DNA of 64,000 nt from Xanthomonas hortorum pv. pelargonii. Lineage in GTDB: Bacteria; Pseudomonadota; Gammaproteobacteria; Xanthomonadales; Xanthomonadaceae. The stretch's first letter is position 1, and the number at the start of each line of letters is the position of its first letter. Shown here one piece after another: positions 1 through 64,000 of the stretch. The stretch spans positions 620,001 to 684,000 of the forward strand of contig NZ_CP098604.1 of assembly GCF_024499015.1 (NCBI RefSeq), in the 5' to 3' direction. Made by a program: the position numbers and the translations under genes. The notes beneath the pieces were generated by a model. The model saw only the letters and a list, made by a program, of their open reading frames with translations. It searched no databases and was not told the origin of the DNA.

Positions 1-52
1 CAGGATTGCACGCAGCGTGCATCCTGCCGCACTGCCTTCATAAGATTTCTCC

Positions 53-1027
53 ATGCCTGCATCGTCTTCCGCCGACCACGCCATCGCCACTCTCGGCGGC
101 CGCAGTATGGGCACCACCTGGAGCGTGAAGCTGATCGCGCCGCGCGGGCGCGACCTGCACCCGTTGCATGCCTGCATCCAGGCCGCGCTCGATCGGGTGG
201 TCGCGCAGATGAGCACCTGGGAAGCGGATTCGGACATCAGCCGCTACAACCGCGCTGCCGCTGGTCAGTGGCAGACCCTACCTGATGAATTTCATGCAGT
301 GCTGAGCGCAGCACTGCAGATCGCACAAGCCAGCGAGGGTGCCTTCGACCCCACAGTCGGCCCGATGGTCGAGCTATGGGGCTTCGGTGCCTCGGGCGTG
401 CGACGGCAGGTGCCTGCAGCCGATCAGATCGCCTTGGCCAGCGCACGCTGCGGCTGGCAACGTGTGCAACTGGACGGCATGCGCGTGCTGCAGCCTGGCG
501 CACTGGCGCTGGATCTATCCGGCATTGCAAAGGGATTCGGTGTGGACTGCGTGCATCGCGCGCTGCTGCAGGTCGGCATCGACAGTGCATTGATCGAAGT
601 CGGCGGCGAACTGTTCGGCTATGGATGCAAGCCCGATGGCAGTGCGTGGCGCGTGCTGGTCGAATCCGCACCCGACGAAGACGCCGGTGCTGCATTGCCG
701 CCACGTGTGCTGTCGCTGGACGGACTGGCGGTCGCCACGTCCGGCGATCGTTGGCACCGCTTCGATGCCGGCGGCATCCGCTATGCGCACACCTTCGACC
801 CACGCATCGGCGCGCCCGTTCCGCATGCGCCCGCAGCAGTCACCGTGCTCGCACGCAATGCGATGCAGGCCGATGCCTGGGCCACTGCGATGACCGTGCT
901 TGGCGTCGATGCCGGTCTTGCCTATGCACGCACTGCAACGTTGGCCGTGCGTTTTCTTACACGCAAGGACGGCGTTCTGCTTGAATCCATGAGTCCGGCC
1001 TTCGAGCAACAGTTGGCTGCGTCATGA
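53..1027 (+). CDS. apbE: FAD:protein FMN transferase (ApbE family)
   Basis: The 324-residue product matches ApbE, which moves FMN from FAD onto a Thr of exported redox proteins, with Mg2+. Visible family motifs are MGTTWSVKL (residues 19-27), GAFDPTVGP (97-105), LSGIAKGFGVD (155-165), the ATSGDR..HTFDP region (about 228-250) and ADAWATA (273-279), which lie in the FAD and metal site. The length is normal for the family. No signal peptide or lipobox is seen, so this copy may act in the cytosol, or the true start may lie further upstream. Its stop overlaps the start of the next flavoprotein gene by 4 nt (ATGA), so the two are translationally coupled and probably serve one membrane redox module. 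The family call is firm; the acceptor protein is unknown. Confidence 0.93.
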   Translation: MPASSSADHAIATLGGRSMGTTWSVKLIAPRGRDLHPLHACIQAALDRVVAQMSTWEADSDISRYNRAAAGQWQTLPDEFHAVLSAALQIAQASEGAFDPTVGPMVELWGFGASGVRRQVPAADQIALASARCGWQRVQLDGMRVLQPGALALDLSGIAKGFGVDCVHRALLQVGIDSALIEVGGELFGYGCKPDGSAWRVLVESAPDEDAGAALPPRVLSLDGLAVATSGDRWHRFDAGGIRYAHTFDPRIGAPVPHAPAAVTVLARNAMQADAWATAMTVLGVDAGLAYARTATLAVRFLTRKDGVLLESMSPAFEQQLAAS

Positions 1028-2755
1028 CCGCAAATAACCTCCGCGTGTGGCTTGGCAACGGGCTGGTTCTGCTTGCCCTTGCAGCCATCGTCGGCTGGCT
1101 GGGCGGCTTGCATGCTGGTGCATGGTGGGCCGCGCCAACACCGCATCGCTGGCAGTTGGCAGGTCTTGGGATGACGCTCTACCTGGGCCTGTGCGCGGTC
1201 GTGCTGTTGCGTGCACGCCGGCGCGTGGGCGCACAGCGCGCAGACGCCAGCGGCGTGCTGATCGTCTGGGCAAGCCAGACCGGATTTGCGCGTGAACTGG
1301 CCGAACGCAGCGTCGCCGCGCTGCAGTCGGCAGGCGTCGGTGCGTACGCACTGCCACTGGACGCCGTCGATGTCGATCAACTCACGCGTGTGCCGCGGCT
1401 GCTATGCATCGTCAGCACCACCGGCGAGGGCGATGCACCCGATCACGCGCAAGCAGCCGAGCGCGATTGGCTTACTAGCGACGCGCAGGATCTGACAGCC
1501 GTGCAGTACGCCGTGCTGGCGTTGGGCGACCGTGGCTACGCGCAATTTTGCGCATTTGGCCGACGCATCGACGATCGCCTGCAGGCACGCGGCGCCAACC
1601 GTTTGTTCCAACGCATCGAGGTCGACAACGCCGACCCGCGCGCCTTGCAGCAATGGCAACGGCGTCTGGCAGAGCTGGCGCCAGCACTTGCGACACAACC
1701 CGACTGGAGCCTGCCGGCCTACACCGCCTGGCAGCTACGCGAGCGTGTCCACGTCAATCCAGGCAGTGCGGGCGCACCGATTTACCGACTGCGTTTGACG
1801 CCTTGCGATGGACCGTTACCGCAATGGAGCGCAGGCGATATCGCGGAGATCGTTCCGCACAACGCACCGAATGCGGTGGAGTCCTGGCTGCAACGCAACC
1901 AGCGCGATGGCGCCCAGCGCATTGGCGGACGAACGCTGCGCGAATGGCTCAGCGGCGCGCCACTTCCCGATGTCGATGTGGGTGCCATTACCGGCCCCGG
2001 CCCAAGTGCGTGCTGGTGCTGGCACCGATGCCGATGCCAAAGTCAAAATCGGCCCAGGTACTGACACAGTCACAGCCACTGATACAGGTGCAGCTACAGG
2101 CACAACTTCATCGCTAGACGCAGATGCATTGGTGCGCCGCCTTGCCGCCCTGCCCCATCGCGACTATTCGCTCGCATCCATTCCCGAAGAAGGCCACGTC
2201 GAACTGCTGGTGCGCGAGCACCGGCACGCCGACGGCAGCCTGGGCCTGGGTAGTGGTTGGCTCTGCGTCCACGCACGCATCGGCACGCCCATTGCGCTGC
2301 GCCTGCGCAGCAACCCCGGCTTCCACCCGGCTGCACCCGAGCAACCAATGTTGCTGATCGGCAACGGCACCGGCATCGCCGGACTGCGCGCGCATCTACG
2401 CGCCCGTATCGCAGCCGGTGCACGTCGCAACTGGCTGCTGTTCGGCGAACGCAATGCCGCCCACGACGCGCTCTATGCCGACGAGCTGCAGCAGTGGCAA
2501 CGCGATGGCTGGATCGACCGTCTGGATCTGGTGTACTCGCGCGATCAACAACAGTCAGTGCGCTACGTACAACACGCACTGGCCGCTTCCGCCGACCACC
2601 TACGTCTGTGGGTCGATCAAGGCGCCTGCATCTACGTCTGCGGCAGCCTGCGCGGCATGGCACCCGAAGTCGACCAGACGCTTGAGTCAATCCTCGGCAC
2701 CGATGTCAGACAAGACCTGCTGCGCAAAGGGCGCTATCGCCGCGACGTGTATTGA
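1024..2755 (+). pseudogene. membrane-anchored sulfite-reductase-type flavoprotein, frameshifted
   Basis: Two reading frames together make one CysJ-like flavodoxin reductase. Frame one (1024-2064) has two membrane segments (about residues 8-30 and 45-64), then a flavodoxin domain (VLIVWASQTGFARE, TTGEGDAPDHA) and the start of the FAD domain. Frame two (open to 2755) carries the rest, with the NADPH-site LLIGNGTGIAG and a C-terminal RYRRDVY. The switch needs a +1 step between about 1975 and 2040, next to a low-complexity Ala/Gly/Thr/Asp linker coded at about 2015-2115 that ordinary homologues are not expected to have. It follows apbE with a 4-nt overlap, which suggests a membrane electron-transfer unit of the PepSY/ApbE kind. 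It is either a real pseudogene or a base-calling error in a repetitive stretch. Confidence 0.8.
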
Positions 2756-2903
2756 AGGTGACTAACGCCACCTGACGAACGGCCACCAACGGAGTATCTG
2801 TCGATGTCCTAGATGTCCAGAATGAATGCTGCCCGGAATCGCGAGTAGCGTTGGTTGGCACTAAGGCGGCTAACAAAACGTCAAAGTCTGGTTGATCGAG
2901 GGC

Positions 2904-3006
2904 GCGGTGCCATAGCCGCTCGCGGGACACGCCACAAGTACGTCCATGTAGGCTCGGTGGCGGCTTCCATGCCGCCACACGGTCCCGCAATCGGCGAGGA
3001 CACCGC
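2904..3006 (+). repeat. dispersed structured repeat, copy A (divergent)
   Basis: This is the most divergent copy. It keeps GCGGGACACGCCACAAGTAC and the small TACGTCCATGTA hairpin. The inner palindrome is GTGGCGGC..GCCGCCAC (2957-2978) instead of the ACGCGGCA..TGCCGCGT found in the other copies. The outer arms GCGGTG..GCGGGAC and GTCCCGC..CACCGC still pair although their sequence has changed. Both stems are therefore kept by compensatory changes. Confidence 0.7.
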
Positions 3007-3148
3007 ACCAGAGAGTTGGTCGGTAGTTGGGTGAAAGCCTGCCTATTGATCGCGTTGCGTTTTGCGTTGCGAAGCTGATCGGCCGCGGCGTTATCCGAAC
3101 AACGCACGTCATGCACTGCTTGCACCATGCACACCGCCACTCTCGACT

Positions 3149-3257
3149 GGTCCTTGCCCGCCCACCATCGCGGGACCTTACGCGGCATGGATGCCGCGTA
3201 AGAGCCTACACGGACGTACTTGCGGCGTGTCCCGCGATGGTGGACGGGCAAGGGCCC
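3149..3257 (-). repeat. dispersed structured repeat, copy B
   Basis: The outer arms are GGTCCTTGCCCGCCCACC at the left and the near-complement ending GGCAAGGGCCC at the right. They enclose a perfect 24-bp palindrome (3178-3201, TTACGCGGCATG..GCGTAA) and a TACACGGACGTA segment that corresponds to the small hairpin. Orientation is opposite to copies A, C and E. The flanks (about 3120-3148 and 3258-3315) also match other copies, so the full unit is nearer 200-250 bp. Confidence 0.85.
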
Positions 3258-3379
3258 TTCAGCCAAATGGCAAATCAGCGGCTCTGCAATAGACCGGCCT
3301 GAAGTAGTTTTGTCAGCCACTCTTAAACCAGACCTCGATCAATACACGGACACTGCTTCATCGCACGCACGACCGACAA

Positions 3380-4120
3380 CTAAACGGGACTCACCCGGAT
3401 CGCCAGCAACTCGCCACCGCCATCGAGCACATACCGGGTGCGCGAGGAGGCGCTCAGCCAGGCAGTATCTCCGGCCACCAAAGGTGGCAAGCCGCTATCG
3501 CGCCCAAAACTGGCCTGGCCGGCGAGCAGATGCAGCGCCCAGGCGCTGCCCGGATCTGCAAAGAACAGCATGGTGCCGACCAGCGGACGATGCAGCAGCT
3601 CGGCCTGCAGCACATCGCGCCGCCACATCAGGTTGAAATCCTGGGTCGGCCCGTCGAGCAGCGTTGCACTGACCGCTTCTTCGCCAGCAAATCGGACGCG
3701 TTGGTAGGGCGGCAGCAAGTCGCAGCTACTATCACTGCTGCCGGGAGCATCGGTGCCGCCGTCGGCGCCTACGTCATGGCCGCCGCGGGCCGCGCCGCTG
3801 CCGTCGTTGCTACTGCCGCCATCGCTTTCATTGCCACTGCCACTACTACTGTTGCTACTGCCAGTGCAGGTGACACTCGCACCATCGCCAAACCGTAGCC
3901 GCATGCCATTGCCATGCAACAACACCAATTCGCGATCGATGCCTGGGAAAGCAGAAAACGCCGCATCCTGCTCGATCTCGGCGATCGACAAGCGCAGCGA
4001 CCACGCGTCCGCATCGCCGAGGCGCAGGATCTCTCGCGTCCAGCCCAATTGATTGCGCCATCGCTCGCGCCGGTAGTCGGTGGCCGGAATCACCCGGCTG
4101 CTCAGGTCTGTCAGCTGCAT
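3380..4120 (-). CDS. HutD/Ves-like cupin protein with Ser/Gly insert
   Basis: The product is about 246 residues from the Met at 4120, chosen because it begins as HutD proteins do; an in-frame Met at 4159 would add 13 residues. HutD/Ves proteins are small bicupins of uncertain function, often near histidine-utilisation genes. The usual W-[KR]-N-GGG-x-T-x-E signature reads WRNQLGWTRE (21-30), so the glycines are lost. Residues about 85-133 are a Ser/Gly/Asn/Asp-rich insert between the two cupin halves, coded by an imperfect short-period repeat (about 3720-3870). No hut genes are nearby. The family is probable. The insert looks like a recent expansion in a flexible loop. Confidence 0.7.
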   Translation of the reverse strand: MQLTDLSSRVIPATDYRRERWRNQLGWTREILRLGDADAWSLRLSIAEIEQDAAFSAFPGIDRELVLLHGNGMRLRFGDGASVTCTGSSNSSSGSGNESDGGSSNDGSGAARGGHDVGADGGTDAPGSSDSSCDLLPPYQRVRFAGEEAVSATLLDGPTQDFNLMWRRDVLQAELLHRPLVGTMLFFADPGSAWALHLLAGQASFGRDSGLPPLVAGDTAWLSASSRTRYVLDGGGELLAIRVSPV

Positions 4121-4478
4121 TGGCGCATTGTGCCCCAAGCGTTGCGCTGGGGCCGTCATATGTGACCAACATGCCGCTGCGTTATGCGCATGAGCGGTAC
4201 CCGCACAGCGACCTATACCTCACGCTAGATGCTGTGACTTACGCTTCATGCTCTGACTGGCGCCTCACGCTGCAACCGCCACTTCCCTGCAGCCACCTGC
4301 GCTTTCGTACGCTCGCAACTCACGCAGCCCCAAAACGAAAAACGCCCGGCTGCACATCCAAGTGCAACACCGGGCGATTCCACGTCCTTGTCGGCTTCCA
4401 GCCATCCCCCGGACATCCTGTCCAGTTAGGTTGCGGCCACGCATCCTCGCGTCGAACCGTATCTCGGATCCCTTCCCC
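4121..4478. other. intergenic region between hutD-like and HHH genes
   Basis: The region holds the terminator of the HHH gene (4332-4376) and presumably the promoter of the hutD-like gene. No gene or structured element is otherwise recognised. Confidence 0.6.
4332..4376 (-). terminator. rho-independent terminator of the HHH-protein gene
   Basis: Read leftward, CGCCCGGTGTTGCAC pairs with GTGCAGCCGGGCG and is followed by TTTTTCGTTTT. It lies about 100 bp after the stop of the HHH gene at 4479. Confidence 0.8.
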
Positions 4479-4811
4479 TTAACGCCGTCCCACCGGTTTC
4501 ACCGCCGCCCCCTTGGCAGCCTTCTTGGCGGGAGCCATCGTGGCTCCTACTTCGATCAGGTCTCGATTCCGTTCGACCGTCTTGAGTCCGATGCCCTTGA
4601 CCAGTGCCAGTTCCTCGGCACTTTTGAAGGGACCGTTTGCCTGACGGTGCTCGACGATTGCCTCGGCTTTTGATCGCCCGACATTCGTCAGCACCTTGTC
4701 CAATTCCTCAGCAGACGCGGTGTTGATGTCGACCTTGTCGAGTGCATACGCATTCGAGGACAACAACAACGCCAGTAGCAGGGACTTCAGGACTACGGTA
4801 AATGACTTCAT
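4479..4811 (-). CDS. secreted helix-hairpin-helix (ComEA-like) protein
   Basis: The 110-residue product starts at the Met at 4811, which has AAGGAG about 6 nt upstream and opens a clean signal peptide (MKSFTVVLKSLLLALLLSSNAYA). The mature part has a ComEA-type double helix-hairpin-helix: VDINTASAEELDKV (about residues 26-39), then GRSKAEAIVEHRQANGPFKS and LALVKGIGLKTVERNRD. It ends in a basic Lys/Ala tail. Such proteins bind double-stranded DNA, typically in the periplasm during uptake. It stands alone with its own terminator. Involvement in transformation is inferred from the family only. Confidence 0.88.
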   Translation of the reverse strand: MKSFTVVLKSLLLALLLSSNAYALDKVDINTASAEELDKVLTNVGRSKAEAIVEHRQANGPFKSAEELALVKGIGLKTVERNRDLIEVGATMAPAKKAAKGAAVKPVGRR

Positions 4812-5032
4812 TGCAACGCTCCTTGTGGCTTGGGTGATGGTCCTAGCCAGCATCCCTGCCGGCGGAGCCAGTGTCCCGCGCCACATGCAGCAATCCTATC
4901 GCCAACGAACTTTTCACACAGCAGGTGAAATGCGCGCCGCCTTGTAGGGAAATACCTACCCCCTCCCCTCGCAAAGGCGGCCAGCAGGCCCCGGCGTAGA
5001 ATGTGCCGTTACTTCACGTATTCGGAGCCTTC

Positions 5033-6526
5033 ATGGACAGCGCCAAGATCGACCAATTCATCAGCGACACGTGGGATCGGGAGATCGTCCCGCAATTGGT
5101 CGATTACATCCGCATTCCCAACAAGTCGCCGATGTTCGACGCCGATTGGGTGGCGCACGGCTACATGGAGCAGGCGGTCACCCTGATGGAAACCTGGGCG
5201 CGGGCGCAGGCGATCGACGGCATGCAGGTCGAGGTGGTGCGCCTGGAAGGCCGCACGCCGTTGATCTTCATCGAAATTCCGGCCACCGGCGCCGAATCCG
5301 GTGACGACACCGTGCTGCTGTACGGCCACCTGGACAAGCAGCCAGAAATGACCGGCTGGGACGCCGACCTTGGCCCGTGGAAGCCGGTGCTGCGCGACGA
5401 CAAGCTGTACGGGCGCGGTGGCGCCGATGATGGCTACGCGATCTTCGGTTCGCTGGCGGCGGTGCTGGCGCTGCGCACTCAGGGCCTGCCGCATGCGCGC
5501 TGCGTGGTGCTGATCGAGGCCTGCGAGGAATCCGGCAGCTACGATCTGCCGGCCTACGTGGACCACCTTGCCGAGCGCATCGGCAAGCCGTCGCTGGTGG
5601 TGTGCCTGGATTCGGGCTGCGGCAACTGCGAGCAGCTGTGGTGCACCACCTCGCTGCGCGGGCTGACCGGCGGCAACCTCAGCGTGAAGGTGCTGGAGGA
5701 AGGCGTGCACTCAGGCGATGCCTCCGGCGTGGTGCCGTCCAGCTTTCGCTTGCTGCGCCAGCTGCTGTCGCGCATCGAGGACGAAGCCAGCGGCCGCATC
5801 CTGCTGGAAGGCCTGCATGTGGAGGTGCCGGCCGAGCGACTGACCCAGGCCAAAGCCGCAGCGGCGACGCTGGATACGGCCATCTTCGACAAATTCCCGA
5901 TGGTCGAGGGCTTGGTGCCAATGCATGACGACCTCACCGAACTGGTATTGAATCGCACCTGGCGCCCTGCGCTGTCGATCACCGGTGTGGACGGCATGCC
6001 GCCGCTGGCCTCGGCCGGCAATGTGCTACGCCCACAAACCGCTGTGAAGCTGTCGTTGCGTCTGCCGCCGACCGCCGATGGCAAGGTGTGTGGCGAGCTG
6101 CTCAAGGAAGCGCTGCTCCGCGACCCGCCCAACGGCGCGCAGGTGACCCTGGAACTGGAAAAGGCATCGTCCGGCTGGAATGCGCCCGAGATGGCGCTGT
6201 GGCTGGAAAAAGCCATCGACGACGCCAGCCTGGCGTTCTTCGACAAGCCGGCCATGTACATGGGCGAAGGCGGCTCGATCCCGTTCATGGGCATGCTGGG
6301 CGAGAAGTTCCCCGGCGCGCAGTTCATGATCACCGGCGTGCTCGGCCCGCATTCCAACGCACATGGTCCGAATGAGTTCCTGCACATCCCGATGGGCAAG
6401 CGCGTGACCGCCTGCGTGGCCAAGGTGATTGCCGAGCATCACGCCGCCTGCCTGCGCGGCGAGACCAGCGGCTCGCCGGTGGCTGCCGACAGCGGCACCC
6501 GTCATGGCGGGCATGGCTGCTGCTGA
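5033..6526 (+). CDS. M20 family metallopeptidase (dipeptidase-like)
   Basis: The product is 497 residues. The Met at 5033 is preceded by GGAG at 5024-5027 and replaces an upstream in-frame Met at 5003 with no ribosome site. It has M20 zinc-site signatures LLYGHLDKQPE, YGRGGADDGYA and EACEESGS, with the usual inserted dimerisation domain in the middle. The family hydrolyses dipeptides or N-acylated amino acids in the cytosol using two Zn ions. The last residues, RHGGHGCC, are an unusual His/Gly/Cys tail that could bind metal. The call to family is firm; the substrate is unknown. Confidence 0.9.
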   Translation: MDSAKIDQFISDTWDREIVPQLVDYIRIPNKSPMFDADWVAHGYMEQAVTLMETWARAQAIDGMQVEVVRLEGRTPLIFIEIPATGAESGDDTVLLYGHLDKQPEMTGWDADLGPWKPVLRDDKLYGRGGADDGYAIFGSLAAVLALRTQGLPHARCVVLIEACEESGSYDLPAYVDHLAERIGKPSLVVCLDSGCGNCEQLWCTTSLRGLTGGNLSVKVLEEGVHSGDASGVVPSSFRLLRQLLSRIEDEASGRILLEGLHVEVPAERLTQAKAAAATLDTAIFDKFPMVEGLVPMHDDLTELVLNRTWRPALSITGVDGMPPLASAGNVLRPQTAVKLSLRLPPTADGKVCGELLKEALLRDPPNGAQVTLELEKASSGWNAPEMALWLEKAIDDASLAFFDKPAMYMGEGGSIPFMGMLGEKFPGAQFMITGVLGPHSNAHGPNEFLHIPMGKRVTACVAKVIAEHHAACLRGETSGSPVAADSGTRHGGHGCC

Positions 6527-6661
6527 GTTGGCGGTTTCACCGATACATGCCATTGGCGTGCATTCACTGATGGAAGTGCTAGATCGCACTGAGTGAGGGC
6601 TCGCGCGCAGGTGCGTGGGTGGTTTGGCTGGGTGGATTTTACGCATCGCCTTGCTGCGTAC

Positions 6662-6695
6662 TCTCACCCCAACCCCTCTCCCCATTGGAGAGGGG
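6662..6695. repeat. intergenic CCCCTCTCC hairpin repeat
   Basis: CTCACCCCAACCCCTCTCC is followed by a GGAGAGGGG arm. The same unit appears inverted at 45727-45758. This is a common short intergenic hairpin in xanthomonads and may end transcription of the M20 gene. Confidence 0.7.
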
Positions 6696-6755
6696 CTTGG
6701 AGCTTGCGCTTGGTGAAGTGCTAGTCTGCCGATCCCACTTACCTCAGTGCCTGCG

Positions 6756-7028
6756 ATGAACAATCTCTTCGGTAGCGACAGCTGGCTTTACATCATTCTG
6801 GTCGGTTTCGTGGTCGGGCTCCTGGCCCGTTTCATTACGCCGGGCACGCAGCGCCTGGGTTGCCTGCTGACCATCGTGCTGGGCATTGCCGGTGCGGTGG
6901 TCGCCAGCTGGTTTGGGCGTTACATGGGCTGGTACCACGCCGGCGAACCGGCCGGTTTCCTCGGCGCGTTGCTGGGTGCGATCGCGATCCTGGCACTGCT
7001 GCGCCTGTTCAGCGGCAGCAAGCGTTGA
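6756..7028 (+). CDS. GlsB/YeaQ/YmgE family small membrane protein
   Basis: The product is 90 residues from the ATG at 6756; a GTG three codons upstream is also possible. It has three hydrophobic segments and the family pattern of Gly-rich membrane helices (VGFVVGLLARFITPG, IVLGIAGAVVASWFG, LLGAIAILALLRL). These transglycosylase-associated-domain proteins are inner-membrane proteins linked to general stress; their biochemical role is not known. It lies just before amgK, with 21 nt between. Confidence 0.85.
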   Translation: MNNLFGSDSWLYIILVGFVVGLLARFITPGTQRLGCLLTIVLGIAGAVVASWFGRYMGWYHAGEPAGFLGALLGAIAILALLRLFSGSKR

Positions 7029-7049
7029 TCGACCCGCCGCCACTCTGAC

Positions 7050-8851
<1,802 letters not shown>

Positions 8852-8958
8852 TGACAAAACCTCTTGAAGGCTGTATCCATGGCGGCAACGTGTTGGCCGC
8901 CGAGATTTCGAGTCGTCGCGGCGTTTAAATGCAGTCGAAGGCTTGGGCCAACAGCCTA

Positions 8959-9772
8959 GGGCCTGTTAACACTAATGGCCCGAGCGATTAAACTATTGGT
9001 CATGGAGATCACGCCAGCACAATTTTCTCTGATCGAACACTGCCTGCCGGCGCAGCGCGGCAATGTCAGCATGACCAACCTGCAAGTGGTCAACGCCATC
9101 CTTTACGTTGCCGAGCATGGCTGCAAATGGCGCGGCCTACCCAAGCGCTTTGGCAACTGGCATACGGTCTACACACGCATGAACCGTTGGGCCAAGGCGG
9201 GTGTGCTGGACCGGATGTTCGCCCAATTGCAGAAGTCCCAGATCGTGCGCATCAAGATCGAAGCAGTCTCGCTGGACTCCACCAGCGTCAAGGTCCATCC
9301 CGATGGCACGGGTGCATTAAAAAAAACGGCCCGCAGGCCGTCGGCAAGTCTCGCGGTGGATGGAACACCAAGATTCATATGGTTGCCGCAGATGCTCGAA
9401 CAGCCATCACCTTTGGATTGACGCCTGGCAACGTGCATGACGCACCTGCAGGCCGCGCGTTGCTTGAACACCTGGGGCCAGTGGAGCGGCCGATTCATTT
9501 GTTGATGGACCGTGCTTACGAAGGCAACGAAACCCGCCAGTTGGCGCTCGATCTTGGCTTCGTGCCGGTGGTCCCGCCGAAATCCAATCGGGTCGAGCCT
9601 TGGGAATACAACCGGGAGATGTACAAGCGGCGTAACGAAGTGGAGAGACTGTTCCGTCGCTTGAAAGGCTACCGCCGGATTTTCTCGCGCTTCGAGAAGC
9701 TGGATGTCATGTTCCTTGGATTCCTCAGCTTCGTCCTAGTCGTTGATGGGCTTCGGATGTGTTAACAGGCCC
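8959..9772 (+). mobile_element. IS5 family (IS427-type) insertion sequence
   Basis: The element is 814 bp, bounded by perfect 14-bp inverted repeats GGGCCTGTTAACAC (8959-8972 and 9759-9772). It is flanked by CTA on the left and TAG on the right, so a TA target duplication is plausible. It holds two overlapping transposase frames joined by a run of eight A. It sits about 150 bp after murU and does not interrupt a recognisable gene. Confidence 0.92.
9002..9765 (+). CDS. IS427-type transposase, two frames joined by -1 frameshift
   Basis: ORF A starts with MEITPAQFSLIEHCL (ATG 9002) and holds the DUF4096-like N-terminal domain and the first catalytic Asp (VSLDSTSVKVH). ORF B (frame open from before 9127 to 9765) holds the DDE core with LLMDRAYEG and the C-terminal Y-x2-R-x3-E-x6-K motif (RRNEVERLFRRLKG). 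The frames overlap at TTAAAAAAAACGG; the eight A (9319-9326) form an A-AAA-AAA slippery site for -1 slippage, which gives GALKKNGPQAVGKSRGG. Without the slip, ORF A ends at 9421. The element appears intact and possibly active. Confidence 0.9.
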
Positions 9773-10001
9773 TAGTCAGTCGCTCTAGCGACCCACTGAC
9801 GTTGGTGGCGCCAGACGGTTGTTTGAGCCAGACGGCTGTTTCGGTGTTGGCAGCGCGGACAGGTATTGACCTGTCGCTGCCCCGCCGACGTAGCGGCCTG
9901 ATCGAATGTTATGCCGCCGTGTACACACCGCGTATGCAGGCGCGACCGTTAAGCTACAAACCTCTGCGCCTGCCTGGCGCCTTCATTCGGCCAGACTGCC
10001 C

Positions 10002-11135
10002 ATGTCAAAGCACCGCACCCGTCCCTTGATGCTGATTGCGCTGGCGGCCGCGCCGCTGGCGCACGCGCAGGAAATCGCCGCAACCCCCGCCTCGCCGCAG
10101 GCCTGCACCTCCGTCACCTCGGATGCGGCGCGGCTGGCGTGCTACGACCAGGCGCTGGGCTACACGCCGCAGCTGACCGCAGAAGCCGACGCCGCCGCGC
10201 AACTGGCCAAGCAGAAAGAGGCCAAGCCACAGGACGAACGCGCCATCAGCCGCGTCGGCGATTTCTTCCGTGCCGATGGACAGGACCAACCCAAGGCCGA
10301 GGCGGTCGCCAATGCCGGCCGTGGCTCGCTGCTGGATCGCCGCTGGGAGCTGGCCAAGGATTCCAAGCTGGGCACATTCCAGCTGCGCGGCTACAAGCCG
10401 GTGTATCTGTTGCCGGCGTTCTGGACCAGCGACTCCAACCGCACCCCGCAGTCGCCCAACCCGGCCAACTCGGTGTCCACCCCGCAGCAACTGGACAGCG
10501 CCGAGCTGAAGTTCCAGCTCAGCTTCAAGACCAAGGTGGTCGAGGATCTGTTCGGCGACAACGGCGATATCTGGATGGGCTACACCCAGAGCTCGCGCTG
10601 GCAGGCCTACAACACCGATGCCTCGCGCCCGTTCCGCGAAACCAACTACGAGCCGGAGGCGATGTTGGTGTTCCGCAACAACTACAGCCTGTTCGGCTGG
10701 AAGGGCCGCATGAGCGGCATCAGCATCAATCACATGTCCAACGGCCGCGAGGACCCGCTGTCGCGTTCCTGGAACCGGGTGATCCTCAACATCGGCCTGG
10801 ATCGCGAGAACTGGGCACTGACGCTGCGTCCGTGGTTCCGCATCAAGGAAGATCGCGCCGACGACAACAATCCCGATATCGAGGATTACATGGGCCGCGG
10901 CGACGCGACCCTGGTCTACAACAAGGACGGCCACGAATTCGCATTGATTGCACGGCATTCGCTGCGTGGTGGCGATCGCTCGCACGGCTCGGTGCAGCTG
11001 GACTACGGCTTCCCGATCACCAACCTGCTGCGCGGCCATGTGCAGGTGTTCGACGGCTACGGCGAAAGCCTGATCGACTACAACCACAAGGCGACCTATA
11101 TCGGCCTGGGTGTGTCGTTGTTGGAGTGGTTCTAA
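10002..11135 (+). CDS. pldA: outer-membrane phospholipase A
   Basis: The product is 377 residues from the Met at 10002; a longer open frame upstream lacks coding character. It has a signal peptide (cleavage after about AHAQ), a short Cys-containing linker and a C-terminal beta-barrel of the OMPLA family. The catalytic block NHMSNGREDPLSRSWNR holds His244, Ser246 and Asn258, matching the His-Ser-Asn triad of E. coli OMPLA. The enzyme hydrolyses phospholipids in the outer leaflet of the outer membrane when the membrane is disturbed, with Ca2+ and dimerisation. It ends in a Phe (LLEWF), typical of outer-membrane barrels. Its nearest upstream neighbour is the IS element, about 230 bp away. Confidence 0.93.
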   Translation: MSKHRTRPLMLIALAAAPLAHAQEIAATPASPQACTSVTSDAARLACYDQALGYTPQLTAEADAAAQLAKQKEAKPQDERAISRVGDFFRADGQDQPKAEAVANAGRGSLLDRRWELAKDSKLGTFQLRGYKPVYLLPAFWTSDSNRTPQSPNPANSVSTPQQLDSAELKFQLSFKTKVVEDLFGDNGDIWMGYTQSSRWQAYNTDASRPFRETNYEPEAMLVFRNNYSLFGWKGRMSGISINHMSNGREDPLSRSWNRVILNIGLDRENWALTLRPWFRIKEDRADDNNPDIEDYMGRGDATLVYNKDGHEFALIARHSLRGGDRSHGSVQLDYGFPITNLLRGHVQVFDGYGESLIDYNHKATYIGLGVSLLEWF

Positions 11136-11305
11136 CCGCGTGCCGTTTCACTGGCCGGCGCATTGCCGGCCAGTCCTAGCGCCGAGGTTTGATCGGAGCT
11201 GGCGTGCCCGTCGCAAAACGCTTGCGGCCGAGCACGCGTACTGGGAGCATGGATGTACGCACTCCGTGCACGGCCAACCAGGCCGCCCCGTCGACAGGAC
11301 GTCCC

Positions 11306-12418
11306 ATGGCTCGCCCGCACCACCGCTCCTTCTTCGCCCATGCCTCTGCGCTGCTGGGCGTGCTCAGTCTGATGGGTGTGGTGTGTTTCCACTTTCCCGA
11401 TCTGTTGACCAGCCGCGAGTTCCGCGCCGCCTATAACGAGCAGTTCGCACGCCATCTCCTGCTGGTCGGGCTGGTTGCCGCGTTCCTGCTGGGTACCTTC
11501 GCCATTCTGCGCGACCGCAACAAGCGCATTGCGATGGTTGGTGTGGGCAGCGCAACGTTGGCGGTGTTGTTCGGTGGCACCAACGTGCAGTTCGATACGA
11601 TCGGGCGCACGCCCTATTCGCTTGGTCTGGACTGGTTTGTGATTTCGCTGTTCTTCTCGGCGCTGGTGTTCGTGCCGCTGGAACGCTATCTGGGCAAGCG
11701 CCGCATTTCGCCGCTACGCCAGGGCTGGCGCACCGATATCGGCTACTTTTTCATGAGCCATGTGCTGGTGCAGTTCATCCTGATCCTGGTCACCGCCTCC
11801 ACGTCGAGTATCGCCGGGCTGGCCGCGTTTCCATCGCTGAAAGCGGCAATCCAGTCCCTGCCGGTGTGGGGACAGTTTCTGATCGCAGTCTTCGTTGCCG
11901 ACATGGCGCAGGCATCGCTGCATCGGGCGTATCACAACATTCCGTGGCTGTGGCGATTCCACGCGGTGCATCACTCCAGCCGCGAGATGGACTGGCTGGC
12001 CGGATCGCGCATCCATTTTGTGGAAATCGTGCTGACCCGCAGTGCGGTGCTGCTGCCGCTGTTGATTCTCGGTTTTTCGACACCGGCGGTGAATGCGTAC
12101 GTGATTCTGGTCGGCCTGCAGGCGGTGCTCGCACATTCCAACCTCGGCCTGCGTTTTGGCTGGCTGGAATATGTGCTGGTCTTGCCGCGTTATCACCATT
12201 GGCATCATGCGCGCCAACAGGACTATATCGACGTCAACTACGCCATCCATCTGCCCTTGGTGGACATGTTGATGGGCACGTTCAAACTGCCGCCGAGTCG
12301 CGACGCGTGGCCGCAGGAATATGGCGTCATGAAACTGGAAACGGTGCCCAAGGGGCTGATGCGCCAGCACCTGATGCCATTCCGTCGGCGTAAGACGTTC
12401 GACGATTATGTGGACTAA
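11306..12418 (+). CDS. sterol desaturase / fatty acid hydroxylase family membrane protein
   Basis: The product is about 370 residues from the Met at 11306; the frame is open 39 codons further up but those codons look non-coding. Several membrane helices fill the N-terminal half, followed by the diiron His-box set: HRAYH (about residue 205), HAVHH (about 218) and HHWHH (about 297). The fold uses non-haem diiron and O2 to hydroxylate or desaturate lipids. The bacterial substrate is unknown here. It stands alone between pldA and a structured repeat. Confidence 0.88.
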   Translation: MARPHHRSFFAHASALLGVLSLMGVVCFHFPDLLTSREFRAAYNEQFARHLLLVGLVAAFLLGTFAILRDRNKRIAMVGVGSATLAVLFGGTNVQFDTIGRTPYSLGLDWFVISLFFSALVFVPLERYLGKRRISPLRQGWRTDIGYFFMSHVLVQFILILVTASTSSIAGLAAFPSLKAAIQSLPVWGQFLIAVFVADMAQASLHRAYHNIPWLWRFHAVHHSSREMDWLAGSRIHFVEIVLTRSAVLLPLLILGFSTPAVNAYVILVGLQAVLAHSNLGLRFGWLEYVLVLPRYHHWHHARQQDYIDVNYAIHLPLVDMLMGTFKLPPSRDAWPQEYGVMKLETVPKGLMRQHLMPFRRRKTFDDYVD

Positions 12419-12501
12419 AACTCGAGATACGGTTTGCGTTGGAGTGTTTGCCCAGCGCGGATAATCATGTGCAGAACGGCTGATCTGAGGCCTGGCTGCA
12501 G

Positions 12502-12609
12502 GGCCCTTGCCGGCCCATCATCACGGGACACGCTGCAAGTACGTCCATGTAAGCTCTTACGCGGCATCCATGCCGCGTAAGGTCCCGCGATGGTGGGCGG
12601 GCAAGGACC
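12502..12609 (+). repeat. dispersed structured repeat, copy C
   Basis: The outer arms run from GGCCCTTGCCGGCCCATC to the right arm ending GGGCGGGCAAGGACC. Inside are the small hairpin TACGTCCATGTA and the perfect 24-bp palindrome at 12557-12580. The right flank (GATGGTCGGTGTGCATGG, then GCAGCGCGGCCG) matches copy E closely. Confidence 0.85.
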
Positions 12610-12820
12610 AGTCGGGATGGTCGGTGTGCATGGTTGCTAGCAGTGGATGCAGCGCGGCCGTCCGATGAGCTGCGGTTTGATCAGCGCCTATCGATCTGAT
12701 CGATGTTGTGGCCATTCCAGACATCACTCCATTCGCTCAACGAACGCGACACGTTGCCGTCATCGATACAGTGTGCGGGAGGTTGTGTCAGAGCTAACGA
12801 CCGCGCTGCACCGCACATAT

Positions 12821-12851
12821 GAAAACAGCGCAGGAGATCATCCTGCGCTGT
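12821..12851 (-). terminator. terminator of carbonic anhydrase gene
   Basis: Read leftward, ACAGCGCAGGA pairs with TCCTGCGCTGT and is followed by TTTT. It starts about 27 bp after the carbonic anhydrase stop. Confidence 0.75.
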
Positions 12852-12877
12852 CATTGCCCGAACTACTGCAATAACCA

Positions 12878-13591
12878 TCAGACGTCGAAGAAATCCACCT
12901 TGCCGTCTTTCAGGGTGTAATACGCGCCGACCACGCGGACATTGCCTGCGCGCAGCGGTTCCAGCAGTGCCGGCTCGGAAGCGGCACGCAGGCGGTCGAC
13001 GGTGCGCTTGACGTTGGCCTTGACCGAGTCGGCCAGCAGGTCAGCGCCGCCCTTGCTCTTGGCAGTCAGCACGGCGGGGACGATCGGCTCGATCATCGAG
13101 CCGATCGCGCCGGGGAAGAACGCGCCCTGCTCCACCACCGACACCGCGGCGGCAACCGCGCCGCAACTCTCGTGGCCCATCACCACCACCAGCGGCACGC
13201 CGAGCTGGCTGACCGCATATTCGATCGAACCCAATGCAGTGGTATCGACGGTATTGCCGGCATTGCGAACGATGAACATTTCGCCCAGACCGCGACCGAA
13301 CAGCAGTTCCGGCGGCACGCGCGAATCCGAGCACGACACCAGAATCACGAACGGAGTCTGGCCCAGCGCCAGTTCCAGCCGGCGCTTGCCGTCGGAGATC
13401 ACCTTCTTGGGACGGTTCTCGACAAACGCAGCGTTGCCGTCACGCAGGGTCTGCAACGCCTGCTCGGCGTTTAGATCGGTTTTCTTCGACGGCGCGGCAC
13501 GCACAGCGAACGGCAGTGACGCGGCGGCGGCCGCGACCGGCGCGCAACAGGCGCATTGCAGCAATTTTCGACGGGATGCGGAATGCGACAT
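12878..13591 (-). CDS. beta-carbonic anhydrase with Tat-like signal
   Basis: The product is 237 residues from the Met at 13591; the frame is open 30 codons further up without a ribosome site. The N-terminus SRRKLLQ followed by a hydrophobic Cys/Ala-rich stretch and AVRAAP looks like a twin-arginine signal, so the folded zinc enzyme is likely exported. Zinc ligands and catalytic dyad are Cys87, Asp89, Arg91 (CSDSR) and His140, Cys143 (GHESCG). The enzyme interconverts CO2 and bicarbonate. Periplasmic location is inferred from the signal. It has its own terminator. Confidence 0.9.
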   Translation of the reverse strand: MSHSASRRKLLQCACCAPVAAAAASLPFAVRAAPSKKTDLNAEQALQTLRDGNAAFVENRPKKVISDGKRRLELALGQTPFVILVSCSDSRVPPELLFGRGLGEMFIVRNAGNTVDTTALGSIEYAVSQLGVPLVVVMGHESCGAVAAAVSVVEQGAFFPGAIGSMIEPIVPAVLTAKSKGGADLLADSVKANVKRTVDRLRAASEPALLEPLRAGNVRVVGAYYTLKDGKVDFFDV

Positions 13592-13703
13592 GGACGAGCC
13601 CCTGCTCTCTGGTTGGTGTCGCCATCGTACTACGCGGCAAGCGCGGCGGAACGCTTTGAAGCGCGCTGATGGACGCCGCACAACGCCTGCTGCGGCTGGA
13701 GAT

Positions 13704-14339
13704 TCAGGTCCAGTCCGTTAGACCCTCGCGGCGATAGGTTTCCTGAAACGCCGGCCGGGCTTTCATTCGCTGCGCATGCGCGTGCAGCGCCGGCCAGGTA
13801 TCGCTGGGCCGGGGCATATTGCGCGACCAGCGCATCATCATGGACAGCATGAAATCGGCTGCCGACAACGTCTGGCCAAGCAGATACGGACCATTGGCTT
13901 GCAGGTGCGCATCGACCTGGGTCCAGGCCGCTTCGAGTTTTTGCCGTGCCTGCGCCTGCGCCGCATCGCTGTGCGCGGCACCGGCCGGCTCGCTCGGGTA
14001 GAACCAGGCGCGATACGCCGGCTGCAAGGTGTTGGCGCAGAAGAACATCCACCTGTAGTAGTCCGCACGCGCAGGCGTGCCGACCGGCGGCGCCAATCCA
14101 GACTGCGGATACAGGTCGGCCAGATGCAGCACGATTGCTGCTGCCTCGGTCAACACCTGGCCCTCCAGCACCAGCGTCGGCACCACGCCGGCTGGATTGA
14201 GTGCCAGGTATTCAGGCGATTTCTGCTCGGCACGATCGAAATTCAGCGGATGCAGCACGTGCGGCACATCCAGTTCGATCAGCAGCCAATGCACGACCAG
14301 GGCTGCGGTGCTGGGAGAGTGATAAAGCGTTGTGGCCAT
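13704..14339 (-). CDS. glutathione S-transferase family protein
   Basis: The 211-residue product has the standard size and order. The thioredoxin-fold N-terminal half (LYHSPSTAALVVHWLLIELD, then NPAGVVPTLVLEG with the cis-Pro, and LTEAAAIVLHLAD with the glutathione gamma-Glu contact) is followed by an all-helical half with LSAADFMLS. It would conjugate or reduce substrates with glutathione in the cytosol. The catalytic residue is probably a Ser near residue 8-10 rather than Tyr. It lies leftward, ahead of carbonic anhydrase; the next gene up is a small secreted Cys-rich protein 14 bp away. Confidence 0.9.
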   Translation of the reverse strand: MATTLYHSPSTAALVVHWLLIELDVPHVLHPLNFDRAEQKSPEYLALNPAGVVPTLVLEGQVLTEAAAIVLHLADLYPQSGLAPPVGTPARADYYRWMFFCANTLQPAYRAWFYPSEPAGAAHSDAAQAQARQKLEAAWTQVDAHLQANGPYLLGQTLSAADFMLSMMMRWSRNMPRPSDTWPALHAHAQRMKARPAFQETYRREGLTDWT

Positions 14340-14353
14340 ACGGATTCCTGAAG

Positions 14354-14779
14354 TCAGTTGGTGCAGGCGCGCAGGCAGGCGAGCTTGCGTGGTTCACAGC
14401 GATTGTCGTCACTCTGTTGGCTGCAATCGAAGACCTGCGCGAGGCAGTTGGCCCGCTGTGCCGGATTCTGCACGTCATCGCAGCGTTCTCCGCGCGGCGC
14501 CACCGAGGCGCTGCAACTGCTCTCGCTAGGCCGATCGGCGCGGCATTGCCTGGCACTCTGGTTGCACTGCGCGATGCAACGGTCCGACGCTGCGGGCCCG
14601 CTGAATCGTGTGGAGGGCTCGCTTGGCCTGAGTGGCTTTTTTTCTTCAAACGGCACCGGCGCGGCTGGTCTCGGTGCGTAGTTGCCGGAAGGAAACAGCA
14701 CCGTCGGTGCTGTCTTCTGCTGCGCTGCCACACCCTGGCTGAGACAGACCAACAACGCGATGCAGATAAGTCGGAGCAT
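14354..14779 (-). CDS. small secreted cysteine-rich protein, unknown
   Basis: The product is 141 residues with a clear signal peptide (MLRLICIALLVCLSQGVAAQ). The mature chain has a Pro-rich linker, then a C-terminal domain with ten cysteines in CxxxC-like spacings (RCIAQCNQSARQC, RCDDVQ, NCLAQVFDCSQ, RCEPRKLACLRAC). An even Cys count after export suggests five disulfides. I do not recognise the family. It lies 14 bp upstream of the GST gene on the same strand and may be co-transcribed with it. Confidence 0.8.
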   Translation of the reverse strand: MLRLICIALLVCLSQGVAAQQKTAPTVLFPSGNYAPRPAAPVPFEEKKPLRPSEPSTRFSGPAASDRCIAQCNQSARQCRADRPSESSCSASVAPRGERCDDVQNPAQRANCLAQVFDCSQQSDDNRCEPRKLACLRACTN

Positions 14780-14974
14780 TCCTGTTCTCCTCTAACCGGT
14801 CAGTACGCCGAGCATAACGGGTTGTCGCTCGGCGTTGCCTGGCCGCGTGGTCGATCCGGCAGGCCGTCTTCATCCCGATAGACAGACACCGGCTGATGAC
14901 GGGGACCTAGGCGTATTAACTCGTTTGCGGGACGCGGCGACGCCGTGCAGTTGCGTCGCCGCTCCAAGCCAGGC

Positions 14975-16492
14975 TTATTCCACCACAACCGGAATCTTGC
15001 CGATGCGCGACTGCCACAAACGCGGCCCGGTCTTGTGCACCGACCCGCCGGTGGAATCCACTGCCACGGTCACCGGCATGTCCTTGACCTCGAATTCGTA
15101 GATCGCTTCCATGCCCAGATCTTCGAACGCCAGCACGCGCGCGGCCTTGATCGCCTTGGACACCAGGTACGCCGAGCCGCCGACCGCCATCAGATAGACG
15201 GCCTTGTTGTCGCGGATCGCCTCGATCGCCGCATCGCCGCGCTCGGACTTGCCGACCATGCCGAGCAGGCCGGTTTGTTCCAGCATCTGGCGGGTGAACT
15301 TGTCCATGCGGGTGGCAGTGGTCGGGCCGGCCGGGCCGACCACTTCATCGCGCACCGGGTCGACCGGGCCGACGTAGTAGATGAAGCGGTTGGTGAAATC
15401 GACCGGCAGCGTTTCGCCGCGATTGAGCATGTCGATCATGCGCTTGTGCGCGGCATCGCGGCCGGTCAGCAGCTTGCCGTTGAGCAGCACCACTTCGCCT
15501 GGCTTGAAGCTGGCCACCTCTTCGCGGGTGATGGTGTCCAGGTTGACCCGGCGCGCGTTGGTCGGGTTGTAGGTCAGCTTGGGCCAGTCTTCCAGCGACG
15601 GCGGATCCAGCATCACCGGGCCGCTGCCGTCCAGGGTGAAGTGGGCGTGGCGGGTGGCGGCGCAGTTGGGAATCAGCGCCACCGGCAGGTTGGCGGCGTG
15701 GGTCGGGTAATCCTTGACCTTGATGTCCAGCACCGTGGTCAGGCCGCCAAGGCCTTGCGCGCCGATGCCGAGCGCGTTGACCTTTTCGTACAGCTCAAGC
15801 CGCAGTTCTTCGGCGCGATTGGAGGCGCCACGCGCCTGCAGATCGACGATGTCGATCGGCTCCATCAACGCTTCCTTGGCCAGCAGCATGGCCTTTTCGG
15901 CGGTGCCGCCGATGCCGATGCCGAGCATGCCCGGCGGGCACCAGCCGGCGCCCATGGTCGGCACGGTCTTGAGCACCCAGTCGACGATGGAATCGGACGG
16001 GTTGAGCATGGCGAACTTGCTCTTGGCTTCCGAACCGCCACCCTTGGCCGCGACGATCACTTCGAGATGGTGACCGGGCACGATCTTGGTGTTGACCACC
16101 GCCGGGGTGTTGTCGCGGGTGTTGGTCCGCTTGCCGGCCGGGTCGGCCAGCACGCTGGCGCGCAGCTTGTTGTCGGGGTGGTTGTAGGCGCGGCGCACGC
16201 CTTCGTTGACCATGTCTTCCACACCCATGGTGGCGTCGTCCCAGCGCACCTGCATGCCGATTTCCAGGAACACGGTGACGATGCCGGTGTCCTGGCAGAT
16301 CGGGCGGTGGCCTTCGGCGCACATGCGCGAGTTGATCAGGATCTGCGCGATGGCGTCCTTGGCGGCCGGCGACTCTTCGCGCTCGTAAGCGGCGGACAGA
16401 TTCTTGATGTAGTCGACCGGGTGGTAATAGCTGATGTACTGCAGCGCGTCGGCGACGGACTGGATGAGGTCTTCCTGCTTGATCGAGGTCAC
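14975..16492 (-). CDS. fumA: class I (iron-sulfur) fumarate hydratase
   Basis: The 505-residue product starts at the GTG at 16492 (TSIKQEDLIQSVADAL); the open frame extends 54 codons upstream without coding character. It is a fused class I fumarase: N-terminal alpha part with CAEGHRPICQDTG (Cys66 likely an Fe-S ligand), GAGWCPPGMLGIGIGG, NCAATRH, then a beta part with PVGPARTxT-type VVGPAGPTTATRMD. The oxygen-labile [4Fe-4S] enzyme interconverts fumarate and malate in the TCA cycle. It is divergent from the ABC exporter gene across 264 bp that carry both promoters. An open frame on the opposite strand is a GC-bias shadow. Confidence 0.95.
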   Translation of the reverse strand: MTSIKQEDLIQSVADALQYISYYHPVDYIKNLSAAYEREESPAAKDAIAQILINSRMCAEGHRPICQDTGIVTVFLEIGMQVRWDDATMGVEDMVNEGVRRAYNHPDNKLRASVLADPAGKRTNTRDNTPAVVNTKIVPGHHLEVIVAAKGGGSEAKSKFAMLNPSDSIVDWVLKTVPTMGAGWCPPGMLGIGIGGTAEKAMLLAKEALMEPIDIVDLQARGASNRAEELRLELYEKVNALGIGAQGLGGLTTVLDIKVKDYPTHAANLPVALIPNCAATRHAHFTLDGSGPVMLDPPSLEDWPKLTYNPTNARRVNLDTITREEVASFKPGEVVLLNGKLLTGRDAAHKRMIDMLNRGETLPVDFTNRFIYYVGPVDPVRDEVVGPAGPTTATRMDKFTRQMLEQTGLLGMVGKSERGDAAIEAIRDNKAVYLMAVGGSAYLVSKAIKAARVLAFEDLGMEAIYEFEVKDMPVTVAVDSTGGSVHKTGPRLWQSRIGKIPVVVE

Positions 16493-16756
16493 GGCTGGCT
16501 CTACGGCTGGCGGGGGCAATCCGGGCATTTTAGTCCAAACTTCCAGCGCGTCCTGCGGCCGCGTCAATGGCTGCGATTGACCAGGCCAAGGATTGCGTGG
16601 CGCCCGACCCAACGCCCGGGTGACCTGCGATGCACCGGCCGCACCGATTTGCAAGTGCGCAGTCAGCGACAGAGCAGCTATCGCGCGCCAATGCAGGGAT
16701 GCGCACTGGCGCCTTCCAACACTTCACGCCTACGCAAAGCGCTGCACACTAGTGCA

Positions 16757-18637
16757 ATGTCAGCATCCCGTTCCGGCGCCACCGCGCCCGCCGCACCCCG
16801 TACCGGCCCCACCCTGCGCGAGCGTTTGAATGCGTTGCGCAACCTGCCACCGTTTCTGCGCCAGATCTGGCAGACCAGCCGCTGGCTGAGCGCCAGCAGC
16901 ATCGGCCTGCGCGTGCTGCGCGCGTTGATGCCGGTGGCCACGCTCTACATCGGCAAACTGATCATCGACGAGGCGATCCATCTGGTTGGCCAACCGCCGG
17001 CCTTCGATTCGCTGACCCAGGCGCTGAGCAGCGGCCGCCTGAACCGGCTGCTGGAATTGCTGGCGCTGGAACTGGCGCTGGCGATCGGTTCGGATCTGCT
17101 CGGCCGGCTGGTCGGCTACGCCGATGCGCTGCTGTCGGAGTTGTTCAACAACGCCGCCAGCGTGCGCCTGATGGAACACGCCGCGCAGCTGGATCTGGAG
17201 GATTTCGAAGACCCCGACCGGCAGGACAAGCTGGATCGTGCGCGGCGCCAGACCATGAACCGCATGAACCTGATGAGCCAGTTGTTCGGCCAGGTGCAGG
17301 ACGCAATCACAGTGGTCAGCCTGGCGGTGGGCCTGGTGGTGTATGCACCGTGGTTGATCCTGCTGCTGGCCATCGCCCTGATCCCGGCCTTCATCGGCGA
17401 GGCGCATTTCAACGCATTGGGCTATTCGCTCAACTTCCAGTGGACGCCGGAGCGGCGCCAGCTCGATTACCTGCGCCAGGTCGGCGCCAGTGTCGAGACC
17501 GCCAAAGAAGTCAAGATCCTCAACCTGCACCGGTTTTTGATCACGCGCTATCGCCGGCTGGCCGACAAGTTCTTCCAGGCCAATCGCGCGCTGGCACGCA
17601 AGCGCGCACTGTGGGGCGCACTGCCGGCTGCGCTGGGCACATTGGGCTATTACATGGCGTATGGCTATATCGCATGGCGCACCGTGCGCGGCGATTTCAG
17701 CATCGGCGATCTGACCTTTCTGGCCGGCAGTTTCCTGCGGTTGCGGCAGTTGCTGGAAGGCCTGCTGATCGGGTTTTCGCAGGTCGCCGGGCAAGCCTTG
17801 TATCTGGACGATCTGTATTCGTTCTTCAATATCGTGCCGGAAATCCGCTCGCGCCCGAATGCGCTGCCGGTGCCGCGACCGATCCGCCAGGGCTTCGTGT
17901 TCGAGGATGTGGGCTTTCGCTATCCGGACGCCGAACAGTGGACGGTGCGGCATCTGGATTTCGAACTACGGGCGGGCGAAGTGCTGGCGCTGGTCGGCGA
18001 AAACGGCGCCGGCAAGACCACCCTGGTCAAGCTGCTGGCACGGCTGTACGACCCCGACGAAGGCCGCATCCTGCTCGATGGTCAGGACCTGCGCGATTAC
18101 GATCTGGACGATCTGCGCGCCAACCTGGGCGTGATCTTTCAGGACTTCGTGCGCTATCACCTGAGCGTTGGCGAGAACATCGGCGTTGGCCAGGTCGATG
18201 CGATGGACGATGCACCGCGCATCCAGGCCGCCGCCCAGCGCGCGATGGCCGGCGAGCTCATCGACAGCCTGCCCGATGGCTACGATCAATTGATCGGCCG
18301 ACGCTTCAAGAACAGCGTGGATCTGTCCGGCGGGCAATGGCAGAAGATCGCCATCGCACGCGCCTACATGCGCGATGCGCAGCTGATGATCCTGGACGAA
18401 CCCACCGCCGCACTGGATGCACGCAGCGAGTTCGAGGTATTCCAGCGTTTCAAGGAATTGTCGGACAACCGCACTGCGGTGCTGATCTCACACCGTTTCT
18501 CCAGCGTACGCATGGCCGACCGCATCCTGGTGCTGGCCGCTGGCCGCATCGAGGCCAACGGCACGCATGCGGAGTTGATGGCGCAGGGTGGGCGGTATGC
18601 GGAGTTGTTCGAGTTGCAGGCGGCGGGGTATCGGTGA
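16757..18637 (+). CDS. ABC transporter, fused permease and ATPase
   Basis: The product is 626 residues, starting at ATG 16757. The N-terminal half is a type IV exporter membrane domain; the C-terminal half is the ATPase with Walker A GENGAGKTT (about 414), signature LSGGQWQKIAIAR (about 523), Walker B LMILDEPTAALDA (about 546) and a switch His (ISHRFSSVRMADRILVL). It works as a homodimer or paired half-transporter in the inner membrane. The substrate (lipid, peptide or drug) cannot be told. The open frame extends far upstream across the opposite strand of fumarase, but coding starts here. Confidence 0.92.
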   Translation: MSASRSGATAPAAPRTGPTLRERLNALRNLPPFLRQIWQTSRWLSASSIGLRVLRALMPVATLYIGKLIIDEAIHLVGQPPAFDSLTQALSSGRLNRLLELLALELALAIGSDLLGRLVGYADALLSELFNNAASVRLMEHAAQLDLEDFEDPDRQDKLDRARRQTMNRMNLMSQLFGQVQDAITVVSLAVGLVVYAPWLILLLAIALIPAFIGEAHFNALGYSLNFQWTPERRQLDYLRQVGASVETAKEVKILNLHRFLITRYRRLADKFFQANRALARKRALWGALPAALGTLGYYMAYGYIAWRTVRGDFSIGDLTFLAGSFLRLRQLLEGLLIGFSQVAGQALYLDDLYSFFNIVPEIRSRPNALPVPRPIRQGFVFEDVGFRYPDAEQWTVRHLDFELRAGEVLALVGENGAGKTTLVKLLARLYDPDEGRILLDGQDLRDYDLDDLRANLGVIFQDFVRYHLSVGENIGVGQVDAMDDAPRIQAAAQRAMAGELIDSLPDGYDQLIGRRFKNSVDLSGGQWQKIAIARAYMRDAQLMILDEPTAALDARSEFEVFQRFKELSDNRTAVLISHRFSSVRMADRILVLAAGRIEANGTHAELMAQGGRYAELFELQAAGYR

Positions 18638-18640
18638 TTT

Positions 18641-18792
18641 GGGGAATCGGGATTCGGGAATCGGGAATCGTTAGAAGCGGTTTCCGCCCAGCTAATGGCT
18701 GTTGAGCTTGGTGATGCGAAAACGTCCGGGATCTTTCGGCAGCTGCACCCATTCCCCATTCCCGATTCCCGATTCCCGATTCTCCATTCCCA
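18641..18792. repeat. GGGAATC heptamer arrays in inverted arrangement
   Basis: The left array (18641-18670) holds four degenerate GGGAATC/GGGATTC units. The right array (18750-18792) holds the complement, about six GATTCCC/CATTCCC units. About 80 bp separate the arrays, so they can form a long hairpin after the ABC transporter gene and before fpr. Confidence 0.85.
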
Positions 18793-18867
18793 GCTAAATG
18801 AGAGTTCATCTCATTTGGCCGGCTTGAGGTAGAATTGGCAGGTACTCTTCCCACGACACTCACCGGC

Positions 18868-19647
18868 ATGTCTTCCGCTTTCGGCGCCCAAACGGTGCTC
18901 GAGGTCCGTCACTGGACCGACGCCTACTTCAGCTTCACCACGACCCGCGATGCCGGTTTCCGTTTCGAGAACGGCCAATTCGTGATGATCGGCCTGGAAA
19001 CCGAGACGCGCCCGTTGCTGCGTGCGTACTCGATTGCCAGCGCCAACTGGGAAGAACATCTGGAGTTCTTCAGCATCAAGGTGCCGGACGGCCCGCTCAC
19101 CTCGCGGCTGCAGCACATCAAACCGGGCGATCAGGTACTGGTCGGCAAGAAACCCACCGGCACGCTGCTGATCAGCGACCTGCACCCGGGCCGCAACCTG
19201 TACCTGCTGGGCACCGGCACCGGCCTGGCGCCGTGGTTGTCGGTAATCAAGGATCCGGAAACCTACGAGCGTTTCGACAAGGTGATCCTGACCCAGGGCG
19301 TGCGCTTCGTGCAGGATCTGGCCTACCGCGACTACTTCGAGCGCGAGCTGCCGCAGCACGAATTTCTCGGCGACCTCCTGCGCGACAAGTTGCTGTATTA
19401 CCCGGCGGTGACGCGCGAAGACTTCGCCAACCGGGGCCGCCTGACCGAGCTGATGGAAGACGGCCGCATGCAGCAGACGCTGGGCTTGCCGCCGCTGGAT
19501 CCGGCCAACGACCGCTTCATGATCTGCGGCAGCCCGCAGATGCTGGCCGACCTGCGCAACGTGCTGGATGCGCGCGGCTTCGAAACCTCGCCACGCATCG
19601 GCACGCCGGGGCATTACGTCTTCGAGCGCGCGTTCGTCGAGAAGTGA
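18868..19647 (+). CDS. fpr: ferredoxin/flavodoxin-NADP+ reductase
   Basis: The product is 259 residues from ATG 18868. It shows FAD-binding RAYSIAS (about 52), NADP-binding GTGTGLAPWLS (about 115), CGSPQM near the end and the terminal Glu-Lys seen in bacterial FNRs. It transfers electrons between NADPH and ferredoxin or flavodoxin, supporting Fe-S repair and oxidative-stress defence. It is followed by a hairpin repeat and, convergently, by glutathione peroxidase. Confidence 0.94.
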   Translation: MSSAFGAQTVLEVRHWTDAYFSFTTTRDAGFRFENGQFVMIGLETETRPLLRAYSIASANWEEHLEFFSIKVPDGPLTSRLQHIKPGDQVLVGKKPTGTLLISDLHPGRNLYLLGTGTGLAPWLSVIKDPETYERFDKVILTQGVRFVQDLAYRDYFERELPQHEFLGDLLRDKLLYYPAVTREDFANRGRLTELMEDGRMQQTLGLPPLDPANDRFMICGSPQMLADLRNVLDARGFETSPRIGTPGHYVFERAFVEK

Positions 19648-19716
19648 TGCGGCGCGCGTGAAACGCCAGCGATGGTGCGGCGTTTTATGTAGACCGCATC
19701 GCCAGCGCGCGTGCGT

Positions 19717-19785
19717 CGTAGGAGCGCCCCTTGGCGCGATGAAGCATTCCCGGTCACGCCTCATCGCGCCCAAGGGCGCTCCTAC
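19717..19785. repeat. GTAGGAGCGC long inverted repeat
   Basis: CGTAGGAGCGCCCCTTGGCG pairs with the complement ending GGGCGCTCCTACG, with a GATGA(G) step and a short loop. It lies between the convergent fpr and gpx genes, where it can end transcription from both sides. This is a common hairpin type in xanthomonads. Confidence 0.85.
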
Positions 19786-19809
19786 GTTTGAGCAACACGC
19801 ACTGCAAGA

Positions 19810-20295
19810 TCACACGCCCAGCGCGCGCTCGATATCTGCAGCCAACGCTTCCGGCTTGGTGGTCGGCGCATAACGCTCCAACACGCGGCCATCGCGCCCG
19901 ATCAGGAACTTGGTGAAGTTCCACTTGATCGCTTCCGAGCCCAGGACGCCGCGCTGTTCGTGCTTGAGGTGCTGCCACAGCGGATGCGCGCCGCTGCCAT
20001 TGACCTCGATCTTCTCAGCCAGCGGAAAATCCACGGCGTAATCGAGCGAGCAGAACTGGCGGATCTGCGCGGCATCGCCCGGCTCCTGATGGCCGAACTG
20101 ATCGCACGGGAATCCGATTACCACCAAGCCACGTTCGCGATAGCGCTGCCACACCGACTGCAAACCGGTGTATTGCGGCGTAAAGCCGCATTTCGAAGCG
20201 ACATTGACCACCAGCAGCACCTTGCCGGCATAGTCGCGCATCGACTGCGTGCGACCGTCCAGGTCGGTGAATTCGAACGTGGAGATGTCGCTCAT
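19810..20295 (-). CDS. glutathione peroxidase (thiol peroxidase)
   Basis: The product is 161 residues, the usual size for bacterial non-selenium Gpx/BtuE. The peroxidatic Cys36 lies in NVASKCGFT, with a Gln in place (PCDQFGHQEPG, about 64-74) and the Trp/Asn of KWNFTKFL. It reduces hydrogen peroxide and lipid peroxides, in bacteria usually with thioredoxin. It is convergent with fpr. Confidence 0.94.
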   Translation of the reverse strand: MSDISTFEFTDLDGRTQSMRDYAGKVLLVVNVASKCGFTPQYTGLQSVWQRYRERGLVVIGFPCDQFGHQEPGDAAQIRQFCSLDYAVDFPLAEKIEVNGSGAHPLWQHLKHEQRGVLGSEAIKWNFTKFLIGRDGRVLERYAPTTKPEALAADIERALGV

Positions 20296-20791
20296 GGCGT
20301 GCTCGGATGCTCAGGGAAACTGCAGCGTAGCCCAGCTGTCGACATTGCGGCACTGCATCCGCACTGCGCGTGCTCAGCACGCGCGCGCCAGCAGAAAGGC
20401 GCGACAGATCGACGCTCTGTTGGGGCCATCCCCACATTTCATCCAATGTCTCCGAATCATTGTTGGCGCCGCAGGTGAAACGCCAGGCGGCCCCACAAAC
20501 GAACGAGACCCAAGCGAGCAATCATTGGACCAGCCCAGATGGCGCACCTCGCCGCAGCGTTTGACTACGGCATTTCACGGTAACGCAGCGTCTTGTGAGT
20601 CGCGGTCCAGCGGCGCCAGCTAACGGCAGAGCCCGCGTGCACTGCCGCCGACCAGCTGGTCGAGCTCGGCCTTGTCCACCGGCGACGTTCGCGGATTGGC
20701 TACACAATGACCCTATAGCCATGCCTTTTGTCACACGCCTGTCCCGGCCGGCTGGGTTAGCCTCGGGGGTTAGCACTTTGGAGCCACTCTC
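20296..20791. other. gene-free region upstream of dcp
   Basis: Nearly 500 bp lie between the divergent gpx and dcp genes. Short open frames on both strands lack a ribosome site or coding pattern. Promoters of both genes must lie here, but I see no clear -35/-10 pair and no repeat. Confidence 0.5.
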
Positions 20792-22990
20792 TTGACCACC
20801 CGTCTCGCCTTTGCCCTGGCCGCTTCCCTGGGACTTGCCATGCCGTCCTACAGCATCGCCGCACCTGCCGCCACGCAGGCCGCCACCCAAGCCAACCCGT
20901 TCTTCGCCGACAGCACGCTGCCGCTGCATTACCCGCAGTTCGACAAGATCACCGACAGCGATTTTGCTCCCGCCTTCGACGCCGGCATGACCGAGCAGTT
21001 GAAGGAAGTGGAAAAGATCGCCAACCAGAAGGCCAAGCCGAGCTTCGACAACACCCTCATTGCGCTGGAAAAAAGCGGCGCCACGCTCGATCGCGCCACC
21101 ACGGTGTTCTTCAACCTGGTCGGTGCCGACACCAACGATGCGCGCAAGAAACTGCAGGCCGATTATTCGGCGAAATTCGCCGCGCACCGCGACGCGATCT
21201 CGCTCAATAGCAAGCTGTTTGCACGCATCCAGACCTTGTACGACCAACGCAGCAAACTGGGCCTGGACGCGCAAGGCGTGCGCCTGGTCGAGAAGTACCA
21301 CAGCGATTTCGTACGCGATGGCGCCAAGCTCTCCGATGCCGACAAGACCACGCTCAAGGCGATGAATGCCGAGCTGGCCAACCTGGGCACTACCTTCAGC
21401 CAAAACGTGCTGGCCGAAGTGAATGCCGCCGCAGTCGTCGTCGATGACGTCAAGCAGCTCGATGGCCTGTCCGCCGAGCAGATTGCCTCTGCCGCCGAAG
21501 CGGCCAAGGCGCGCAAGCTCGACGGCAAGTACGTGATTGCGCTGCTCAACACCACCGGCCAGCCGCCGCTGACCCAGCTGAAGAATCGCGAGCTGCGCAA
21601 GAAGATCTACGACGCCTCGGTGTCGCGCGGCAGTCACGGCGGCCAGTACGACAACACCGCGCTGGTGGCGCGCATCATGAAGCTGCGCGCAGACAAGGCC
21701 AAGCTGCTCGGCTTCCCCACCTACGCCGCCTACTCGCTGGAAAACCAGACCGCCAAGACCCCGGAAGCGGTCAACGCGATGTTGGGCAAGCTGGCGCCAG
21801 CGGCAGTGGCCAATGCCAAGCGCGAAGCGGCCGATCCGCAGGCGATGATCGACAAGGAGCAAAAGGCCGCGCGCAAGCCGAGCTTCAAGCTCGAAGCCTG
21901 GGATTGGGCCTACTACAGCGAGAAGGTGCGCCAGGCCAAGTACAACTTCGACGAGTCGCAGCTCAAGCCGTATTTCGAGCTGAAGAACGTGCTGGAAAAC
22001 GGCGTGTTTTATGCGGCCAACCAGGAATACGGTCTGACCTTCAAGCAGCGCACCGACCTGCCGACCTACCGCGACGACATCACCGTCTACGACGTGTTCG
22101 ATGCCGACGGCAAGCAGCTGGCGATCTTCATCGCCGACATGTACGCACGCGAATCCAAGCGCGGCGGCGCGTGGATGAACTCCTACGTCTCGCAGTCGGA
22201 CCTGACCGGTTTCAAGCCGGTGGTGGCCAATCACCTCAATATTCCCAAGCCGCCGACCGGCCAGCCCACGTTGCTGACCTGGGACGAAGTGACCACCATG
22301 TTCCATGAGTTCGGCCATGCGCTGCACGGCATGTTCTCGGACGTCAAATACCCGTATTTCTCCGGTACCAGCGTGCCGCGCGACTTCGTCGAGTTCCCCT
22401 CGCAGGTCAACGAGATGTGGGCCGACGAGCCGTCCATCCTGAAGAACTACGCCAAGCATTACCAGAACGGCACGCCGATGCCGCAGGCGCTGCTGGACAA
22501 GGTGATTGCGGCCTCCAAGTTCAACCAGGGCTTTGCCACCACCGAGTATCTGGGTGCGGCGATGCTGGATCAGAACTGGCACCAACTCAGCGCCAACCAG
22601 GTGCCCGACGCAGCCGGCGTGATGGCCTTCGAAGCCAAGGCCCTGCAGCAGGACGGCATTGCCTATGCGCCGGTGCCGCCGCGCTACAAGACGCCATATT
22701 TCAGCCACATCATGGGCGGTTACGCGGCCGGCTATTACGCCTACATCTGGTCCGAAGTGCTCGACGCCAACACCCAGCAGTGGTTCAAGCAGCATGGCGG
22801 GTTGAGCCGCGCCAATGGCGATCGTTTCCGCCAGACCCTGCTCTCGCGCGGTGGCAGCGTGGATGCGATGGAGCTGTTCCAGAACTTCGCCGGGCATGCG
22901 CCGCAGATCGAGCCCCTGCTCGAAAAGCGCGGCCTGAGCGCGCAAGGCGGCGATGGCGCTACGCCGGAAGCACCGCAGTCCAAGCCGTAA
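20792..22990 (+). CDS. dcp: M3 family peptidyl-dipeptidase (Dcp-like), exported
   Basis: The 732-residue product starts at a TTG at 20792 with GGAG about 9 nt before it. It has a signal peptide (LAFALAASLGLAMPSYSIAAPA). The M3 zinc site is HEFGH (about 505) with the downstream Glu in the P-F-FVEFPSQVNE region, and the C-terminal QYFKQ-like helix is present. The enzyme removes dipeptides from the C-terminus of peptides, here likely in the periplasm. Its terminator is at 23011-23045. A long open frame on the other strand is a shadow. Confidence 0.93.
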   Translation: MTTRLAFALAASLGLAMPSYSIAAPAATQAATQANPFFADSTLPLHYPQFDKITDSDFAPAFDAGMTEQLKEVEKIANQKAKPSFDNTLIALEKSGATLDRATTVFFNLVGADTNDARKKLQADYSAKFAAHRDAISLNSKLFARIQTLYDQRSKLGLDAQGVRLVEKYHSDFVRDGAKLSDADKTTLKAMNAELANLGTTFSQNVLAEVNAAAVVVDDVKQLDGLSAEQIASAAEAAKARKLDGKYVIALLNTTGQPPLTQLKNRELRKKIYDASVSRGSHGGQYDNTALVARIMKLRADKAKLLGFPTYAAYSLENQTAKTPEAVNAMLGKLAPAAVANAKREAADPQAMIDKEQKAARKPSFKLEAWDWAYYSEKVRQAKYNFDESQLKPYFELKNVLENGVFYAANQEYGLTFKQRTDLPTYRDDITVYDVFDADGKQLAIFIADMYARESKRGGAWMNSYVSQSDLTGFKPVVANHLNIPKPPTGQPTLLTWDEVTTMFHEFGHALHGMFSDVKYPYFSGTSVPRDFVEFPSQVNEMWADEPSILKNYAKHYQNGTPMPQALLDKVIAASKFNQGFATTEYLGAAMLDQNWHQLSANQVPDAAGVMAFEAKALQQDGIAYAPVPPRYKTPYFSHIMGGYAAGYYAYIWSEVLDANTQQWFKQHGGLSRANGDRFRQTLLSRGGSVDAMELFQNFAGHAPQIEPLLEKRGLSAQGGDGATPEAPQSKP

Positions 22991-23010
22991 TCGGGACCTG
23001 CGGGAAATAA

Positions 23011-23045
23011 AACGCCGCCCGGAGTGATCCGGGCCGCGTTTTTCA
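23011..23045 (+). terminator. rho-independent terminator of dcp
   Basis: GCCCGGA..TCCGGGC (23017-23034) is flanked by AACG and CGTTTTT, giving a long stem and a T tract about 20 bp after the dcp stop. Confidence 0.85.
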
Positions 23046-23083
23046 TGCGTGGCGCGTACTGCGGCAAGCCGGACGCCTGTCGT

Positions 23084-23584
23084 TCAGAGCTCGACAGCAT
23101 CCACACCTTCCAACAGTTTCCTCAGCAGTTTTTCCAGACGCACCTGCTCGGCCTCGCTCATGCAGGCAGTTTCTGCATTCAACAGCGTGCAGGCATCGGG
23201 AAGCAGACTGTTGATCAAGGCCAGGCCTGCCGGCTGCAACGTCAGCATGATCTTGCGCCGATCGTCGGGGCTGCTGCCACGCGCGATCAAGCCCTTTTCG
23301 CAGAGCTGATCGGTGAGCCGGGTGATGTTGGCCGGCTTCTCGCTGGCCGCTTCGGCCACTTCGGTAGGCGTGATGGATTGCTCCGGCGTGCCGTAGAGCA
23401 TCATCAGAATTTCGTATTCCGGCGGGCTGATGCCATAAGGCTTCAGCCGCACACAGCCCTGCGTATGCAGTCGCTTGTAGAGATGCTTGATCAACCTCAC
23501 CAGGACAGCCGGCTCCCGCGGGAACGCCGGGTAACGCACGCAGGTGTGGTCCACGCGACTTGCGGTTGGATCGAAACTACTCAT
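23084..23584 (-). CDS. MarR family transcriptional regulator
   Basis: The 166-residue winged-helix regulator carries the MarR core: PPEYEILMMLYG, TPTEVAEAASEKPANITRLTDQL (recognition helix) and the wing SPDDRRKIMLTLQPAG. It likely binds as a dimer to the palindrome just upstream of its start (23607-23625) and represses itself. The gene downstream is convergent dcp. The gene upstream on the same strand is a DUF3298 lipoprotein. The ligand is unknown. Confidence 0.9.
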   Translation of the reverse strand: MSSFDPTASRVDHTCVRYPAFPREPAVLVRLIKHLYKRLHTQGCVRLKPYGISPPEYEILMMLYGTPEQSITPTEVAEAASEKPANITRLTDQLCEKGLIARGSSPDDRRKIMLTLQPAGLALINSLLPDACTLLNAETACMSEAEQVRLEKLLRKLLEGVDAVEL

Positions 23585-23606
23585 ATCACCCGTTTGATTA
23601 CATTAC

Positions 23607-23625
23607 TGAATGGCCAAGCCATTCA
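23607..23625. promoter_or_regulatory. palindrome upstream of marR, probable operator
   Basis: TGAATGGCCAAGCCATTCA is a perfect 8+3+8 inverted repeat 22 bp before the marR start. It is extended by outer TGATT..AATCA. Size and symmetry fit a MarR dimer site. Confidence 0.65.
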
Positions 23626-23650
23626 ATCACATCATCTGCGGGGTGACATC

Positions 23651-24496
23651 TCAGCGAGCGAAGAGATGTACATATTCCGGCGCGACCCAGGCCAATAATG
23701 TGGAGGCAGCGACATCGGCGGTCTGCGTGCCGTCCGAATACGGCCCCACCTGATACGGCGGAAACACGAAGCGTAGCGCAGTGATCTGCCCTGCCGGGTT
23801 CAGCACCGGAACGAACTGCGCAAAGTTGTCGACCTGCGCCGCGGTGCCTTCGGCAATCATGCGATCGGCCGAGGCCACCTGTTCGGCCTGCTCCTCGACC
23901 GGTACGCGATCGGCTTCCACGCGCTGGGCGGCGGCGTTGTGCAACTGCGCGGCGACCTCGCGTGCGATCTTTTCCCAGCCCGCCGGGTCGGGAATCAGCG
24001 CCTGCGCCGTCAGTTGCTTGCGCTCCTTGACCAACCAGACGAAGCGCGCCACCAGCGGCTCGCCATGCGCACCGCCGGTGTAGCGGCTGCCATCGGCAGA
24101 CACCACGATCAGATCGGCAGTCTGCAGCACGGTCTCGAACGCCAGCGACAGCTCATAGGGTGCGGCCGGTTTGTCGTTACCAAGACCAGAGACGGCTTCC
24201 ATCAATTCGGCGCGCGCGTCCTGCGAATAGCTACGGATTAGCGCGGCCAGTTCCGGGTACGCATCCAGCCCACGTGGATAGCTGATGCCGACCATATAGG
24301 CAGGCGCATGCTCGATCACATCTTCCAATGGGCCGCTCTGGACGACAACGGGCTCCGGAGGCGGCAACGCTTGCGCTGTTGCGTCCGCTGCCGGCTCCGT
24401 CGTTTCTGCCGTTGTAGGTGCGCGCTGTGTACACCCCGCCAGCAGAGCCAGCATCAGCACGCCCCGCATTCCATTCACTGAAAACAACCGCCCCAT
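23651..24496 (-). CDS. DUF3298-type lipoprotein
   Basis: The product is 281 residues with a lipobox (LMLALLAGC, Cys22), so a membrane-anchored lipoprotein. The start is supported by a GAGG/AGGTGGG purine stretch directly upstream. After a Thr/Ala-rich linker it carries a PdaC/RsiV-like (DUF4163) and DUF3298 region: ISYPRGLDAYPELAALIRSY, DGSRYTGGAHGEP, then FVFPPYQVGPYSDG. That family occurs in RsiV anti-sigma factors and in peptidoglycan-associated proteins. The role here is unknown. Confidence 0.8.
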   Translation of the reverse strand: MGRLFSVNGMRGVLMLALLAGCTQRAPTTAETTEPAADATAQALPPPEPVVVQSGPLEDVIEHAPAYMVGISYPRGLDAYPELAALIRSYSQDARAELMEAVSGLGNDKPAAPYELSLAFETVLQTADLIVVSADGSRYTGGAHGEPLVARFVWLVKERKQLTAQALIPDPAGWEKIAREVAAQLHNAAAQRVEADRVPVEEQAEQVASADRMIAEGTAAQVDNFAQFVPVLNPAGQITALRFVFPPYQVGPYSDGTQTADVAASTLLAWVAPEYVHLFAR

Positions 24497-24545
24497 CCCA
24501 CCTGCCCCTCATCGAAGTCACGCTGCAAAGACACGCTGCCGGCGA

Positions 24546-24833
24546 TTAGGCCAGCAGATCCTGAAACTGTTGATGCCGACGTACATACGCCTCGGCGTAG
24601 CTGCACTCGGGTACGACCTTCCACCCCGCCTGGCGCGCGTAATGCAAAGCGGCCTCGACCAACACGGCAGCGATGCCGCGCCCACCGATCGCCTCCGGCA
24701 CATGCGTATGCGTGATGGTCATGCGCTCGCCCTCAAGACGGTAGGCCAGCTCGGCGCGTTGTCCATCGGTGTCTACGCTGAAGCGTTGCTGGGTCGGATC
24801 GTGTTCTGCCTGCACTGTCGCGGCCTCCATCAT
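24546..24833 (-). CDS. YidJ/YjgM-type small GNAT-like acetyltransferase
   Basis: The product is 95 residues from the Met at 24833; an upstream in-frame Met at 25022 would add 63 residues of non-coding character. It matches the short Gcn5-related N-acetyltransferase domain: AELAYRLEGERMTITHTHVP, GGRGIAAVLVEAALHYAR, WKVVPECSYAEAYVRRH. The acetyl-CoA loop is GGRGIA. The substrate of this small family is unknown. Confidence 0.8.
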   Translation of the reverse strand: MMEAATVQAEHDPTQQRFSVDTDGQRAELAYRLEGERMTITHTHVPEAIGGRGIAAVLVEAALHYARQAGWKVVPECSYAEAYVRRHQQFQDLLA

Positions 24834-25060
24834 GGTCTGCGTCTGGCAGTGAATGTGGCGATGAGTGTGACCAGCGCGGCGCCGCGCCTGCGTGAAAATG
24901 AATCGATGCTGTGACACGTAGCGCAGCTCATCGAAGGCGCACTTAAGTTCGTTCGCGTAGCGCCGATAGCTGAGCCGAAGGCATTCGCTGCGCATGGCCG
25001 GCTGGCACGGGTTGCCGGCCATCTGCCGACGTCTTCGCCTTACCTACGAGGAGTCACCGC

Positions 25061-25249
25061 ATGAACAACGATTCGGCAGGACACAGCACAGACAGCGATA
25101 GCTCGTTGCTGGAGGGCTTGTTCCAGTTCGCCATCAACGGCGATACCCACAACCCGGACTTCGCGCAGCTCAACGATACGGTGTACGAGCGCTTGCAGCA
25201 GGCCTACGGCAGCACTGCCGTTGCCGACCAGGAACGCAACGCGGCCTGA
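25061..25249 (+). CDS. small acidic protein of unknown function
   Basis: The 62-residue product is preceded by a good GAGGAG site 9 nt before the ATG. It is acidic, with an N-terminal Asp/Ser-rich part (MNNDSAGHSTDSDSSLLEGL) and a helical end. I do not recognise the family. The ribosome site and codon use support it as a gene. Confidence 0.65.
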   Translation: MNNDSAGHSTDSDSSLLEGLFQFAINGDTHNPDFAQLNDTVYERLQQAYGSTAVADQERNAA

Positions 25250-25396
25250 GCCACGCGTCGCGTTACCCGCCAGGGCCAATCGCATCGATGGCCCTGGCCG
25301 GTTGCCTCAGGCAACCCCGCCATCACGATTTCCGATCACCGCCGCGCCGCCTGACGGCCACGCTGTCCTTCGGCAAGCCTTGCTAGACCGACGCGC

Positions 25397-26005
25397 TTAT
25401 CCGAAGCGCGGATTGGACAGCTGCTCCAGAAACACCTGCCACACCCGCGGCTCCATGATCAGCATGAACATCACACCGAAGGCCGCACCGGCCAGATGCG
25501 CGCTGTGGTTGATGCGATCGCCGCCACGGCGGTCCATCCACAGGCTGTAGCCCACGTAGAAGACCGCATAGATGATCGCCGGCGCCGGAATGAACAGCAC
25601 CAGGATGATCGTCCACGGCTTGAGCAGGATGAAGGCGAACAACACTGCCGACACCGCGCCGGAAGCGCCCAGGCTGAGGTAATTGGGGTTCTTCTGATTC
25701 TTCAGATAGCTGGGCAGGATCGAGACCACCAGCGCGCTCAGATAGAACAACGGATAGGTCAGCACGCTGCCGCTCAGCCGCGTCATCACGTCTTCGATGT
25801 ACCGGCCGAAGAAGAACAGGGTGATCATGTTGAAGACCAGATGGCCCAGGTCGGCATGGATGAAGCCGTAGGTCACCAGGCGGTCGTATTGCTTTTGCTT
25901 GTCCAGCGCCGGCGGCCAAAGCACCAGCCGGTCGGCCAGCTTGCGGTTGTTGAACGCCATCCACGAGACGATGCCGGTGATGGCGATCAGGATCAGGGTA
26001 ATCAT
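25397..26005 (-). CDS. rhomboid family intramembrane serine protease
   Basis: The product is 202 residues with six predicted membrane segments. The catalytic Ser115 is in SLGASGAVSA and the His170 in HSAHLAGAAFG, forming the rhomboid dyad. The upstream HLVFN segment (about 55-59) contributes the oxyanion side. It cleaves transmembrane segments within the membrane. It is 7 bp downstream of the POT transporter, in the same direction, so probably one transcript. Confidence 0.9.
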   Translation of the reverse strand: MITLILIAITGIVSWMAFNNRKLADRLVLWPPALDKQKQYDRLVTYGFIHADLGHLVFNMITLFFFGRYIEDVMTRLSGSVLTYPLFYLSALVVSILPSYLKNQKNPNYLSLGASGAVSAVLFAFILLKPWTIILVLFIPAPAIIYAVFYVGYSLWMDRRGGDRINHSAHLAGAAFGVMFMLIMEPRVWQVFLEQLSNPRFG

Positions 26006-26012
26006 GCGGACC

Positions 26013-27578
26013 TCAGGCAGAACGGTAATTGTCGACCATGCGATACCGGCGTGCGTACAGGCCGAAGGCCAGTGCCGCCAGAAACGCGAAGGCCGCGAAG
26101 AAGAACATCAGAAATGCCGCTTCGCTGAGCCCAGTATCGGCGATATGCGCGGTCACCGTCTCGTTGCGCACCGCCACGTTCGACAACAGCACCCATAGAT
26201 TGCCCACCGTGGTGGTCAGGTACCAGAAGCTCATCACCACGCCCTTCATCGATGGCGGCGCCTGGCTGTAGGCGAACTCGATACCGGTGGCCGACACCAG
26301 CACCTCGCCGAAGGTTAGCAGCGCATAAGGCAGGATCTGCCAGGCGATATGCATCGGCTCGCCGCCGTCCATGCCGATCTGGATGCCACCGACCGCGATC
26401 CAGGCAAGGCCGCTGAAGGCGATGCCGCAGGTCATGCGGCGCAGCGCCGTCGGCTCCCAGCCGCCACGCCGCAGCAGCGGATACAGCACCAGGTTGTTGA
26501 ACGGAATCAGCAGCATCACCAGCAGCGGATTGAGCGCCTGCATCTGCGAGGCGGTGAACCAGGCCGGCATGGTCATCTCGCGCCCCTGCAGCACCCAGGT
26601 CGAGGCCTTCTGGTCGAACAGCGAGAAGAACGGCGTCACCAGCGCGAAGATCACCAGCACCCGCAGCAACGCACGCACGCCTTCGACCGCGGTATCGGGA
26701 TGGATACCGCGTGCACGCTCCAGCTGCCACCAGGTGCCGCCACCGATGCCCGCCAGCAGCAGCACCAGCGCCATGCACAGGCAGATGACGATGCCGAGCT
26801 GTTCGACCAGCGCGAAGCAGGCTAGCGCCAGCAGTACCGACACCACTGCCAGCATCAGGCCGGGACGGCCCTGCCCCGGCGCGTGCGCCAGCAAGGCGGT
26901 ACGCATCACCGCGCCGAAGCCATGCGGATCCTTCGGTGGCAGCGGCACCCGCACATAGCGCTTGCGGCCCAGCCAGAACACCAGCGTGGCCACGAACATC
27001 AGGATGCCGGGAATGCCGAACGCCCATGCCGGGCCCAGATGTTTCAGCGCCAACGGAATCAACAACGAAGCGAACAACGAGCCGAAGTTGATGATCCAGT
27101 AGAAGGCGTCGAATACCACCTTGGCCCGGTGCTTGTTGGACTGGTCGAACTGGTCGCCCATGAAAGAGGCCACCAGCGGCTTGATGCCGCCCGCGCCCAA
27201 TGCGATCAAGCCCAGCCCGACGAAAAATCCGTTGCGGCTGCCTTCGAACAGCGCCAGGCACGCATGGCCGGCGCAGTACACCAGGCTGAACCACACAATG
27301 GTGTTGTATTTGCCGAAGAAGCGATCGGCCAACCAGCCACCGAGCAGCGGAAAGAAAAACACCCCGATCATGAAGCTGTGCAGGATGTGCTTGGCCTCGG
27401 CCTCACGGCCGGGCCCGCCGACTTCCTGCAACAGCAGCGAGGTGATCAGAAACTGCACCAGGATGTTGCGCATCCCGTAGAAGCTGAAACGCTCGCAGGC
27501 CTCGTTGCCGATGATGAAAGGAATCTGGCGCGGCAGTTGCGCCCCGGCAGTAGAGCCCGGCAAGGTGGTAGTGGTCAA
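26013..27578 (-). CDS. POT family proton-coupled peptide transporter
   Basis: The 521-residue major-facilitator protein has about 12-14 membrane helices. The family ExxER motif is present as EACERFSFYG (helix 1), followed by LVQFL and a FMIGVFFFPLLGGWLADRFFGKYNTI stretch typical of PTR2. It imports di- and tripeptides by proton symport. It fits with the exported Dcp, M14 and M20 peptidases in the window. It is divergent from the M14 gene. Confidence 0.9.
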   Translation of the reverse strand: MTTTTLPGSTAGAQLPRQIPFIIGNEACERFSFYGMRNILVQFLITSLLLQEVGGPGREAEAKHILHSFMIGVFFFPLLGGWLADRFFGKYNTIVWFSLVYCAGHACLALFEGSRNGFFVGLGLIALGAGGIKPLVASFMGDQFDQSNKHRAKVVFDAFYWIINFGSLFASLLIPLALKHLGPAWAFGIPGILMFVATLVFWLGRKRYVRVPLPPKDPHGFGAVMRTALLAHAPGQGRPGLMLAVVSVLLALACFALVEQLGIVICLCMALVLLLAGIGGGTWWQLERARGIHPDTAVEGVRALLRVLVIFALVTPFFSLFDQKASTWVLQGREMTMPAWFTASQMQALNPLLVMLLIPFNNLVLYPLLRRGGWEPTALRRMTCGIAFSGLAWIAVGGIQIGMDGGEPMHIAWQILPYALLTFGEVLVSATGIEFAYSQAPPSMKGVVMSFWYLTTTVGNLWVLLSNVAVRNETVTAHIADTGLSEAAFLMFFFAAFAFLAALAFGLYARRYRMVDNYRSA

Positions 27579-27874
27579 AGGCAGTCCGGTCGAGCAGAAA
27601 ACACGCGCTATCGTACCGGCGGCTGCGGGTTGGCCGCCATCGAGACCATTGGATAAGGCTTTCGGTGTAGGACGTTGTATGCGTCGACCCCGCTGCGGCC
27701 GTTGCTACGGTCGTGGCTCGGTTCGGGAAGTCGTTCGGCCAGGCGCATGCTGAAAAACACGTATCGAACCCCGCTGCCAAGCCGATCACGCGCAAGTCAT
27801 GACGCAGTGCAGATTGGCTCGCTGCGCCGGCTCGGCTACATTGCAAACGTTTTCCTGGAACACTGGACCGCTGG

Positions 27875-29644
27875 ATGCCCCGCTTCACCCGCCTGGCCCT
27901 GAGCCTGTTGCTGCTGACCACCGCCCTCGCCGCACTGGCTGCCGAACCGCTGACCACCCAGGCCGAGCGCAGCGGCTTTGCGCAAACCGGACGCTACGGT
28001 GAGGTCATCGCACTGTGCGATGCCTTCGCGCAGCGCTACCCGCAGGCGGTGCGCTGCATCGACTTCGGCACCACCCCGGAAGGCCGGCCGATGAAGGCGC
28101 TGATCGTCTCCACCAGCGGCGCGCTGGATGCGACCAGTGCCGCGCAGCGCAAGTTGCCGGTGGTGCTGGTGCAAGGCGGCATCCATGCCGGCGAGATCGA
28201 CGGCAAAGATGCGGGCTTTCTGGCGCTGCGCGAGTTGCTGGACGGCAAGGCCGGCAAAGGCCTGCTCGACAAACTGGTGTGGGTGTTCGTGCCGGTGTTC
28301 AACGTCGACGGTCACGAGCGCTTCGGTGCCTGGAACCGCCCCAATCAACGCGGCCCCGAACAGATGGGCTGGCGCACCACCGCGCAGAACCTCAATCTCA
28401 ATCGCGACTACCTCAAGGCCGACGCGCCGGAAATGCAGGCGATGCTGCGGCTGGTGCAGCAGTGGGATCCGTTGATGTATGTGGACCTGCATGTCACCGA
28501 TGGCGCCAAGTTCGAACACGATGTCTCGGTGCAGGTGGAACCGGTGCATGCCGGCGATGCCACGTTGCAACGCGACGGCACCCGCTGGCGCGATGCGGTG
28601 ATTGCCGATCTGGCCAAACAGGGCTCGCTGCCGCTGCCGTATTACCCCTCGTTCGTGCACGAAGACGACCCGACCTCCGGCTTTGCCGACGACGTGTCGC
28701 CGCCGCGGTTCTCGCATGGCTATTTCCTGCTACGCAACCGCTTCGGCATGCTGGTGGAAACGCATTCGTGGAAGACCTACCCGGTGCGTGTGCGCGTCAC
28801 CCGCAACGCGATCGTCTCGGTGCTGCAGCAGACCGCGCGCAACGGTACGAAGTGGCGCGCCGATGCGCTGGCAGCCGATCAGCGTGCCACCAAACTGGCT
28901 GGCGAAATGGAGCCGTTGAGCTTCGCTGCCGGCCCGGGCGCACGCACTGTTGCCTTCCGCGGCTACGCCTACACGCGCACGCCTTCGCCGATTTCCGGCG
29001 CGTTGATGACGCGCTACGACGAGACCAGACCACAGATCTGGAAAGTGCCGTTACGCGATCAGATCACCCCCGACGTGGTGATCGATGCACCGCGCGGCGG
29101 CTATCTGGTGCCTGCCGCGCAGGCCGCGCTGGTGGCGGAAAAACTACGCCTGCACGGCATCACCTTCGACACCATCGCCACTGCTGGCGAGTATCCGGTA
29201 CAAAGCTTCCGTGCCGACAAGGCAACGTTTGCCGCACGCTCCAATGAAGGCCATCAGAACCTGGAAATCGCCGGCCAATGGCGCGATGAAACTCGCAGCG
29301 TGCCGGCCGGCTCGTTGTTCGTCCCGATCGCCCAGGCCAGGTCGCGCCTGGTGATGGCGATGCTGAAACCGCAGGCGCCGGATTCGATGCTGCAATGGGG
29401 TCTGTTCAACACCGCATTCGAGCGCAAGGAATACATGGAGGACTATGTCGCGGAGGATGTTGCGCGCGACATGCTAGAGCGCGACCCGGCAGTGAAGGCG
29501 CAATTCGAGCAGCGCCTGGCCAGCGATGCCGCCTTCGCCGCCGACCCGAAAGCACGCCTGGAATTCTTCGCCCGCTTGCATTCCTCCTGGGACGAGCGCT
29601 ACCGCTTGTATCCGGTGTTGCGCACGGCACAGACGCAGTTCTGA
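27875..29644 (+). CDS. exported M14 family zinc carboxypeptidase
   Basis: The product is 589 residues with a signal peptide (LALSLLLLTTALAALAAEP). The M14 zinc site is seen as GIHAGEIDG (His104, Glu107) and the third ligand in DLHVTDG (about 205), with the substrate Arg region NLNLNRDYLK. The long C-terminal half has no known function. The enzyme is probably periplasmic and peels C-terminal residues from peptides. The preceding 296 bp to the POT gene contain its promoter. Confidence 0.88.
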   Translation: MPRFTRLALSLLLLTTALAALAAEPLTTQAERSGFAQTGRYGEVIALCDAFAQRYPQAVRCIDFGTTPEGRPMKALIVSTSGALDATSAAQRKLPVVLVQGGIHAGEIDGKDAGFLALRELLDGKAGKGLLDKLVWVFVPVFNVDGHERFGAWNRPNQRGPEQMGWRTTAQNLNLNRDYLKADAPEMQAMLRLVQQWDPLMYVDLHVTDGAKFEHDVSVQVEPVHAGDATLQRDGTRWRDAVIADLAKQGSLPLPYYPSFVHEDDPTSGFADDVSPPRFSHGYFLLRNRFGMLVETHSWKTYPVRVRVTRNAIVSVLQQTARNGTKWRADALAADQRATKLAGEMEPLSFAAGPGARTVAFRGYAYTRTPSPISGALMTRYDETRPQIWKVPLRDQITPDVVIDAPRGGYLVPAAQAALVAEKLRLHGITFDTIATAGEYPVQSFRADKATFAARSNEGHQNLEIAGQWRDETRSVPAGSLFVPIAQARSRLVMAMLKPQAPDSMLQWGLFNTAFERKEYMEDYVAEDVARDMLERDPAVKAQFEQRLASDAAFAADPKARLEFFARLHSSWDERYRLYPVLRTAQTQF

Positions 29645-29752
29645 TGCCGCGTCCGATTACAGCAACCCCCTGATTCGGCGCGCACGCGCGCCATTCGAAC
29701 TTGGGCACTGCGGTGCCCTCCCCTGATTGCAACCGCACCACAAGGACCACCC

Positions 29753-32005
29753 GTGCCACACCCCGATATGAAAACGTTTACATACGCCGCGCCGCGCCGT
29801 CTCACGCTCGCCATTGCACTCGGCATGAGCGTCGCGTTTGCCGCCCCGCTCAGCGCACAACCCGCCGCTGCGGCGCAGCCGTGGATGGACACCGCCTTGA
29901 CTGCGGATCAGCGCGCCGACCGCCTGCTGGCGCAGATGAGCGAAGACGAAAAATTCCAGATGCTGCGCAGCTACTTCGGCCTGGGCACCGACAAGATTCC
30001 CAAGCCCGAGGGCGCGCTGGGCTCGGCCGGCTACGTGCCCGGCATCCCGCGCCTGGGCATTCCGGCGCAGCAGCTGGCCGACGCTGGCGTGGGCGTGACC
30101 AATCCGGGCGGCATTCGCAAGGGCGACTTCGCCACTGCGATGCCGTCCGGCCCCTCGACCGCCTCAAGCTGGAATCCGCAGCTGGCCTATGCCGGCGGCA
30201 AGACCATGGGCCGCGAATCCTGGCAGCAGGGCTTCAATGTCTTGCTGGCCGGCAGCGTCAACCTGCAGCGCGACCCGCGCAACGGGCGCAATTTCGAATA
30301 TGCCGGCGAAGACCCGCTGCTGGCCGGCACGATGGTTGGCGAATCGATTCGCGGTGTTCAGAGCGAGCATGTGCTGTCGACGATGAAGCACTTCGCGCTC
30401 AACGATATGGAAACGCGGCGCAACTTCCATAGTGCCGAGATCGGCGAGCAGGCGATGCACGAATCGGATCTGCTGGCATTCGAGATCGCGTTGAAGATCG
30501 GCGACCCCGCCTCGGTGATGTGCTCCTACAACAAGATCAACGGCATCTACGGCTGCGAGCATGATTACCTGCTCAATCAGGTACTCAAGCAGGAATGGAA
30601 ATACCCCGGTTACGTGATGTCCGATTGGGGCGGCGTGCACAGCGGCTCCAAGGCGGCGTTGGCCGGGCTGGATCAGCAATCGGCCGGCGAAGTATTCGAT
30701 GCGGCAGTGTTCTTCGATGCGCCGTTGCGGATGGCGGTGTCGGCCGGCGTGGTGCCGCGCGCGCGCTTCGACGACATGGTCAAGCGCGTGCTGCGCAGCC
30801 TGTTCGCGCATGGCGCGTTCGATCATCCAACCCAGCGCCAGCCGATCGATGGCAAGGCCGGGCTGTTGGCCGCGCAACATGTCGCCGAAGAAGGCAGCGT
30901 GCTGCTGCGTAACGAGCAGGCGACCTTGCCGTTGTCCAAGGACGTGCGCCGCATCGCGGTGATCGGTGGGTACGCCGACAAGGGCGTGATGTCCGGCGGC
31001 GGTTCCTCGCGCGTGGACTACACCATCAACGGCGGCAACGCGGTGCCCGGCCTCACCCCGACCACCTGGCCTGGCCCGGTGATCATCCATCCGTCCTCGC
31101 CGTTGCAGGCGCTGCGCGCCGCATTGCCGAACGTGCAGATCGATTATGTCGACGGCAAGGACCGCGCTGCCGCTGCACGCGCCGCCAAGGCCGCCGATGT
31201 GGCGATCGTGTTCGCCACCCAATGGGCCGCCGAATCGGTGGACCTGCCGGACATGCAGTTGCCCGACAACCAGGACGCACTCATCGAAGCGGTGGCCAAG
31301 GCCAACCCCAAGACCACCGTGGTGCTGGAAACCAACGGCCCGGTGCGCATGCCCTGGGCCGAGCGCGTGCCGGCGGTGTTGCAGGCGTGGTATCCGGGCA
31401 TCGGCGGTGGCGAGGCGATCGCCAACCTGCTGACAGGCGCCGTCAATCCGTCCGGTCATCTGCCGGTGACCTGGCCGGTGGACGAATCGCAGCTGCCGCG
31501 CCCGTCGATCCCGGGCCTGGGCTTCAAGCCGGCCAAGCCGGGCGAAGACACCATCGACTACGCCATCGAAGGTGCCAACGTCGGCTACAAGTGGTTCGCC
31601 GCGCGCAAGCTGACCCCGCGTTACCCGTTCGGCCACGGCCTGTCGTACACCCAGTTCCGCATGGGCGGGCTGCGCGTGGAGGCCAACGGCAGCCAGCTCA
31701 CGGCGAGCTTCGAAGTGGAAAACATCGGCCCGCGCGAAGGCGCCGCCGTGCCGCAGCTCTACCTCACCTTGCCCGACGGCCACGCCACCCCACTGCGCCT
31801 GATCGGCTGGCAGAAGCTCACCCTCAAGCCTGGCGAAAAGCGCAACGTGCAGGTGATCGCCGAACCCAAGACGCTGGCCGACTTCGATGCCAAGGCACGT
31901 CACTGGAACATCGCGGCCGGCACCTACCGCGTGCAGCTGGCGCGTTCGGCAAGCGAACCGGTGCAGAGTGAGGAGGTCACGGTGCAGGCGGCGCAACTGC
32001 CGTAA
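29753..32005 (+). CDS. GH3 family beta-glucosidase, exported
   Basis: The 750-residue product uses a GTG at 29753 with AAGGA 6 nt before; an ATG at 29768 would shorten it by five. It has a signal peptide ending ...AAPLSAQPAAA. The GH3 N-terminal barrel carries KHFALNDMETRR and the nucleophile Asp in MSDWGG (about 290). The C-terminal alpha/beta domain (EEGSVLLRNEQATLPL) and a final fibronectin-III-like domain (GLSYTQFR..LPQLYLTLPDGHA) follow. It hydrolyses beta-glucosides from plant polymers. It is a typical xanthomonad plant-cell-wall enzyme. Confidence 0.93.
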   Translation: MPHPDMKTFTYAAPRRLTLAIALGMSVAFAAPLSAQPAAAAQPWMDTALTADQRADRLLAQMSEDEKFQMLRSYFGLGTDKIPKPEGALGSAGYVPGIPRLGIPAQQLADAGVGVTNPGGIRKGDFATAMPSGPSTASSWNPQLAYAGGKTMGRESWQQGFNVLLAGSVNLQRDPRNGRNFEYAGEDPLLAGTMVGESIRGVQSEHVLSTMKHFALNDMETRRNFHSAEIGEQAMHESDLLAFEIALKIGDPASVMCSYNKINGIYGCEHDYLLNQVLKQEWKYPGYVMSDWGGVHSGSKAALAGLDQQSAGEVFDAAVFFDAPLRMAVSAGVVPRARFDDMVKRVLRSLFAHGAFDHPTQRQPIDGKAGLLAAQHVAEEGSVLLRNEQATLPLSKDVRRIAVIGGYADKGVMSGGGSSRVDYTINGGNAVPGLTPTTWPGPVIIHPSSPLQALRAALPNVQIDYVDGKDRAAAARAAKAADVAIVFATQWAAESVDLPDMQLPDNQDALIEAVAKANPKTTVVLETNGPVRMPWAERVPAVLQAWYPGIGGGEAIANLLTGAVNPSGHLPVTWPVDESQLPRPSIPGLGFKPAKPGEDTIDYAIEGANVGYKWFAARKLTPRYPFGHGLSYTQFRMGGLRVEANGSQLTASFEVENIGPREGAAVPQLYLTLPDGHATPLRLIGWQKLTLKPGEKRNVQVIAEPKTLADFDAKARHWNIAAGTYRVQLARSASEPVQSEEVTVQAAQLP

Positions 32006-32147
32006 TCCTGTGTCGCGGCGGGCGTACATTGCGCGCGTCCGCCATGCCGTCTTCTCAAGCCGCCGGCAGGCGCCAGCGATCACGAAGAAATTGTGCGAGA
32101 TGCGTTGACAGCTTCGTGCGCAACTTGCACAATTCGCCCCCTGAGTC

Positions 32148-32234
32148 GCCCAGGTGGCGGAATTGGTAGACGCACTAGCTTCAGGTGCTAGCGGGGGCAA
32201 CTTCGTGGAGGTTCGAGTCCTCTCCTGGGCACCA
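32148..32234 (+). tRNA. tRNA-Leu (CAG)
   Basis: The acceptor arms GCCCAGG and CCTGGGC pair and a CCA end is encoded. The D-arm holds GGTAGACGC, the anticodon loop TTCAGGT reads CAG, and there is a long variable arm plus TTCGAGTCC of the T-loop. Total length is 87 nt including CCA. Confidence 0.95.
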
Positions 32235-32252
32235 CGACTCACAGTAGATCGT

Positions 32253-32282
32253 AAAAAACCCCGCTCAGGCTGGGTTTTTTGC
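32253..32282 (+). terminator. terminator of tRNA-Leu
   Basis: AAAAAACCCC..GCTCAGGCTGGG is followed by TTTTTT, beginning about 18 bp after the tRNA. Confidence 0.8.
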
Positions 32283-32435
32283 GTTTGGTCCATACGATTG
32301 GACGATGGTCTGTCGGCATTGGTGACGCTGCCGATGGGCAGCGCCAGGCCCGCGCTGGCAGTGACTTTCGACACGCGACCACCTGTTGCGGCTTTGGCGA
32401 CGATGCTTGACGCCTTCACGACCGCAGCCCGCTCC

Positions 32436-32870
32436 ATGCGCACCCTCCTCTGGCTTGCCTTGCTAGCTGCCGTTTTCAGCCCGCATGCACGGGCAGACCA
32501 GACCGACAAGCACGATGCTCCTCGCCATCGCGCGCATGTGTCTTCGCACCAATGCGGTCTCAGCACGCCGTTCAATGTGCTCGCCGACAGCGGCGGTATC
32601 TGGCTTTACCGCGACAGCGATTGGCCGCGCGAAATTTTCTTCCACGGCGGCGAACTGAGCATCGACCACAAGGTGCAGCAGATCAGTGCGGCCGATGCAC
32701 GACGCTTGTGGGAGATGGAACAGCAGACCCGCGCACTGATGCCGCAGGTCGCAGGCATTGCGCACGACGTGATCGACCTCAGTTACGACGCACTCGGCGG
32801 TGTCATCGAGGTCATGACAGGCAGCGCGCTCAATGCCCGCAAGATCGAGAGGCTGCGTGAACGCGCTTGA
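32436..32870 (+). CDS. DUF2884 (YggN-like) protein, C-terminally short
   Basis: The product is 144 residues from the Met at 32436, which opens a signal peptide (MRTLLWLALLAAVFSPHARA). The body matches the DUF2884 periplasmic family: IWLYRDSDWPREIFFHGGEL, ISAADARRLWEMEQQTRALMPQVAGIAHDVIDLSYDALGG and VMTGSALNARKIERLRERA. Family members usually run to about 240 residues; this one stops right after the conserved core, with repeat copy D next. It may be truncated or a short form. The open frame begins inside the tRNA but coding does not. Confidence 0.75.
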   Translation: MRTLLWLALLAAVFSPHARADQTDKHDAPRHRAHVSSHQCGLSTPFNVLADSGGIWLYRDSDWPREIFFHGGELSIDHKVQQISAADARRLWEMEQQTRALMPQVAGIAHDVIDLSYDALGGVIEVMTGSALNARKIERLRERA

Positions 32871-33200
32871 TCGGCACGCAGCGCATCGGCCACCAGTTGC
32901 GTGTCGTGATCGACAGACGACTGCAGCGCGAAGGCGATGAGTTTCTCCGACACAGCTTTGCTGATTGCTTTGAGAAGCACTACGCACACCGATAATCCGG
33001 CTGGCCCTTGCCCGCCCACCCTCGGGGGACCTTACGCGGCATGGATGCCGCGTAAGAGCTACATGGACGTACTTGCAGCGTGTCCCGCGAGGGTGGGCGG
33101 GCAAGGGCCCTGCAGCCAAGTCGCAGATCATCCGCTCTGCAGTAGACCAGCGCGAAGTCGTTTCTTAGCAGCTTTAGCTACGCCGCCTTGTCATCCGCGC
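32871..33200. other. intergenic stretch with repeat copy D
   Basis: The stretch holds copy D of the dispersed element. The sequence at 32875-32945 could be a remnant of the DUF2884 3' end or of the flanking repeat unit. No gene is seen. Confidence 0.6.
33003..33110 (-). repeat. dispersed structured repeat, copy D
   Basis: Outer arms CCACCCTCG.. and ..CGAGGGTGG show a paired change relative to copies B and C (CCACCATCG/CGATGGTGG), i.e. A-T replaced by C-G in the stem. The inner 24-bp palindrome is at 33032-33055 and the small hairpin is TACATGGACGTA. Right flank TGCAGCCAAGTCGCAGATCA matches copy E in reverse. Confidence 0.88.
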
Positions 33201-34781
33201 TCAATGCCCACCACCAGCCGCCGCACCACCGGCACCCGCACCAAACGGCGGTTTGGCCAGCCACAGGAAGAAGATGATCGCCAGGAACGTCCAGCCGAGC
33301 AGGTAGAAGATGTCGTTGAAGCCCATCTGCGAGGCCTGGTGATTAATCATGTTGTTGAGCGATGCCGCGCCGCGTTGCAGGTCGCCCTGCCCCATTGCGG
33401 CGACCTGTTCCTGCATGCCCGGCGTGTACACCGAAATGTGCTCGGTGATGTGCGCGTGGTGCACCTGGGTGCGACGTGCCCACAGATACGTGGTAAGCGA
33501 TGCGGCAAAGCTGCCGCCCAAGGTGCGCAGGAAGGTGGCAAGGCCCGAGCCTGCCGCGATCTCGCGCCCGTCCAGATCCGACAGCAGAATCTGCAGCACC
33601 GGCATGAAGAACAACGCCACGCCCACGCCCATCACCAACTGCACGGTGGCCACGTGGTTGAAGTCCACCTGCAGGTTGAAGTTGGAGCGCAGGAAGCTGG
33701 TGAACGACAGAAAGATGAAGGCCACGGTAGCGAGCATGCGCAGGTCGAACCGCAGCGCGTATTTGCCCACGAATGGCGTCATCAGCACCGGCAGGATGCC
33801 GATCGGTGCGGTGGCCAGGCCAGCCCAGATCGCGGTGTAGCCCATGTCGCGCTGCAGCCATTGCGGGATCAGCAGACTCACGCTGAAAAACGCCGCATAC
33901 GCCACCACCATCGCCAGCGTGCCGGCGCGAAAATTGCGATGCCGGAACAGCTTGAGATCGACGATGGGGTCCTTGTCGGTGAGCTCCCAGATCACGAATA
34001 TCACCAGCGCCACCGCAGCGATGCAGGCCAGCACCACGATCTTGTCGGAAGAGAACCAATCCTCGTCGTTGCCCAGATCCAGCACCAGCTGCAGCGCGCC
34101 GACACCGACCACCAACAGGATCAGACCGATGTAATCCATGCGCGGCTTTTCAAGCTGCTCGGGGCGATGGCGCAACTGCGAGCCGACAATGCTGCTGGCG
34201 ATGATGCCCAGCGGCACGTTGATCAGAAAGATCCATTCCCAGCTGTAGTTGTCGGTGATCCAGCCACCCAGGATCGGGCCGGCGATCGGTGCCACCACTG
34301 TGATCATCGCCAGCAAGGCGAGCGCCTGCCCGCGTTTTTCGCGTGGATAGATCGACACCAGCAGACTCTGGGTGATCGGGTACATCGGCCCGGCAACAAA
34401 CCCCTGCAGCGCACGCGACACCACCAGCATGCCCATGCTCTGGGCCAGCCCGCACAGCAACGAAGCAACGGTGAAGGCCAGCGTCGACCATACGAACAAC
34501 TTGGTCTCGCCAAAACGCCGACTCAGCCAACCGGTCAGCGGCAAGGCGATCGCGGTGCTGACCGCAAACGACGTGATGACCCAGGTGGCCTGCTGCGAAC
34601 TGGCACCGAGATTGCCGGCGATGGTCGGCAACGACACGTTGGCGATGGTGGTGTCCAGCACCTGCATGAACGAGGCCATCGCCAGGCCCACGGTGCACAA
34701 CGCCACGCTCGCCGGGCGAAAGCCGGCGGCGGGCGCAGGCGCCGAGGGGCCGCCGGGCGCGGTGGGAGCTTGCGAAGACAT
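33201..34781 (-). CDS. emrB: DHA2-type multidrug efflux MFS transporter (EmrB)
   Basis: The 526-residue transporter has about 14 membrane helices. DHA2 motifs seen are VLDTTIANVSLPTIAG (about 41-56) and GPILGGWITDNYSWEWIFLI in helix 5 (the proline/glycine antiporter motif). It pumps drugs out through the EmrA/outer-membrane partners coded just upstream. It is the last gene of the leftward marR-OMF-emrA-emrB operon, 6 nt after emrA. The gene order and MarR control are typical of toxin-inducible efflux. Confidence 0.93.
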   Translation of the reverse strand: MSSQAPTAPGGPSAPAPAAGFRPASVALCTVGLAMASFMQVLDTTIANVSLPTIAGNLGASSQQATWVITSFAVSTAIALPLTGWLSRRFGETKLFVWSTLAFTVASLLCGLAQSMGMLVVSRALQGFVAGPMYPITQSLLVSIYPREKRGQALALLAMITVVAPIAGPILGGWITDNYSWEWIFLINVPLGIIASSIVGSQLRHRPEQLEKPRMDYIGLILLVVGVGALQLVLDLGNDEDWFSSDKIVVLACIAAVALVIFVIWELTDKDPIVDLKLFRHRNFRAGTLAMVVAYAAFFSVSLLIPQWLQRDMGYTAIWAGLATAPIGILPVLMTPFVGKYALRFDLRMLATVAFIFLSFTSFLRSNFNLQVDFNHVATVQLVMGVGVALFFMPVLQILLSDLDGREIAAGSGLATFLRTLGGSFAASLTTYLWARRTQVHHAHITEHISVYTPGMQEQVAAMGQGDLQRGAASLNNMINHQASQMGFNDIFYLLGWTFLAIIFFLWLAKPPFGAGAGGAAAGGGH

Positions 34782-34787
34782 GCTGGC

Positions 34788-35981
34788 TTAGCCCGCCTTG
34801 GAAACAGCCTGCGCGGGCAGGTTGTCCTGGATGATGCGTTGGATATCCGCGTCGGCAGCCTGCAACTGCTGCGCATACACGTCGGTGGAAAACACCGCGC
34901 CGTTGGCGAACTTGGTCGGCAACACGCTGCCCTGCTGATCGTGCAGATTGACCTCGACCTTCATCGACAAACCGATGCGCAGCGGGTTACCGGCCAGTTG
35001 CTTGGCATCCACCGCAATGCGCACCGGCACGCGCTGCACGATCTTGATCCAATTGCCGCTGGCATTTTGCGCCGGCAACAGCGAGAACGCGCTGCCGGTG
35101 CCCAGGCCCAGGCTTTCGATGCGGCCGGTGTAGTTCACGCCACCGCCGTACAGATCCGAATGCAGCTCCACCGGCTGGCCCAGACGCATGTGCTTGAGCT
35201 GGGTTTCCTTGAAATTGGCTTCCACCCACACCTGCTCCAGCGGCACCACCGCCATCAGCACGCTACCGGGCTGCACACGCTGGCCGAGCTGCGCCGAACG
35301 ACGCGCCACGTAACCGGACACCGGCGCAATCACACCGGTGCGCGCATGGTTGAGATAGGCCTGACGCAGCTGCGCGGCGGCCGTCTGCACGTCTGGCTGA
35401 TTCGCCACCGCGCTGTCATCCACCAAGGCGCGATTACGCTCGAAGCTCTCGCGCGAACCGCTCACCGCCGCTTCGGCAGCAGCGAGTTCTTCGCGGGCAT
35501 GCGCCAGTTCTTCGTTGGAAATCGCGCCGCTGGCAGTCAGATCCTTACGCCGTGCGAAGTCGGCGCGCGCACTGCGCAACGTGACCTCGCGCGAGGACAA
35601 TTCGGCCTGCGCGCCTTCCACGCTGCGGTACAGACCGCGCACCTGACGCACGGTCTTGGCCAGGTTGGCTTCGGCCTGCTGCAATGCGACTGCGGTATCG
35701 GCCGGATCCAGCTGCACCAGCAACTGGCCGCGCTCCACGCGCATGCCGTCTTCGGCGCCGATGCTGACCACCGTGCCGCCCACCATCGGGGTGATCTGTA
35801 CCTGGTTGCCCTGCACGTACGCGTCGTCGGTCTCTTCGTGCCAGCGGCCGACCAGGAAGTACCACACCACAAGACCGATGATCGCCAGGATCACCACAAT
35901 GGCCACAATGCGCAGCGCCGCACGGCGCTTGCTGGGCGCGGCCGGCGCAGGTTGGGAAGAAGTTGCAGTCGTCTGGCTCAT
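34788..35981 (-). CDS. emrA: EmrA/HlyD-type membrane fusion protein
   Basis: The 397-residue product has one membrane anchor (about 25-45: IVAIVVILAIIGLVVWYFLV), then a lipoyl half (VDGNxx-type region GNQVQITPMVGGTVVSI), a long coiled-coil hairpin (alternating Ala/Arg/Glu helices, about 100-200) and the second lipoyl and beta-barrel domains. It bridges EmrB to the outer-membrane channel. It is co-directional with the other genes and 6 nt upstream of emrB. Confidence 0.93.
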   Translation of the reverse strand: MSQTTATSSQPAPAAPSKRRAALRIVAIVVILAIIGLVVWYFLVGRWHEETDDAYVQGNQVQITPMVGGTVVSIGAEDGMRVERGQLLVQLDPADTAVALQQAEANLAKTVRQVRGLYRSVEGAQAELSSREVTLRSARADFARRKDLTASGAISNEELAHAREELAAAEAAVSGSRESFERNRALVDDSAVANQPDVQTAAAQLRQAYLNHARTGVIAPVSGYVARRSAQLGQRVQPGSVLMAVVPLEQVWVEANFKETQLKHMRLGQPVELHSDLYGGGVNYTGRIESLGLGTGSAFSLLPAQNASGNWIKIVQRVPVRIAVDAKQLAGNPLRIGLSMKVEVNLHDQQGSVLPTKFANGAVFSTDVYAQQLQAADADIQRIIQDNLPAQAVSKAG

Positions 35982-35991
35982 CGTCGCTGTC

Positions 35992-37506
35992 TCAGGAATT
36001 CGGTTGTGCGGAAGTGGTCGCGGCGTGTGCAGTGTCGCGCGCAGGTTCCGGCGTGAATCCGCCGCCCAAGGCGCGCTGCAACCTCACCGAGGCCAACAGT
36101 TGTTGCGATTGCAGGCTGGCCATGCGCTGGCGTGCGAGCAGCAATTGCTCCTGCACGCTGAGCACTTCCAGATAGCTGCCGATGCCGGCGCGGTAGCGCT
36201 GCTGTGCGAGGTCGAAGGCGGCAGTGACGGTCTGCACGGCGTCGTCCTGCGAGCGTGCGCGCTGCTCCAGCGAACGCACTGCGTTGATCTGGTCGGCCAC
36301 CTCGCGCAGCGCATCGAGCACCTTCTGGTTGTAGTCGGCCACCGCCAGGTCGTACTGCGCATCGCTGCCGGCCAGATTGGCGCGCAGCTTGCCGCCATCG
36401 AAAATCGGCAAGCTCAAGGCCGGGGCGACCACGCCGAACAGCGATGCACTTTCCAGCAACTGGCCGACATCCCGGTTCACCAGCCCGCCCAACGCGGTGA
36501 TGTTGAAGCTGGGATAGAAGCGCGTCTTGGCGACCGCAATGTTTTTATCGGCCGCTTCAACGCGCCAGCGCGCAGCGACCACATCGGGGCGATGACCCAA
36601 CAACTCGGCCGGCAACGCACTTGGCAATTGCAGCGCGCCTGCGCTGCTCAAGGTGGGGCGCGCGATATCCAGCCCGCGGTCCGGGCCCTGCCCGACCAAC
36701 GCGGCCAACGCCGTGCGCGCTTCGTCGATCTGCTGCTGCGCAGATTGCAGCTGCTGTTGCGCAGCCGGCACGCGCGCCTGCGACTGACGCACCTGCAATT
36801 CGCTGTCGATGCCGGCGCCACGACGTTGCCGGGTGAGGTCCAGGGTCTTCTGCGCGCGCATCAGCTCATCGTTGGCCACATCGTGCAAACGCCACGCATA
36901 ATCGAGCTGGGCATAGGCTTCGGCGATCGCCGCCGACAGGTTCAGGCGGGCCGCCTGCGCATCCACATCGGACGCATGTGCCTGGTCCACTGCGGCTTCC
37001 CAGGCGGCGCGCTTGCCGCCCCACAGGTCCACGCCGTAGCGGAAATCCAGCACTACCTGGCCGTTGCCGCCGAACTTGCCGCCGCGTTCGTCGCCCACCA
37101 CCGATTCGGGCAACTGCACGCCGGCATAGCCACCGGACACCGACAGGCTCGGGCCGCGGTCGGCCTGCGCGGTACCGATGCGTGCCTGCGCCTGGCGCAA
37201 GCGCGCATCGGCCGCAGCCAGGCTGGGGCTGTGCTGCAGGCCTTCGGCAATCAGCGCGTTCAATTGCGGATCGCCCAAGGCGCGCCACCAATCGCTGGCC
37301 GGCCACGCCGCCGGGCTCAGGGTGGTCTGCGCCAGGGTGCGCTCGGCATGCAGCGCGCCCGGTTCCAGCACGGCGCCTTGCGGGGCCAGCCCACGACTGC
37401 TCGCGCAGGCGGCCAATGCCAGCGTCAAGGCGGTGAGCACAAGCGGCCGCGCAAAGCGCGTTGAGCGCAGGCGCAACATCTGGATCGAGGAACTAGCAGC
37501 GTTCAT
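35992..37506 (-). CDS. TolC-type outer-membrane efflux lipoprotein (OMF)
   Basis: The 504-residue product is an RND/MFS outer-membrane factor of the NodT family. A lipobox LALAACAS gives a lipidated N-terminus. Two duplicated TolC-like helical hairpins (LNALIAEGLQHSPSLAAADARLRQAQ and QQRYRAGIGSYLEVLSVQEQLLLARQ) make the channel. It gives the outer-membrane part of the EmrA-EmrB pump. Its start (ATG at 37506) overlaps the marR stop by 4 nt. Confidence 0.92.
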   Translation of the reverse strand: MNAASSSIQMLRLRSTRFARPLVLTALTLALAACASSRGLAPQGAVLEPGALHAERTLAQTTLSPAAWPASDWWRALGDPQLNALIAEGLQHSPSLAAADARLRQAQARIGTAQADRGPSLSVSGGYAGVQLPESVVGDERGGKFGGNGQVVLDFRYGVDLWGGKRAAWEAAVDQAHASDVDAQAARLNLSAAIAEAYAQLDYAWRLHDVANDELMRAQKTLDLTRQRRGAGIDSELQVRQSQARVPAAQQQLQSAQQQIDEARTALAALVGQGPDRGLDIARPTLSSAGALQLPSALPAELLGHRPDVVAARWRVEAADKNIAVAKTRFYPSFNITALGGLVNRDVGQLLESASLFGVVAPALSLPIFDGGKLRANLAGSDAQYDLAVADYNQKVLDALREVADQINAVRSLEQRARSQDDAVQTVTAAFDLAQQRYRAGIGSYLEVLSVQEQLLLARQRMASLQSQQLLASVRLQRALGGGFTPEPARDTAHAATTSAQPNS

Positions 37507-37943
37507 GAGTTGAGTGCATCGCGGACACGGATGAGAAGAGAGGTGAGTTGTTCGCGCTCGGGCGCGGCCAGATCGCGCAGACCGTGCTCGATGGCGCGTT
37601 CGCCGCGCAGCTTCAGGCGCTCCCACAAGGCCACGCCCTGTTCGGTCATGACGATCTGCAGCGCGCGCCGATCCTGCGCATGCGGCTCGCGCCGCACCGC
37701 GCCCAGCGCTTCGAGCTTGTCGAGCAGCCGGGTCACCGCGCTCGGGGTCTGGTCCAGCGCCAGCGCCAGTTCGTTGGCCGTGCACGGCGAGCGCACCGCC
37801 AGGATCTTCAAGCCAACGTAGTGGCTGAAGCCGAAGTCGGGCAGTTCGCCCTTCATCTCGGCATCAAGCTGCCGCATCAGCGCGTCGCGCACCTGGCGCA
37901 GCAACAAGCCGAACGACGGCGAGGTGGAGGAGAGATCGTTCAT
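37503..37943 (-). CDS. MarR family repressor of the efflux operon
   Basis: The 146-residue winged-helix protein has the MarR core: ALALDQTPSAVTRLLDKLEALGAVRREPHAQDRRALQIVMT, with the recognition helix and wing in the usual places. Strong upstream GGAGGAGAG ribosome site. First gene of the marR-OMF-emrA-emrB operon, overlapping the next gene by 4 nt. It most likely represses the operon and releases on binding a toxic aromatic; a short AT palindrome (37963-37974) in its promoter is a candidate site. Confidence 0.93.
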   Translation of the reverse strand: MNDLSSTSPSFGLLLRQVRDALMRQLDAEMKGELPDFGFSHYVGLKILAVRSPCTANELALALDQTPSAVTRLLDKLEALGAVRREPHAQDRRALQIVMTEQGVALWERLKLRGERAIEHGLRDLAAPEREQLTSLLIRVRDALNS

Positions 37944-37962
37944 GGCCGGCTATTTTATTCCG

Positions 37963-37974
37963 AAATATATATTT
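37963..37974. promoter_or_regulatory. AT-rich palindrome between marR and araC, candidate operator
   Basis: AAATATATATTT is perfectly symmetrical in an otherwise GC-rich setting and lies 20 bp before the marR start, within the divergent marR/araC promoter region. It could be the MarR site or simply a -10 region. Confidence 0.45.
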
Positions 37975-38066
37975 GTCAATGAAAATATGTCGAAAGGGAT
38001 TAAACCGCCTGCAAGGATCGCCACGATACGCGCGGGTCTGGCTGGCCTGGTAATACAATTGCGCCA

Positions 38067-38918
38067 ATGACTATCGAAAACCCGCCAACGACGGTCGATG
38101 CCTTGCCGCCGGGCGTGCGCGCCAGCTTCGAGTGGGCCGATGGTCCGGAAGTGATCGCCTTCCTGGCCGATCTGCACGCGGTATGGGCACCGGAGACCGC
38201 CCCGCACGCGCATGTGCGCGGCCAGCTGATGTATGTGGAGCACGGCGTACTGACCGTGCATACCGAACAGGGCACCCTCTCGTTGCCGCCGGGCTGCGCC
38301 GGCTGGATGCCGCCCGGCCAGCAGCACACCGTGGAGCTGGCCGGGCCGATGCGCGGCTGGGGCGTGGTGGTGCGGCCGGATGCCTGCGCCGCCCTGCCCG
38401 CCCAGGGCGGGGTGATCCGGCTGACCGGGCTCGCCCGCGAAGTCATCATGCGCGCCGCCAGTTGGCCGCTGGATCAGCCGCTGGATAGCGCCCAGCAACG
38501 GCTGGCCGCTGTGCTGCTGGACGAGCTATGCCAGGTCCAGATCGACCACCTTCACCTGCCGATGCCGGCCGACCGCCGGCTGCTGCGTATCGCCCGCCAG
38601 TTGCTCGACACCCCCGCCGACCCGCGCCCGCTGGATGCCTGGGCCGATTGGGGCGGGCTGTCGCCGCGCAGTCTGAGCCGGCACTTCCGCAGCGAGACCG
38701 GGCTGAGTTTCGCGCAGTGGCGGCAGCAGGCCAGGCTCGCCGGAGGCCTGCGGCGCTTGAGTCAGGGCAGCGCGGTGGCACAGGTCGCCGACCAGCTCGG
38801 CTACAGCAGCCCCAGCGCTTTCGTCAGCGTGTTCCACCGCCATTTCGGCGCCCCGCCTACGCGTTATCTGGCCGGTGGCCACGCGCGCGGCTTGGCATCC
38901 CCCGCCGCATCCGGATAA
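38067..38918 (+). CDS. AraC family transcriptional regulator
   Basis: The 283-residue product has an N-terminal cupin domain ([22 protein letters not shown], with [19 protein letters not shown]) and a C-terminal AraC double helix-turn-helix ([20 protein letters not shown], then [22 protein letters not shown]). It is divergent from the MarR-efflux operon and may control it or an unlinked target. It is 62 bp before parC but probably separately transcribed. Confidence 0.88.
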
Positions 38919-38980
38919 TCGGCGCTCTTCGAGCTCGCGCCTGGCGCGCGGGTTCCTCTTTCGTAGGACCTGGCTTCGCA

Positions 38981-41224
38981 ATGACCGATCTGACCCGCCC
39001 CACCTTCCATGGCTTCGAACAGCTGCCGCTGCGCGAGTACGCCGAACGCGCCTATCTCGACTATTCGATGTACGTGGTGCTCGACCGCGCCCTGCCGTTC
39101 CTGGGTGACGGCCTGAAGCCGGTGCAGCGACGCATCATCTTCGCGATGAGCGAGCTGGGCCTGAACGCGGCTGCCAAGCCGAAGAAATCCGCGCGCACCG
39201 TGGGCGATGTGATCGGTAGGTACCATCCGCACGGCGACAGCGCCTGCTACGAAGCGCTGGTGCTGATGGCGCAGCCGTTTTCGTACCGTTACCCGCTGAT
39301 CGAAGGCCAGGGCAACTTCGGCTCCACCGACGATCCGAAGTCGTTCGCGGCGATGCGTTACACCGAATCCAAGCTGACCCCGATCGCCGAGGTGCTGTTG
39401 GGCGAAATCAGCCAGGGCACCACCGACTGGGCCGCCAACTTCGACGGCACCCTGGAAGAGCCGACCTGGTTGCCGGCACGCCTGCCGCACCTGCTGCTCA
39501 ACGGCACCACCGGCATCGCGGTAGGCATGGCCACCGACGTACCGCCGCACAACCTCAACGAGATCGTCAGCGCGCTGCTGCGCCTGCTCGACAACCCCGA
39601 TGCCACGGTTGCCGAACTGTGCGAGCACGTGCTCGGTCCGGACTACCCGACCACCGCCGAAATCATCACCCCGGTGGCCGACCTGCGCGCGATCTACGAG
39701 ACCGGCCATGGCAGCGTGCGTGCGCGCGCCACCTACAAGAAAGAACACGCCAACATCGTCATCGACGCGCTGCCGTACCAGGTCTCGCCGTCCAAGGTGA
39801 TCGAACAGATCGCCCAGCAGATGCGCGCCAAGAAGCTGCCGTGGCTGGAAGACATCCGCGACGAATCCGACCACACCAGCCCGGTGCGGGTGGTACTAGT
39901 GCCGCGCTCCAACCGCGTCGATGCCGAGCAGCTGATGGGCCACCTGTTCGTCACCACCGATCTTGAGCGCAGCTACCGCGTCAACCTCAACGTGATCGGG
40001 CTGGATGGCCGCCCGCAGGTGAAAAATCTGCGCCAATTGCTGAGCGAGTGGCTGACCTTCCGCAGCGATACGGTCACCCGCCGCCTCAACCATCGCCTGC
40101 AGAAGGTCGAGCGCCGCCTGCACCTGTTGGAAGGTTTGTTGATCGCCTTCCTCAACCTGGACGAAGTGATCCGCATCGTCCGCAGCGAGGACGAACCCAA
40201 GCCGGTGTTGATGGCCAAGTTCGCACTCAGCGAGGAACAGGCCGAATACATTCTGGAAACCAAGCTGCGCCAGCTAGCGCGCCTGGAAGAAATGAAGATC
40301 CGCGGCGAGCAGGAAGCCCTCGCCAAGGAACGCGCGCAGATCCTGGCCATTCTCGAAAACAAGACCAAGCTGAAGAAGCTGATCAAGGACGAGCTGACCG
40401 CCGACGCCAAGAAGTTCGGCGACGCACGTCGCTCGCCGCTGGTGCAGCGTGGCGCGGCGCAGGCGATCGACGAAACCGAAATGGTCGCCAGCGAACCGAT
40501 GACCGTGGTGTTGTCGGAAAAGGGCTGGGTGCGCGCGGCCAAGGGCCATGAAGTGGATCCGGCCGGCATGTCCTACCGCGATGGCGACAGCCTGCTGGCC
40601 GCAGTGCGCAGCCGCAGCACCCATCAAGTGGCGTTCCTGGATTCGGAAGGCCGCGCCTATTCGACTGCGGTGCATACCCTGCCCTCTGCACGCGGCAATG
40701 GCGAGCCGTTGACCGGGCGTTTCTCGCCGGCCTCAGGCGCGTCGTTCCAGGTCATGGCCAGCGCCGACAACGCCACCCGCTTCGTGCTGGCGTCCTCGCA
40801 CGGCTATGGCTTCGTCACCCGCTTCGAGAACCTCACCGGTCGCAACAAGGCCGGCAAGGCGATGCTCAATCTGACCACCGGCGCGCAGGTGCTCACGCCG
40901 GCGCAGGTGATCAACGCGCAGACCGATCGCATTGTCGCGGTCACCAGCGCCGGCAATCTGCTAGCGGTGGCGGCCAGCGATGTGCCCGAGCTGGACAAGG
41001 GCAAAGGCAACAAGATCATCGAGATCCCCAAGGCCAAGCTCGGCACCGAGCGCGTGGTGGCGGTGGTGGCGGTGGCGCCGGGCAACACGCTGCTGGTACG
41101 CAGCGGCGCACGCACCATGAGCCTGTCGTTCAAGGATCTGGATACGTATGTGGGCGCGCGTGCGAGTCGCGGGGCGTTGTTGCCGCGCGGGTGGCAGAAA
41201 GTAGATGGGCTGGAAGTGCAGTAA
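38981..41224 (+). CDS. parC: DNA topoisomerase IV subunit A
   Basis: The 747-residue product starts at ATG 38981; an open frame continues upstream through araC in another frame. The breakage-reunion domain carries the catalytic Tyr127 in [10 protein letters not shown]. The quinolone-determining region is [13 protein letters not shown] with Ser87 and Glu91, the equivalents of E. coli Ser80 and Glu84, in the susceptible form. The C-terminal beta-pinwheel follows (e.g. [13 protein letters not shown]). With ParE it decatenates daughter chromosomes. Length is normal. Confidence 0.96.
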
Positions 41225-41658
41225 GGATGATTCACTCATCCGGCGCGCGGCGGCGCGTTCGACACTGTCGTCGCGCCCTCGATTAGTTCGGCTTGGAACA
41301 TCCAAATGACGCTGAAGCTCAAGCTCTGCGTCGCCTTGAGAGGTCATCGAACGGTGCGGATGCGTCGGTTGTAGAGCGGATGATCTGCGGCTTGGCTGCA
41401 GGGCCCTTGCCCGCCCACCATCGCGGGACACGCCGCAAGTACATCCATGTAGGCTCTTACGCGGCATCCATGCCGCGTAAGGTCCCGCGACGGTGGGCGG
41501 GCAAGGACCAATCAAGATGGTCGGTGTGCGTGGTTGGGCGCGGTGATGCAGCGCAGCCGTCAGATGCGGTGCGGTCTGATCGGCTCCTTTCGAGCGGCAA
41601 TATCACTCCTATTTTTGCCATCACATCACTGGTCAACGCAAGACAACAAGACAACATC
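41225..41658. other. intergenic stretch with repeat copy E
   Basis: The stretch holds copy E with both flanks (about 41371-41600). A frame open from 41293 into tpm translates the repeat and is not a gene extension; tpm starts at 41659. Confidence 0.7.
41402..41509 (+). repeat. dispersed structured repeat, copy E
   Basis: The outer arms run from GGCCCTTGCCCGCCCACC to the right arm GGTGGGCGGGCAAGGACC. The small hairpin is TACATCCATGTA and the perfect 24-bp palindrome is at 41457-41480. The left flank (TAGAGCGGATGATCTGCGG) matches copy D reversed, and the right flank matches copy C. Confidence 0.88.
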
Positions 41659-42315
41659 ATGGACACAGATTTCTGGCTGCAGCGGTGGTGGGACGGTCAG
41701 ACCAGCTTCCATCAGGACGAGGTGATGCCGCTGCTGCAAAAGCATTGGCCGGCGTTGCAGTTACCGAAGGCTGCCCGCGTGCTGGTGCCGTTGTGCGGCA
41801 AGACACTGGATATGCATTGGTTGGCCGCGCAAGGCCATCGCGTGCTGGGTGTGGAAGTCTCGCCGTTGGCCGTCACGCAGTTCTTCGATGACGCAGGCCT
41901 GCAACCGCAGCGACACACCAGCAGCGCCGGCGAGCACTTTATTGCCGGCCCGATCGAAATCATCTGCGGCGATGCCTTTGCACTGGACGCAAGCGTGGTG
42001 GCCGATTGCAGCGCTGTCTATGACCGCGCTGCATTGATCGCCCTGCCTGCGGCGCTACGTCGGCGTTATCTGGAGACCGTCTATGCGCGCCTGTCCACCG
42101 GCTGCTGCGGTCTGCTGATCACGTTGGACTATCCGCAAGCCGAAAAAGCCGGCCCACCCTTCTCGGTGGATGCCGCTGAGGTACACGCATTGTTCGACGC
42201 GCAGTGGCAGGTGCAGGCGTTGGAACACCGCGACATCCTGGATCAGGAGCCGCGCTTCCGTGCCGATGGCGTTACTGCGCTGTCGACCGGGGTGTATCGC
42301 CTGCAACGTAACTGA
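41659..42315 (+). CDS. tpm: thiopurine S-methyltransferase
   Basis: The product is 218 residues from ATG 41659, the usual size for bacterial TPMT. The first line MDTDFWLQRWWDGQTSFHQ and the SAM motif VLVPLCGKTLDMHWLAAQGH, then GVEVSPLAV, are the family signature; ICGDAFAL and YDRAALIALP follow. It methylates thiols and, in bacteria, tellurite or selenium compounds with S-adenosylmethionine. The start is fixed by the conserved N-terminus. Confidence 0.95.
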   Translation: MDTDFWLQRWWDGQTSFHQDEVMPLLQKHWPALQLPKAARVLVPLCGKTLDMHWLAAQGHRVLGVEVSPLAVTQFFDDAGLQPQRHTSSAGEHFIAGPIEIICGDAFALDASVVADCSAVYDRAALIALPAALRRRYLETVYARLSTGCCGLLITLDYPQAEKAGPPFSVDAAEVHALFDAQWQVQALEHRDILDQEPRFRADGVTALSTGVYRLQRN

Positions 42316-42596
42316 CGATTGCGTTCGAACGCGCTGTTGCGCCCGAACGCCGCCTTCGCATCAGTCGGCCGCTGCATGCGTCGCACAATGCGCGAGTCGC
42401 AAGCCAATCGAGACCGCGTGGCCTTGCACCACGCGGTGGTTCTGCACACGCGCGCAATGCGCCAAGCAACACACCGCAGCAGACGGTCGGTAGATGACGC
42501 AGGCAGCGCAGCAATCGCGATGCACAGCGCGGCACCTGCCGACTGCGAACCTGTGCTGCGCCAGCTCTTCGGCTGCGCAGCGCCCAGTCGCCCGAT

Positions 42597-43082
42597 TCAG
42601 CCGGCCACGTGGCCCTTGTCGATCTTCGAGGTCTGGTACAACTCCAGGCCGATCCGCTTGATCAGGCCGAGCTGCTGCTCCAGCCACCAGGCGTGATCTT
42701 CTTCGGTGTCCTGCAGCTGCTTGAGCAGCATGTCGCGGCTGACGTAATCGCCGTGCTCTTCACACAGCTTCATGCCGGCAGCGAGCGCAGCGCGCACTTC
42801 GTATTCCACCACCAGATCGCGCTCGAGCATCTCCACCACGGTCTTGCCGGGCGCAAACTCAGACGGCCGCATGTCCGGGTCGCCTTCCAGGAACAGGATG
42901 CGCCGCAGCAGCGCGTCGGCGTGCTCGGTCTCTTCCTGCATCTCGTGATTGATGCGCTCGTACAGCGCCATCAGGCCCTGATCTTCGTAACGGCGCGAAT
43001 GCAGGAAATACTGGTCGCGTGCCGCCAGCTCGCCGCGCAGCAGCTGCTTGAGGTAATCGACGACTTCGGGATGGCCTTTCAT
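42597..43082 (-). CDS. bfr: bacterioferritin
   Basis: The 161-residue product has the four-helix bundle of bacterioferritin. Ferroxidase ligands are visible: Glu of [34 protein letters not shown] (E-x6-E-x2-H), VEYEVRAAL and [15 protein letters not shown]. The 24-mer stores iron and binds haem between subunits. The initiating [15 protein letters not shown] matches the family; an open frame continues upstream into the acylase region on the opposite strand and is not coding. No bfd gene is adjacent. Confidence 0.95.
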
Positions 43083-43227
43083 GGTGTGCTCCAGCGACGC
43101 AATGCGCGCATGGTGCCCTAAGCCGCCGGGCAATGATCTAATCGGAATCACTTTCAGTTGCGTTGCCACCAGACCCGCCACCGTCATGACGGCGCGCCAC
43201 ACTTTGACCGAGCTCAAGGAATCGACA

Positions 43228-45636
43228 ATGCGCAAATGGCTGGGCCGGCTGGTGCTGGCAATCGTGGTGTTGGGCGTGGCGGCCGTGTTGGCCGTGTATC
43301 TGTTGATGCGTGGCAGCCTGCCGCAGCTGGACGGCAATAACGCGCTGCACGGCCTGGCGGCGCCGGTCAGCGTGCAGCGCGACCGATTGGGCGTGGTCAC
43401 CATCGATGCGGCCAGCCAGGTCGATGCAATGCGCGCGCTTGGCTATGTGCACGCGCAGGAGCGCTATTTCGAGATGGATCTGATGCGCCGCGCGCCGGCC
43501 GGTGAACTCTCCGAGCTGTTTGGCGCCGCGGCGCTGGACCTGGACAAACGCAACCGCGTGCATCGGTTGCGCGCACGCGTGCATGCCAGCCTGAACCTTG
43601 CTGCAGGCAGCCAGCGCGCAGCATTGCAGGCCTATACCGACGGCGTGAATGCGGGGCTGGCGGCCTTGCGCGTGCGTCCATGGCCGTACCTGCTGCTGCG
43701 GCAGACACCGCGCGCATGGACGCTGGACGATTCCATCCTGACCGGCATGGCGATGTACGCCGACCTGCAGGACAACGACAACCAGACCGAACTGGCCATC
43801 GCACGCATCCGCGCGGTGGTGCCGCCCGCACTGGCGGCGCTGCTCGATCATCAGGGCTCCAGCTGGGATGCACCGCTGTTCGGGCCGGCACTGGGCGATG
43901 CGGCGCTTCCGGAAGCGGCAACGCTGGATCTGCGGCGTTTGCCGCATCCAGCCGCCGCACCACGCGCCGAACAACCGACCCCGGGCAGCAACAACTTCGC
44001 CGTGGACGGCAGCCTCACCCGCGATGGTCGCGCCATCGTCGCCGACGACATGCACCTGGGCCTGCGTGCGCCCAACATCTGGTTCCGCGCGCGCTTGCGG
44101 TATCCGGATACCAGCGCGCCCGAGGGCAAGGTGGATGTCACCGGCTTCACCCTGCCCGGCCTGCCGGCGGTGGTGGTCGGCAGCAATGGGCACGTGGCCT
44201 GGGCGTTCACCAACAGCTATATCGACACGGCGGATTTCGCGCGGATTGCGCCAGCCACGCCCGGGCATCCGCAAGCGCTCACCACGCATGTCGAAACGAT
44301 TCGTGTGGCAGGCGCTGCACCGGTAAGTTTTCCCGTTCGCGAGGCGGTCTGGGGCCCGATCCTGCACGAGAATGCCGACGGCAGTTTGCTCGCACTGCGC
44401 TGGGCCGCGCAGCTTCCCGGCGCAATCCGCCTGGATTTCGCGCAGATGAGCAGCGCGGCGGATCTGCAGGCGGCCTTTGCGGTGGCGGATCGCTCGGGCA
44501 TTCCCGCGCAAAATCTCGTACTGGCCGATCGCAGCGGGCGTATCGCCTGGCGGCTGATCGGTGCACGCCCGGCACGCAACGCGGGGTGCAGCCCGAGCGG
44601 TATTGCCGAACTTGCAACCTCGGCGCAGGAGTCGAACGAGGCGTTGCCTGCGGCTGCTGGCGCGGTCGCCTCCGAACCTGCGCCGACCGGCTGCGTGCCA
44701 TGGCCCGTGCGCAGCGATGAAGCGCCGGCCTTGATCGACCCACCCTCGCGCCGGCTCTGGACTGCCAACAGCCGCATCGTCGATGCGCAACAGCTGGCGA
44801 CACTCGGCAATGCCGGCTACGACCTGGGCGCGCGCGCGCAGCAGATTCGCGACGACTTGTTCGCCAAACAGCGTTTCAACGAACTGGATCTGCTTGCCAT
44901 CCAGCTCGACGATCGCGCCGTGCTGCTCACGCGGTGGTGGCAGTTGTTGCGCAGCGTGGTCGAACACAGCAAGGACCCGGCGCTGCAACAGATCGAAGTC
45001 GCCACGCGGCAGTGGGACGGGCATGCGTCCACCGGCTCGGTGAGCTATCGCATCGTGCGCGGTTTTCGCAGCATGACCATCGATGCCGTGGAAGCCGGAC
45101 TGCTGGCACCGGCAAACGCTGCGCTTGGCGATGACTTCGTGCCGCCGCGTCGCGCGCAGTTGGAAGGCATCGTCTGGCCGATGCTGCAGCAGCGCCCTGC
45201 ACATTTGTTGCCGCCCACGTACACCAGTTGGGATCAGCTGCTTGCCGATGCTGCACGCAGTGCGCAGACGGATTTAGCTACGCAGGACGGCCCCTTGAGC
45301 GAGCGTACCTGGGGCGAGCGCAATACCGCCGCGATCTGCCACCCGATCGCGCGCGCGTTGCCTGACCTCGCCAAGCGCTGGCTGTGCATGCCGCCCGATC
45401 AACTGCCCGGCGATCGCGACATGCCGCGCGTACAAGGCCCGGCCTTCGGCGCCTCCGAACGCATGGTGGTCTCGCCAGGCCACGAACGCGACGGCATCGT
45501 GCATATGCCCGGCGGCCAGAGCGGACATCCGTTGTCGCCGTTCTGGGGCGCGGGGCATGACGATTGGGTGCATGGCCGGCCGACCCCGTTTCTGCCGACG
45601 GCTACGCGTTACACGCTGCGATTGCAGCCGAATTAG
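43228..45636 (+). CDS. penicillin acylase (Ntn hydrolase) family protein
   Basis: The 802-residue product starts at ATG 43228, with AAGGA 9-13 nt before. An N-terminal membrane or signal segment ([20 protein letters not shown]) precedes the alpha part. Autocatalytic processing would expose Ser at GSNNFAVDG (about 254), the nucleophile of the family. The family splits amide bonds: penicillins, acyl-homoserine lactones or other N-acyl compounds. An AHL-acylase role is possible, but the substrate is not shown by sequence. Divergent from bfr, with 145 bp between. Confidence 0.9.
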
Positions 45637-45726
45637 GCGTGGTCGTGTTGTCTCGTGTGTCGATACGGATTTCGTTGGTGAATACGGGTTTCAACGAAAG
45701 CAAAACGCTTGGGTGAGCTGCGTTAG

Positions 45727-45748
45727 CCCCTCTCCTGCGGGAGAGGGG
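45727..45748. repeat. CCCCTCTCC hairpin, inverted copy
   Basis: CCCCTCTCCTGCGGGAGAGGGG followed by TTGGGGTGAGGG; the same unit as at 6662-6695 in opposite orientation. Confidence 0.75.
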
Positions 45749-45865
45749 TTGGGGTGAGGGTACGGGCATCAAGCAGTGCTGGATTGCACGCGGCGCGCCT
45801 CTATCCATTCGAGTCAACAGCGCTATGGCGTGGGCGAGCACGATGCTGCGCTCGTACCCTCATCC

Positions 45866-45899
45866 GCCCTTCGGGCACCTTCTCCCGGTGGGAGAAGGG
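45866..45899. repeat. paired GCCCTTCGGGC / CCTTCTCCC hairpins
   Basis: GCCCTTCGGGC (45866-45876) is followed by CCTTCTCCCGGTGGGAGAAGG (45878 onward). Both are perfect stems; a common intergenic pair in xanthomonads. Confidence 0.7.
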
Positions 45900-46070
45900 A
45901 TGCGCTACGCGTTTGCGTGTCCACATGTCTGAAGTTCTGCGTTCTACAAATCTGCACGTCTGCAAACCTCCACCCTGCACCTCTCAACACCCACGCCCGG
46001 CTCAACACCCACACCCGGCCACCTCTAGCGGTCCACGCAGCGAAGCGAGCACATCATGCTAAGATGCATT

Positions 46071-46089
46071 TGATAACCATTCCCATTAG
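46071..46089. promoter_or_regulatory. probable Fur box
   Basis: TGATAACCATTCCCATTAG resembles the 19-bp Fur consensus (GATAATGATAATCATTATC), ending 7 bp before the receptor start. It fits iron repression of a siderophore receptor. The match is partial. Confidence 0.6.
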
Positions 46090-46095
46090 TGACCA

Positions 46096-48237
46096 ATGCG
46101 CCCCACGCTCCTTGTCACCGCGCTTACCGCTGCGCTCGCCCTACACTCGCCATCCGCTTTCGCTCAGCACACCAGCACCTCAGCAACCGTCACCGAACTG
46201 GATGGCGTCGACGTCGTCGGCCGTGCGCAGACGCTGTACAAATCCGACGACGCCGCAGTGGCCACACGCACCGATACGCCGCTGGCGCTGGTGCCGCAGT
46301 CGGTGCAGGTGCTGCCGCGCGAGTTGATCGACGACCAGGCGGCGCGGCAGATCACCGATCTGTATCGCAGCATCAGCGGCATCAGTTTCTTCAGCTATGC
46401 CGGCGTCACCCTGCGCGGATTCCGCCAGGAAAACGTGTTGTACGACGGATTGCGCGGCGATCCGTATGCGGGCTTCTCGGTGCCGCAGCTGTTCAATATC
46501 GAACGTGTGGAAGTGCTCAAGGGCCCGGCCGGTGCGTTGTACGGCGGCGGCGAGCCCGGTGGCGTCATCAATTACGTCACCCGCAAACCCGGCCACCAGG
46601 CTGCGCGTCGGGCGGAGCTGCAGGTAGGCAATCAATCCTTCGGTGCGGCCTCGTTCGAAGCCACCGGCCCGGCACGCGACGATGGGCGCATCCGCTACCG
46701 CATCGGTGCTTATGCCGATGGCGAGGATGGTTTTCGCTGGAACACCGATAGCCAGAGCCAGATCGGCGATGCGTCGGTGGCGTTCGACATCGGCCAGACC
46801 GGCGAGCTCACGCTGCAGTACACCGACATCACCCAGAACCTGGGCGGCAATCGCCTGCGTGGCGTGCCGGTGGACGACGACGGCAACTTCCTCACCGATC
46901 GTCGCTGGAATCACAACGAGCCCACCGATTTCCTCGACATGCGCGCCAAAGTGGCGTTTGCGCAGTACCGCTTTGCGCCGTCGGATGCGTGGGACGTGGA
47001 CATGGCGCTGCGCTGGTTCAAGAACGACGAGCATCAGATCTATCACGAGCCGATGGGCTTGATCGACCGCGATGGCGACGGCACCGCCGAATGGATGACG
47101 CGGCAGTTGCGCAATCAGTTCCGCGACAACGATGCGATCTCCAGCAACGTCAACGCGATCTTCCGCACCAGCATCGGCGCGATCGAACACAAGCTGCTGA
47201 TGGGCGCGGATTACTACCGGCTGGATGCGGATTTCCGCGCGCAAACTGCAAATACCGCCGATACCGGACGCACGCGCGGACCGGTGCCGGGCATCGATCT
47301 GCTCAACCCGGTGTACGGGCGCAGCGGCTTTTACGACTATGGGCTGGACAGCCTGCCCTGGCGGGCCACCAGCACCCGCAGCCAGCGTTATGGCGCCTAT
47401 CTGCAGGACGAACTCACGCTGACGCCGCGCTGGTATGCGATGGCCGGGCTGCGTTGGGACGGCTTCAAGGACGACAACCTGCTGGATGGCTCGCGCGTCA
47501 CCGGCAACGATCTCAGTTGGCGCGTGGGCAGCACCTTCGTGTTGCGCGATGGCGTCAACGCGTACGCGAGTTATGCAAGCGGTTTTCTGCCGCAGGATGC
47601 GGCAAATCAGGACAGCAGCGTCGGCGGGCCGTTCGATCCCGAGCGCAGCACGCAATGGGAAGTCGGTCTGAAAACCGCGCTCAACGATGGCGGGCTCACC
47701 CTCAACACCGCGCTGTATCGCATCGAGCGCAGCAATATCGTGCAGGCTAACGGCAGCATCGTCGATGGCGTCAATCAACTCTCCGCCCTCGGCCTGGTCC
47801 GCAGCGAAGGCCTGGAAGTGGATCTGTTGGCCGACCTCACCGAGCGTTGGGTGCTCAATCTGACCTACGCCTACAACGATGCGCGCGTGCTCGATGCAGG
47901 CACCAACGGCATCACCAATGCCTCCGGCGACCGCTTTGCCAATGCACCGCGCAACAACTTCGGCCTGTGGACGCGCTACGACCTGCCGGCCTGGAAATCG
48001 GCAATCGCCTTTGGTGCCGATTACGTGGGCGAGCGGGTCAGCCTGGAAGGCCAGCGCGTCAAACCGTATGCGATCTTCGACATCAGTTGGCAGACGCAGT
48101 GGGATGCGTGGAAGCTGCAGGTCAACGTCAAGAACCTGTTCGACAAGGTCTATGCGGTGAGCGGTTTCACCGAACGCACCGGGCATTTTCCGGGCGAACC
48201 GCGTCGCGTCTATGCGCAGCTGGCTTACAGTTTTTAG
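46096..48237 (+). CDS. TonB-dependent siderophore receptor
   Basis: The 713-residue product has a signal peptide (LVTALTAALALHSPSAFAQ), the plug domain with TPLALVPQSVQVLPRELIDDQ and IERVEVLKGPAGALYGGGEPGG, and a 22-strand outer-membrane barrel ending in Phe (QLAYSF). It fits the FhuE/FpvA-type ferric siderophore receptors. A Fur-like box lies immediately upstream. No ribosome site is evident, so translation may use a weak or leaderless start. The siderophore cannot be told. Confidence 0.93.
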   Translation: MRPTLLVTALTAALALHSPSAFAQHTSTSATVTELDGVDVVGRAQTLYKSDDAAVATRTDTPLALVPQSVQVLPRELIDDQAARQITDLYRSISGISFFSYAGVTLRGFRQENVLYDGLRGDPYAGFSVPQLFNIERVEVLKGPAGALYGGGEPGGVINYVTRKPGHQAARRAELQVGNQSFGAASFEATGPARDDGRIRYRIGAYADGEDGFRWNTDSQSQIGDASVAFDIGQTGELTLQYTDITQNLGGNRLRGVPVDDDGNFLTDRRWNHNEPTDFLDMRAKVAFAQYRFAPSDAWDVDMALRWFKNDEHQIYHEPMGLIDRDGDGTAEWMTRQLRNQFRDNDAISSNVNAIFRTSIGAIEHKLLMGADYYRLDADFRAQTANTADTGRTRGPVPGIDLLNPVYGRSGFYDYGLDSLPWRATSTRSQRYGAYLQDELTLTPRWYAMAGLRWDGFKDDNLLDGSRVTGNDLSWRVGSTFVLRDGVNAYASYASGFLPQDAANQDSSVGGPFDPERSTQWEVGLKTALNDGGLTLNTALYRIERSNIVQANGSIVDGVNQLSALGLVRSEGLEVDLLADLTERWVLNLTYAYNDARVLDAGTNGITNASGDRFANAPRNNFGLWTRYDLPAWKSAIAFGADYVGERVSLEGQRVKPYAIFDISWQTQWDAWKLQVNVKNLFDKVYAVSGFTERTGHFPGEPRRVYAQLAYSF

Positions 48238-48480
48238 GCGTGGCAGCCGCGCACGTACTCAGATCTTGATCACTGCGCTCAACTGTGACGTTCGTCAGCC
48301 AATCCGGCGTGCCGCGCACGCCGTTGCGGCCTCGACCACAGCGACGCAATGAACCTGCGCAGAATCGCGCACGCCGGAATCAGCCAGACCTTAACGTTCG
48401 GTGGGACACACTAGAGGCCGTCGCGATATGGAGTTCATCTCCACACCATCGCTCCCCTCCCCTCACTGACCGGAATCCGC

Positions 48481-49530
48481 ATGCCTCAGCTTGCCCGCTC
48501 CGTTTCCGCCCTGTTGCCATTGTTCATTGCCACTGCCTGCTCGGCTGCGCCACCCGCAAAATCCGGCCCACCGGACGCGCCCGTCGCCGCGTGCACCGCC
48601 AAAGTGCGCCCCGGCCAGGATCTGCAAAAAGCCATCGACAAGCTTTCGCAAAGCGATACGCCTGCGGTGTTGTGCCTGGAAAAAGGCGAATTTCCGCTCA
48701 ACGGCCTGGTCTCGATCCACCGCGGCAATCTCACCTTGCGCGGCAAGGGCCCGACCACCGTGCTGCGCATGGCCGATGGCGTGCAGCAGCCGGCGCTGGT
48801 GGTCGGCGATTACGAAAATCAGCAGCCGATCGGTGTGATCCGCAACGTCAGCATCGAAGACATGCAGATCGTCGCCAGCACCGGCGACAAGGAATTCATG
48901 CCCGAGCGCCCGTATCTGAGCAATAGCGCGGTGGTGGTGCGATCCGGCCAGGGCATCCGGCTTGCTGGCCTGCAGGTCAACAAGTGCCGCAGCGCCTGCC
49001 TGTTGAGCGAGTACGACACGCGCGAGATCACCATCGAAAACAACGACGTCTCCGGTGCGATCTGGGATGGCGTGTCGTTCAACCGCACCGCCAAGGTCAC
49101 CATGGTCAACAACTACATCCACGACAACGTGGCGGCAGGCCTGACCACCGAGCACCTGGAAGACAGCGAAATCCGCAACAACCGCTTCGAGCGCAATGGC
49201 AGCCAGGGCATCTATCTGTCGGATGCGCGGCGCAACCGCTTCAGCAACAATCAGTTCGAAGGCAACAAGGTCGCCGGCATCTTTCTGGCCTGCGCGATTC
49301 GTTACCGCACCCCGGAAATCCTGTGCTGGGACAACAGCATGAGCCAGGACAACGTGTTCGAGAACAACCGCTTTGCCAGCAATCCGTTCACCTACACCAT
49401 CGGCGTGGACCGCGCTGCCAACTGCACTGCGGGCGACTTCAAGCCGAACCTGTGGCGCAACAACCAGGCCGATGTGGCCGGTGTGGATATCGAGCCGCAG
49501 CGCTACGGCTATTGCGTGCGCCACGAGTGA
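48481..49530 (+). CDS. right-handed parallel beta-helix lipoprotein (NosD-like)
   Basis: The 349-residue product has a likely lipobox (FIATAC, Cys20) or a plain signal peptide. The body is a right-handed beta-helix of repeated short turns (IRNNRFERNGSQGIYLSDARRNRFSNNQFEGNKVAGIFL) typical of NosD/pectate-lyase-like folds. Conserved cysteine pairs occur near the end. It could bind or degrade a polysaccharide or be a structural surface protein; no catalytic site is recognised. It stands between the receptor and asnB. Confidence 0.85.
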   Translation: MPQLARSVSALLPLFIATACSAAPPAKSGPPDAPVAACTAKVRPGQDLQKAIDKLSQSDTPAVLCLEKGEFPLNGLVSIHRGNLTLRGKGPTTVLRMADGVQQPALVVGDYENQQPIGVIRNVSIEDMQIVASTGDKEFMPERPYLSNSAVVVRSGQGIRLAGLQVNKCRSACLLSEYDTREITIENNDVSGAIWDGVSFNRTAKVTMVNNYIHDNVAAGLTTEHLEDSEIRNNRFERNGSQGIYLSDARRNRFSNNQFEGNKVAGIFLACAIRYRTPEILCWDNSMSQDNVFENNRFASNPFTYTIGVDRAANCTAGDFKPNLWRNNQADVAGVDIEPQRYGYCVRHE

Positions 49531-49587
49531 TCGCAACAGCGGCCGGCGGTGCGTGAGTACCTGCCGGCCGCTGCAGTTGCAGCGATG

Positions 49588-51282
49588 TTACGAAGCCAAT
49601 GCCTGTTCGTGCACGCCGGCAATCGCACGACCGGACGGGTCGGCCATCGCGGCAAAACTCGCATCCCAGGCAATCGCGGTCGGCGACGAACACGCGATCG
49701 ACTTGCCGCCAGGCACCGTCTCCGCAGCCGCCTGGCTGGGGAAGAACTGCGCAAACAGCGTGCGATAGAAATACGCTTCCTTGGTCTGCGGCGGATTGAC
49801 CGGATAGCGCTTGTCGGCCGCGGCCAGCTCGCGGTCGCTCACATGCGCGGCGGCATGCGCCTTGAGTCCATCGATCCAGCCATAGCCCACGCCATCGCTG
49901 AACTGTTCTTTCTGTCGCCACAGAATCGACTCGGGCAGATAGCCGGCGAATGCTTCGCGCAACACGCCCTTTTCCATGCGCATGGCGCCGCTGCTGGTCT
50001 TGTCGATCATCTTGAAACTGGCATCCATGCGCATCGCCACATCCAGGAACTCGCGATCCAGGAACGGCACGCGCGGCTCCACACCCCAGGCCATCATCGA
50101 CTTGTTGGCGCGCAGGCAATCGAAGTTGTTTAGCGCATCGAGCTTGCGCACCAGTTCCTCATGGAATTCGCGCGCGTTCGGTGCCTTGTGGAAATACAGG
50201 TAGCCGCCGAAGATTTCATCGCTGCCTTCGCCGGAGAGCACCATCTTGACGCCCATCGCCTTGATCCGCCGCGCCAGCAGAAACATCGGCGTGGAGGCGC
50301 GAATGGTGGTGACGTCGTAGGTCTCGATGTGGCGGATGACTTCGGGCAGCGCATCCAGGCCTTCTTCGAAGGTGTATTCGAAGCCGTGATGCACGGTGCC
50401 CAGCGCGGCGGCAGCGACTTCGGCGGCGGCCAGATCCGGCGAGCCTTTCAAGCCGATCGCGAACGAATGCAGGCGCGGCCACCAGGCTTCGGTGGTGTCG
50501 TTCTCTTCGATGCGATGACGTGCGTAGCGCGCGGCAACGGCAGCGACCAGCGACGAATCCAAGCCGCCAGACAACAGCACGCCGTACGGCACGTCGGTCA
50601 TCAACTGGCGATGCACTGCACGCTCGAACGCCTCGCGCAATTCCTGCAACTGCACCTGCACGCCTTCCACTTCGGCGTATTCGCGCCAGGCGCGCTCGTA
50701 GTAGCGGCTCAATGCGCCGGTGGCGCTGTCGTACCAATGGCCGGGCGGAAACTGCGCGGCATCGGCGCAATCGTCGACCAGCGATTTCAGTTCGGAGGCC
50801 ACCAGCAAGCGGCCTTCGCGATCATGGCCCCAGTACAGCGGCACCACACCGATCGGGTCGCGCGCGATGATCACCCGCCCTGCAGCCTTGTCCCATAGCG
50901 CGAACGCAAAGATGCCGTTGAGGCGGTTGAGGTATGAAGCCGGCGCGTCTTCGCGATACAGCGCGTTGATCACCTCGCAATCGGAGCCGGTCTGGAACGC
51001 GTACGGCTGCGTCAGCTCCTGCTTGAGCTCGCGATGGTTGTAGATCTCACCGTTCACTGCGAGGGCGAGCTGCCCATCTTCGGACAGCAACGGCTGCGAA
51101 CCACCGGCCGGGTCGACGATGGCCAGCCGCTCATGCACCAGGATCGCGCCGGTATCGACATACACGCCGCTCCAGTCGGGACCGCGATGGCGCTGCCGTT
51201 GCGAACATTCCAGTGCCTGCCGGCGCAATGCCTGCAGATCGTCACCGGGTTGCAGGCCGAAAATACCGAAGATGGAACACAT
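49588..51282 (-). CDS. asnB: glutamine-dependent asparagine synthetase B
   Basis: The product is 564 residues from the Met at 51282, with AGGAG 8 nt before it and a Cys right after Met as the catalytic nucleophile (MCSIFGIFG). The glutaminase domain holds NGEIYNHRELK; the synthetase domain holds the pyrophosphate loop LLSGGLDSSLVAA and SGEGSDEIFGGYLY. It makes asparagine from aspartate, ATP and glutamine. An Asn-rich leader peptide and terminator directly upstream (51354-51506) point to attenuation control. A downstream tail of about 40 residues after the synthetase core is typical of this subfamily. Confidence 0.95.
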   Translation of the reverse strand: MCSIFGIFGLQPGDDLQALRRQALECSQRQRHRGPDWSGVYVDTGAILVHERLAIVDPAGGSQPLLSEDGQLALAVNGEIYNHRELKQELTQPYAFQTGSDCEVINALYREDAPASYLNRLNGIFAFALWDKAAGRVIIARDPIGVVPLYWGHDREGRLLVASELKSLVDDCADAAQFPPGHWYDSATGALSRYYERAWREYAEVEGVQVQLQELREAFERAVHRQLMTDVPYGVLLSGGLDSSLVAAVAARYARHRIEENDTTEAWWPRLHSFAIGLKGSPDLAAAEVAAAALGTVHHGFEYTFEEGLDALPEVIRHIETYDVTTIRASTPMFLLARRIKAMGVKMVLSGEGSDEIFGGYLYFHKAPNAREFHEELVRKLDALNNFDCLRANKSMMAWGVEPRVPFLDREFLDVAMRMDASFKMIDKTSSGAMRMEKGVLREAFAGYLPESILWRQKEQFSDGVGYGWIDGLKAHAAAHVSDRELAAADKRYPVNPPQTKEAYFYRTLFAQFFPSQAAAETVPGGKSIACSSPTAIAWDASFAAMADPSGRAIAGVHEQALAS

Positions 51283-51353
51283 GGAAACACTCCTGAAGAA
51301 ACTGCGGGGGTTGGCGGCCGGTGGAAGAGCGTGCTGCACGAAATGACACCCAT

Positions 51354-51384
51354 AAAAAAACCCGCATCGGCCGATGCGGGTTTT
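51354..51384 (-). terminator. terminator hairpin in the asnB leader
   Basis: Read leftward (asnB direction), a perfect 20-bp palindrome (51361-51380) starting CCCGCATCGG is followed by seven T (51354-51360). It lies 71 bp before the asnB start and 30 bp after the leader-peptide stop. The palindrome also carries AAAA on the other side, so it may work for both strands. It is the terminator of a predicted attenuator. Confidence 0.85.
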
Positions 51385-51413
51385 CTGATTCCTGGGCGTT
51401 TGCTGTACTTCGC

Positions 51414-51506
51414 CTAGTCGCAGATCCGCATCGGCCGCGCACGATTATTCGCGCGCAGATTGTTGCGGTTGGCGTTATTGACGAGGTTTGGCAGGAGCGA
51501 GGACAT
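51414..51506 (-). CDS. Asn-rich leader peptide of asnB
   Basis: The 30-codon ORF begins MSSLLPNLVNNANRNNL and has eight Asn (positions 7, 10, 11, 13, 15, 16, 20, 21), then ...RARPMRICD and a TAG. An Asn density of 27 % is far above expectation, and codons include NN at 10-11, 15-16 and 20-21. It lies directly upstream of a rho-independent terminator and of asparagine synthetase, as expected for a ribosome-stalling leader. A weak GGTCGAG may serve as the ribosome site. Confidence 0.8.
   Translation of the reverse strand: MSSLLPNLVNNANRNNLRANNRARPMRICD
51426..51437 (-). promoter_or_regulatory. antiterminator segment within the asnB leader
   Basis: CGGCCGATGCGG (leader codons 24-27, Arg-Pro-Met-Arg) is complementary over 12 nt to the 5' half of the terminator stem (51369-51380 region). 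If a ribosome stalls at Asn codons 15-16 or earlier, this segment is free to pair with the terminator arm and block the hairpin. This is the 2:3 pairing of classical attenuators. Confidence 0.7.
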
Positions 51507-51640
51507 GACTCGACCGTATCCCGCTTTCGACGGCGGCGCAACTGTTGCGATGGCAACCAAGCCCGGCATCGCAGACCACGCCGCGGTCGCACCGGCGTAT
51601 TGCGAGGATAATGACCGCCCCAACAATCGGCAGTAATGGA

Positions 51641-52513
51641 ATGACCCCACGCATCGGACGCATGCCGCCCCTGGCCCTGTTGCTTGCAGTGTTGCTGCAG
51701 GCCTGCAGCAGCAGCCCTCCGCGCACCGATCCAGTCTATCTGCAACAGCTGGAACAACAGGCGGCCGATGGCAGTTTCGACAGCGCGTGGAATGCGGCCG
51801 AACGCCTGGAGGCACGCAACGACCCGCGCGCCATCCCCTGGTACGAACGTGCCGCGGCGATCACCCCGTGGACGTTCCGCAACACCCGCGCCGAACTGGC
51901 GCTGGGACGAATCTGGGCAAGCGGGACGCTCTTCCATCCCGACAGCCCGCACGTCGACCAGCGCGTCGCATTACGTGCGTCGCCGCGCAAGGGCGAGCGC
52001 TGGTACCTGGCAGCGGCCATGCATGGAAACCCGTATGCCATCGCCGAGCTCGCCAAGTTCCACCGCGACCGTGGGGAGGCGGCTGCGGCGTTGCGCTGGG
52101 ATCTGCGCGCGACGATCTATGAGCGCTCCGCATCCGGATCGTCGGGGCTTCCCGCCGCCATCGCGCCAAGCGGCGGTGCATTGCACCCGCTGGTACGCGA
52201 CATCCAGCGCCGCGCCCGTAACGGCGATGCCGAGGCGCAGGTCGATCTTGGCGCGCTCCATGAAAAAGGAATGGGTGGCGTGGACAGAGACGGTACGGAG
52301 GCGCTGCACTGGTACCGGCGCGCGGCGGACCAGGGCAACGTGTATGGCCAGTATTTCTCCGGTCTGCTGCTCGGACGCGGCAGCAGCGGCGTGACGCGCG
52401 ACGTGGAGACGGCGGCAGCCTGGTTTGCCAAGGCGTCCGCACAGACGTTCTATATCGCCGACGAATCGCATTGGCGCGAGGCGATCAAACCGCCGTTCTG
52501 GACGTTCGACTAG
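51641..52513 (+). CDS. Sel1-repeat lipoprotein
   Basis: The 290-residue product starts at ATG 51641 and shows a lipobox (LLLAVLLQAC). The mature chain has Sel1-like helical repeats (GKGERWYLAAAMHGNPYAIAELAKFH and NGDAEAQVDLGALHEKGMGGV, then DGTEALHWYRRAADQGNVYGQYFSG). Such repeats mediate protein contacts in the envelope. It is divergent from asnB. Function is unknown. Confidence 0.85.
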   Translation: MTPRIGRMPPLALLLAVLLQACSSSPPRTDPVYLQQLEQQAADGSFDSAWNAAERLEARNDPRAIPWYERAAAITPWTFRNTRAELALGRIWASGTLFHPDSPHVDQRVALRASPRKGERWYLAAAMHGNPYAIAELAKFHRDRGEAAAALRWDLRATIYERSASGSSGLPAAIAPSGGALHPLVRDIQRRARNGDAEAQVDLGALHEKGMGGVDRDGTEALHWYRRAADQGNVYGQYFSGLLLGRGSSGVTRDVETAAAWFAKASAQTFYIADESHWREAIKPPFWTFD

Positions 52514-52585
52514 CCCCCGAGCCTTGTGCGTCCATGCCACCTGGCAGCGCAATGCAAGCGAGATGCTGCTGCAATCCAAAAGGTC

Positions 52586-52690
52586 TTAGTGCAGCTTGGC
52601 GATGCCCGCGTCGCGCAGCAGCATCGGCATGCCGCAGGTGAACACATGCCGTGGCGCTGGCTGCGTAGTGTGCAAACCAGCGCGTGGCAT
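52586..52690 (-). CDS. possible small protein after dapE
   Basis: A 34-codon frame starts at ATG 52690, with an AGGA stretch about 8 nt before, 17 bp after the dapE stop, and ends ...MLLRDAGIAKLH. It could be translationally coupled to dapE. I do not recognise the family, and the frame may be chance; confidence is low. Confidence 0.25.
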   Translation of the reverse strand: MPRAGLHTTQPAPRHVFTCGMPMLLRDAGIAKLH

Positions 52691-52707
52691 GGGCATGTCC
52701 TGGCAAC

Positions 52708-53835
52708 TCAGACCAGCAGGCGTTCGATCAGCGTGCGGTACAACGCCGGCAGCGCGTCCAGATCGGCCACGCGCACATGCTCGTCGACCTGGTGGATGCT
52801 GGCGTTGACCGGGCCGATCTCGATGCATTGCGCACCCAGCGGTGCGATGAAGCGCGCATCGGAGGTACCGCCGCCAGTGCTCTCTTCCGGCGGCGCTCCC
52901 GCAAACTGGCCCAGCACCTCGCGCGCGATGCTGCGCAGGCGCCCTTCCGGGGTGTAGAACGGCTCGCCGCTGCGATGCCAACGCAGCGAATACTCCAGCG
53001 CGTGGCGATCCAGCACTGCGGCAATCTCCGCTTCCAATCGCGGCGCATCCCAATGCGGGGTGTAACGCAGATTGAAGGCCACCTGCAGCTCGCCGGGAAT
53101 CACGTTGTTGGCGCCGGTGCCGGCATGGATATTGGAGATCTGCAGGCTAGTCGGCGGAAAACTTTCGAAGCCCTCGTCCCAGCGTCGTGCGACCAGTTCG
53201 GCCAAGGCCGGTGCTGCCAGATGGATCGGATTACGCGCCTTGTGCGGGTACGCCACATGCCCCTGCACGCCTTTCACCGTCAGCGTGCCGGACAGGCTGC
53301 CGCGACGGCCGACCCGCAACAGATCGCCCAACCGCTCGGTGGACGACGGCTCACCGGTGATGCACCAATCGATCGCCTGCCCCCGCTCGCGGAACAGCTC
53401 GGCCACCCGCCGCACGCCATCGATGGCATCGCCTTCTTCGTCGGAGGTCAGCAGCAGCGCCAGCGTGCCGGTGTGCTGCGGATGCGCGGCAACGAACTGT
53501 TCGGCGGCGACCACGAAGGCGGCCACTCCACTCTTCATGTCGGCGGCGCCGCGCCCGTACAGCACGCCATCGCGAATCTGCGGGTCGAACGGATCGCTGG
53601 TCCACGCCTCGCGCGGCCCCGGCGGCACCACATCGGTGTGGCCGAGCAGCACCAGCACCGGCGCACCGCTGCCGTGCGTGGCCCATAGATTGTCCACCTC
53701 GCCCAGGCGCAGGTGTTCGATAGCAAATCCGGCGCGCGCCAGCCGCTGCGCGATCAGTTCCTGGCAGCCGGCATCGTCCGGCGTCACCGACGGGCGGGAG
53801 ATCAGTTCACAGGTGAGGTCAACAATGTCGGACAT
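52708..53835 (-). CDS. dapE: succinyl-diaminopimelate desuccinylase
   Basis: The 375-residue M20-type enzyme has metal ligands in GHTDVVPPG (His), [11 protein letters not shown] (Asp) and TSDEEGDA (Glu-Glu), with a C-terminal [15 protein letters not shown]. It removes succinate from N-succinyl-LL-diaminopimelate, giving LL-DAP for lysine and peptidoglycan. It is the last well-supported gene of the leftward map-glnD-dapD-orf-arsC-dapE set, 44 bp after the arsC-like gene. Confidence 0.96.
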
Positions 53836-53879
53836 GATCGGAAATCACTGGAGAAGTTGGGAGCTGTGGCAGCACCGGA

Positions 53880-54236
53880 TCACGCAACGCCAAAGCGCTG
53901 CTTGAAACTGTTGTCCGAAAATCCCTGGCTGAGCTGACCGTCATCGGTGATGACCACCGGCCGGCGGATCAGTTGCGGATACTCGCGCAGCAGCAGTTTC
54001 CATTCGGCTGCGCTGGCGGCGGCCTTGCGGTTGTCCGGCAGCTGCCGCCAGGTGGTCGACGACTTGTTGATCAGTGCATCGAATCCGCCGGCCTGCTCGG
54101 CCCACGCCACCAGCGTCTCCGGCTCGGGCTTGTGATCGCGGTAATCGACGAAGGTGTAGGCGACATCGAAGCGGTCCAGCCACTTGGTGGCTTTTTTGCA
54201 GGTGTCGCAGTTTTTGAGTCCGTATAGCGTGGTCAT
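53880..54236 (-). CDS. ArsC/Spx-family (YffB-like) reductase
   Basis: The 118-residue product has the ArsC fold: LKNCDTCKKATKWLD (active CxxC), FVDYRDHKPEPETL, and a central WRQLPDN segment. Family members of this YffB/Spx type often sit beside dapE in gammaproteobacteria. The reaction is unclear: it may reduce arsenate or act as a glutathione-linked thiol protein. It is 2 bp after the preceding orf stop and co-transcribed. Confidence 0.88.
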   Translation of the reverse strand: MTTLYGLKNCDTCKKATKWLDRFDVAYTFVDYRDHKPEPETLVAWAEQAGGFDALINKSSTTWRQLPDNRKAAASAAEWKLLLREYPQLIRRPVVITDDGQLSQGFSDNSFKQRFGVA

Positions 54237-54237
54237 G

Positions 54238-54708
54238 TCATGCAGCTCCTGTAGTTACGCGGCGCGCATCGGCGCGCGCCATCAGGTCGGTGGCAAGCAG
54301 TCCGGGCGACCGGCCGCGGGCAGGTAGGAAGATCACCGGTGCGTCGCCGGCCTGCACCTGCAGTGCCAGGCGCACCGGCGGAATCAGCCAGGCCGGCTCG
54401 ACCGCGCGCAAGTCACGCAGGTCGATGCGCTGCCGCCGTCCCTGGCGCTCGATCAGCAAGGCATCGCCGGCGTCGTACACCTGCGCCCAGCGCGCCGGTT
54501 GCCGCAGCCAACGCAGGGCCATCGCCACCACCAGCGCCGGCACGATCCAGTGCCACGGCCCGCCGGTTGTGACCCTAGGATCGCGGGTCAGCACACCGAC
54601 CGTGTAGAGCACACCCCAGCCCAGCCAGAATGCCGGGATGCCCCACCGCACCCAGCGCGACGCAGCCCTGGAGAGGATGCCCTCGCGCGCGTCCGGTTGC
54701 GTGCTCAA
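54238..54708 (-). CDS. small membrane protein with PH-like tail, unknown
   Basis: The 156-residue product begins with a TTG at 54708 that overlaps the dapD stop (TTGA), a coupled start. Two membrane helices (about 20-41 and 50-70) precede a hydrophilic beta-rich part ([24 protein letters not shown]) that resembles bacterial PH-like membrane domains. I do not recognise a family with certainty. It lies within the dap cluster. Confidence 0.7.
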
Positions 54709-55877
54709 TCGGCCAGGCCGCGCAGCAGCTCATTGACGCTGGTCTTGCTGCGCGTCTTGGCATCCACCTGCTTGACGATCACTGCGCAATACAGCGAGTG
54801 CGAGCCATCCTTGGATGGCAGCTGCCCGGACACCACCACGCTATACGGCGGCACGTAGCCATACGAGATTTCGCCGGTGGCACGGTTGTAGATGCGCGTG
54901 CTCTGGCCGATGAATACGCCCATGCCGATCACGCTGTGATGGCCCACCACCACGCCTTCCACCACTTCCGAACGCGCGCCGATGAAGCAGTGATCTTCGA
55001 TAATCGTCGGGCTGGCCTGCAGCGGTTCGAGCACGCCGCCGATGCCTGCGCCACCGGACAGATGGCAGTGCTTGCCGATCTGCGCACACGAACCCACCGT
55101 GGCCCAGGTGTCGACCATGCTGCCTTCGCCGACGTACGCGCCGATATTGGTGAAGCTCGGCATCAGCACCACATCCTTGCCGAAATAGCTGCCGCGACGC
55201 GCCACCGCGCCCGGCACCACACGCACACCGGCCTTGCGGAACTCGGCCTCGTTGAACCCGGCAAAACGTGATTCCACCTTGTCCCAGAACGGCGCCGGCT
55301 GCGCCTCGATCACCGCCATCTCGTTGACACGGAAATACAGCAGCACGGCCTTCTTCAGCCACTCGTTGACGGTCCAGCCGCCCTGCCCGTCCGGCTCGGC
55401 GACGCGGAACTCGCCGCTCTCCAATCCGTCGATGACGCGGGTGACAATGGCGCGGGTGGAGCCGTCGATTTCGTCGATGGTCAAGCTGGCGCGGCGCTCG
55501 AATGCGCTCTCGATAGCTAATTTGAGTTCGTCAGTGCCCACCTGCGCGGCAACGCTGTGCACGGCCTTTTCGGCGATCGGCAGTTTCTTCGCAGCGGCAG
55601 CCTTTCTGGCCACTGGCGCAGACACCACGCTGGTCGGCTGCCTGGCCACGCGCGGTGCGCTGGCGGCGACTTTCTTTGCAACGCTCTTCTTGGCGGCAGC
55701 CTTGGTGTCGGCAGCTGCGACAGCGGTGGCCTTGCGCGCAACAGGCAGCTTGCCAGGCTTACTGACCGACTTGTTGTCACCGGCGCCGCTCGCCTTGCTG
55801 CTCTTTGCGGTCGCGCGCGCAGGCGCTGCGCTGGTCGTGGTCGCGCTCTGCTTGCGCGCAGTCTTCTTGGTAGCCAT
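54705..55877 (-). CDS. dapD: tetrahydrodipicolinate N-succinyltransferase with histone-like extension
   Basis: The 390-residue product is about 115 residues longer than DapD normally is. From about residue 118 it matches DapD ([57 protein letters not shown], left-handed beta-helix, [11 protein letters not shown]). The first 112 residues are Lys/Ala/Ser-rich with 24 basic and only three acidic residues and repeated AAKK/KKxA units, like a histone H1 tail. The Met at 55877 has CCGGAG about 6 nt before. It succinylates tetrahydrodipicolinate in the lysine/DAP pathway. The role of the tail is unknown (see findings). Downstream of glnD by 16 bp. Confidence 0.92.
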
Positions 55878-55893
55878 GGGGTCTCCGGAGGTG

Positions 55894-58503
55894 CTAGGTG
55901 GGATCGAGACAGGCGCACAGCGCATCGCGCAGCGCCTGCCGGGCGGATTCGGACAACGGGCGGTCGTGCTCGTCGGTGATCTGGAACTGGTCTTCGGCGC
56001 GCTCGCCAAACGTGGCGATGCGCGCGTCGTGCACGCGCAGGTGTTGCAGGCGCAGCACGTTGGCCACGTCGGCCAGCAAGCCGGGGCGATCGGGGGCGAC
56101 CAGGCTGATGCGGGTGCGGCGGCCGCCAGCGCTTTCGCTGAATTCCACGCGCGGCGCAAAGCGGAAATGGCGCAGCTGGCGCGGCACCGCACGCCGCGAG
56201 GGACGCACCTTCTGCAGGTCGCCGGCCAGCACCTGCCGCAAGGCCGCAGCCAGACGCTGCGGGTCGCCATCGGCAGAGCTGTCCTGCGGCAGCACTTCGA
56301 ACACGTCGAAGATGGCATCGTTGGGTGCATCCAGCACGCGTGCGCGGTGGATGCCGTAACCCTTGCGATCCAGCGTGGAGACGATCGCCGAGAACAACCC
56401 GTCACGGTCGCGCGAGTACACGAACACTTCCAGTGCGTCGTTATCCGGCACTGCGCGACGCGCCTTGACTGTGGTCTGGCCGATCTGCACTTCGATCAGC
56501 GAAACCGCCTGCCAGGCCAGTTGCTCGGGACGGAAACGCAGGAAATTCTCGTCCGGCATGCCGGCGAACTGACGATCGATGGTGGCATCGTCGTGGCCTT
56601 GCGCCTGCATCAGCGCGCGCGCGGACTCGCGCGCTTCGCGCAGGCGTTCTTCGCGCGGCGGCGGATGTTCCAGACCTTCGCGTAATGCGCGGCGCGCAGC
56701 GAAATACAGATCGGCCAGCAGACGATCCTTCCAGGCATTCCACAATTTGGGGCTGGTGCCGGCGATGTCGGCGCAGGTCAGCAGATACAGATAGTCCAGC
56801 CGTTCGCGCGTGCCCACCAGTGTGGCGAAACGATGGATCACCTCCGGGTCGGAGATGTCCTGCTTCTGCGCGGTCACCGACATGCGCAGATGCTGCTCCA
56901 CCAGCCAGGCCACCAGGGCGGTATCGCCTTCGCTGAGCCGATGCGCCTGGCAGAATGCGCGCGCATCCACCGCGCCCAGCTCGGAGTGATCGCCGCCGCG
57001 GCCCTTGGCGATGTCGTGAAACAGACCGGCCAGCAGCAGCAATTCCGGCTTGCGCAAGCGCGGCCAGACTTCGTGCGTGATCGAAAAACGCTCGTCGGCG
57101 CGACCGGTCGCAAACAGCGCGATATTCCGCAGCACCATCAGCGTGTGCTGGTCCACCGTGTAGACATGAAACAGGTCGAACTGCATGCGCCCGGACACGC
57201 TGGCGAATGCGGGAATCCACTGCCCCAGCACGCCCAGGCGCGCCATGCGATTTAGCGTTTCCATCGCACGGGGGCCGCGCAGCAGCGCCATGAAACGGTC
57301 GCGCGCGGTGGCGTCAGCCACCTCGTAAGCCGGCAGCTCGCGCAGCACCTCGGCCAGCGCGCGCGCGGTCAGCGAATGCAGGCCGCGCACCTCGCGATGC
57401 GCCGCCCACTGCGCAAACAACGCGAATACCTGCAGCACATCGCCGGCCGGCCAATCATCCGCGTCGGCCGCCAGATAGCCGCGGCGCAGACTGAAGCCGC
57501 CACCGAGCGGTTCCGGTACCGCTTCGCCATCGAACTGCTCTTCGAAGCGCTGCAACAACCGGTCGCTGATGCGGCGGATCAATGCAGCGCTGCGATAGAA
57601 GCGCTGCATCATCTTTTCCACGCCCAGGCTTTCCGGGTCGTCGGCAAACCCCAGCCGCTGCGCCAGGGTCTTTTGATAGTCGAAACGCAGGCGTTCTTCC
57701 GGCCGGTTGGCGACGATGTGCAAACCGAAGCGCAGCCGCGCCAGTTCTTCGCGCTCGCGCCGCAGCGCTGCAGCCTCGTCGAAGCCGACATGGCCGAGCC
57801 CGACCAGCGCTTCCAGATCCTTGACGCCGAACGCACGCAGCGCCATCCAGCCCAGCGTCTGCAGATCGCGCAAGCCGCCAGGGCCGTCCTTGATGTCCGG
57901 TTCCAGATTGTCGGCGGTGTCGCCAAAGCGCTGATGCCGCGCCAGCAGCTCTTCGCGCTTGGCCTGGAAGAATTCGCGCGCCGGCCACACCCGTTGCGGG
58001 GCGATCGCTGCGGCCAGTGCAGCGCGCGCCTCGCTCCCCGCAACCAGCGGGCGCGATTCGATCAATGCGGTCAGCACGGTCTGGTCGGCTGCAGCGGCGG
58101 TGCACTGCGCAGCGGAGCGCACCGCATGACTGATCGGCAAGCCCACATCCCACAGCAATGCGAACAAGCGCGCCAGGGCCTGCTCATGCTGTTGCTGCAC
58201 CGCGCTTTCGCCCAGCACCAGCACATCCACGTCCGAACGCGGAAACAGTTCGCCACGCCCGTAACCGCCAACCGCATGCAGCGACAACCCGGCATCGGCC
58301 GGGATGCAGCGCGTCCAGGCATTGCGCATCAATTGGTCGACCGCGCGTGCGCGCAAGGCCACCAGGCGTTCGATCGGTTCGCCTTGATCGAAGCGCTTGC
58401 ACAACCGCATGTCCGCATGCACCAGCAGCGGACGGGCCTGCGCGGCCCACTCGGCATCGCCGGCGACACCCGGGTCGGGTCGATCCGCCGGCGTGGCCGT
58501 CAT
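55894..58503 (-). CDS. glnD: [protein-PII] uridylyltransferase
   Basis: The 869-residue product has the nucleotidyltransferase domain [19 protein letters not shown], a GlnE-like middle, the HD hydrolase domain [17 protein letters not shown], and two C-terminal ACT domains ([15 protein letters not shown] and [17 protein letters not shown]). It adds UMP to PII when glutamine is low and removes it when glutamine is high, so it senses nitrogen. Its start (ATG 58503) overlaps the map stop by 4 nt. Length is normal for the family. Confidence 0.97.
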
Positions 58504-59276
58504 ACCGGGGCGGGCGCGTTCGTCGACAGCGTCAGCACATCCACGCCGTCTTCGGTCACCGCGACCATGTGTTCCCACTGCGCGGACAACTTGCGGTCCT
58601 TGGTGACCACGGTCCAGCCATCGGGCAGCGTCTTATGGTGGTAGGTGCCTTCGTTGATCATCGGCTCGATGGTGAAGGTCATGCCGGGCTTGAGCACCAG
58701 GCCTTCGCCGGGGCGGCCGTAATGCATCACCTGCGGCTCGTCGTGATAGACCTTGCCGATGCCGTGGCCGCAGTAATCGCGCACCACGCTGAAGCGCTCG
58801 GCCTCGGCGAACTTCTGGATCGCATGGCCGACATCGCCCAGCGTCGCACCAGGCTTGACCGCGCGGATGCCGCGCCACATCGCTTCGTAGGTGGTATCGA
58901 CCAGGCGCTTGGCCATCACCGACGGCGTGCCGACGTAATACATGCGGCTGGTATCGCCGTGCCAGCCGTCCTTGATGACGGTGACATCGATATTGACGAT
59001 GTCGCCTTCCTTCAGGATCTTGGCCGCACTCGGGATGCCGTGACAGATCACGTTATTGACCGAGGTGCACACGCTTTTGGGGAAGCCGCGATAACCGACA
59101 TTGGCAGGAATGGTGCCCTGCACGTTGACGATGTGGTCGTGGCAGATGCGGTCCAGCTCGGCAGTGGTCACGCCCGGTTGCACGTGCGGGGCCACGATGT
59201 CGAGCACCTCGGCGGCCAGGCGGCCGGCGACGCGCATCAGTTCGATTTCTTCTTTGGTTTTTAGATTGACGCTCAT
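58500..59276 (-). CDS. map: type I methionine aminopeptidase
   Basis: The 258-residue product starts at the Met at 59276 (MSVNLKTKEEIELMR), dropping 22 codons of the open frame. The metal ligands are in the usual places: IDVTVIKDGWHGDTSRM (two Asp), YCGHGIG (His), FTIEPM (Glu) and QWEHM (Glu). It removes N-terminal Met from nascent proteins. First gene of the leftward map-glnD-dapD cluster, overlapping glnD by 4 nt. Confidence 0.96.
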   Translation of the reverse strand: MSVNLKTKEEIELMRVAGRLAAEVLDIVAPHVQPGVTTAELDRICHDHIVNVQGTIPANVGYRGFPKSVCTSVNNVICHGIPSAAKILKEGDIVNIDVTVIKDGWHGDTSRMYYVGTPSVMAKRLVDTTYEAMWRGIRAVKPGATLGDVGHAIQKFAEAERFSVVRDYCGHGIGKVYHDEPQVMHYGRPGEGLVLKPGMTFTIEPMINEGTYHHKTLPDGWTVVTKDRKLSAQWEHMVAVTEDGVDVLTLSTNAPAPV

Positions 59277-59593
59277 GCTCGGGATTATCGCCGATTCGGG
59301 CTGAATCTGAACGACCCGCGCGGGCGTTTTTGCGTAATCCATGCCAACGTCCTGAAACGGACCCGGCAGCAGGAAATTGGCGCTATTGCCTATTCATGTG
59401 TGATGCGGTTCGTCTCGCGTCAAAACCCTGCAGACGAAGTCATCTGCAAGACATCACATTTTGTTGCAAAAGATTCAACGTAAACAGCTACATAGGCAGT
59501 TAATTCGGCGTTATCTTTGGCACAGCTGATGCATTGGAGGAAGGGCGACACGTCGTCGCGCCACCAATGACCAGACCGGTCAAGGAAATGTCC
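59277..59593. other. promoter region between map and pilus operon
   Basis: The 317 bp are divergent. Besides the sigma-54-type element at 59518-59533, the AT-rich part (about 59460-59515) may hold an activator site. No gene is seen. Confidence 0.6.
59518..59533 (+). promoter_or_regulatory. sigma-54-type -24/-12 promoter of pilus operon
   Basis: TGGCACAGCTGATGCA keeps GG and GC ten bases apart, as in the TGGCAC-N5-TTGCA consensus. It lies 60 bp before the first pilin start, leaving a leader of about 50 nt. Only the first T of TTGC differs. Confidence 0.7.
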
Positions 59594-60118
59594 ATGCGTA
59601 CTGTCCGTCCTGTCCTGCTGTCCCTCGGCCTGCTCTCGACCATTGGCGTTGCCACAGCAGCGGATACCACTACGTTCAACGTCAAGATTGCTGTCACCAA
59701 GGCCTGCACCATCACGGCGGCGTCTGCGACGGACGTCGACTTCGGCTCGGTGTTGTCCACCTCGACCGCCAATGCCGACGCCAACGGCAGCGTGACCGCG
59801 CAGTGCACCGCGTTGACGCCGTACAACATCGCGTTGAGCGCAGGCAGCAATGCCGGCACCGCCAACGACGTCACCACCCGCCGCATGAAAAACACCGATG
59901 CACTGGTCACCACCAACAACTTCATCGCCTACCAGCTGTATCAGGATCTTGGACGCAGCACGGTGTGGGGCAGCACCAGCGGCACCAATACGCTGAGCCG
60001 TACCGCCACCGGCATCAACCAGGTCTATCCGGTCTACGGTCGTGTGACCAACCCGTCCGCCAACAATCCGGCGACCGGTGCGTACCAGGACACGATCACC
60101 GCCACGATCGTCTATTGA
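59594..60118 (+). CDS. Csu-type pilin, spore coat U domain
   Basis: The 174-residue product uses the Met at 59594, with AAGGA 7 nt before it. It has a signal peptide (LLSLGLLSTIGVATAA) and one spore coat U (SCPU) domain: TFNVKIAVTKACTITAAS, VDFGSVLS, VTAQCTAL (paired Cys) and a YPVYGRV end followed by DTITATIVY, the donor-strand region. It is the major or minor subunit of a Csu-like archaic chaperone-usher pilus. First gene of a rightward operon with a chaperone, usher and tip gene. Confidence 0.9.
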   Translation: MRTVRPVLLSLGLLSTIGVATAADTTTFNVKIAVTKACTITAASATDVDFGSVLSTSTANADANGSVTAQCTALTPYNIALSAGSNAGTANDVTTRRMKNTDALVTTNNFIAYQLYQDLGRSTVWGSTSGTNTLSRTATGINQVYPVYGRVTNPSANNPATGAYQDTITATIVY

Positions 60119-60126
60119 GCGCGCGC

Positions 60127-60897
60127 ATGCCCTTGCACCACCGCCTGTCGTCTCGCATGCCGGCGTGGCTGGTCACGACCGGAATGGTCTTGACGCTCGC
60201 GCTGAGCAGCGCCTTGCCGCTGCTATCGGCACGCGCGGCCAGCCTGCAATTGGCACCGACCTCGCTGACGCTGAGCGCAGAACAGTCCGCCGACGGGTTG
60301 TGGCTGAGCAACAGCGGCGGCGTGCCGGTGCAGGTGCAGACCCGCGCCTATCGCTGGACCCAGCGCGACGGGCAGGACCAGCTCGACCCGACCCAGGAAC
60401 TGCTGGTCAGCCCACCGATGCGCACCTTGGCCGCCGGCGAGCGCCAGCTGATCCGGGTGATCCGCGCCGGGCCTGCGCCGACCAGCCAGGAAGTCTGCTA
60501 CCGCATCATCGTCGACGAGTTGCCCAATGCCGATGCCGACCGCAAGGGCATGCAGTTCGTGCTGCGCTACTCGGTGCCGATCTTCGTGCTGCCGCCCGGA
60601 AAAGCCGAGCCCACGCCGACCTTGAGCACGCAAGTGGTGGCCGGCAGCGACGGCAATGCGCAGATCCAGATCAGCAACACCGGCAATGGGCATGCCCAGG
60701 TCGCCGACCTGCAGCATCGGGTCGATGGCGCGACCAAGACCACATTGAACGGACTGGTGGGCTATGTGCTGCCCGGCCAGACCATGCGCTGGTCGTTGGG
60801 TGCACCGCTGGCGCAGTTCGCCCGCGGCACCATCATCGCAAGGATCAATGGTGAGGCGGACGAACGTACCCTGTTGGCAACGCCGACAGCGCCGTGA
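60127..60897 (+). CDS. pilus periplasmic chaperone (Csu-type)
   Basis: The 256-residue product has a signal peptide (VLTLALSSALPLLSARAASL) and the PapD-like two-domain immunoglobulin fold: LAPTSLTLSAEQSADGLWLSN, RVIRAGPAPTSQEVCYRIIVDELP and LRYSVPIFVLPPG. It holds pilin subunits by donor-strand complementation and hands them to the usher. It is 8 bp after the pilin gene and overlaps the usher start by 50 bp. Confidence 0.92.
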   Translation: MPLHHRLSSRMPAWLVTTGMVLTLALSSALPLLSARAASLQLAPTSLTLSAEQSADGLWLSNSGGVPVQVQTRAYRWTQRDGQDQLDPTQELLVSPPMRTLAAGERQLIRVIRAGPAPTSQEVCYRIIVDELPNADADRKGMQFVLRYSVPIFVLPPGKAEPTPTLSTQVVAGSDGNAQIQISNTGNGHAQVADLQHRVDGATKTTLNGLVGYVLPGQTMRWSLGAPLAQFARGTIIARINGEADERTLLATPTAP

Positions 60898-63265
60898 CAC
60901 GGCCCGGTTGGCGATGACGCTGCTCGCGACCGCCACCTGCCTGGGAAGCGCCGCGGCTGTCGATCTGGCCGACGTTGCCGCGCTGCCCGATCAAACCCCG
61001 CAAAGCGCCAGCGCACTGCCGCAGACGCTGTATCTGGACGTCACCCTGAATCAGGCCGACCGCGGCCTGGCGCCGTTCGAACTGGTGGACGGCCACCTGC
61101 GTGGATCGGTCGAAACGCTGCGCAAGCTCGGCTTCATCCTGGCCGAGCGCAACGCCGGCGAGCTGGTCGATCTGGATCGCCTGCCCGATGTGGAAGTGCG
61201 TTACGACGCCGCGCTGCAGCGGCTGGCGCTGCAGGTGCCGCTGGCGCAACTGTCGCTTTCCACCACGGTGTTGAAAGCCGAAGAAGTCGCCCCGCCCAGC
61301 GCCATCGCATCACCGGGCATGCTGCTCAATTACGACGTCTATGCCACGCGCAATGCCGGTGCCAGCAGCGTGTCGTTGGCGACCGAACTGCGCGGCTTCG
61401 GTATCGGCCGCGGCATGGTCGACACCACCGCCGTGTTCCTGGCCTACGACCGCCCGCAGGACCAGCGCTGGCGCAGCGAAGCGGTGCGTCTGGACAGCGC
61501 CTGGCAGATGGATTTCCCGGATACAGCCACCAGCCTGACGGTCGGCGACTTCTACAGCGGCTTTGTCGACTGGAGCCGTTCGATCCGCCTGGGCGGCGTG
61601 CAGATCGGCCGCAATTACGCCTTGCAGCCCTATCGCGTGTTGACGCCGACGCCGAGCTTTCTGGGCGAAGCGGCGGTGCCTTCGACCATCGAGCTGTATG
61701 TCGATGGCCTGCGCCAATACAGCGGCCAGGTGCCGGCCGGGCCGTTTCAGCTGGCCGCACAGCCGGGCATCAGCGGCACCGGCCAGGCGCAGATCGTGGT
61801 GACCGATGCGTTCGGCCGCGTGCGCCGGCTGGACTTCGCGTTCTACGGCACCCCGCAACTACTGGCGCGCGGCATTTCCGAATGGTCGGCCGGGATCGGC
61901 CACCTGCGCCAGGACTACGGCGTGCGCTCGTTTTCCTACGATGCGCGCACGGTCGCCAGCGCCACGCTGCGCAAGGGCCTGCGCGACGATTTCACCATTG
62001 AGGCGCATGCCGAAGCCGGCGGCGGCGTGGTCAATGCCGGTGCCGGCGGGATCTGGCTGCTCGGCGTGGGCGGGGTGTTCAACATCGCCTATGCGCATAG
62101 CCAGATGGATGCGCTGCGTGGCGGCCAGTACGTGCTGGGCTATGCCTGGAACAACCGTCGTTTCAACTTCAATCTCGGCACCCAGCGCACCCACGGCGAC
62201 TACCGCGACCTGGGCGCGCTGCAGGGCGCATTGCCGGCACGCATCAGCGACCGCGCAGTGTTCGGCGTCAACGTCGCTCCGATCGGCTCGCTCGGCACCA
62301 GCTACGTGCGGCTGAGCTATCCGCAAGGCGACACCTCGCGCTATGCCAGCGTGTTCTGGTCGCGCAGTTTCGGGCGCAACTGGGCCGCCAATCTGTCCGG
62401 CAATCAGAACCTGGACGTGCGCAGCGATCGCAGCCTGTATCTGTCGCTATCGACCACCTTCGGCGAGCTGCGTCAGGCCAGCGCCTCGATGCAGCGCAAC
62501 GGCAACCGCACCGGGTTTGTGGCCGATGTCAGCCAGCCGTTGCCGGGCGACGGCGACCTGGGCGGCATCGGCTGGCGCCTGCAGGGGCGTGCCGGCGACG
62601 ATGCCAGCGGCGGCTTGGCCGAACTCGGCTGGTTGAACCGGGTCGGCCGCTACAACCTCGGCGCGGCCAATCAGGATGGCGACAACTTCGGCTATGCCAG
62701 CGCCAGCGGCAGCCTGGTCTGGATGAACGGGCGTGGCTTTGCCGCGCGCGATATCCAGGATGCCTTTGCGGTGGTGTCCACCGACGGCCAGGCCGGCATT
62801 CCGGTGCGGCTGGAGAATCGCTTGATCGGCGTCACCGATGCGCGCGGCACGCTGCTGGTCACCCCGCTGCAATCGTGGCAGCGCAACCAGTTGTCGATCG
62901 ACACCTTGAACCTGCCGGCGGATCTGCGCGTGGACCGCGTCGATACCGCAGTGACGCCGCGCCAGCAATCCGGCGTCGCAGTGCGCTTCGGCATCACCCG
63001 CGTGCGCGCTGCGATCATCGTATTGCACGACGCACAAGGCGCCCCGCTGCCGGTGGGCAGCGTGGTGCAGCGTGAGGGCGATGCCGAACGCGTGGTGGTC
63101 GGCTACGACGGCGAAACCTATCTGGACAATCTGCAGAGCGACAACCGCCTGCTGGTCGACTTGCCGCAGGGCCGCTGCAGCGCGCAGTTCACCTATCCGG
63201 TCAACCCGAGCGGCATTCCGCGGGTGGGACCACTGCAATGCGTCACCGAGCAGAAAACGCCATGA
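60848..63265 (+). CDS. pilus outer-membrane usher (Csu-type)
   Basis: The 805-residue product starts at ATG 60848 with AAGGA 6-10 nt upstream, overlapping the chaperone gene by 50 bp. It has a signal segment (AMTLLATATCLGSAAAVD), an N-terminal chaperone-binding domain (LYLDVTLNQADRGLAPFELVDG), a large beta-barrel, a plug region (ELYVDGLRQYSGQVPAGPF) and a C-terminal domain. It assembles and threads pilins through the outer membrane. The overlap implies coupled translation. Confidence 0.94.
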   Translation: MVRRTNVPCWQRRQRRDTARLAMTLLATATCLGSAAAVDLADVAALPDQTPQSASALPQTLYLDVTLNQADRGLAPFELVDGHLRGSVETLRKLGFILAERNAGELVDLDRLPDVEVRYDAALQRLALQVPLAQLSLSTTVLKAEEVAPPSAIASPGMLLNYDVYATRNAGASSVSLATELRGFGIGRGMVDTTAVFLAYDRPQDQRWRSEAVRLDSAWQMDFPDTATSLTVGDFYSGFVDWSRSIRLGGVQIGRNYALQPYRVLTPTPSFLGEAAVPSTIELYVDGLRQYSGQVPAGPFQLAAQPGISGTGQAQIVVTDAFGRVRRLDFAFYGTPQLLARGISEWSAGIGHLRQDYGVRSFSYDARTVASATLRKGLRDDFTIEAHAEAGGGVVNAGAGGIWLLGVGGVFNIAYAHSQMDALRGGQYVLGYAWNNRRFNFNLGTQRTHGDYRDLGALQGALPARISDRAVFGVNVAPIGSLGTSYVRLSYPQGDTSRYASVFWSRSFGRNWAANLSGNQNLDVRSDRSLYLSLSTTFGELRQASASMQRNGNRTGFVADVSQPLPGDGDLGGIGWRLQGRAGDDASGGLAELGWLNRVGRYNLGAANQDGDNFGYASASGSLVWMNGRGFAARDIQDAFAVVSTDGQAGIPVRLENRLIGVTDARGTLLVTPLQSWQRNQLSIDTLNLPADLRVDRVDTAVTPRQQSGVAVRFGITRVRAAIIVLHDAQGAPLPVGSVVQREGDAERVVVGYDGETYLDNLQSDNRLLVDLPQGRCSAQFTYPVNPSGIPRVGPLQCVTEQKTP

Positions 63266-64000
63266 ACCTACGCGGCCTACACGGCCTCTGGCGCCTGGTG
63301 ATTGCACTGGCTATCGCGATGTTATGGCTGACACCAAGCCAGCGCGCGCAGGCCGACACCACGTGTACCGTCACGCTGGGCACGCCGCTGGCGTTCGGCA
63401 ATGTGGCAGCCAATGGCACCACCGATGCAGTGGCAACGCTCAACGTCTCCTGCGCAACCGCCGCGCTCAGCGTCCTGGGCTACGCACAAGTGAGCCTTTG
63501 CCTGGACCTGGGGCCAGGCAGCGCCAGCAGCGGGCTGTATGCACCACGCCGCATGCTCAACTCCACCAGCGACAGCCTGGACTTCCAGGTCTACAGCGAT
63601 GCCACGCGCACCCAGATCTGGGGCGCCACGGGATCCACAACGCCGTCGCCGCGCACCTTGACGCTGTCGTACGGCGTCCCGGTGATCACCGGTGGCTCGC
63701 AGACGGCCACCATCACGCTGTACGGGCGCATTCCGGCCAACCAGATCCTGTCGGTCGGCAACCACACCAGCAGCTTTGGCGGCGCCGACACCGTGCTGCG
63801 CTATGCCTACAACGAGAGCATCATCGGCGTCCCATCGCTTCCGGGCAGTTGCATGGCCGGCGGCAGCGGCGCCAAGACCGCCAGCAACGCCTTCCCGTTC
63901 ACCGCCTCGGCCAACGTGCCGGCACGCTGCAATACCTACGTCACCACCGACCTGGATTTCGGCAGCATTGCCGGCACCATCAACACCGCCATCGACCGCA
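63262..64000 (+). CDS. Csu-type pilus tip protein, two SCPU domains (partial)
   Basis: The frame opens at ATG 63262, overlapping the usher stop by 4 nt (ATGA), and runs past the window end. It has a signal peptide (LVIALAIAMLWLTPSQRAQA), a first spore coat U domain (TTCTVTLGTPLAFGNVAANG, TLNVSCATA with paired Cys) and the start of a second (GSCMAGG..CNTYVTTDLDFGSIAG). That pair of domains fits the two-domain tip adhesin CsuE. The 3' end is missing. Confidence 0.85.
   Translation, partial: MNLRGLHGLWRLVIALAIAMLWLTPSQRAQADTTCTVTLGTPLAFGNVAANGTTDAVATLNVSCATAALSVLGYAQVSLCLDLGPGSASSGLYAPRRMLNSTSDSLDFQVYSDATRTQIWGATGSTTPSPRTLTLSYGVPVITGGSQTATITLYGRIPANQILSVGNHTSSFGGADTVLRYAYNESIIGVPSLPGSCMAGGSGAKTASNAFPFTASANVPARCNTYVTTDLDFGSIAGTINTAIDR

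Follow-up and report, generated by a model that had tools for sequence, protein, structure and literature searches.

A predicted asparagine-specific transcription attenuator upstream of asnB in Xanthomonas hortorum and its relatives

Leader-peptide attenuators are known in proteobacteria for trp, his, leu, ilv, thr and phe. In rhizobia, the Sinorhizobium trp leader is leaderless, and the attenuated transcript of the rhizobial trp leader has been reported to act as a small RNA in trans. In Firmicutes, asparagine genes are under T-box control; T-boxes read the tRNA directly and have no leader ORF. Further, the available portion of PMC13236596 describes leaderless attenuator ORFs for cysteine in mycobacteria (citing Canestrari et al. 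2020), while the available portion of a study of leaderless mRNAs in Bradyrhizobium (PMC4842269) mentions neither trpL nor a leader peptide. The attenuator survey PMC2965389, in its accessible part, has "asparagin" nowhere in its main text and "asn" solely in its reference list. Across the open-access literature, at the level of titles and the starts of abstracts, neither an Asn leader peptide nor an asnB attenuator was found, in keeping with a preliminary description of this DNA that knew of no described Asn leader for asnB in this group; subscription journals may hold one.

The window (the whole stretch of 64,000 nucleotides analysed, from Xanthomonas hortorum pv. pelargonii) carries on its minus strand an arrangement by which asnB is very probably controlled, namely an Asn-specific, ribosome-dependent transcription attenuator (Table 1). 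Its parts and their order are read directly from the sequence, and their conservation and mutually exclusive folds from comparison with relatives and from folding. In particular, the leader ORF of the preliminary description, with its eight Asn codons at positions 7-21, proved exact in its coordinates, its 12-nt segment is indeed complementary to the terminator arm, and its 20-bp palindrome followed by seven T (51354-51380) is present as described; the downstream gene it had named asnB scores 868 bits against the curated model NF006949 (cut-off 499) and matches E. coli AsnB (1ct9) at E = 5e-216. The asnB ATG is at 51282, 71 nt beyond the T run, and the protein begins MCSIFG. The leader peptide reads MSSLLPNLVNNANRNNLRANNRARPMRICD up to the stop codon, with Asn at positions 7, 10, 11, 13, 15, 16, 20 and 21. 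A strict consensus scan of 51000-51900 listed neither the promoter nor the terminator; the latter was missed, we infer, because A-T pairs lengthen its stem into the T run. No Rfam family reached its gathering score here, and near the leader the Thr_leader and Leu_leader models gave weak scores of 15-23 bits, against gathering scores of 55 and 50. No T-box match reached the gathering score in the window, and none appeared up to E = 5 in 51200-51650. Divergent from the predicted leader promoter lies a gene for a Sel1-repeat protein (Pfam PF08238; 51611-52510, plus strand), which stands between asnB and a dapE-like M20-peptidase gene (52711-53835); in some relatives (for example, L168) the M20-peptidase gene ends immediately upstream of the leader promoter.

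Table 1. Predicted parts of the asnB leader, and asnB itself, with their positions in the window.
Feature	Position	Strand	Basis or remark
Predicted -35 element, TTGCGC	51536..51541	-	Constrained promoter fit; absent from the strict consensus scan
Predicted -10 element, TACGGT	51513..51518	-	17-nt spacer; ends 6 nt before the leader ATG
Leader ORF, 30 codons and TAG, 8 Asn	51414..51506	-	Sequence; equivalent Asn-rich ORFs in relatives
Asn codon cluster (codons 7-21), proposed sensor	51444..51488	-	Sequence; Asn counts
Segment 1, 5' arm of the 1:2 hairpin	51449..51458	-	10-bp hairpin in the window fold
3' arm of the 1:2 hairpin, overlapping segment 2	51435-51444	-	Window fold
Segment 2, CGGCCGATGCGG, codons 24-27, predicted antiterminator strand	51426..51437	-	Pairs with segment 3
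Small CTAGGCG/CGCCCAG hairpin, within the antiterminator loop, overlapping the stop codon	51392..51417	-	Window fold
Segment 3, CCCGCATCGGCC, terminator 5' arm, shared with the antiterminator	51369..51380	-	Sequence, alignment and fold
Segment 4, GGCCGATGCGGG, terminator 3' arm	51361..51372	-	3:4 pairs intact in 294/295 cells of 37 sequences
Terminator palindrome, CCCGCATCGGCCGATGCGGG, 20 bp	51361-51380	-	Sequence
T7 run, predicted 3' end of the attenuated transcript	51354..51360	-	Sequence
AGGAG, Shine-Dalgarno of asnB, downstream of the terminator	51290..51294	-	Sequence
asnB, glutamine-hydrolysing asparagine synthase B, 564 aa	49588..51282	-	Curated model and match to E. coli AsnB (1ct9)

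The same arrangement is widespread among relatives. The sample comprised 130 stretches upstream of AsnB homologues (L001-L070 and L077-L136), 35 of them from Xanthomonas, and a locus was called leader-positive when it had an Asn-rich short ORF (3-10 Asn) together with a terminator-like hairpin. Both were found in 101 of the 130 upstreams, all from three families (f1, f12 and f2), with L128 from a fourth (f7) as an extra case. In particular, the leader occurs in 76 of 79 upstreams from Xanthomonadaceae (f1; L082, L088 and L089 are without it), in 22 of 24 from f12 (all but L116 and L134) and in 3 of 3 from f2, and in at most 1 of 24 from the other families (L128, 1 of 8 in f7; 0 of 13 in f9; 0 of 1 each in f4, f5 and f10). 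Judging by the resemblance of its leaders to those of named Rhodanobacter and Dyella loci, f12 is presumably Rhodanobacteraceae; this spread beyond Xanthomonadaceae into a second family had been overlooked in the preliminary description. Two of the counted loci (L079 and L115) have just three Asn within 25 residues, and were included since a promoter and a terminator are in place. A strict rule requiring a hairpin and a T run is satisfied at 94 of 99 loci, and a relaxed rule at 102 of 102, the choice at L053 having been corrected by hand; the T run is weak in a few relatives, such as L101.

Moreover, 33 of 80 named loci have a leader, several of them overlapping genomes of the 130-upstream set. 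These belong to Xanthomonas, Stenotrophomonas, Pseudoxanthomonas, Luteimonas, Lysobacter, Thermomonas, Arenimonas, Rhodanobacter, Dyella, Fulvimonas and Frateuria, and to unclassified relatives; at six of them (L174, L184-L187 and L195) the strict rule missed the terminator, which was verified by eye. Four named loci are without a leader (L188, labelled Rhodococcus; L202, labelled Deltaproteobacteria; and the Lysobacterales MAGs L220 and L247), and no convincing leader was found at the other 43, among them Shewanella, Vibrio, Pseudoalteromonas, Aeromonas and Marinobacter, with L232 as a possible exception; one of the 43, L222, belongs to the order. By-eye inspection of two class-level relatives (G712 and G890) likewise found no Asn leader. 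The preliminary description had made its reading depend on the Asn codons being conserved upstream of asnB, and in these 101 of 130 upstreams and 33 of 80 named loci they are.

Several individual loci are of separate interest. The AsnB proteins of L088 and L089 are more distant (63-64% identity), which suggests a replacement of asnB there. L128, the lone leader-bearing member of f7, combines MFAIYNTINTTNNRLLRSAGSF with a terminator and a complementary segment. In L232 (560-1000), a Rubrivirga MAG whose record is labelled with a distant phylum, an asnB homologue lies downstream of a four-Asn short ORF (..NLTNANRNP..) and of a strong hairpin followed by T8, a single example of what is possibly an independent Asn leader.

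Within the window's six reading frames, at least six Asn residues occur in ten of 101,616 windows of 15 aa, all ten within this leader, and across the 909 short ORFs (10-150 aa) Asn makes up 2.1% of residues. Clustering of Asn by chance is unlikely; taken over whole ORFs the leader stands out less, as another mechanical ORF of 46 aa also has eight Asn, more spread out. Across 102 leaders there are on average 6.6 Asn in 31.6 aa (range 3-10 Asn), encoded by 316 AAT and 357 AAC codons (673 in total), compared with 1 AAT and 10 AAC (11 in total) in the window's asnB. The excess of AAT in the leaders may reflect the low-GC tip of the 1:2 hairpin or slower decoding. In 61 of the 102 leaders, nine residues follow the last Asn codon, so that the spacing to segment 2 and to the stop is preserved. 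Outside the Asn cluster, the peptides diverge widely (for example, ...NNANRNNLRANNRARPMR..., ...LNNNNANNNTRNDGWAGV and MRTIVVNNANNNNRPPPRVDD); between groups, their lengths range from 20 to 45 aa and their N-terminal sequences look unrelated. This pattern bears on what might stall the ribosome. Some leader peptides sense a general slowdown of translation, as the accessible part of PMC2965389 describes for ermC, and a stall here could in principle arise from the nascent peptide or another signal (an arrest peptide, an antibiotic or a general slowdown) instead of from the charging of Asn-tRNA. It is highly improbable that it does: arrest peptides need a conserved sequence, whereas here it is mainly Asn that is conserved, at shifting positions, and the product of asnB would itself relieve the stall.

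The calculations of RNA structure indicate how stalling on Asn codons could be converted into control of termination. Without a ribosome, the window RNA folds into the terminator 3:4 and a 10-bp 1:2 hairpin (51458-51449 paired with 51444-51435), a feature that the preliminary description had overlooked and that places the last two Asn codons (AAT) at its tip. In constrained folding, the front edge of the ribosome was assumed to lie about 12 nt past the first base of the A-site codon. With the A site at about Asn 16 or Asn 20, the predicted structure is the antiterminator 2:3 even when segment 4 is present, and 2:3 is likewise retained at about Asn 11; an A site at Asn 7 or Asn 21 leaves the complete RNA in the terminator fold at equilibrium, 2:3 being favoured there only as long as segment 4 has yet to be transcribed; a ribosome placed at the stop codon leaves just 3:4. 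According to this model the terminator and the antiterminator are mutually exclusive, and the pairing of a freed segment 2 with the terminator arm, which the preliminary description had proposed, is reproduced at most of the Asn positions tried. Over 37 family sequences (set A1, drawn from the 60 distinct leaders that passed a script filter; set A2 comprises 24 of the 33 other leaders), 2:3 is paired in 431 of 471 cells and 3:4 in all cells but one (Table 1). A fixed-register 1:2 helix was tried across the family and pairs in 220 of 284 cells (77.5%), and the hairpin is therefore claimed for Xanthomonas only; its local fold clearly beats shuffles (z below -1.5) in all 35 Xanthomonas loci, in 5 of 25 from f12/f2 and in 14 of 40 others, a count that leaves out two loci without an NN pair. 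The small CTAGGCG/CGCCCAG hairpin retains its GGC/GCC core in most of the 37 family rows and is less well supported than the other helices. Another linker hairpin (GGCG/CGCC) was rejected; it is partly kept (48 of 78 loci outside f12/f2 and 8 of 24 within) and does not rise clearly above shuffles.

Between groups, segment 2 and the terminator arm change together. The arm is CCCGCATC in most family members and GGCCCGC in f12/f2, where segment 2 is replaced to match. For the f1-main loci (n = 67), the mean duplex energy is -25.2 kcal/mol with their own arm versus -18.2 kcal/mol with the f12/f2 arm; for f12/f2 (n = 24), it is -23.2 kcal/mol with their own arm versus -14.5 kcal/mol with the f1-main arm. 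In the f1-short set of ten loci (nine from f1, and L080 from f12) the means are -17.5 kcal/mol with their own arm, -18.0 with the f12/f2 arm and -14.6 with the f1-main arm; there the own arm is not discriminated from that of f12/f2, and the antiterminator is not resolved in the short-leader loci. Three loci (L122, L125 and L132), whose Asn-bearing frames were judged not to be leaders, had been removed before the duplex analysis, and at L053 and L059 the segments had been set manually where the automatic choice of hairpin or segment was wrong. Compared with composition shuffles of this GC-rich sequence, the 2:3 duplex lies inside the 5% tail at 81 of 102 loci and outside it at 21, including most short leaders and several from f12. 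For 23 of 33 loci representing distinct arms, pairing with the own arm is better than the row mean. When the partner strand is shifted by 1-3 columns, 2:3 pairing falls from 91.5% to 23-39% in the family and from 91.7% to 31-57% in f12/f2. With so little variation in either strand, covariation within groups does not reach significance: 33 of 500 shuffles reach the covariation score and 45 of 500 the pairing score within the family, as do 448 and 500 of 500, respectively, in f12/f2. The preliminary description had looked to terminator/antiterminator covariation for support; it is seen between groups, in the duplex energies, and is not significant within them.

The conserved ORF with a good terminator behind it could also be read as the gene of a functional Asn-rich small protein, the hairpin being merely its terminator and asnB having a promoter of its own. 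Such a reading is extremely unlikely, in that the peptide is not kept between groups outside its Asn cluster, the segment within the ORF tracks the terminator arm, and the enriched residue is the very product of AsnB. A further reading starts from the 153-nt RNA, ending in a strong terminator, that attenuation would release: this RNA might act chiefly in trans as a small RNA. Little of its primary sequence is conserved between groups apart from the cis pairings, and a chief role in trans is very unlikely. Cis-acting attenuation of asnB is the preferred reading of both the ORF and the hairpin.

A promoter placed directly before the leader, which the preliminary description had overlooked, would make the leader mRNA probably leaderless. 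In a constrained fit that allows gaps of 5-9 nt before the leader ATG, TTG is present at -35 in all 101 leader-positive loci (TTGC in 100) and in 8% of shuffled upstreams, a T closes the -10-like box in 101 of 101, and the box ends 6-7 nt before the ATG in 96 of 101; a score of at least 12 is reached by 83% of real and 0.5% of shuffled upstreams. The box is TACGGT, TAGCGT or TAGCTT in Xanthomonas and often TTTAGT or TCTAGT in f12. Since the leader start was picked among in-frame starts by promoter score, which favours this result, the fairer figure comes from an unconstrained scan of up to 135 nt, whose best site precedes the ATG by 5-8 nt at 66 of 99 loci, compared with 2 of 99 when shuffled; among the rest, it overlaps or lies inside the ORF in 25 (18 of them at one place) and lies further upstream in 8. 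Further, of 99 loci, 7 have a Shine-Dalgarno-like 4-mer in front of the leader ATG and 96 have one in front of the ATG of asnB. Because the box ends 6-7 nt before the ATG and most loci have no Shine-Dalgarno sequence there, transcription probably starts at the A of the leader ATG or close by, on a leaderless mRNA. At L128, the best promoter found by eye lies further upstream, and the leader there would not be leaderless.

From these elements we infer the start of transcription, the stalling of the ribosome and the response to Asn as follows. RNA polymerase would start on, or right next to, the A of the leader ATG; a ribosome would load on the leaderless mRNA and trail the polymerase. When Asn-tRNA is scarce, the ribosome would stall within the Asn cluster and block 1:2, freeing segment 2 to pair with segment 3; with 2:3 formed, no terminator would arise and asnB would be transcribed. 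When Asn-tRNA is plentiful, the ribosome would reach the stop codon and cover segment 2, so that the terminator 3:4 would fold and RNA polymerase would stop at the T run, 71 nt short of asnB. On an untranslated leader, 1:2 would sequester part of segment 2, and termination would be expected as well.

A search of 390 family genomes with an RNA model of the leader (R1) matched 299 at E <= 0.01, a figure that is not a count of leaders, as weak matches may be terminator look-alikes; all 35 Xanthomonas genomes matched at E = 1.5e-37 or better. The window's own genome (G000) holds no second copy according to R1, which a divergent Asn leader would escape. The two other R1 matches in that genome were dismissed, one as the same palindrome read backwards and one as a bare terminator, and matches opposite the leader are likewise the palindrome read backwards. 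Nine extra matches (L143, L148-L151 and L153-L156) were inspected and taken as terminator look-alikes, having no Asn cluster nearby. One of these loci, L143, has near 1500 a terminator with the core GCATCG/CGATGC (GGCCGCATCGTCCGATGCGGCC), located elsewhere in the relative's genome, so the arm seen before asnB may belong to a recurrent type in Xanthomonas.

The genomic context of Asn-tRNA synthesis was surveyed in 61 genomes, of which 48 carry an AsnB of the window type (E below 1e-200). AsnRS scores above its cut-off in all 48 of these (59 of 61 overall), and GatB was found in none of the 48; among the 13 genomes without this AsnB, GatB is above its cut-off in 11 and present as a fragment in one more. 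With AsnRS present and GatB absent, all 48 rely on AsnRS and free Asn for their Asn-tRNA, and that Asn probably comes from AsnB, in a survey that covered AsnB, AsnRS and GatB. Paralogous AsnB-like proteins do occur in the surveyed genomes. As a separate observation, window-type AsnB and GatB are mutually exclusive among the 61 genomes, and within the order the supply of Asn-tRNA seems to switch between free Asn with AsnRS and the transamidation route.

Overall, this kind of switch is known, and its amino acid, its target and its combination with a leaderless start appear to be new. A more inclusive proposal, that an undescribed Asn-specific attenuator on a leaderless mRNA was present in the common ancestor of Xanthomonadaceae and Rhodanobacteraceae, with AsnB as the main source of Asn and the switch sensing the one product of the gene that it controls, is believed somewhat more than it is doubted. 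The amino acids for which leader-peptide attenuation is described are few, and an Asn version in two families would add to them; such an attenuator would also explain how AsnB is regulated in a group to which Stenotrophomonas and major crop pathogens belong. Should the leader mRNA prove leaderless, it would provide a natural test of whether ribosomes that initiate without a Shine-Dalgarno sequence can follow RNA polymerase tightly enough for attenuation of the classical type. Stall-site geometry can also be compared across the collected set of 102 leaders, in which the peptides drift and the sensor codons stay fixed.

The predicted Asn leader shares features with each of the closest known systems. 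As with the T-boxes of Firmicutes, the charging of Asn-tRNA would control Asn genes via termination. Like the trp, his, leu, ilv, thr and phe attenuators, it has a leader ORF rich in codons for the pathway's amino acid, mutually exclusive 1:2, 2:3 and 3:4 helices, and an intrinsic terminator before a biosynthetic gene; unlike them, it is predicted to sense Asn and control asnB, matches no Rfam leader family at gathering score, is probably leaderless with no Shine-Dalgarno sequence at most loci, and has a 1:2 helix not clearly kept outside Xanthomonas. Like the mycobacterial cysteine ORFs, as far as the available portion of PMC13236596 describes them, it is a short and probably leaderless ORF of codons for the sensed amino acid that would attenuate amino-acid genes; the amino acid and the phylum differ, and whereas that source assigns the cysteine ORFs to translation attenuation, the terminator and antiterminator of the Asn leader point to attenuation of transcription.
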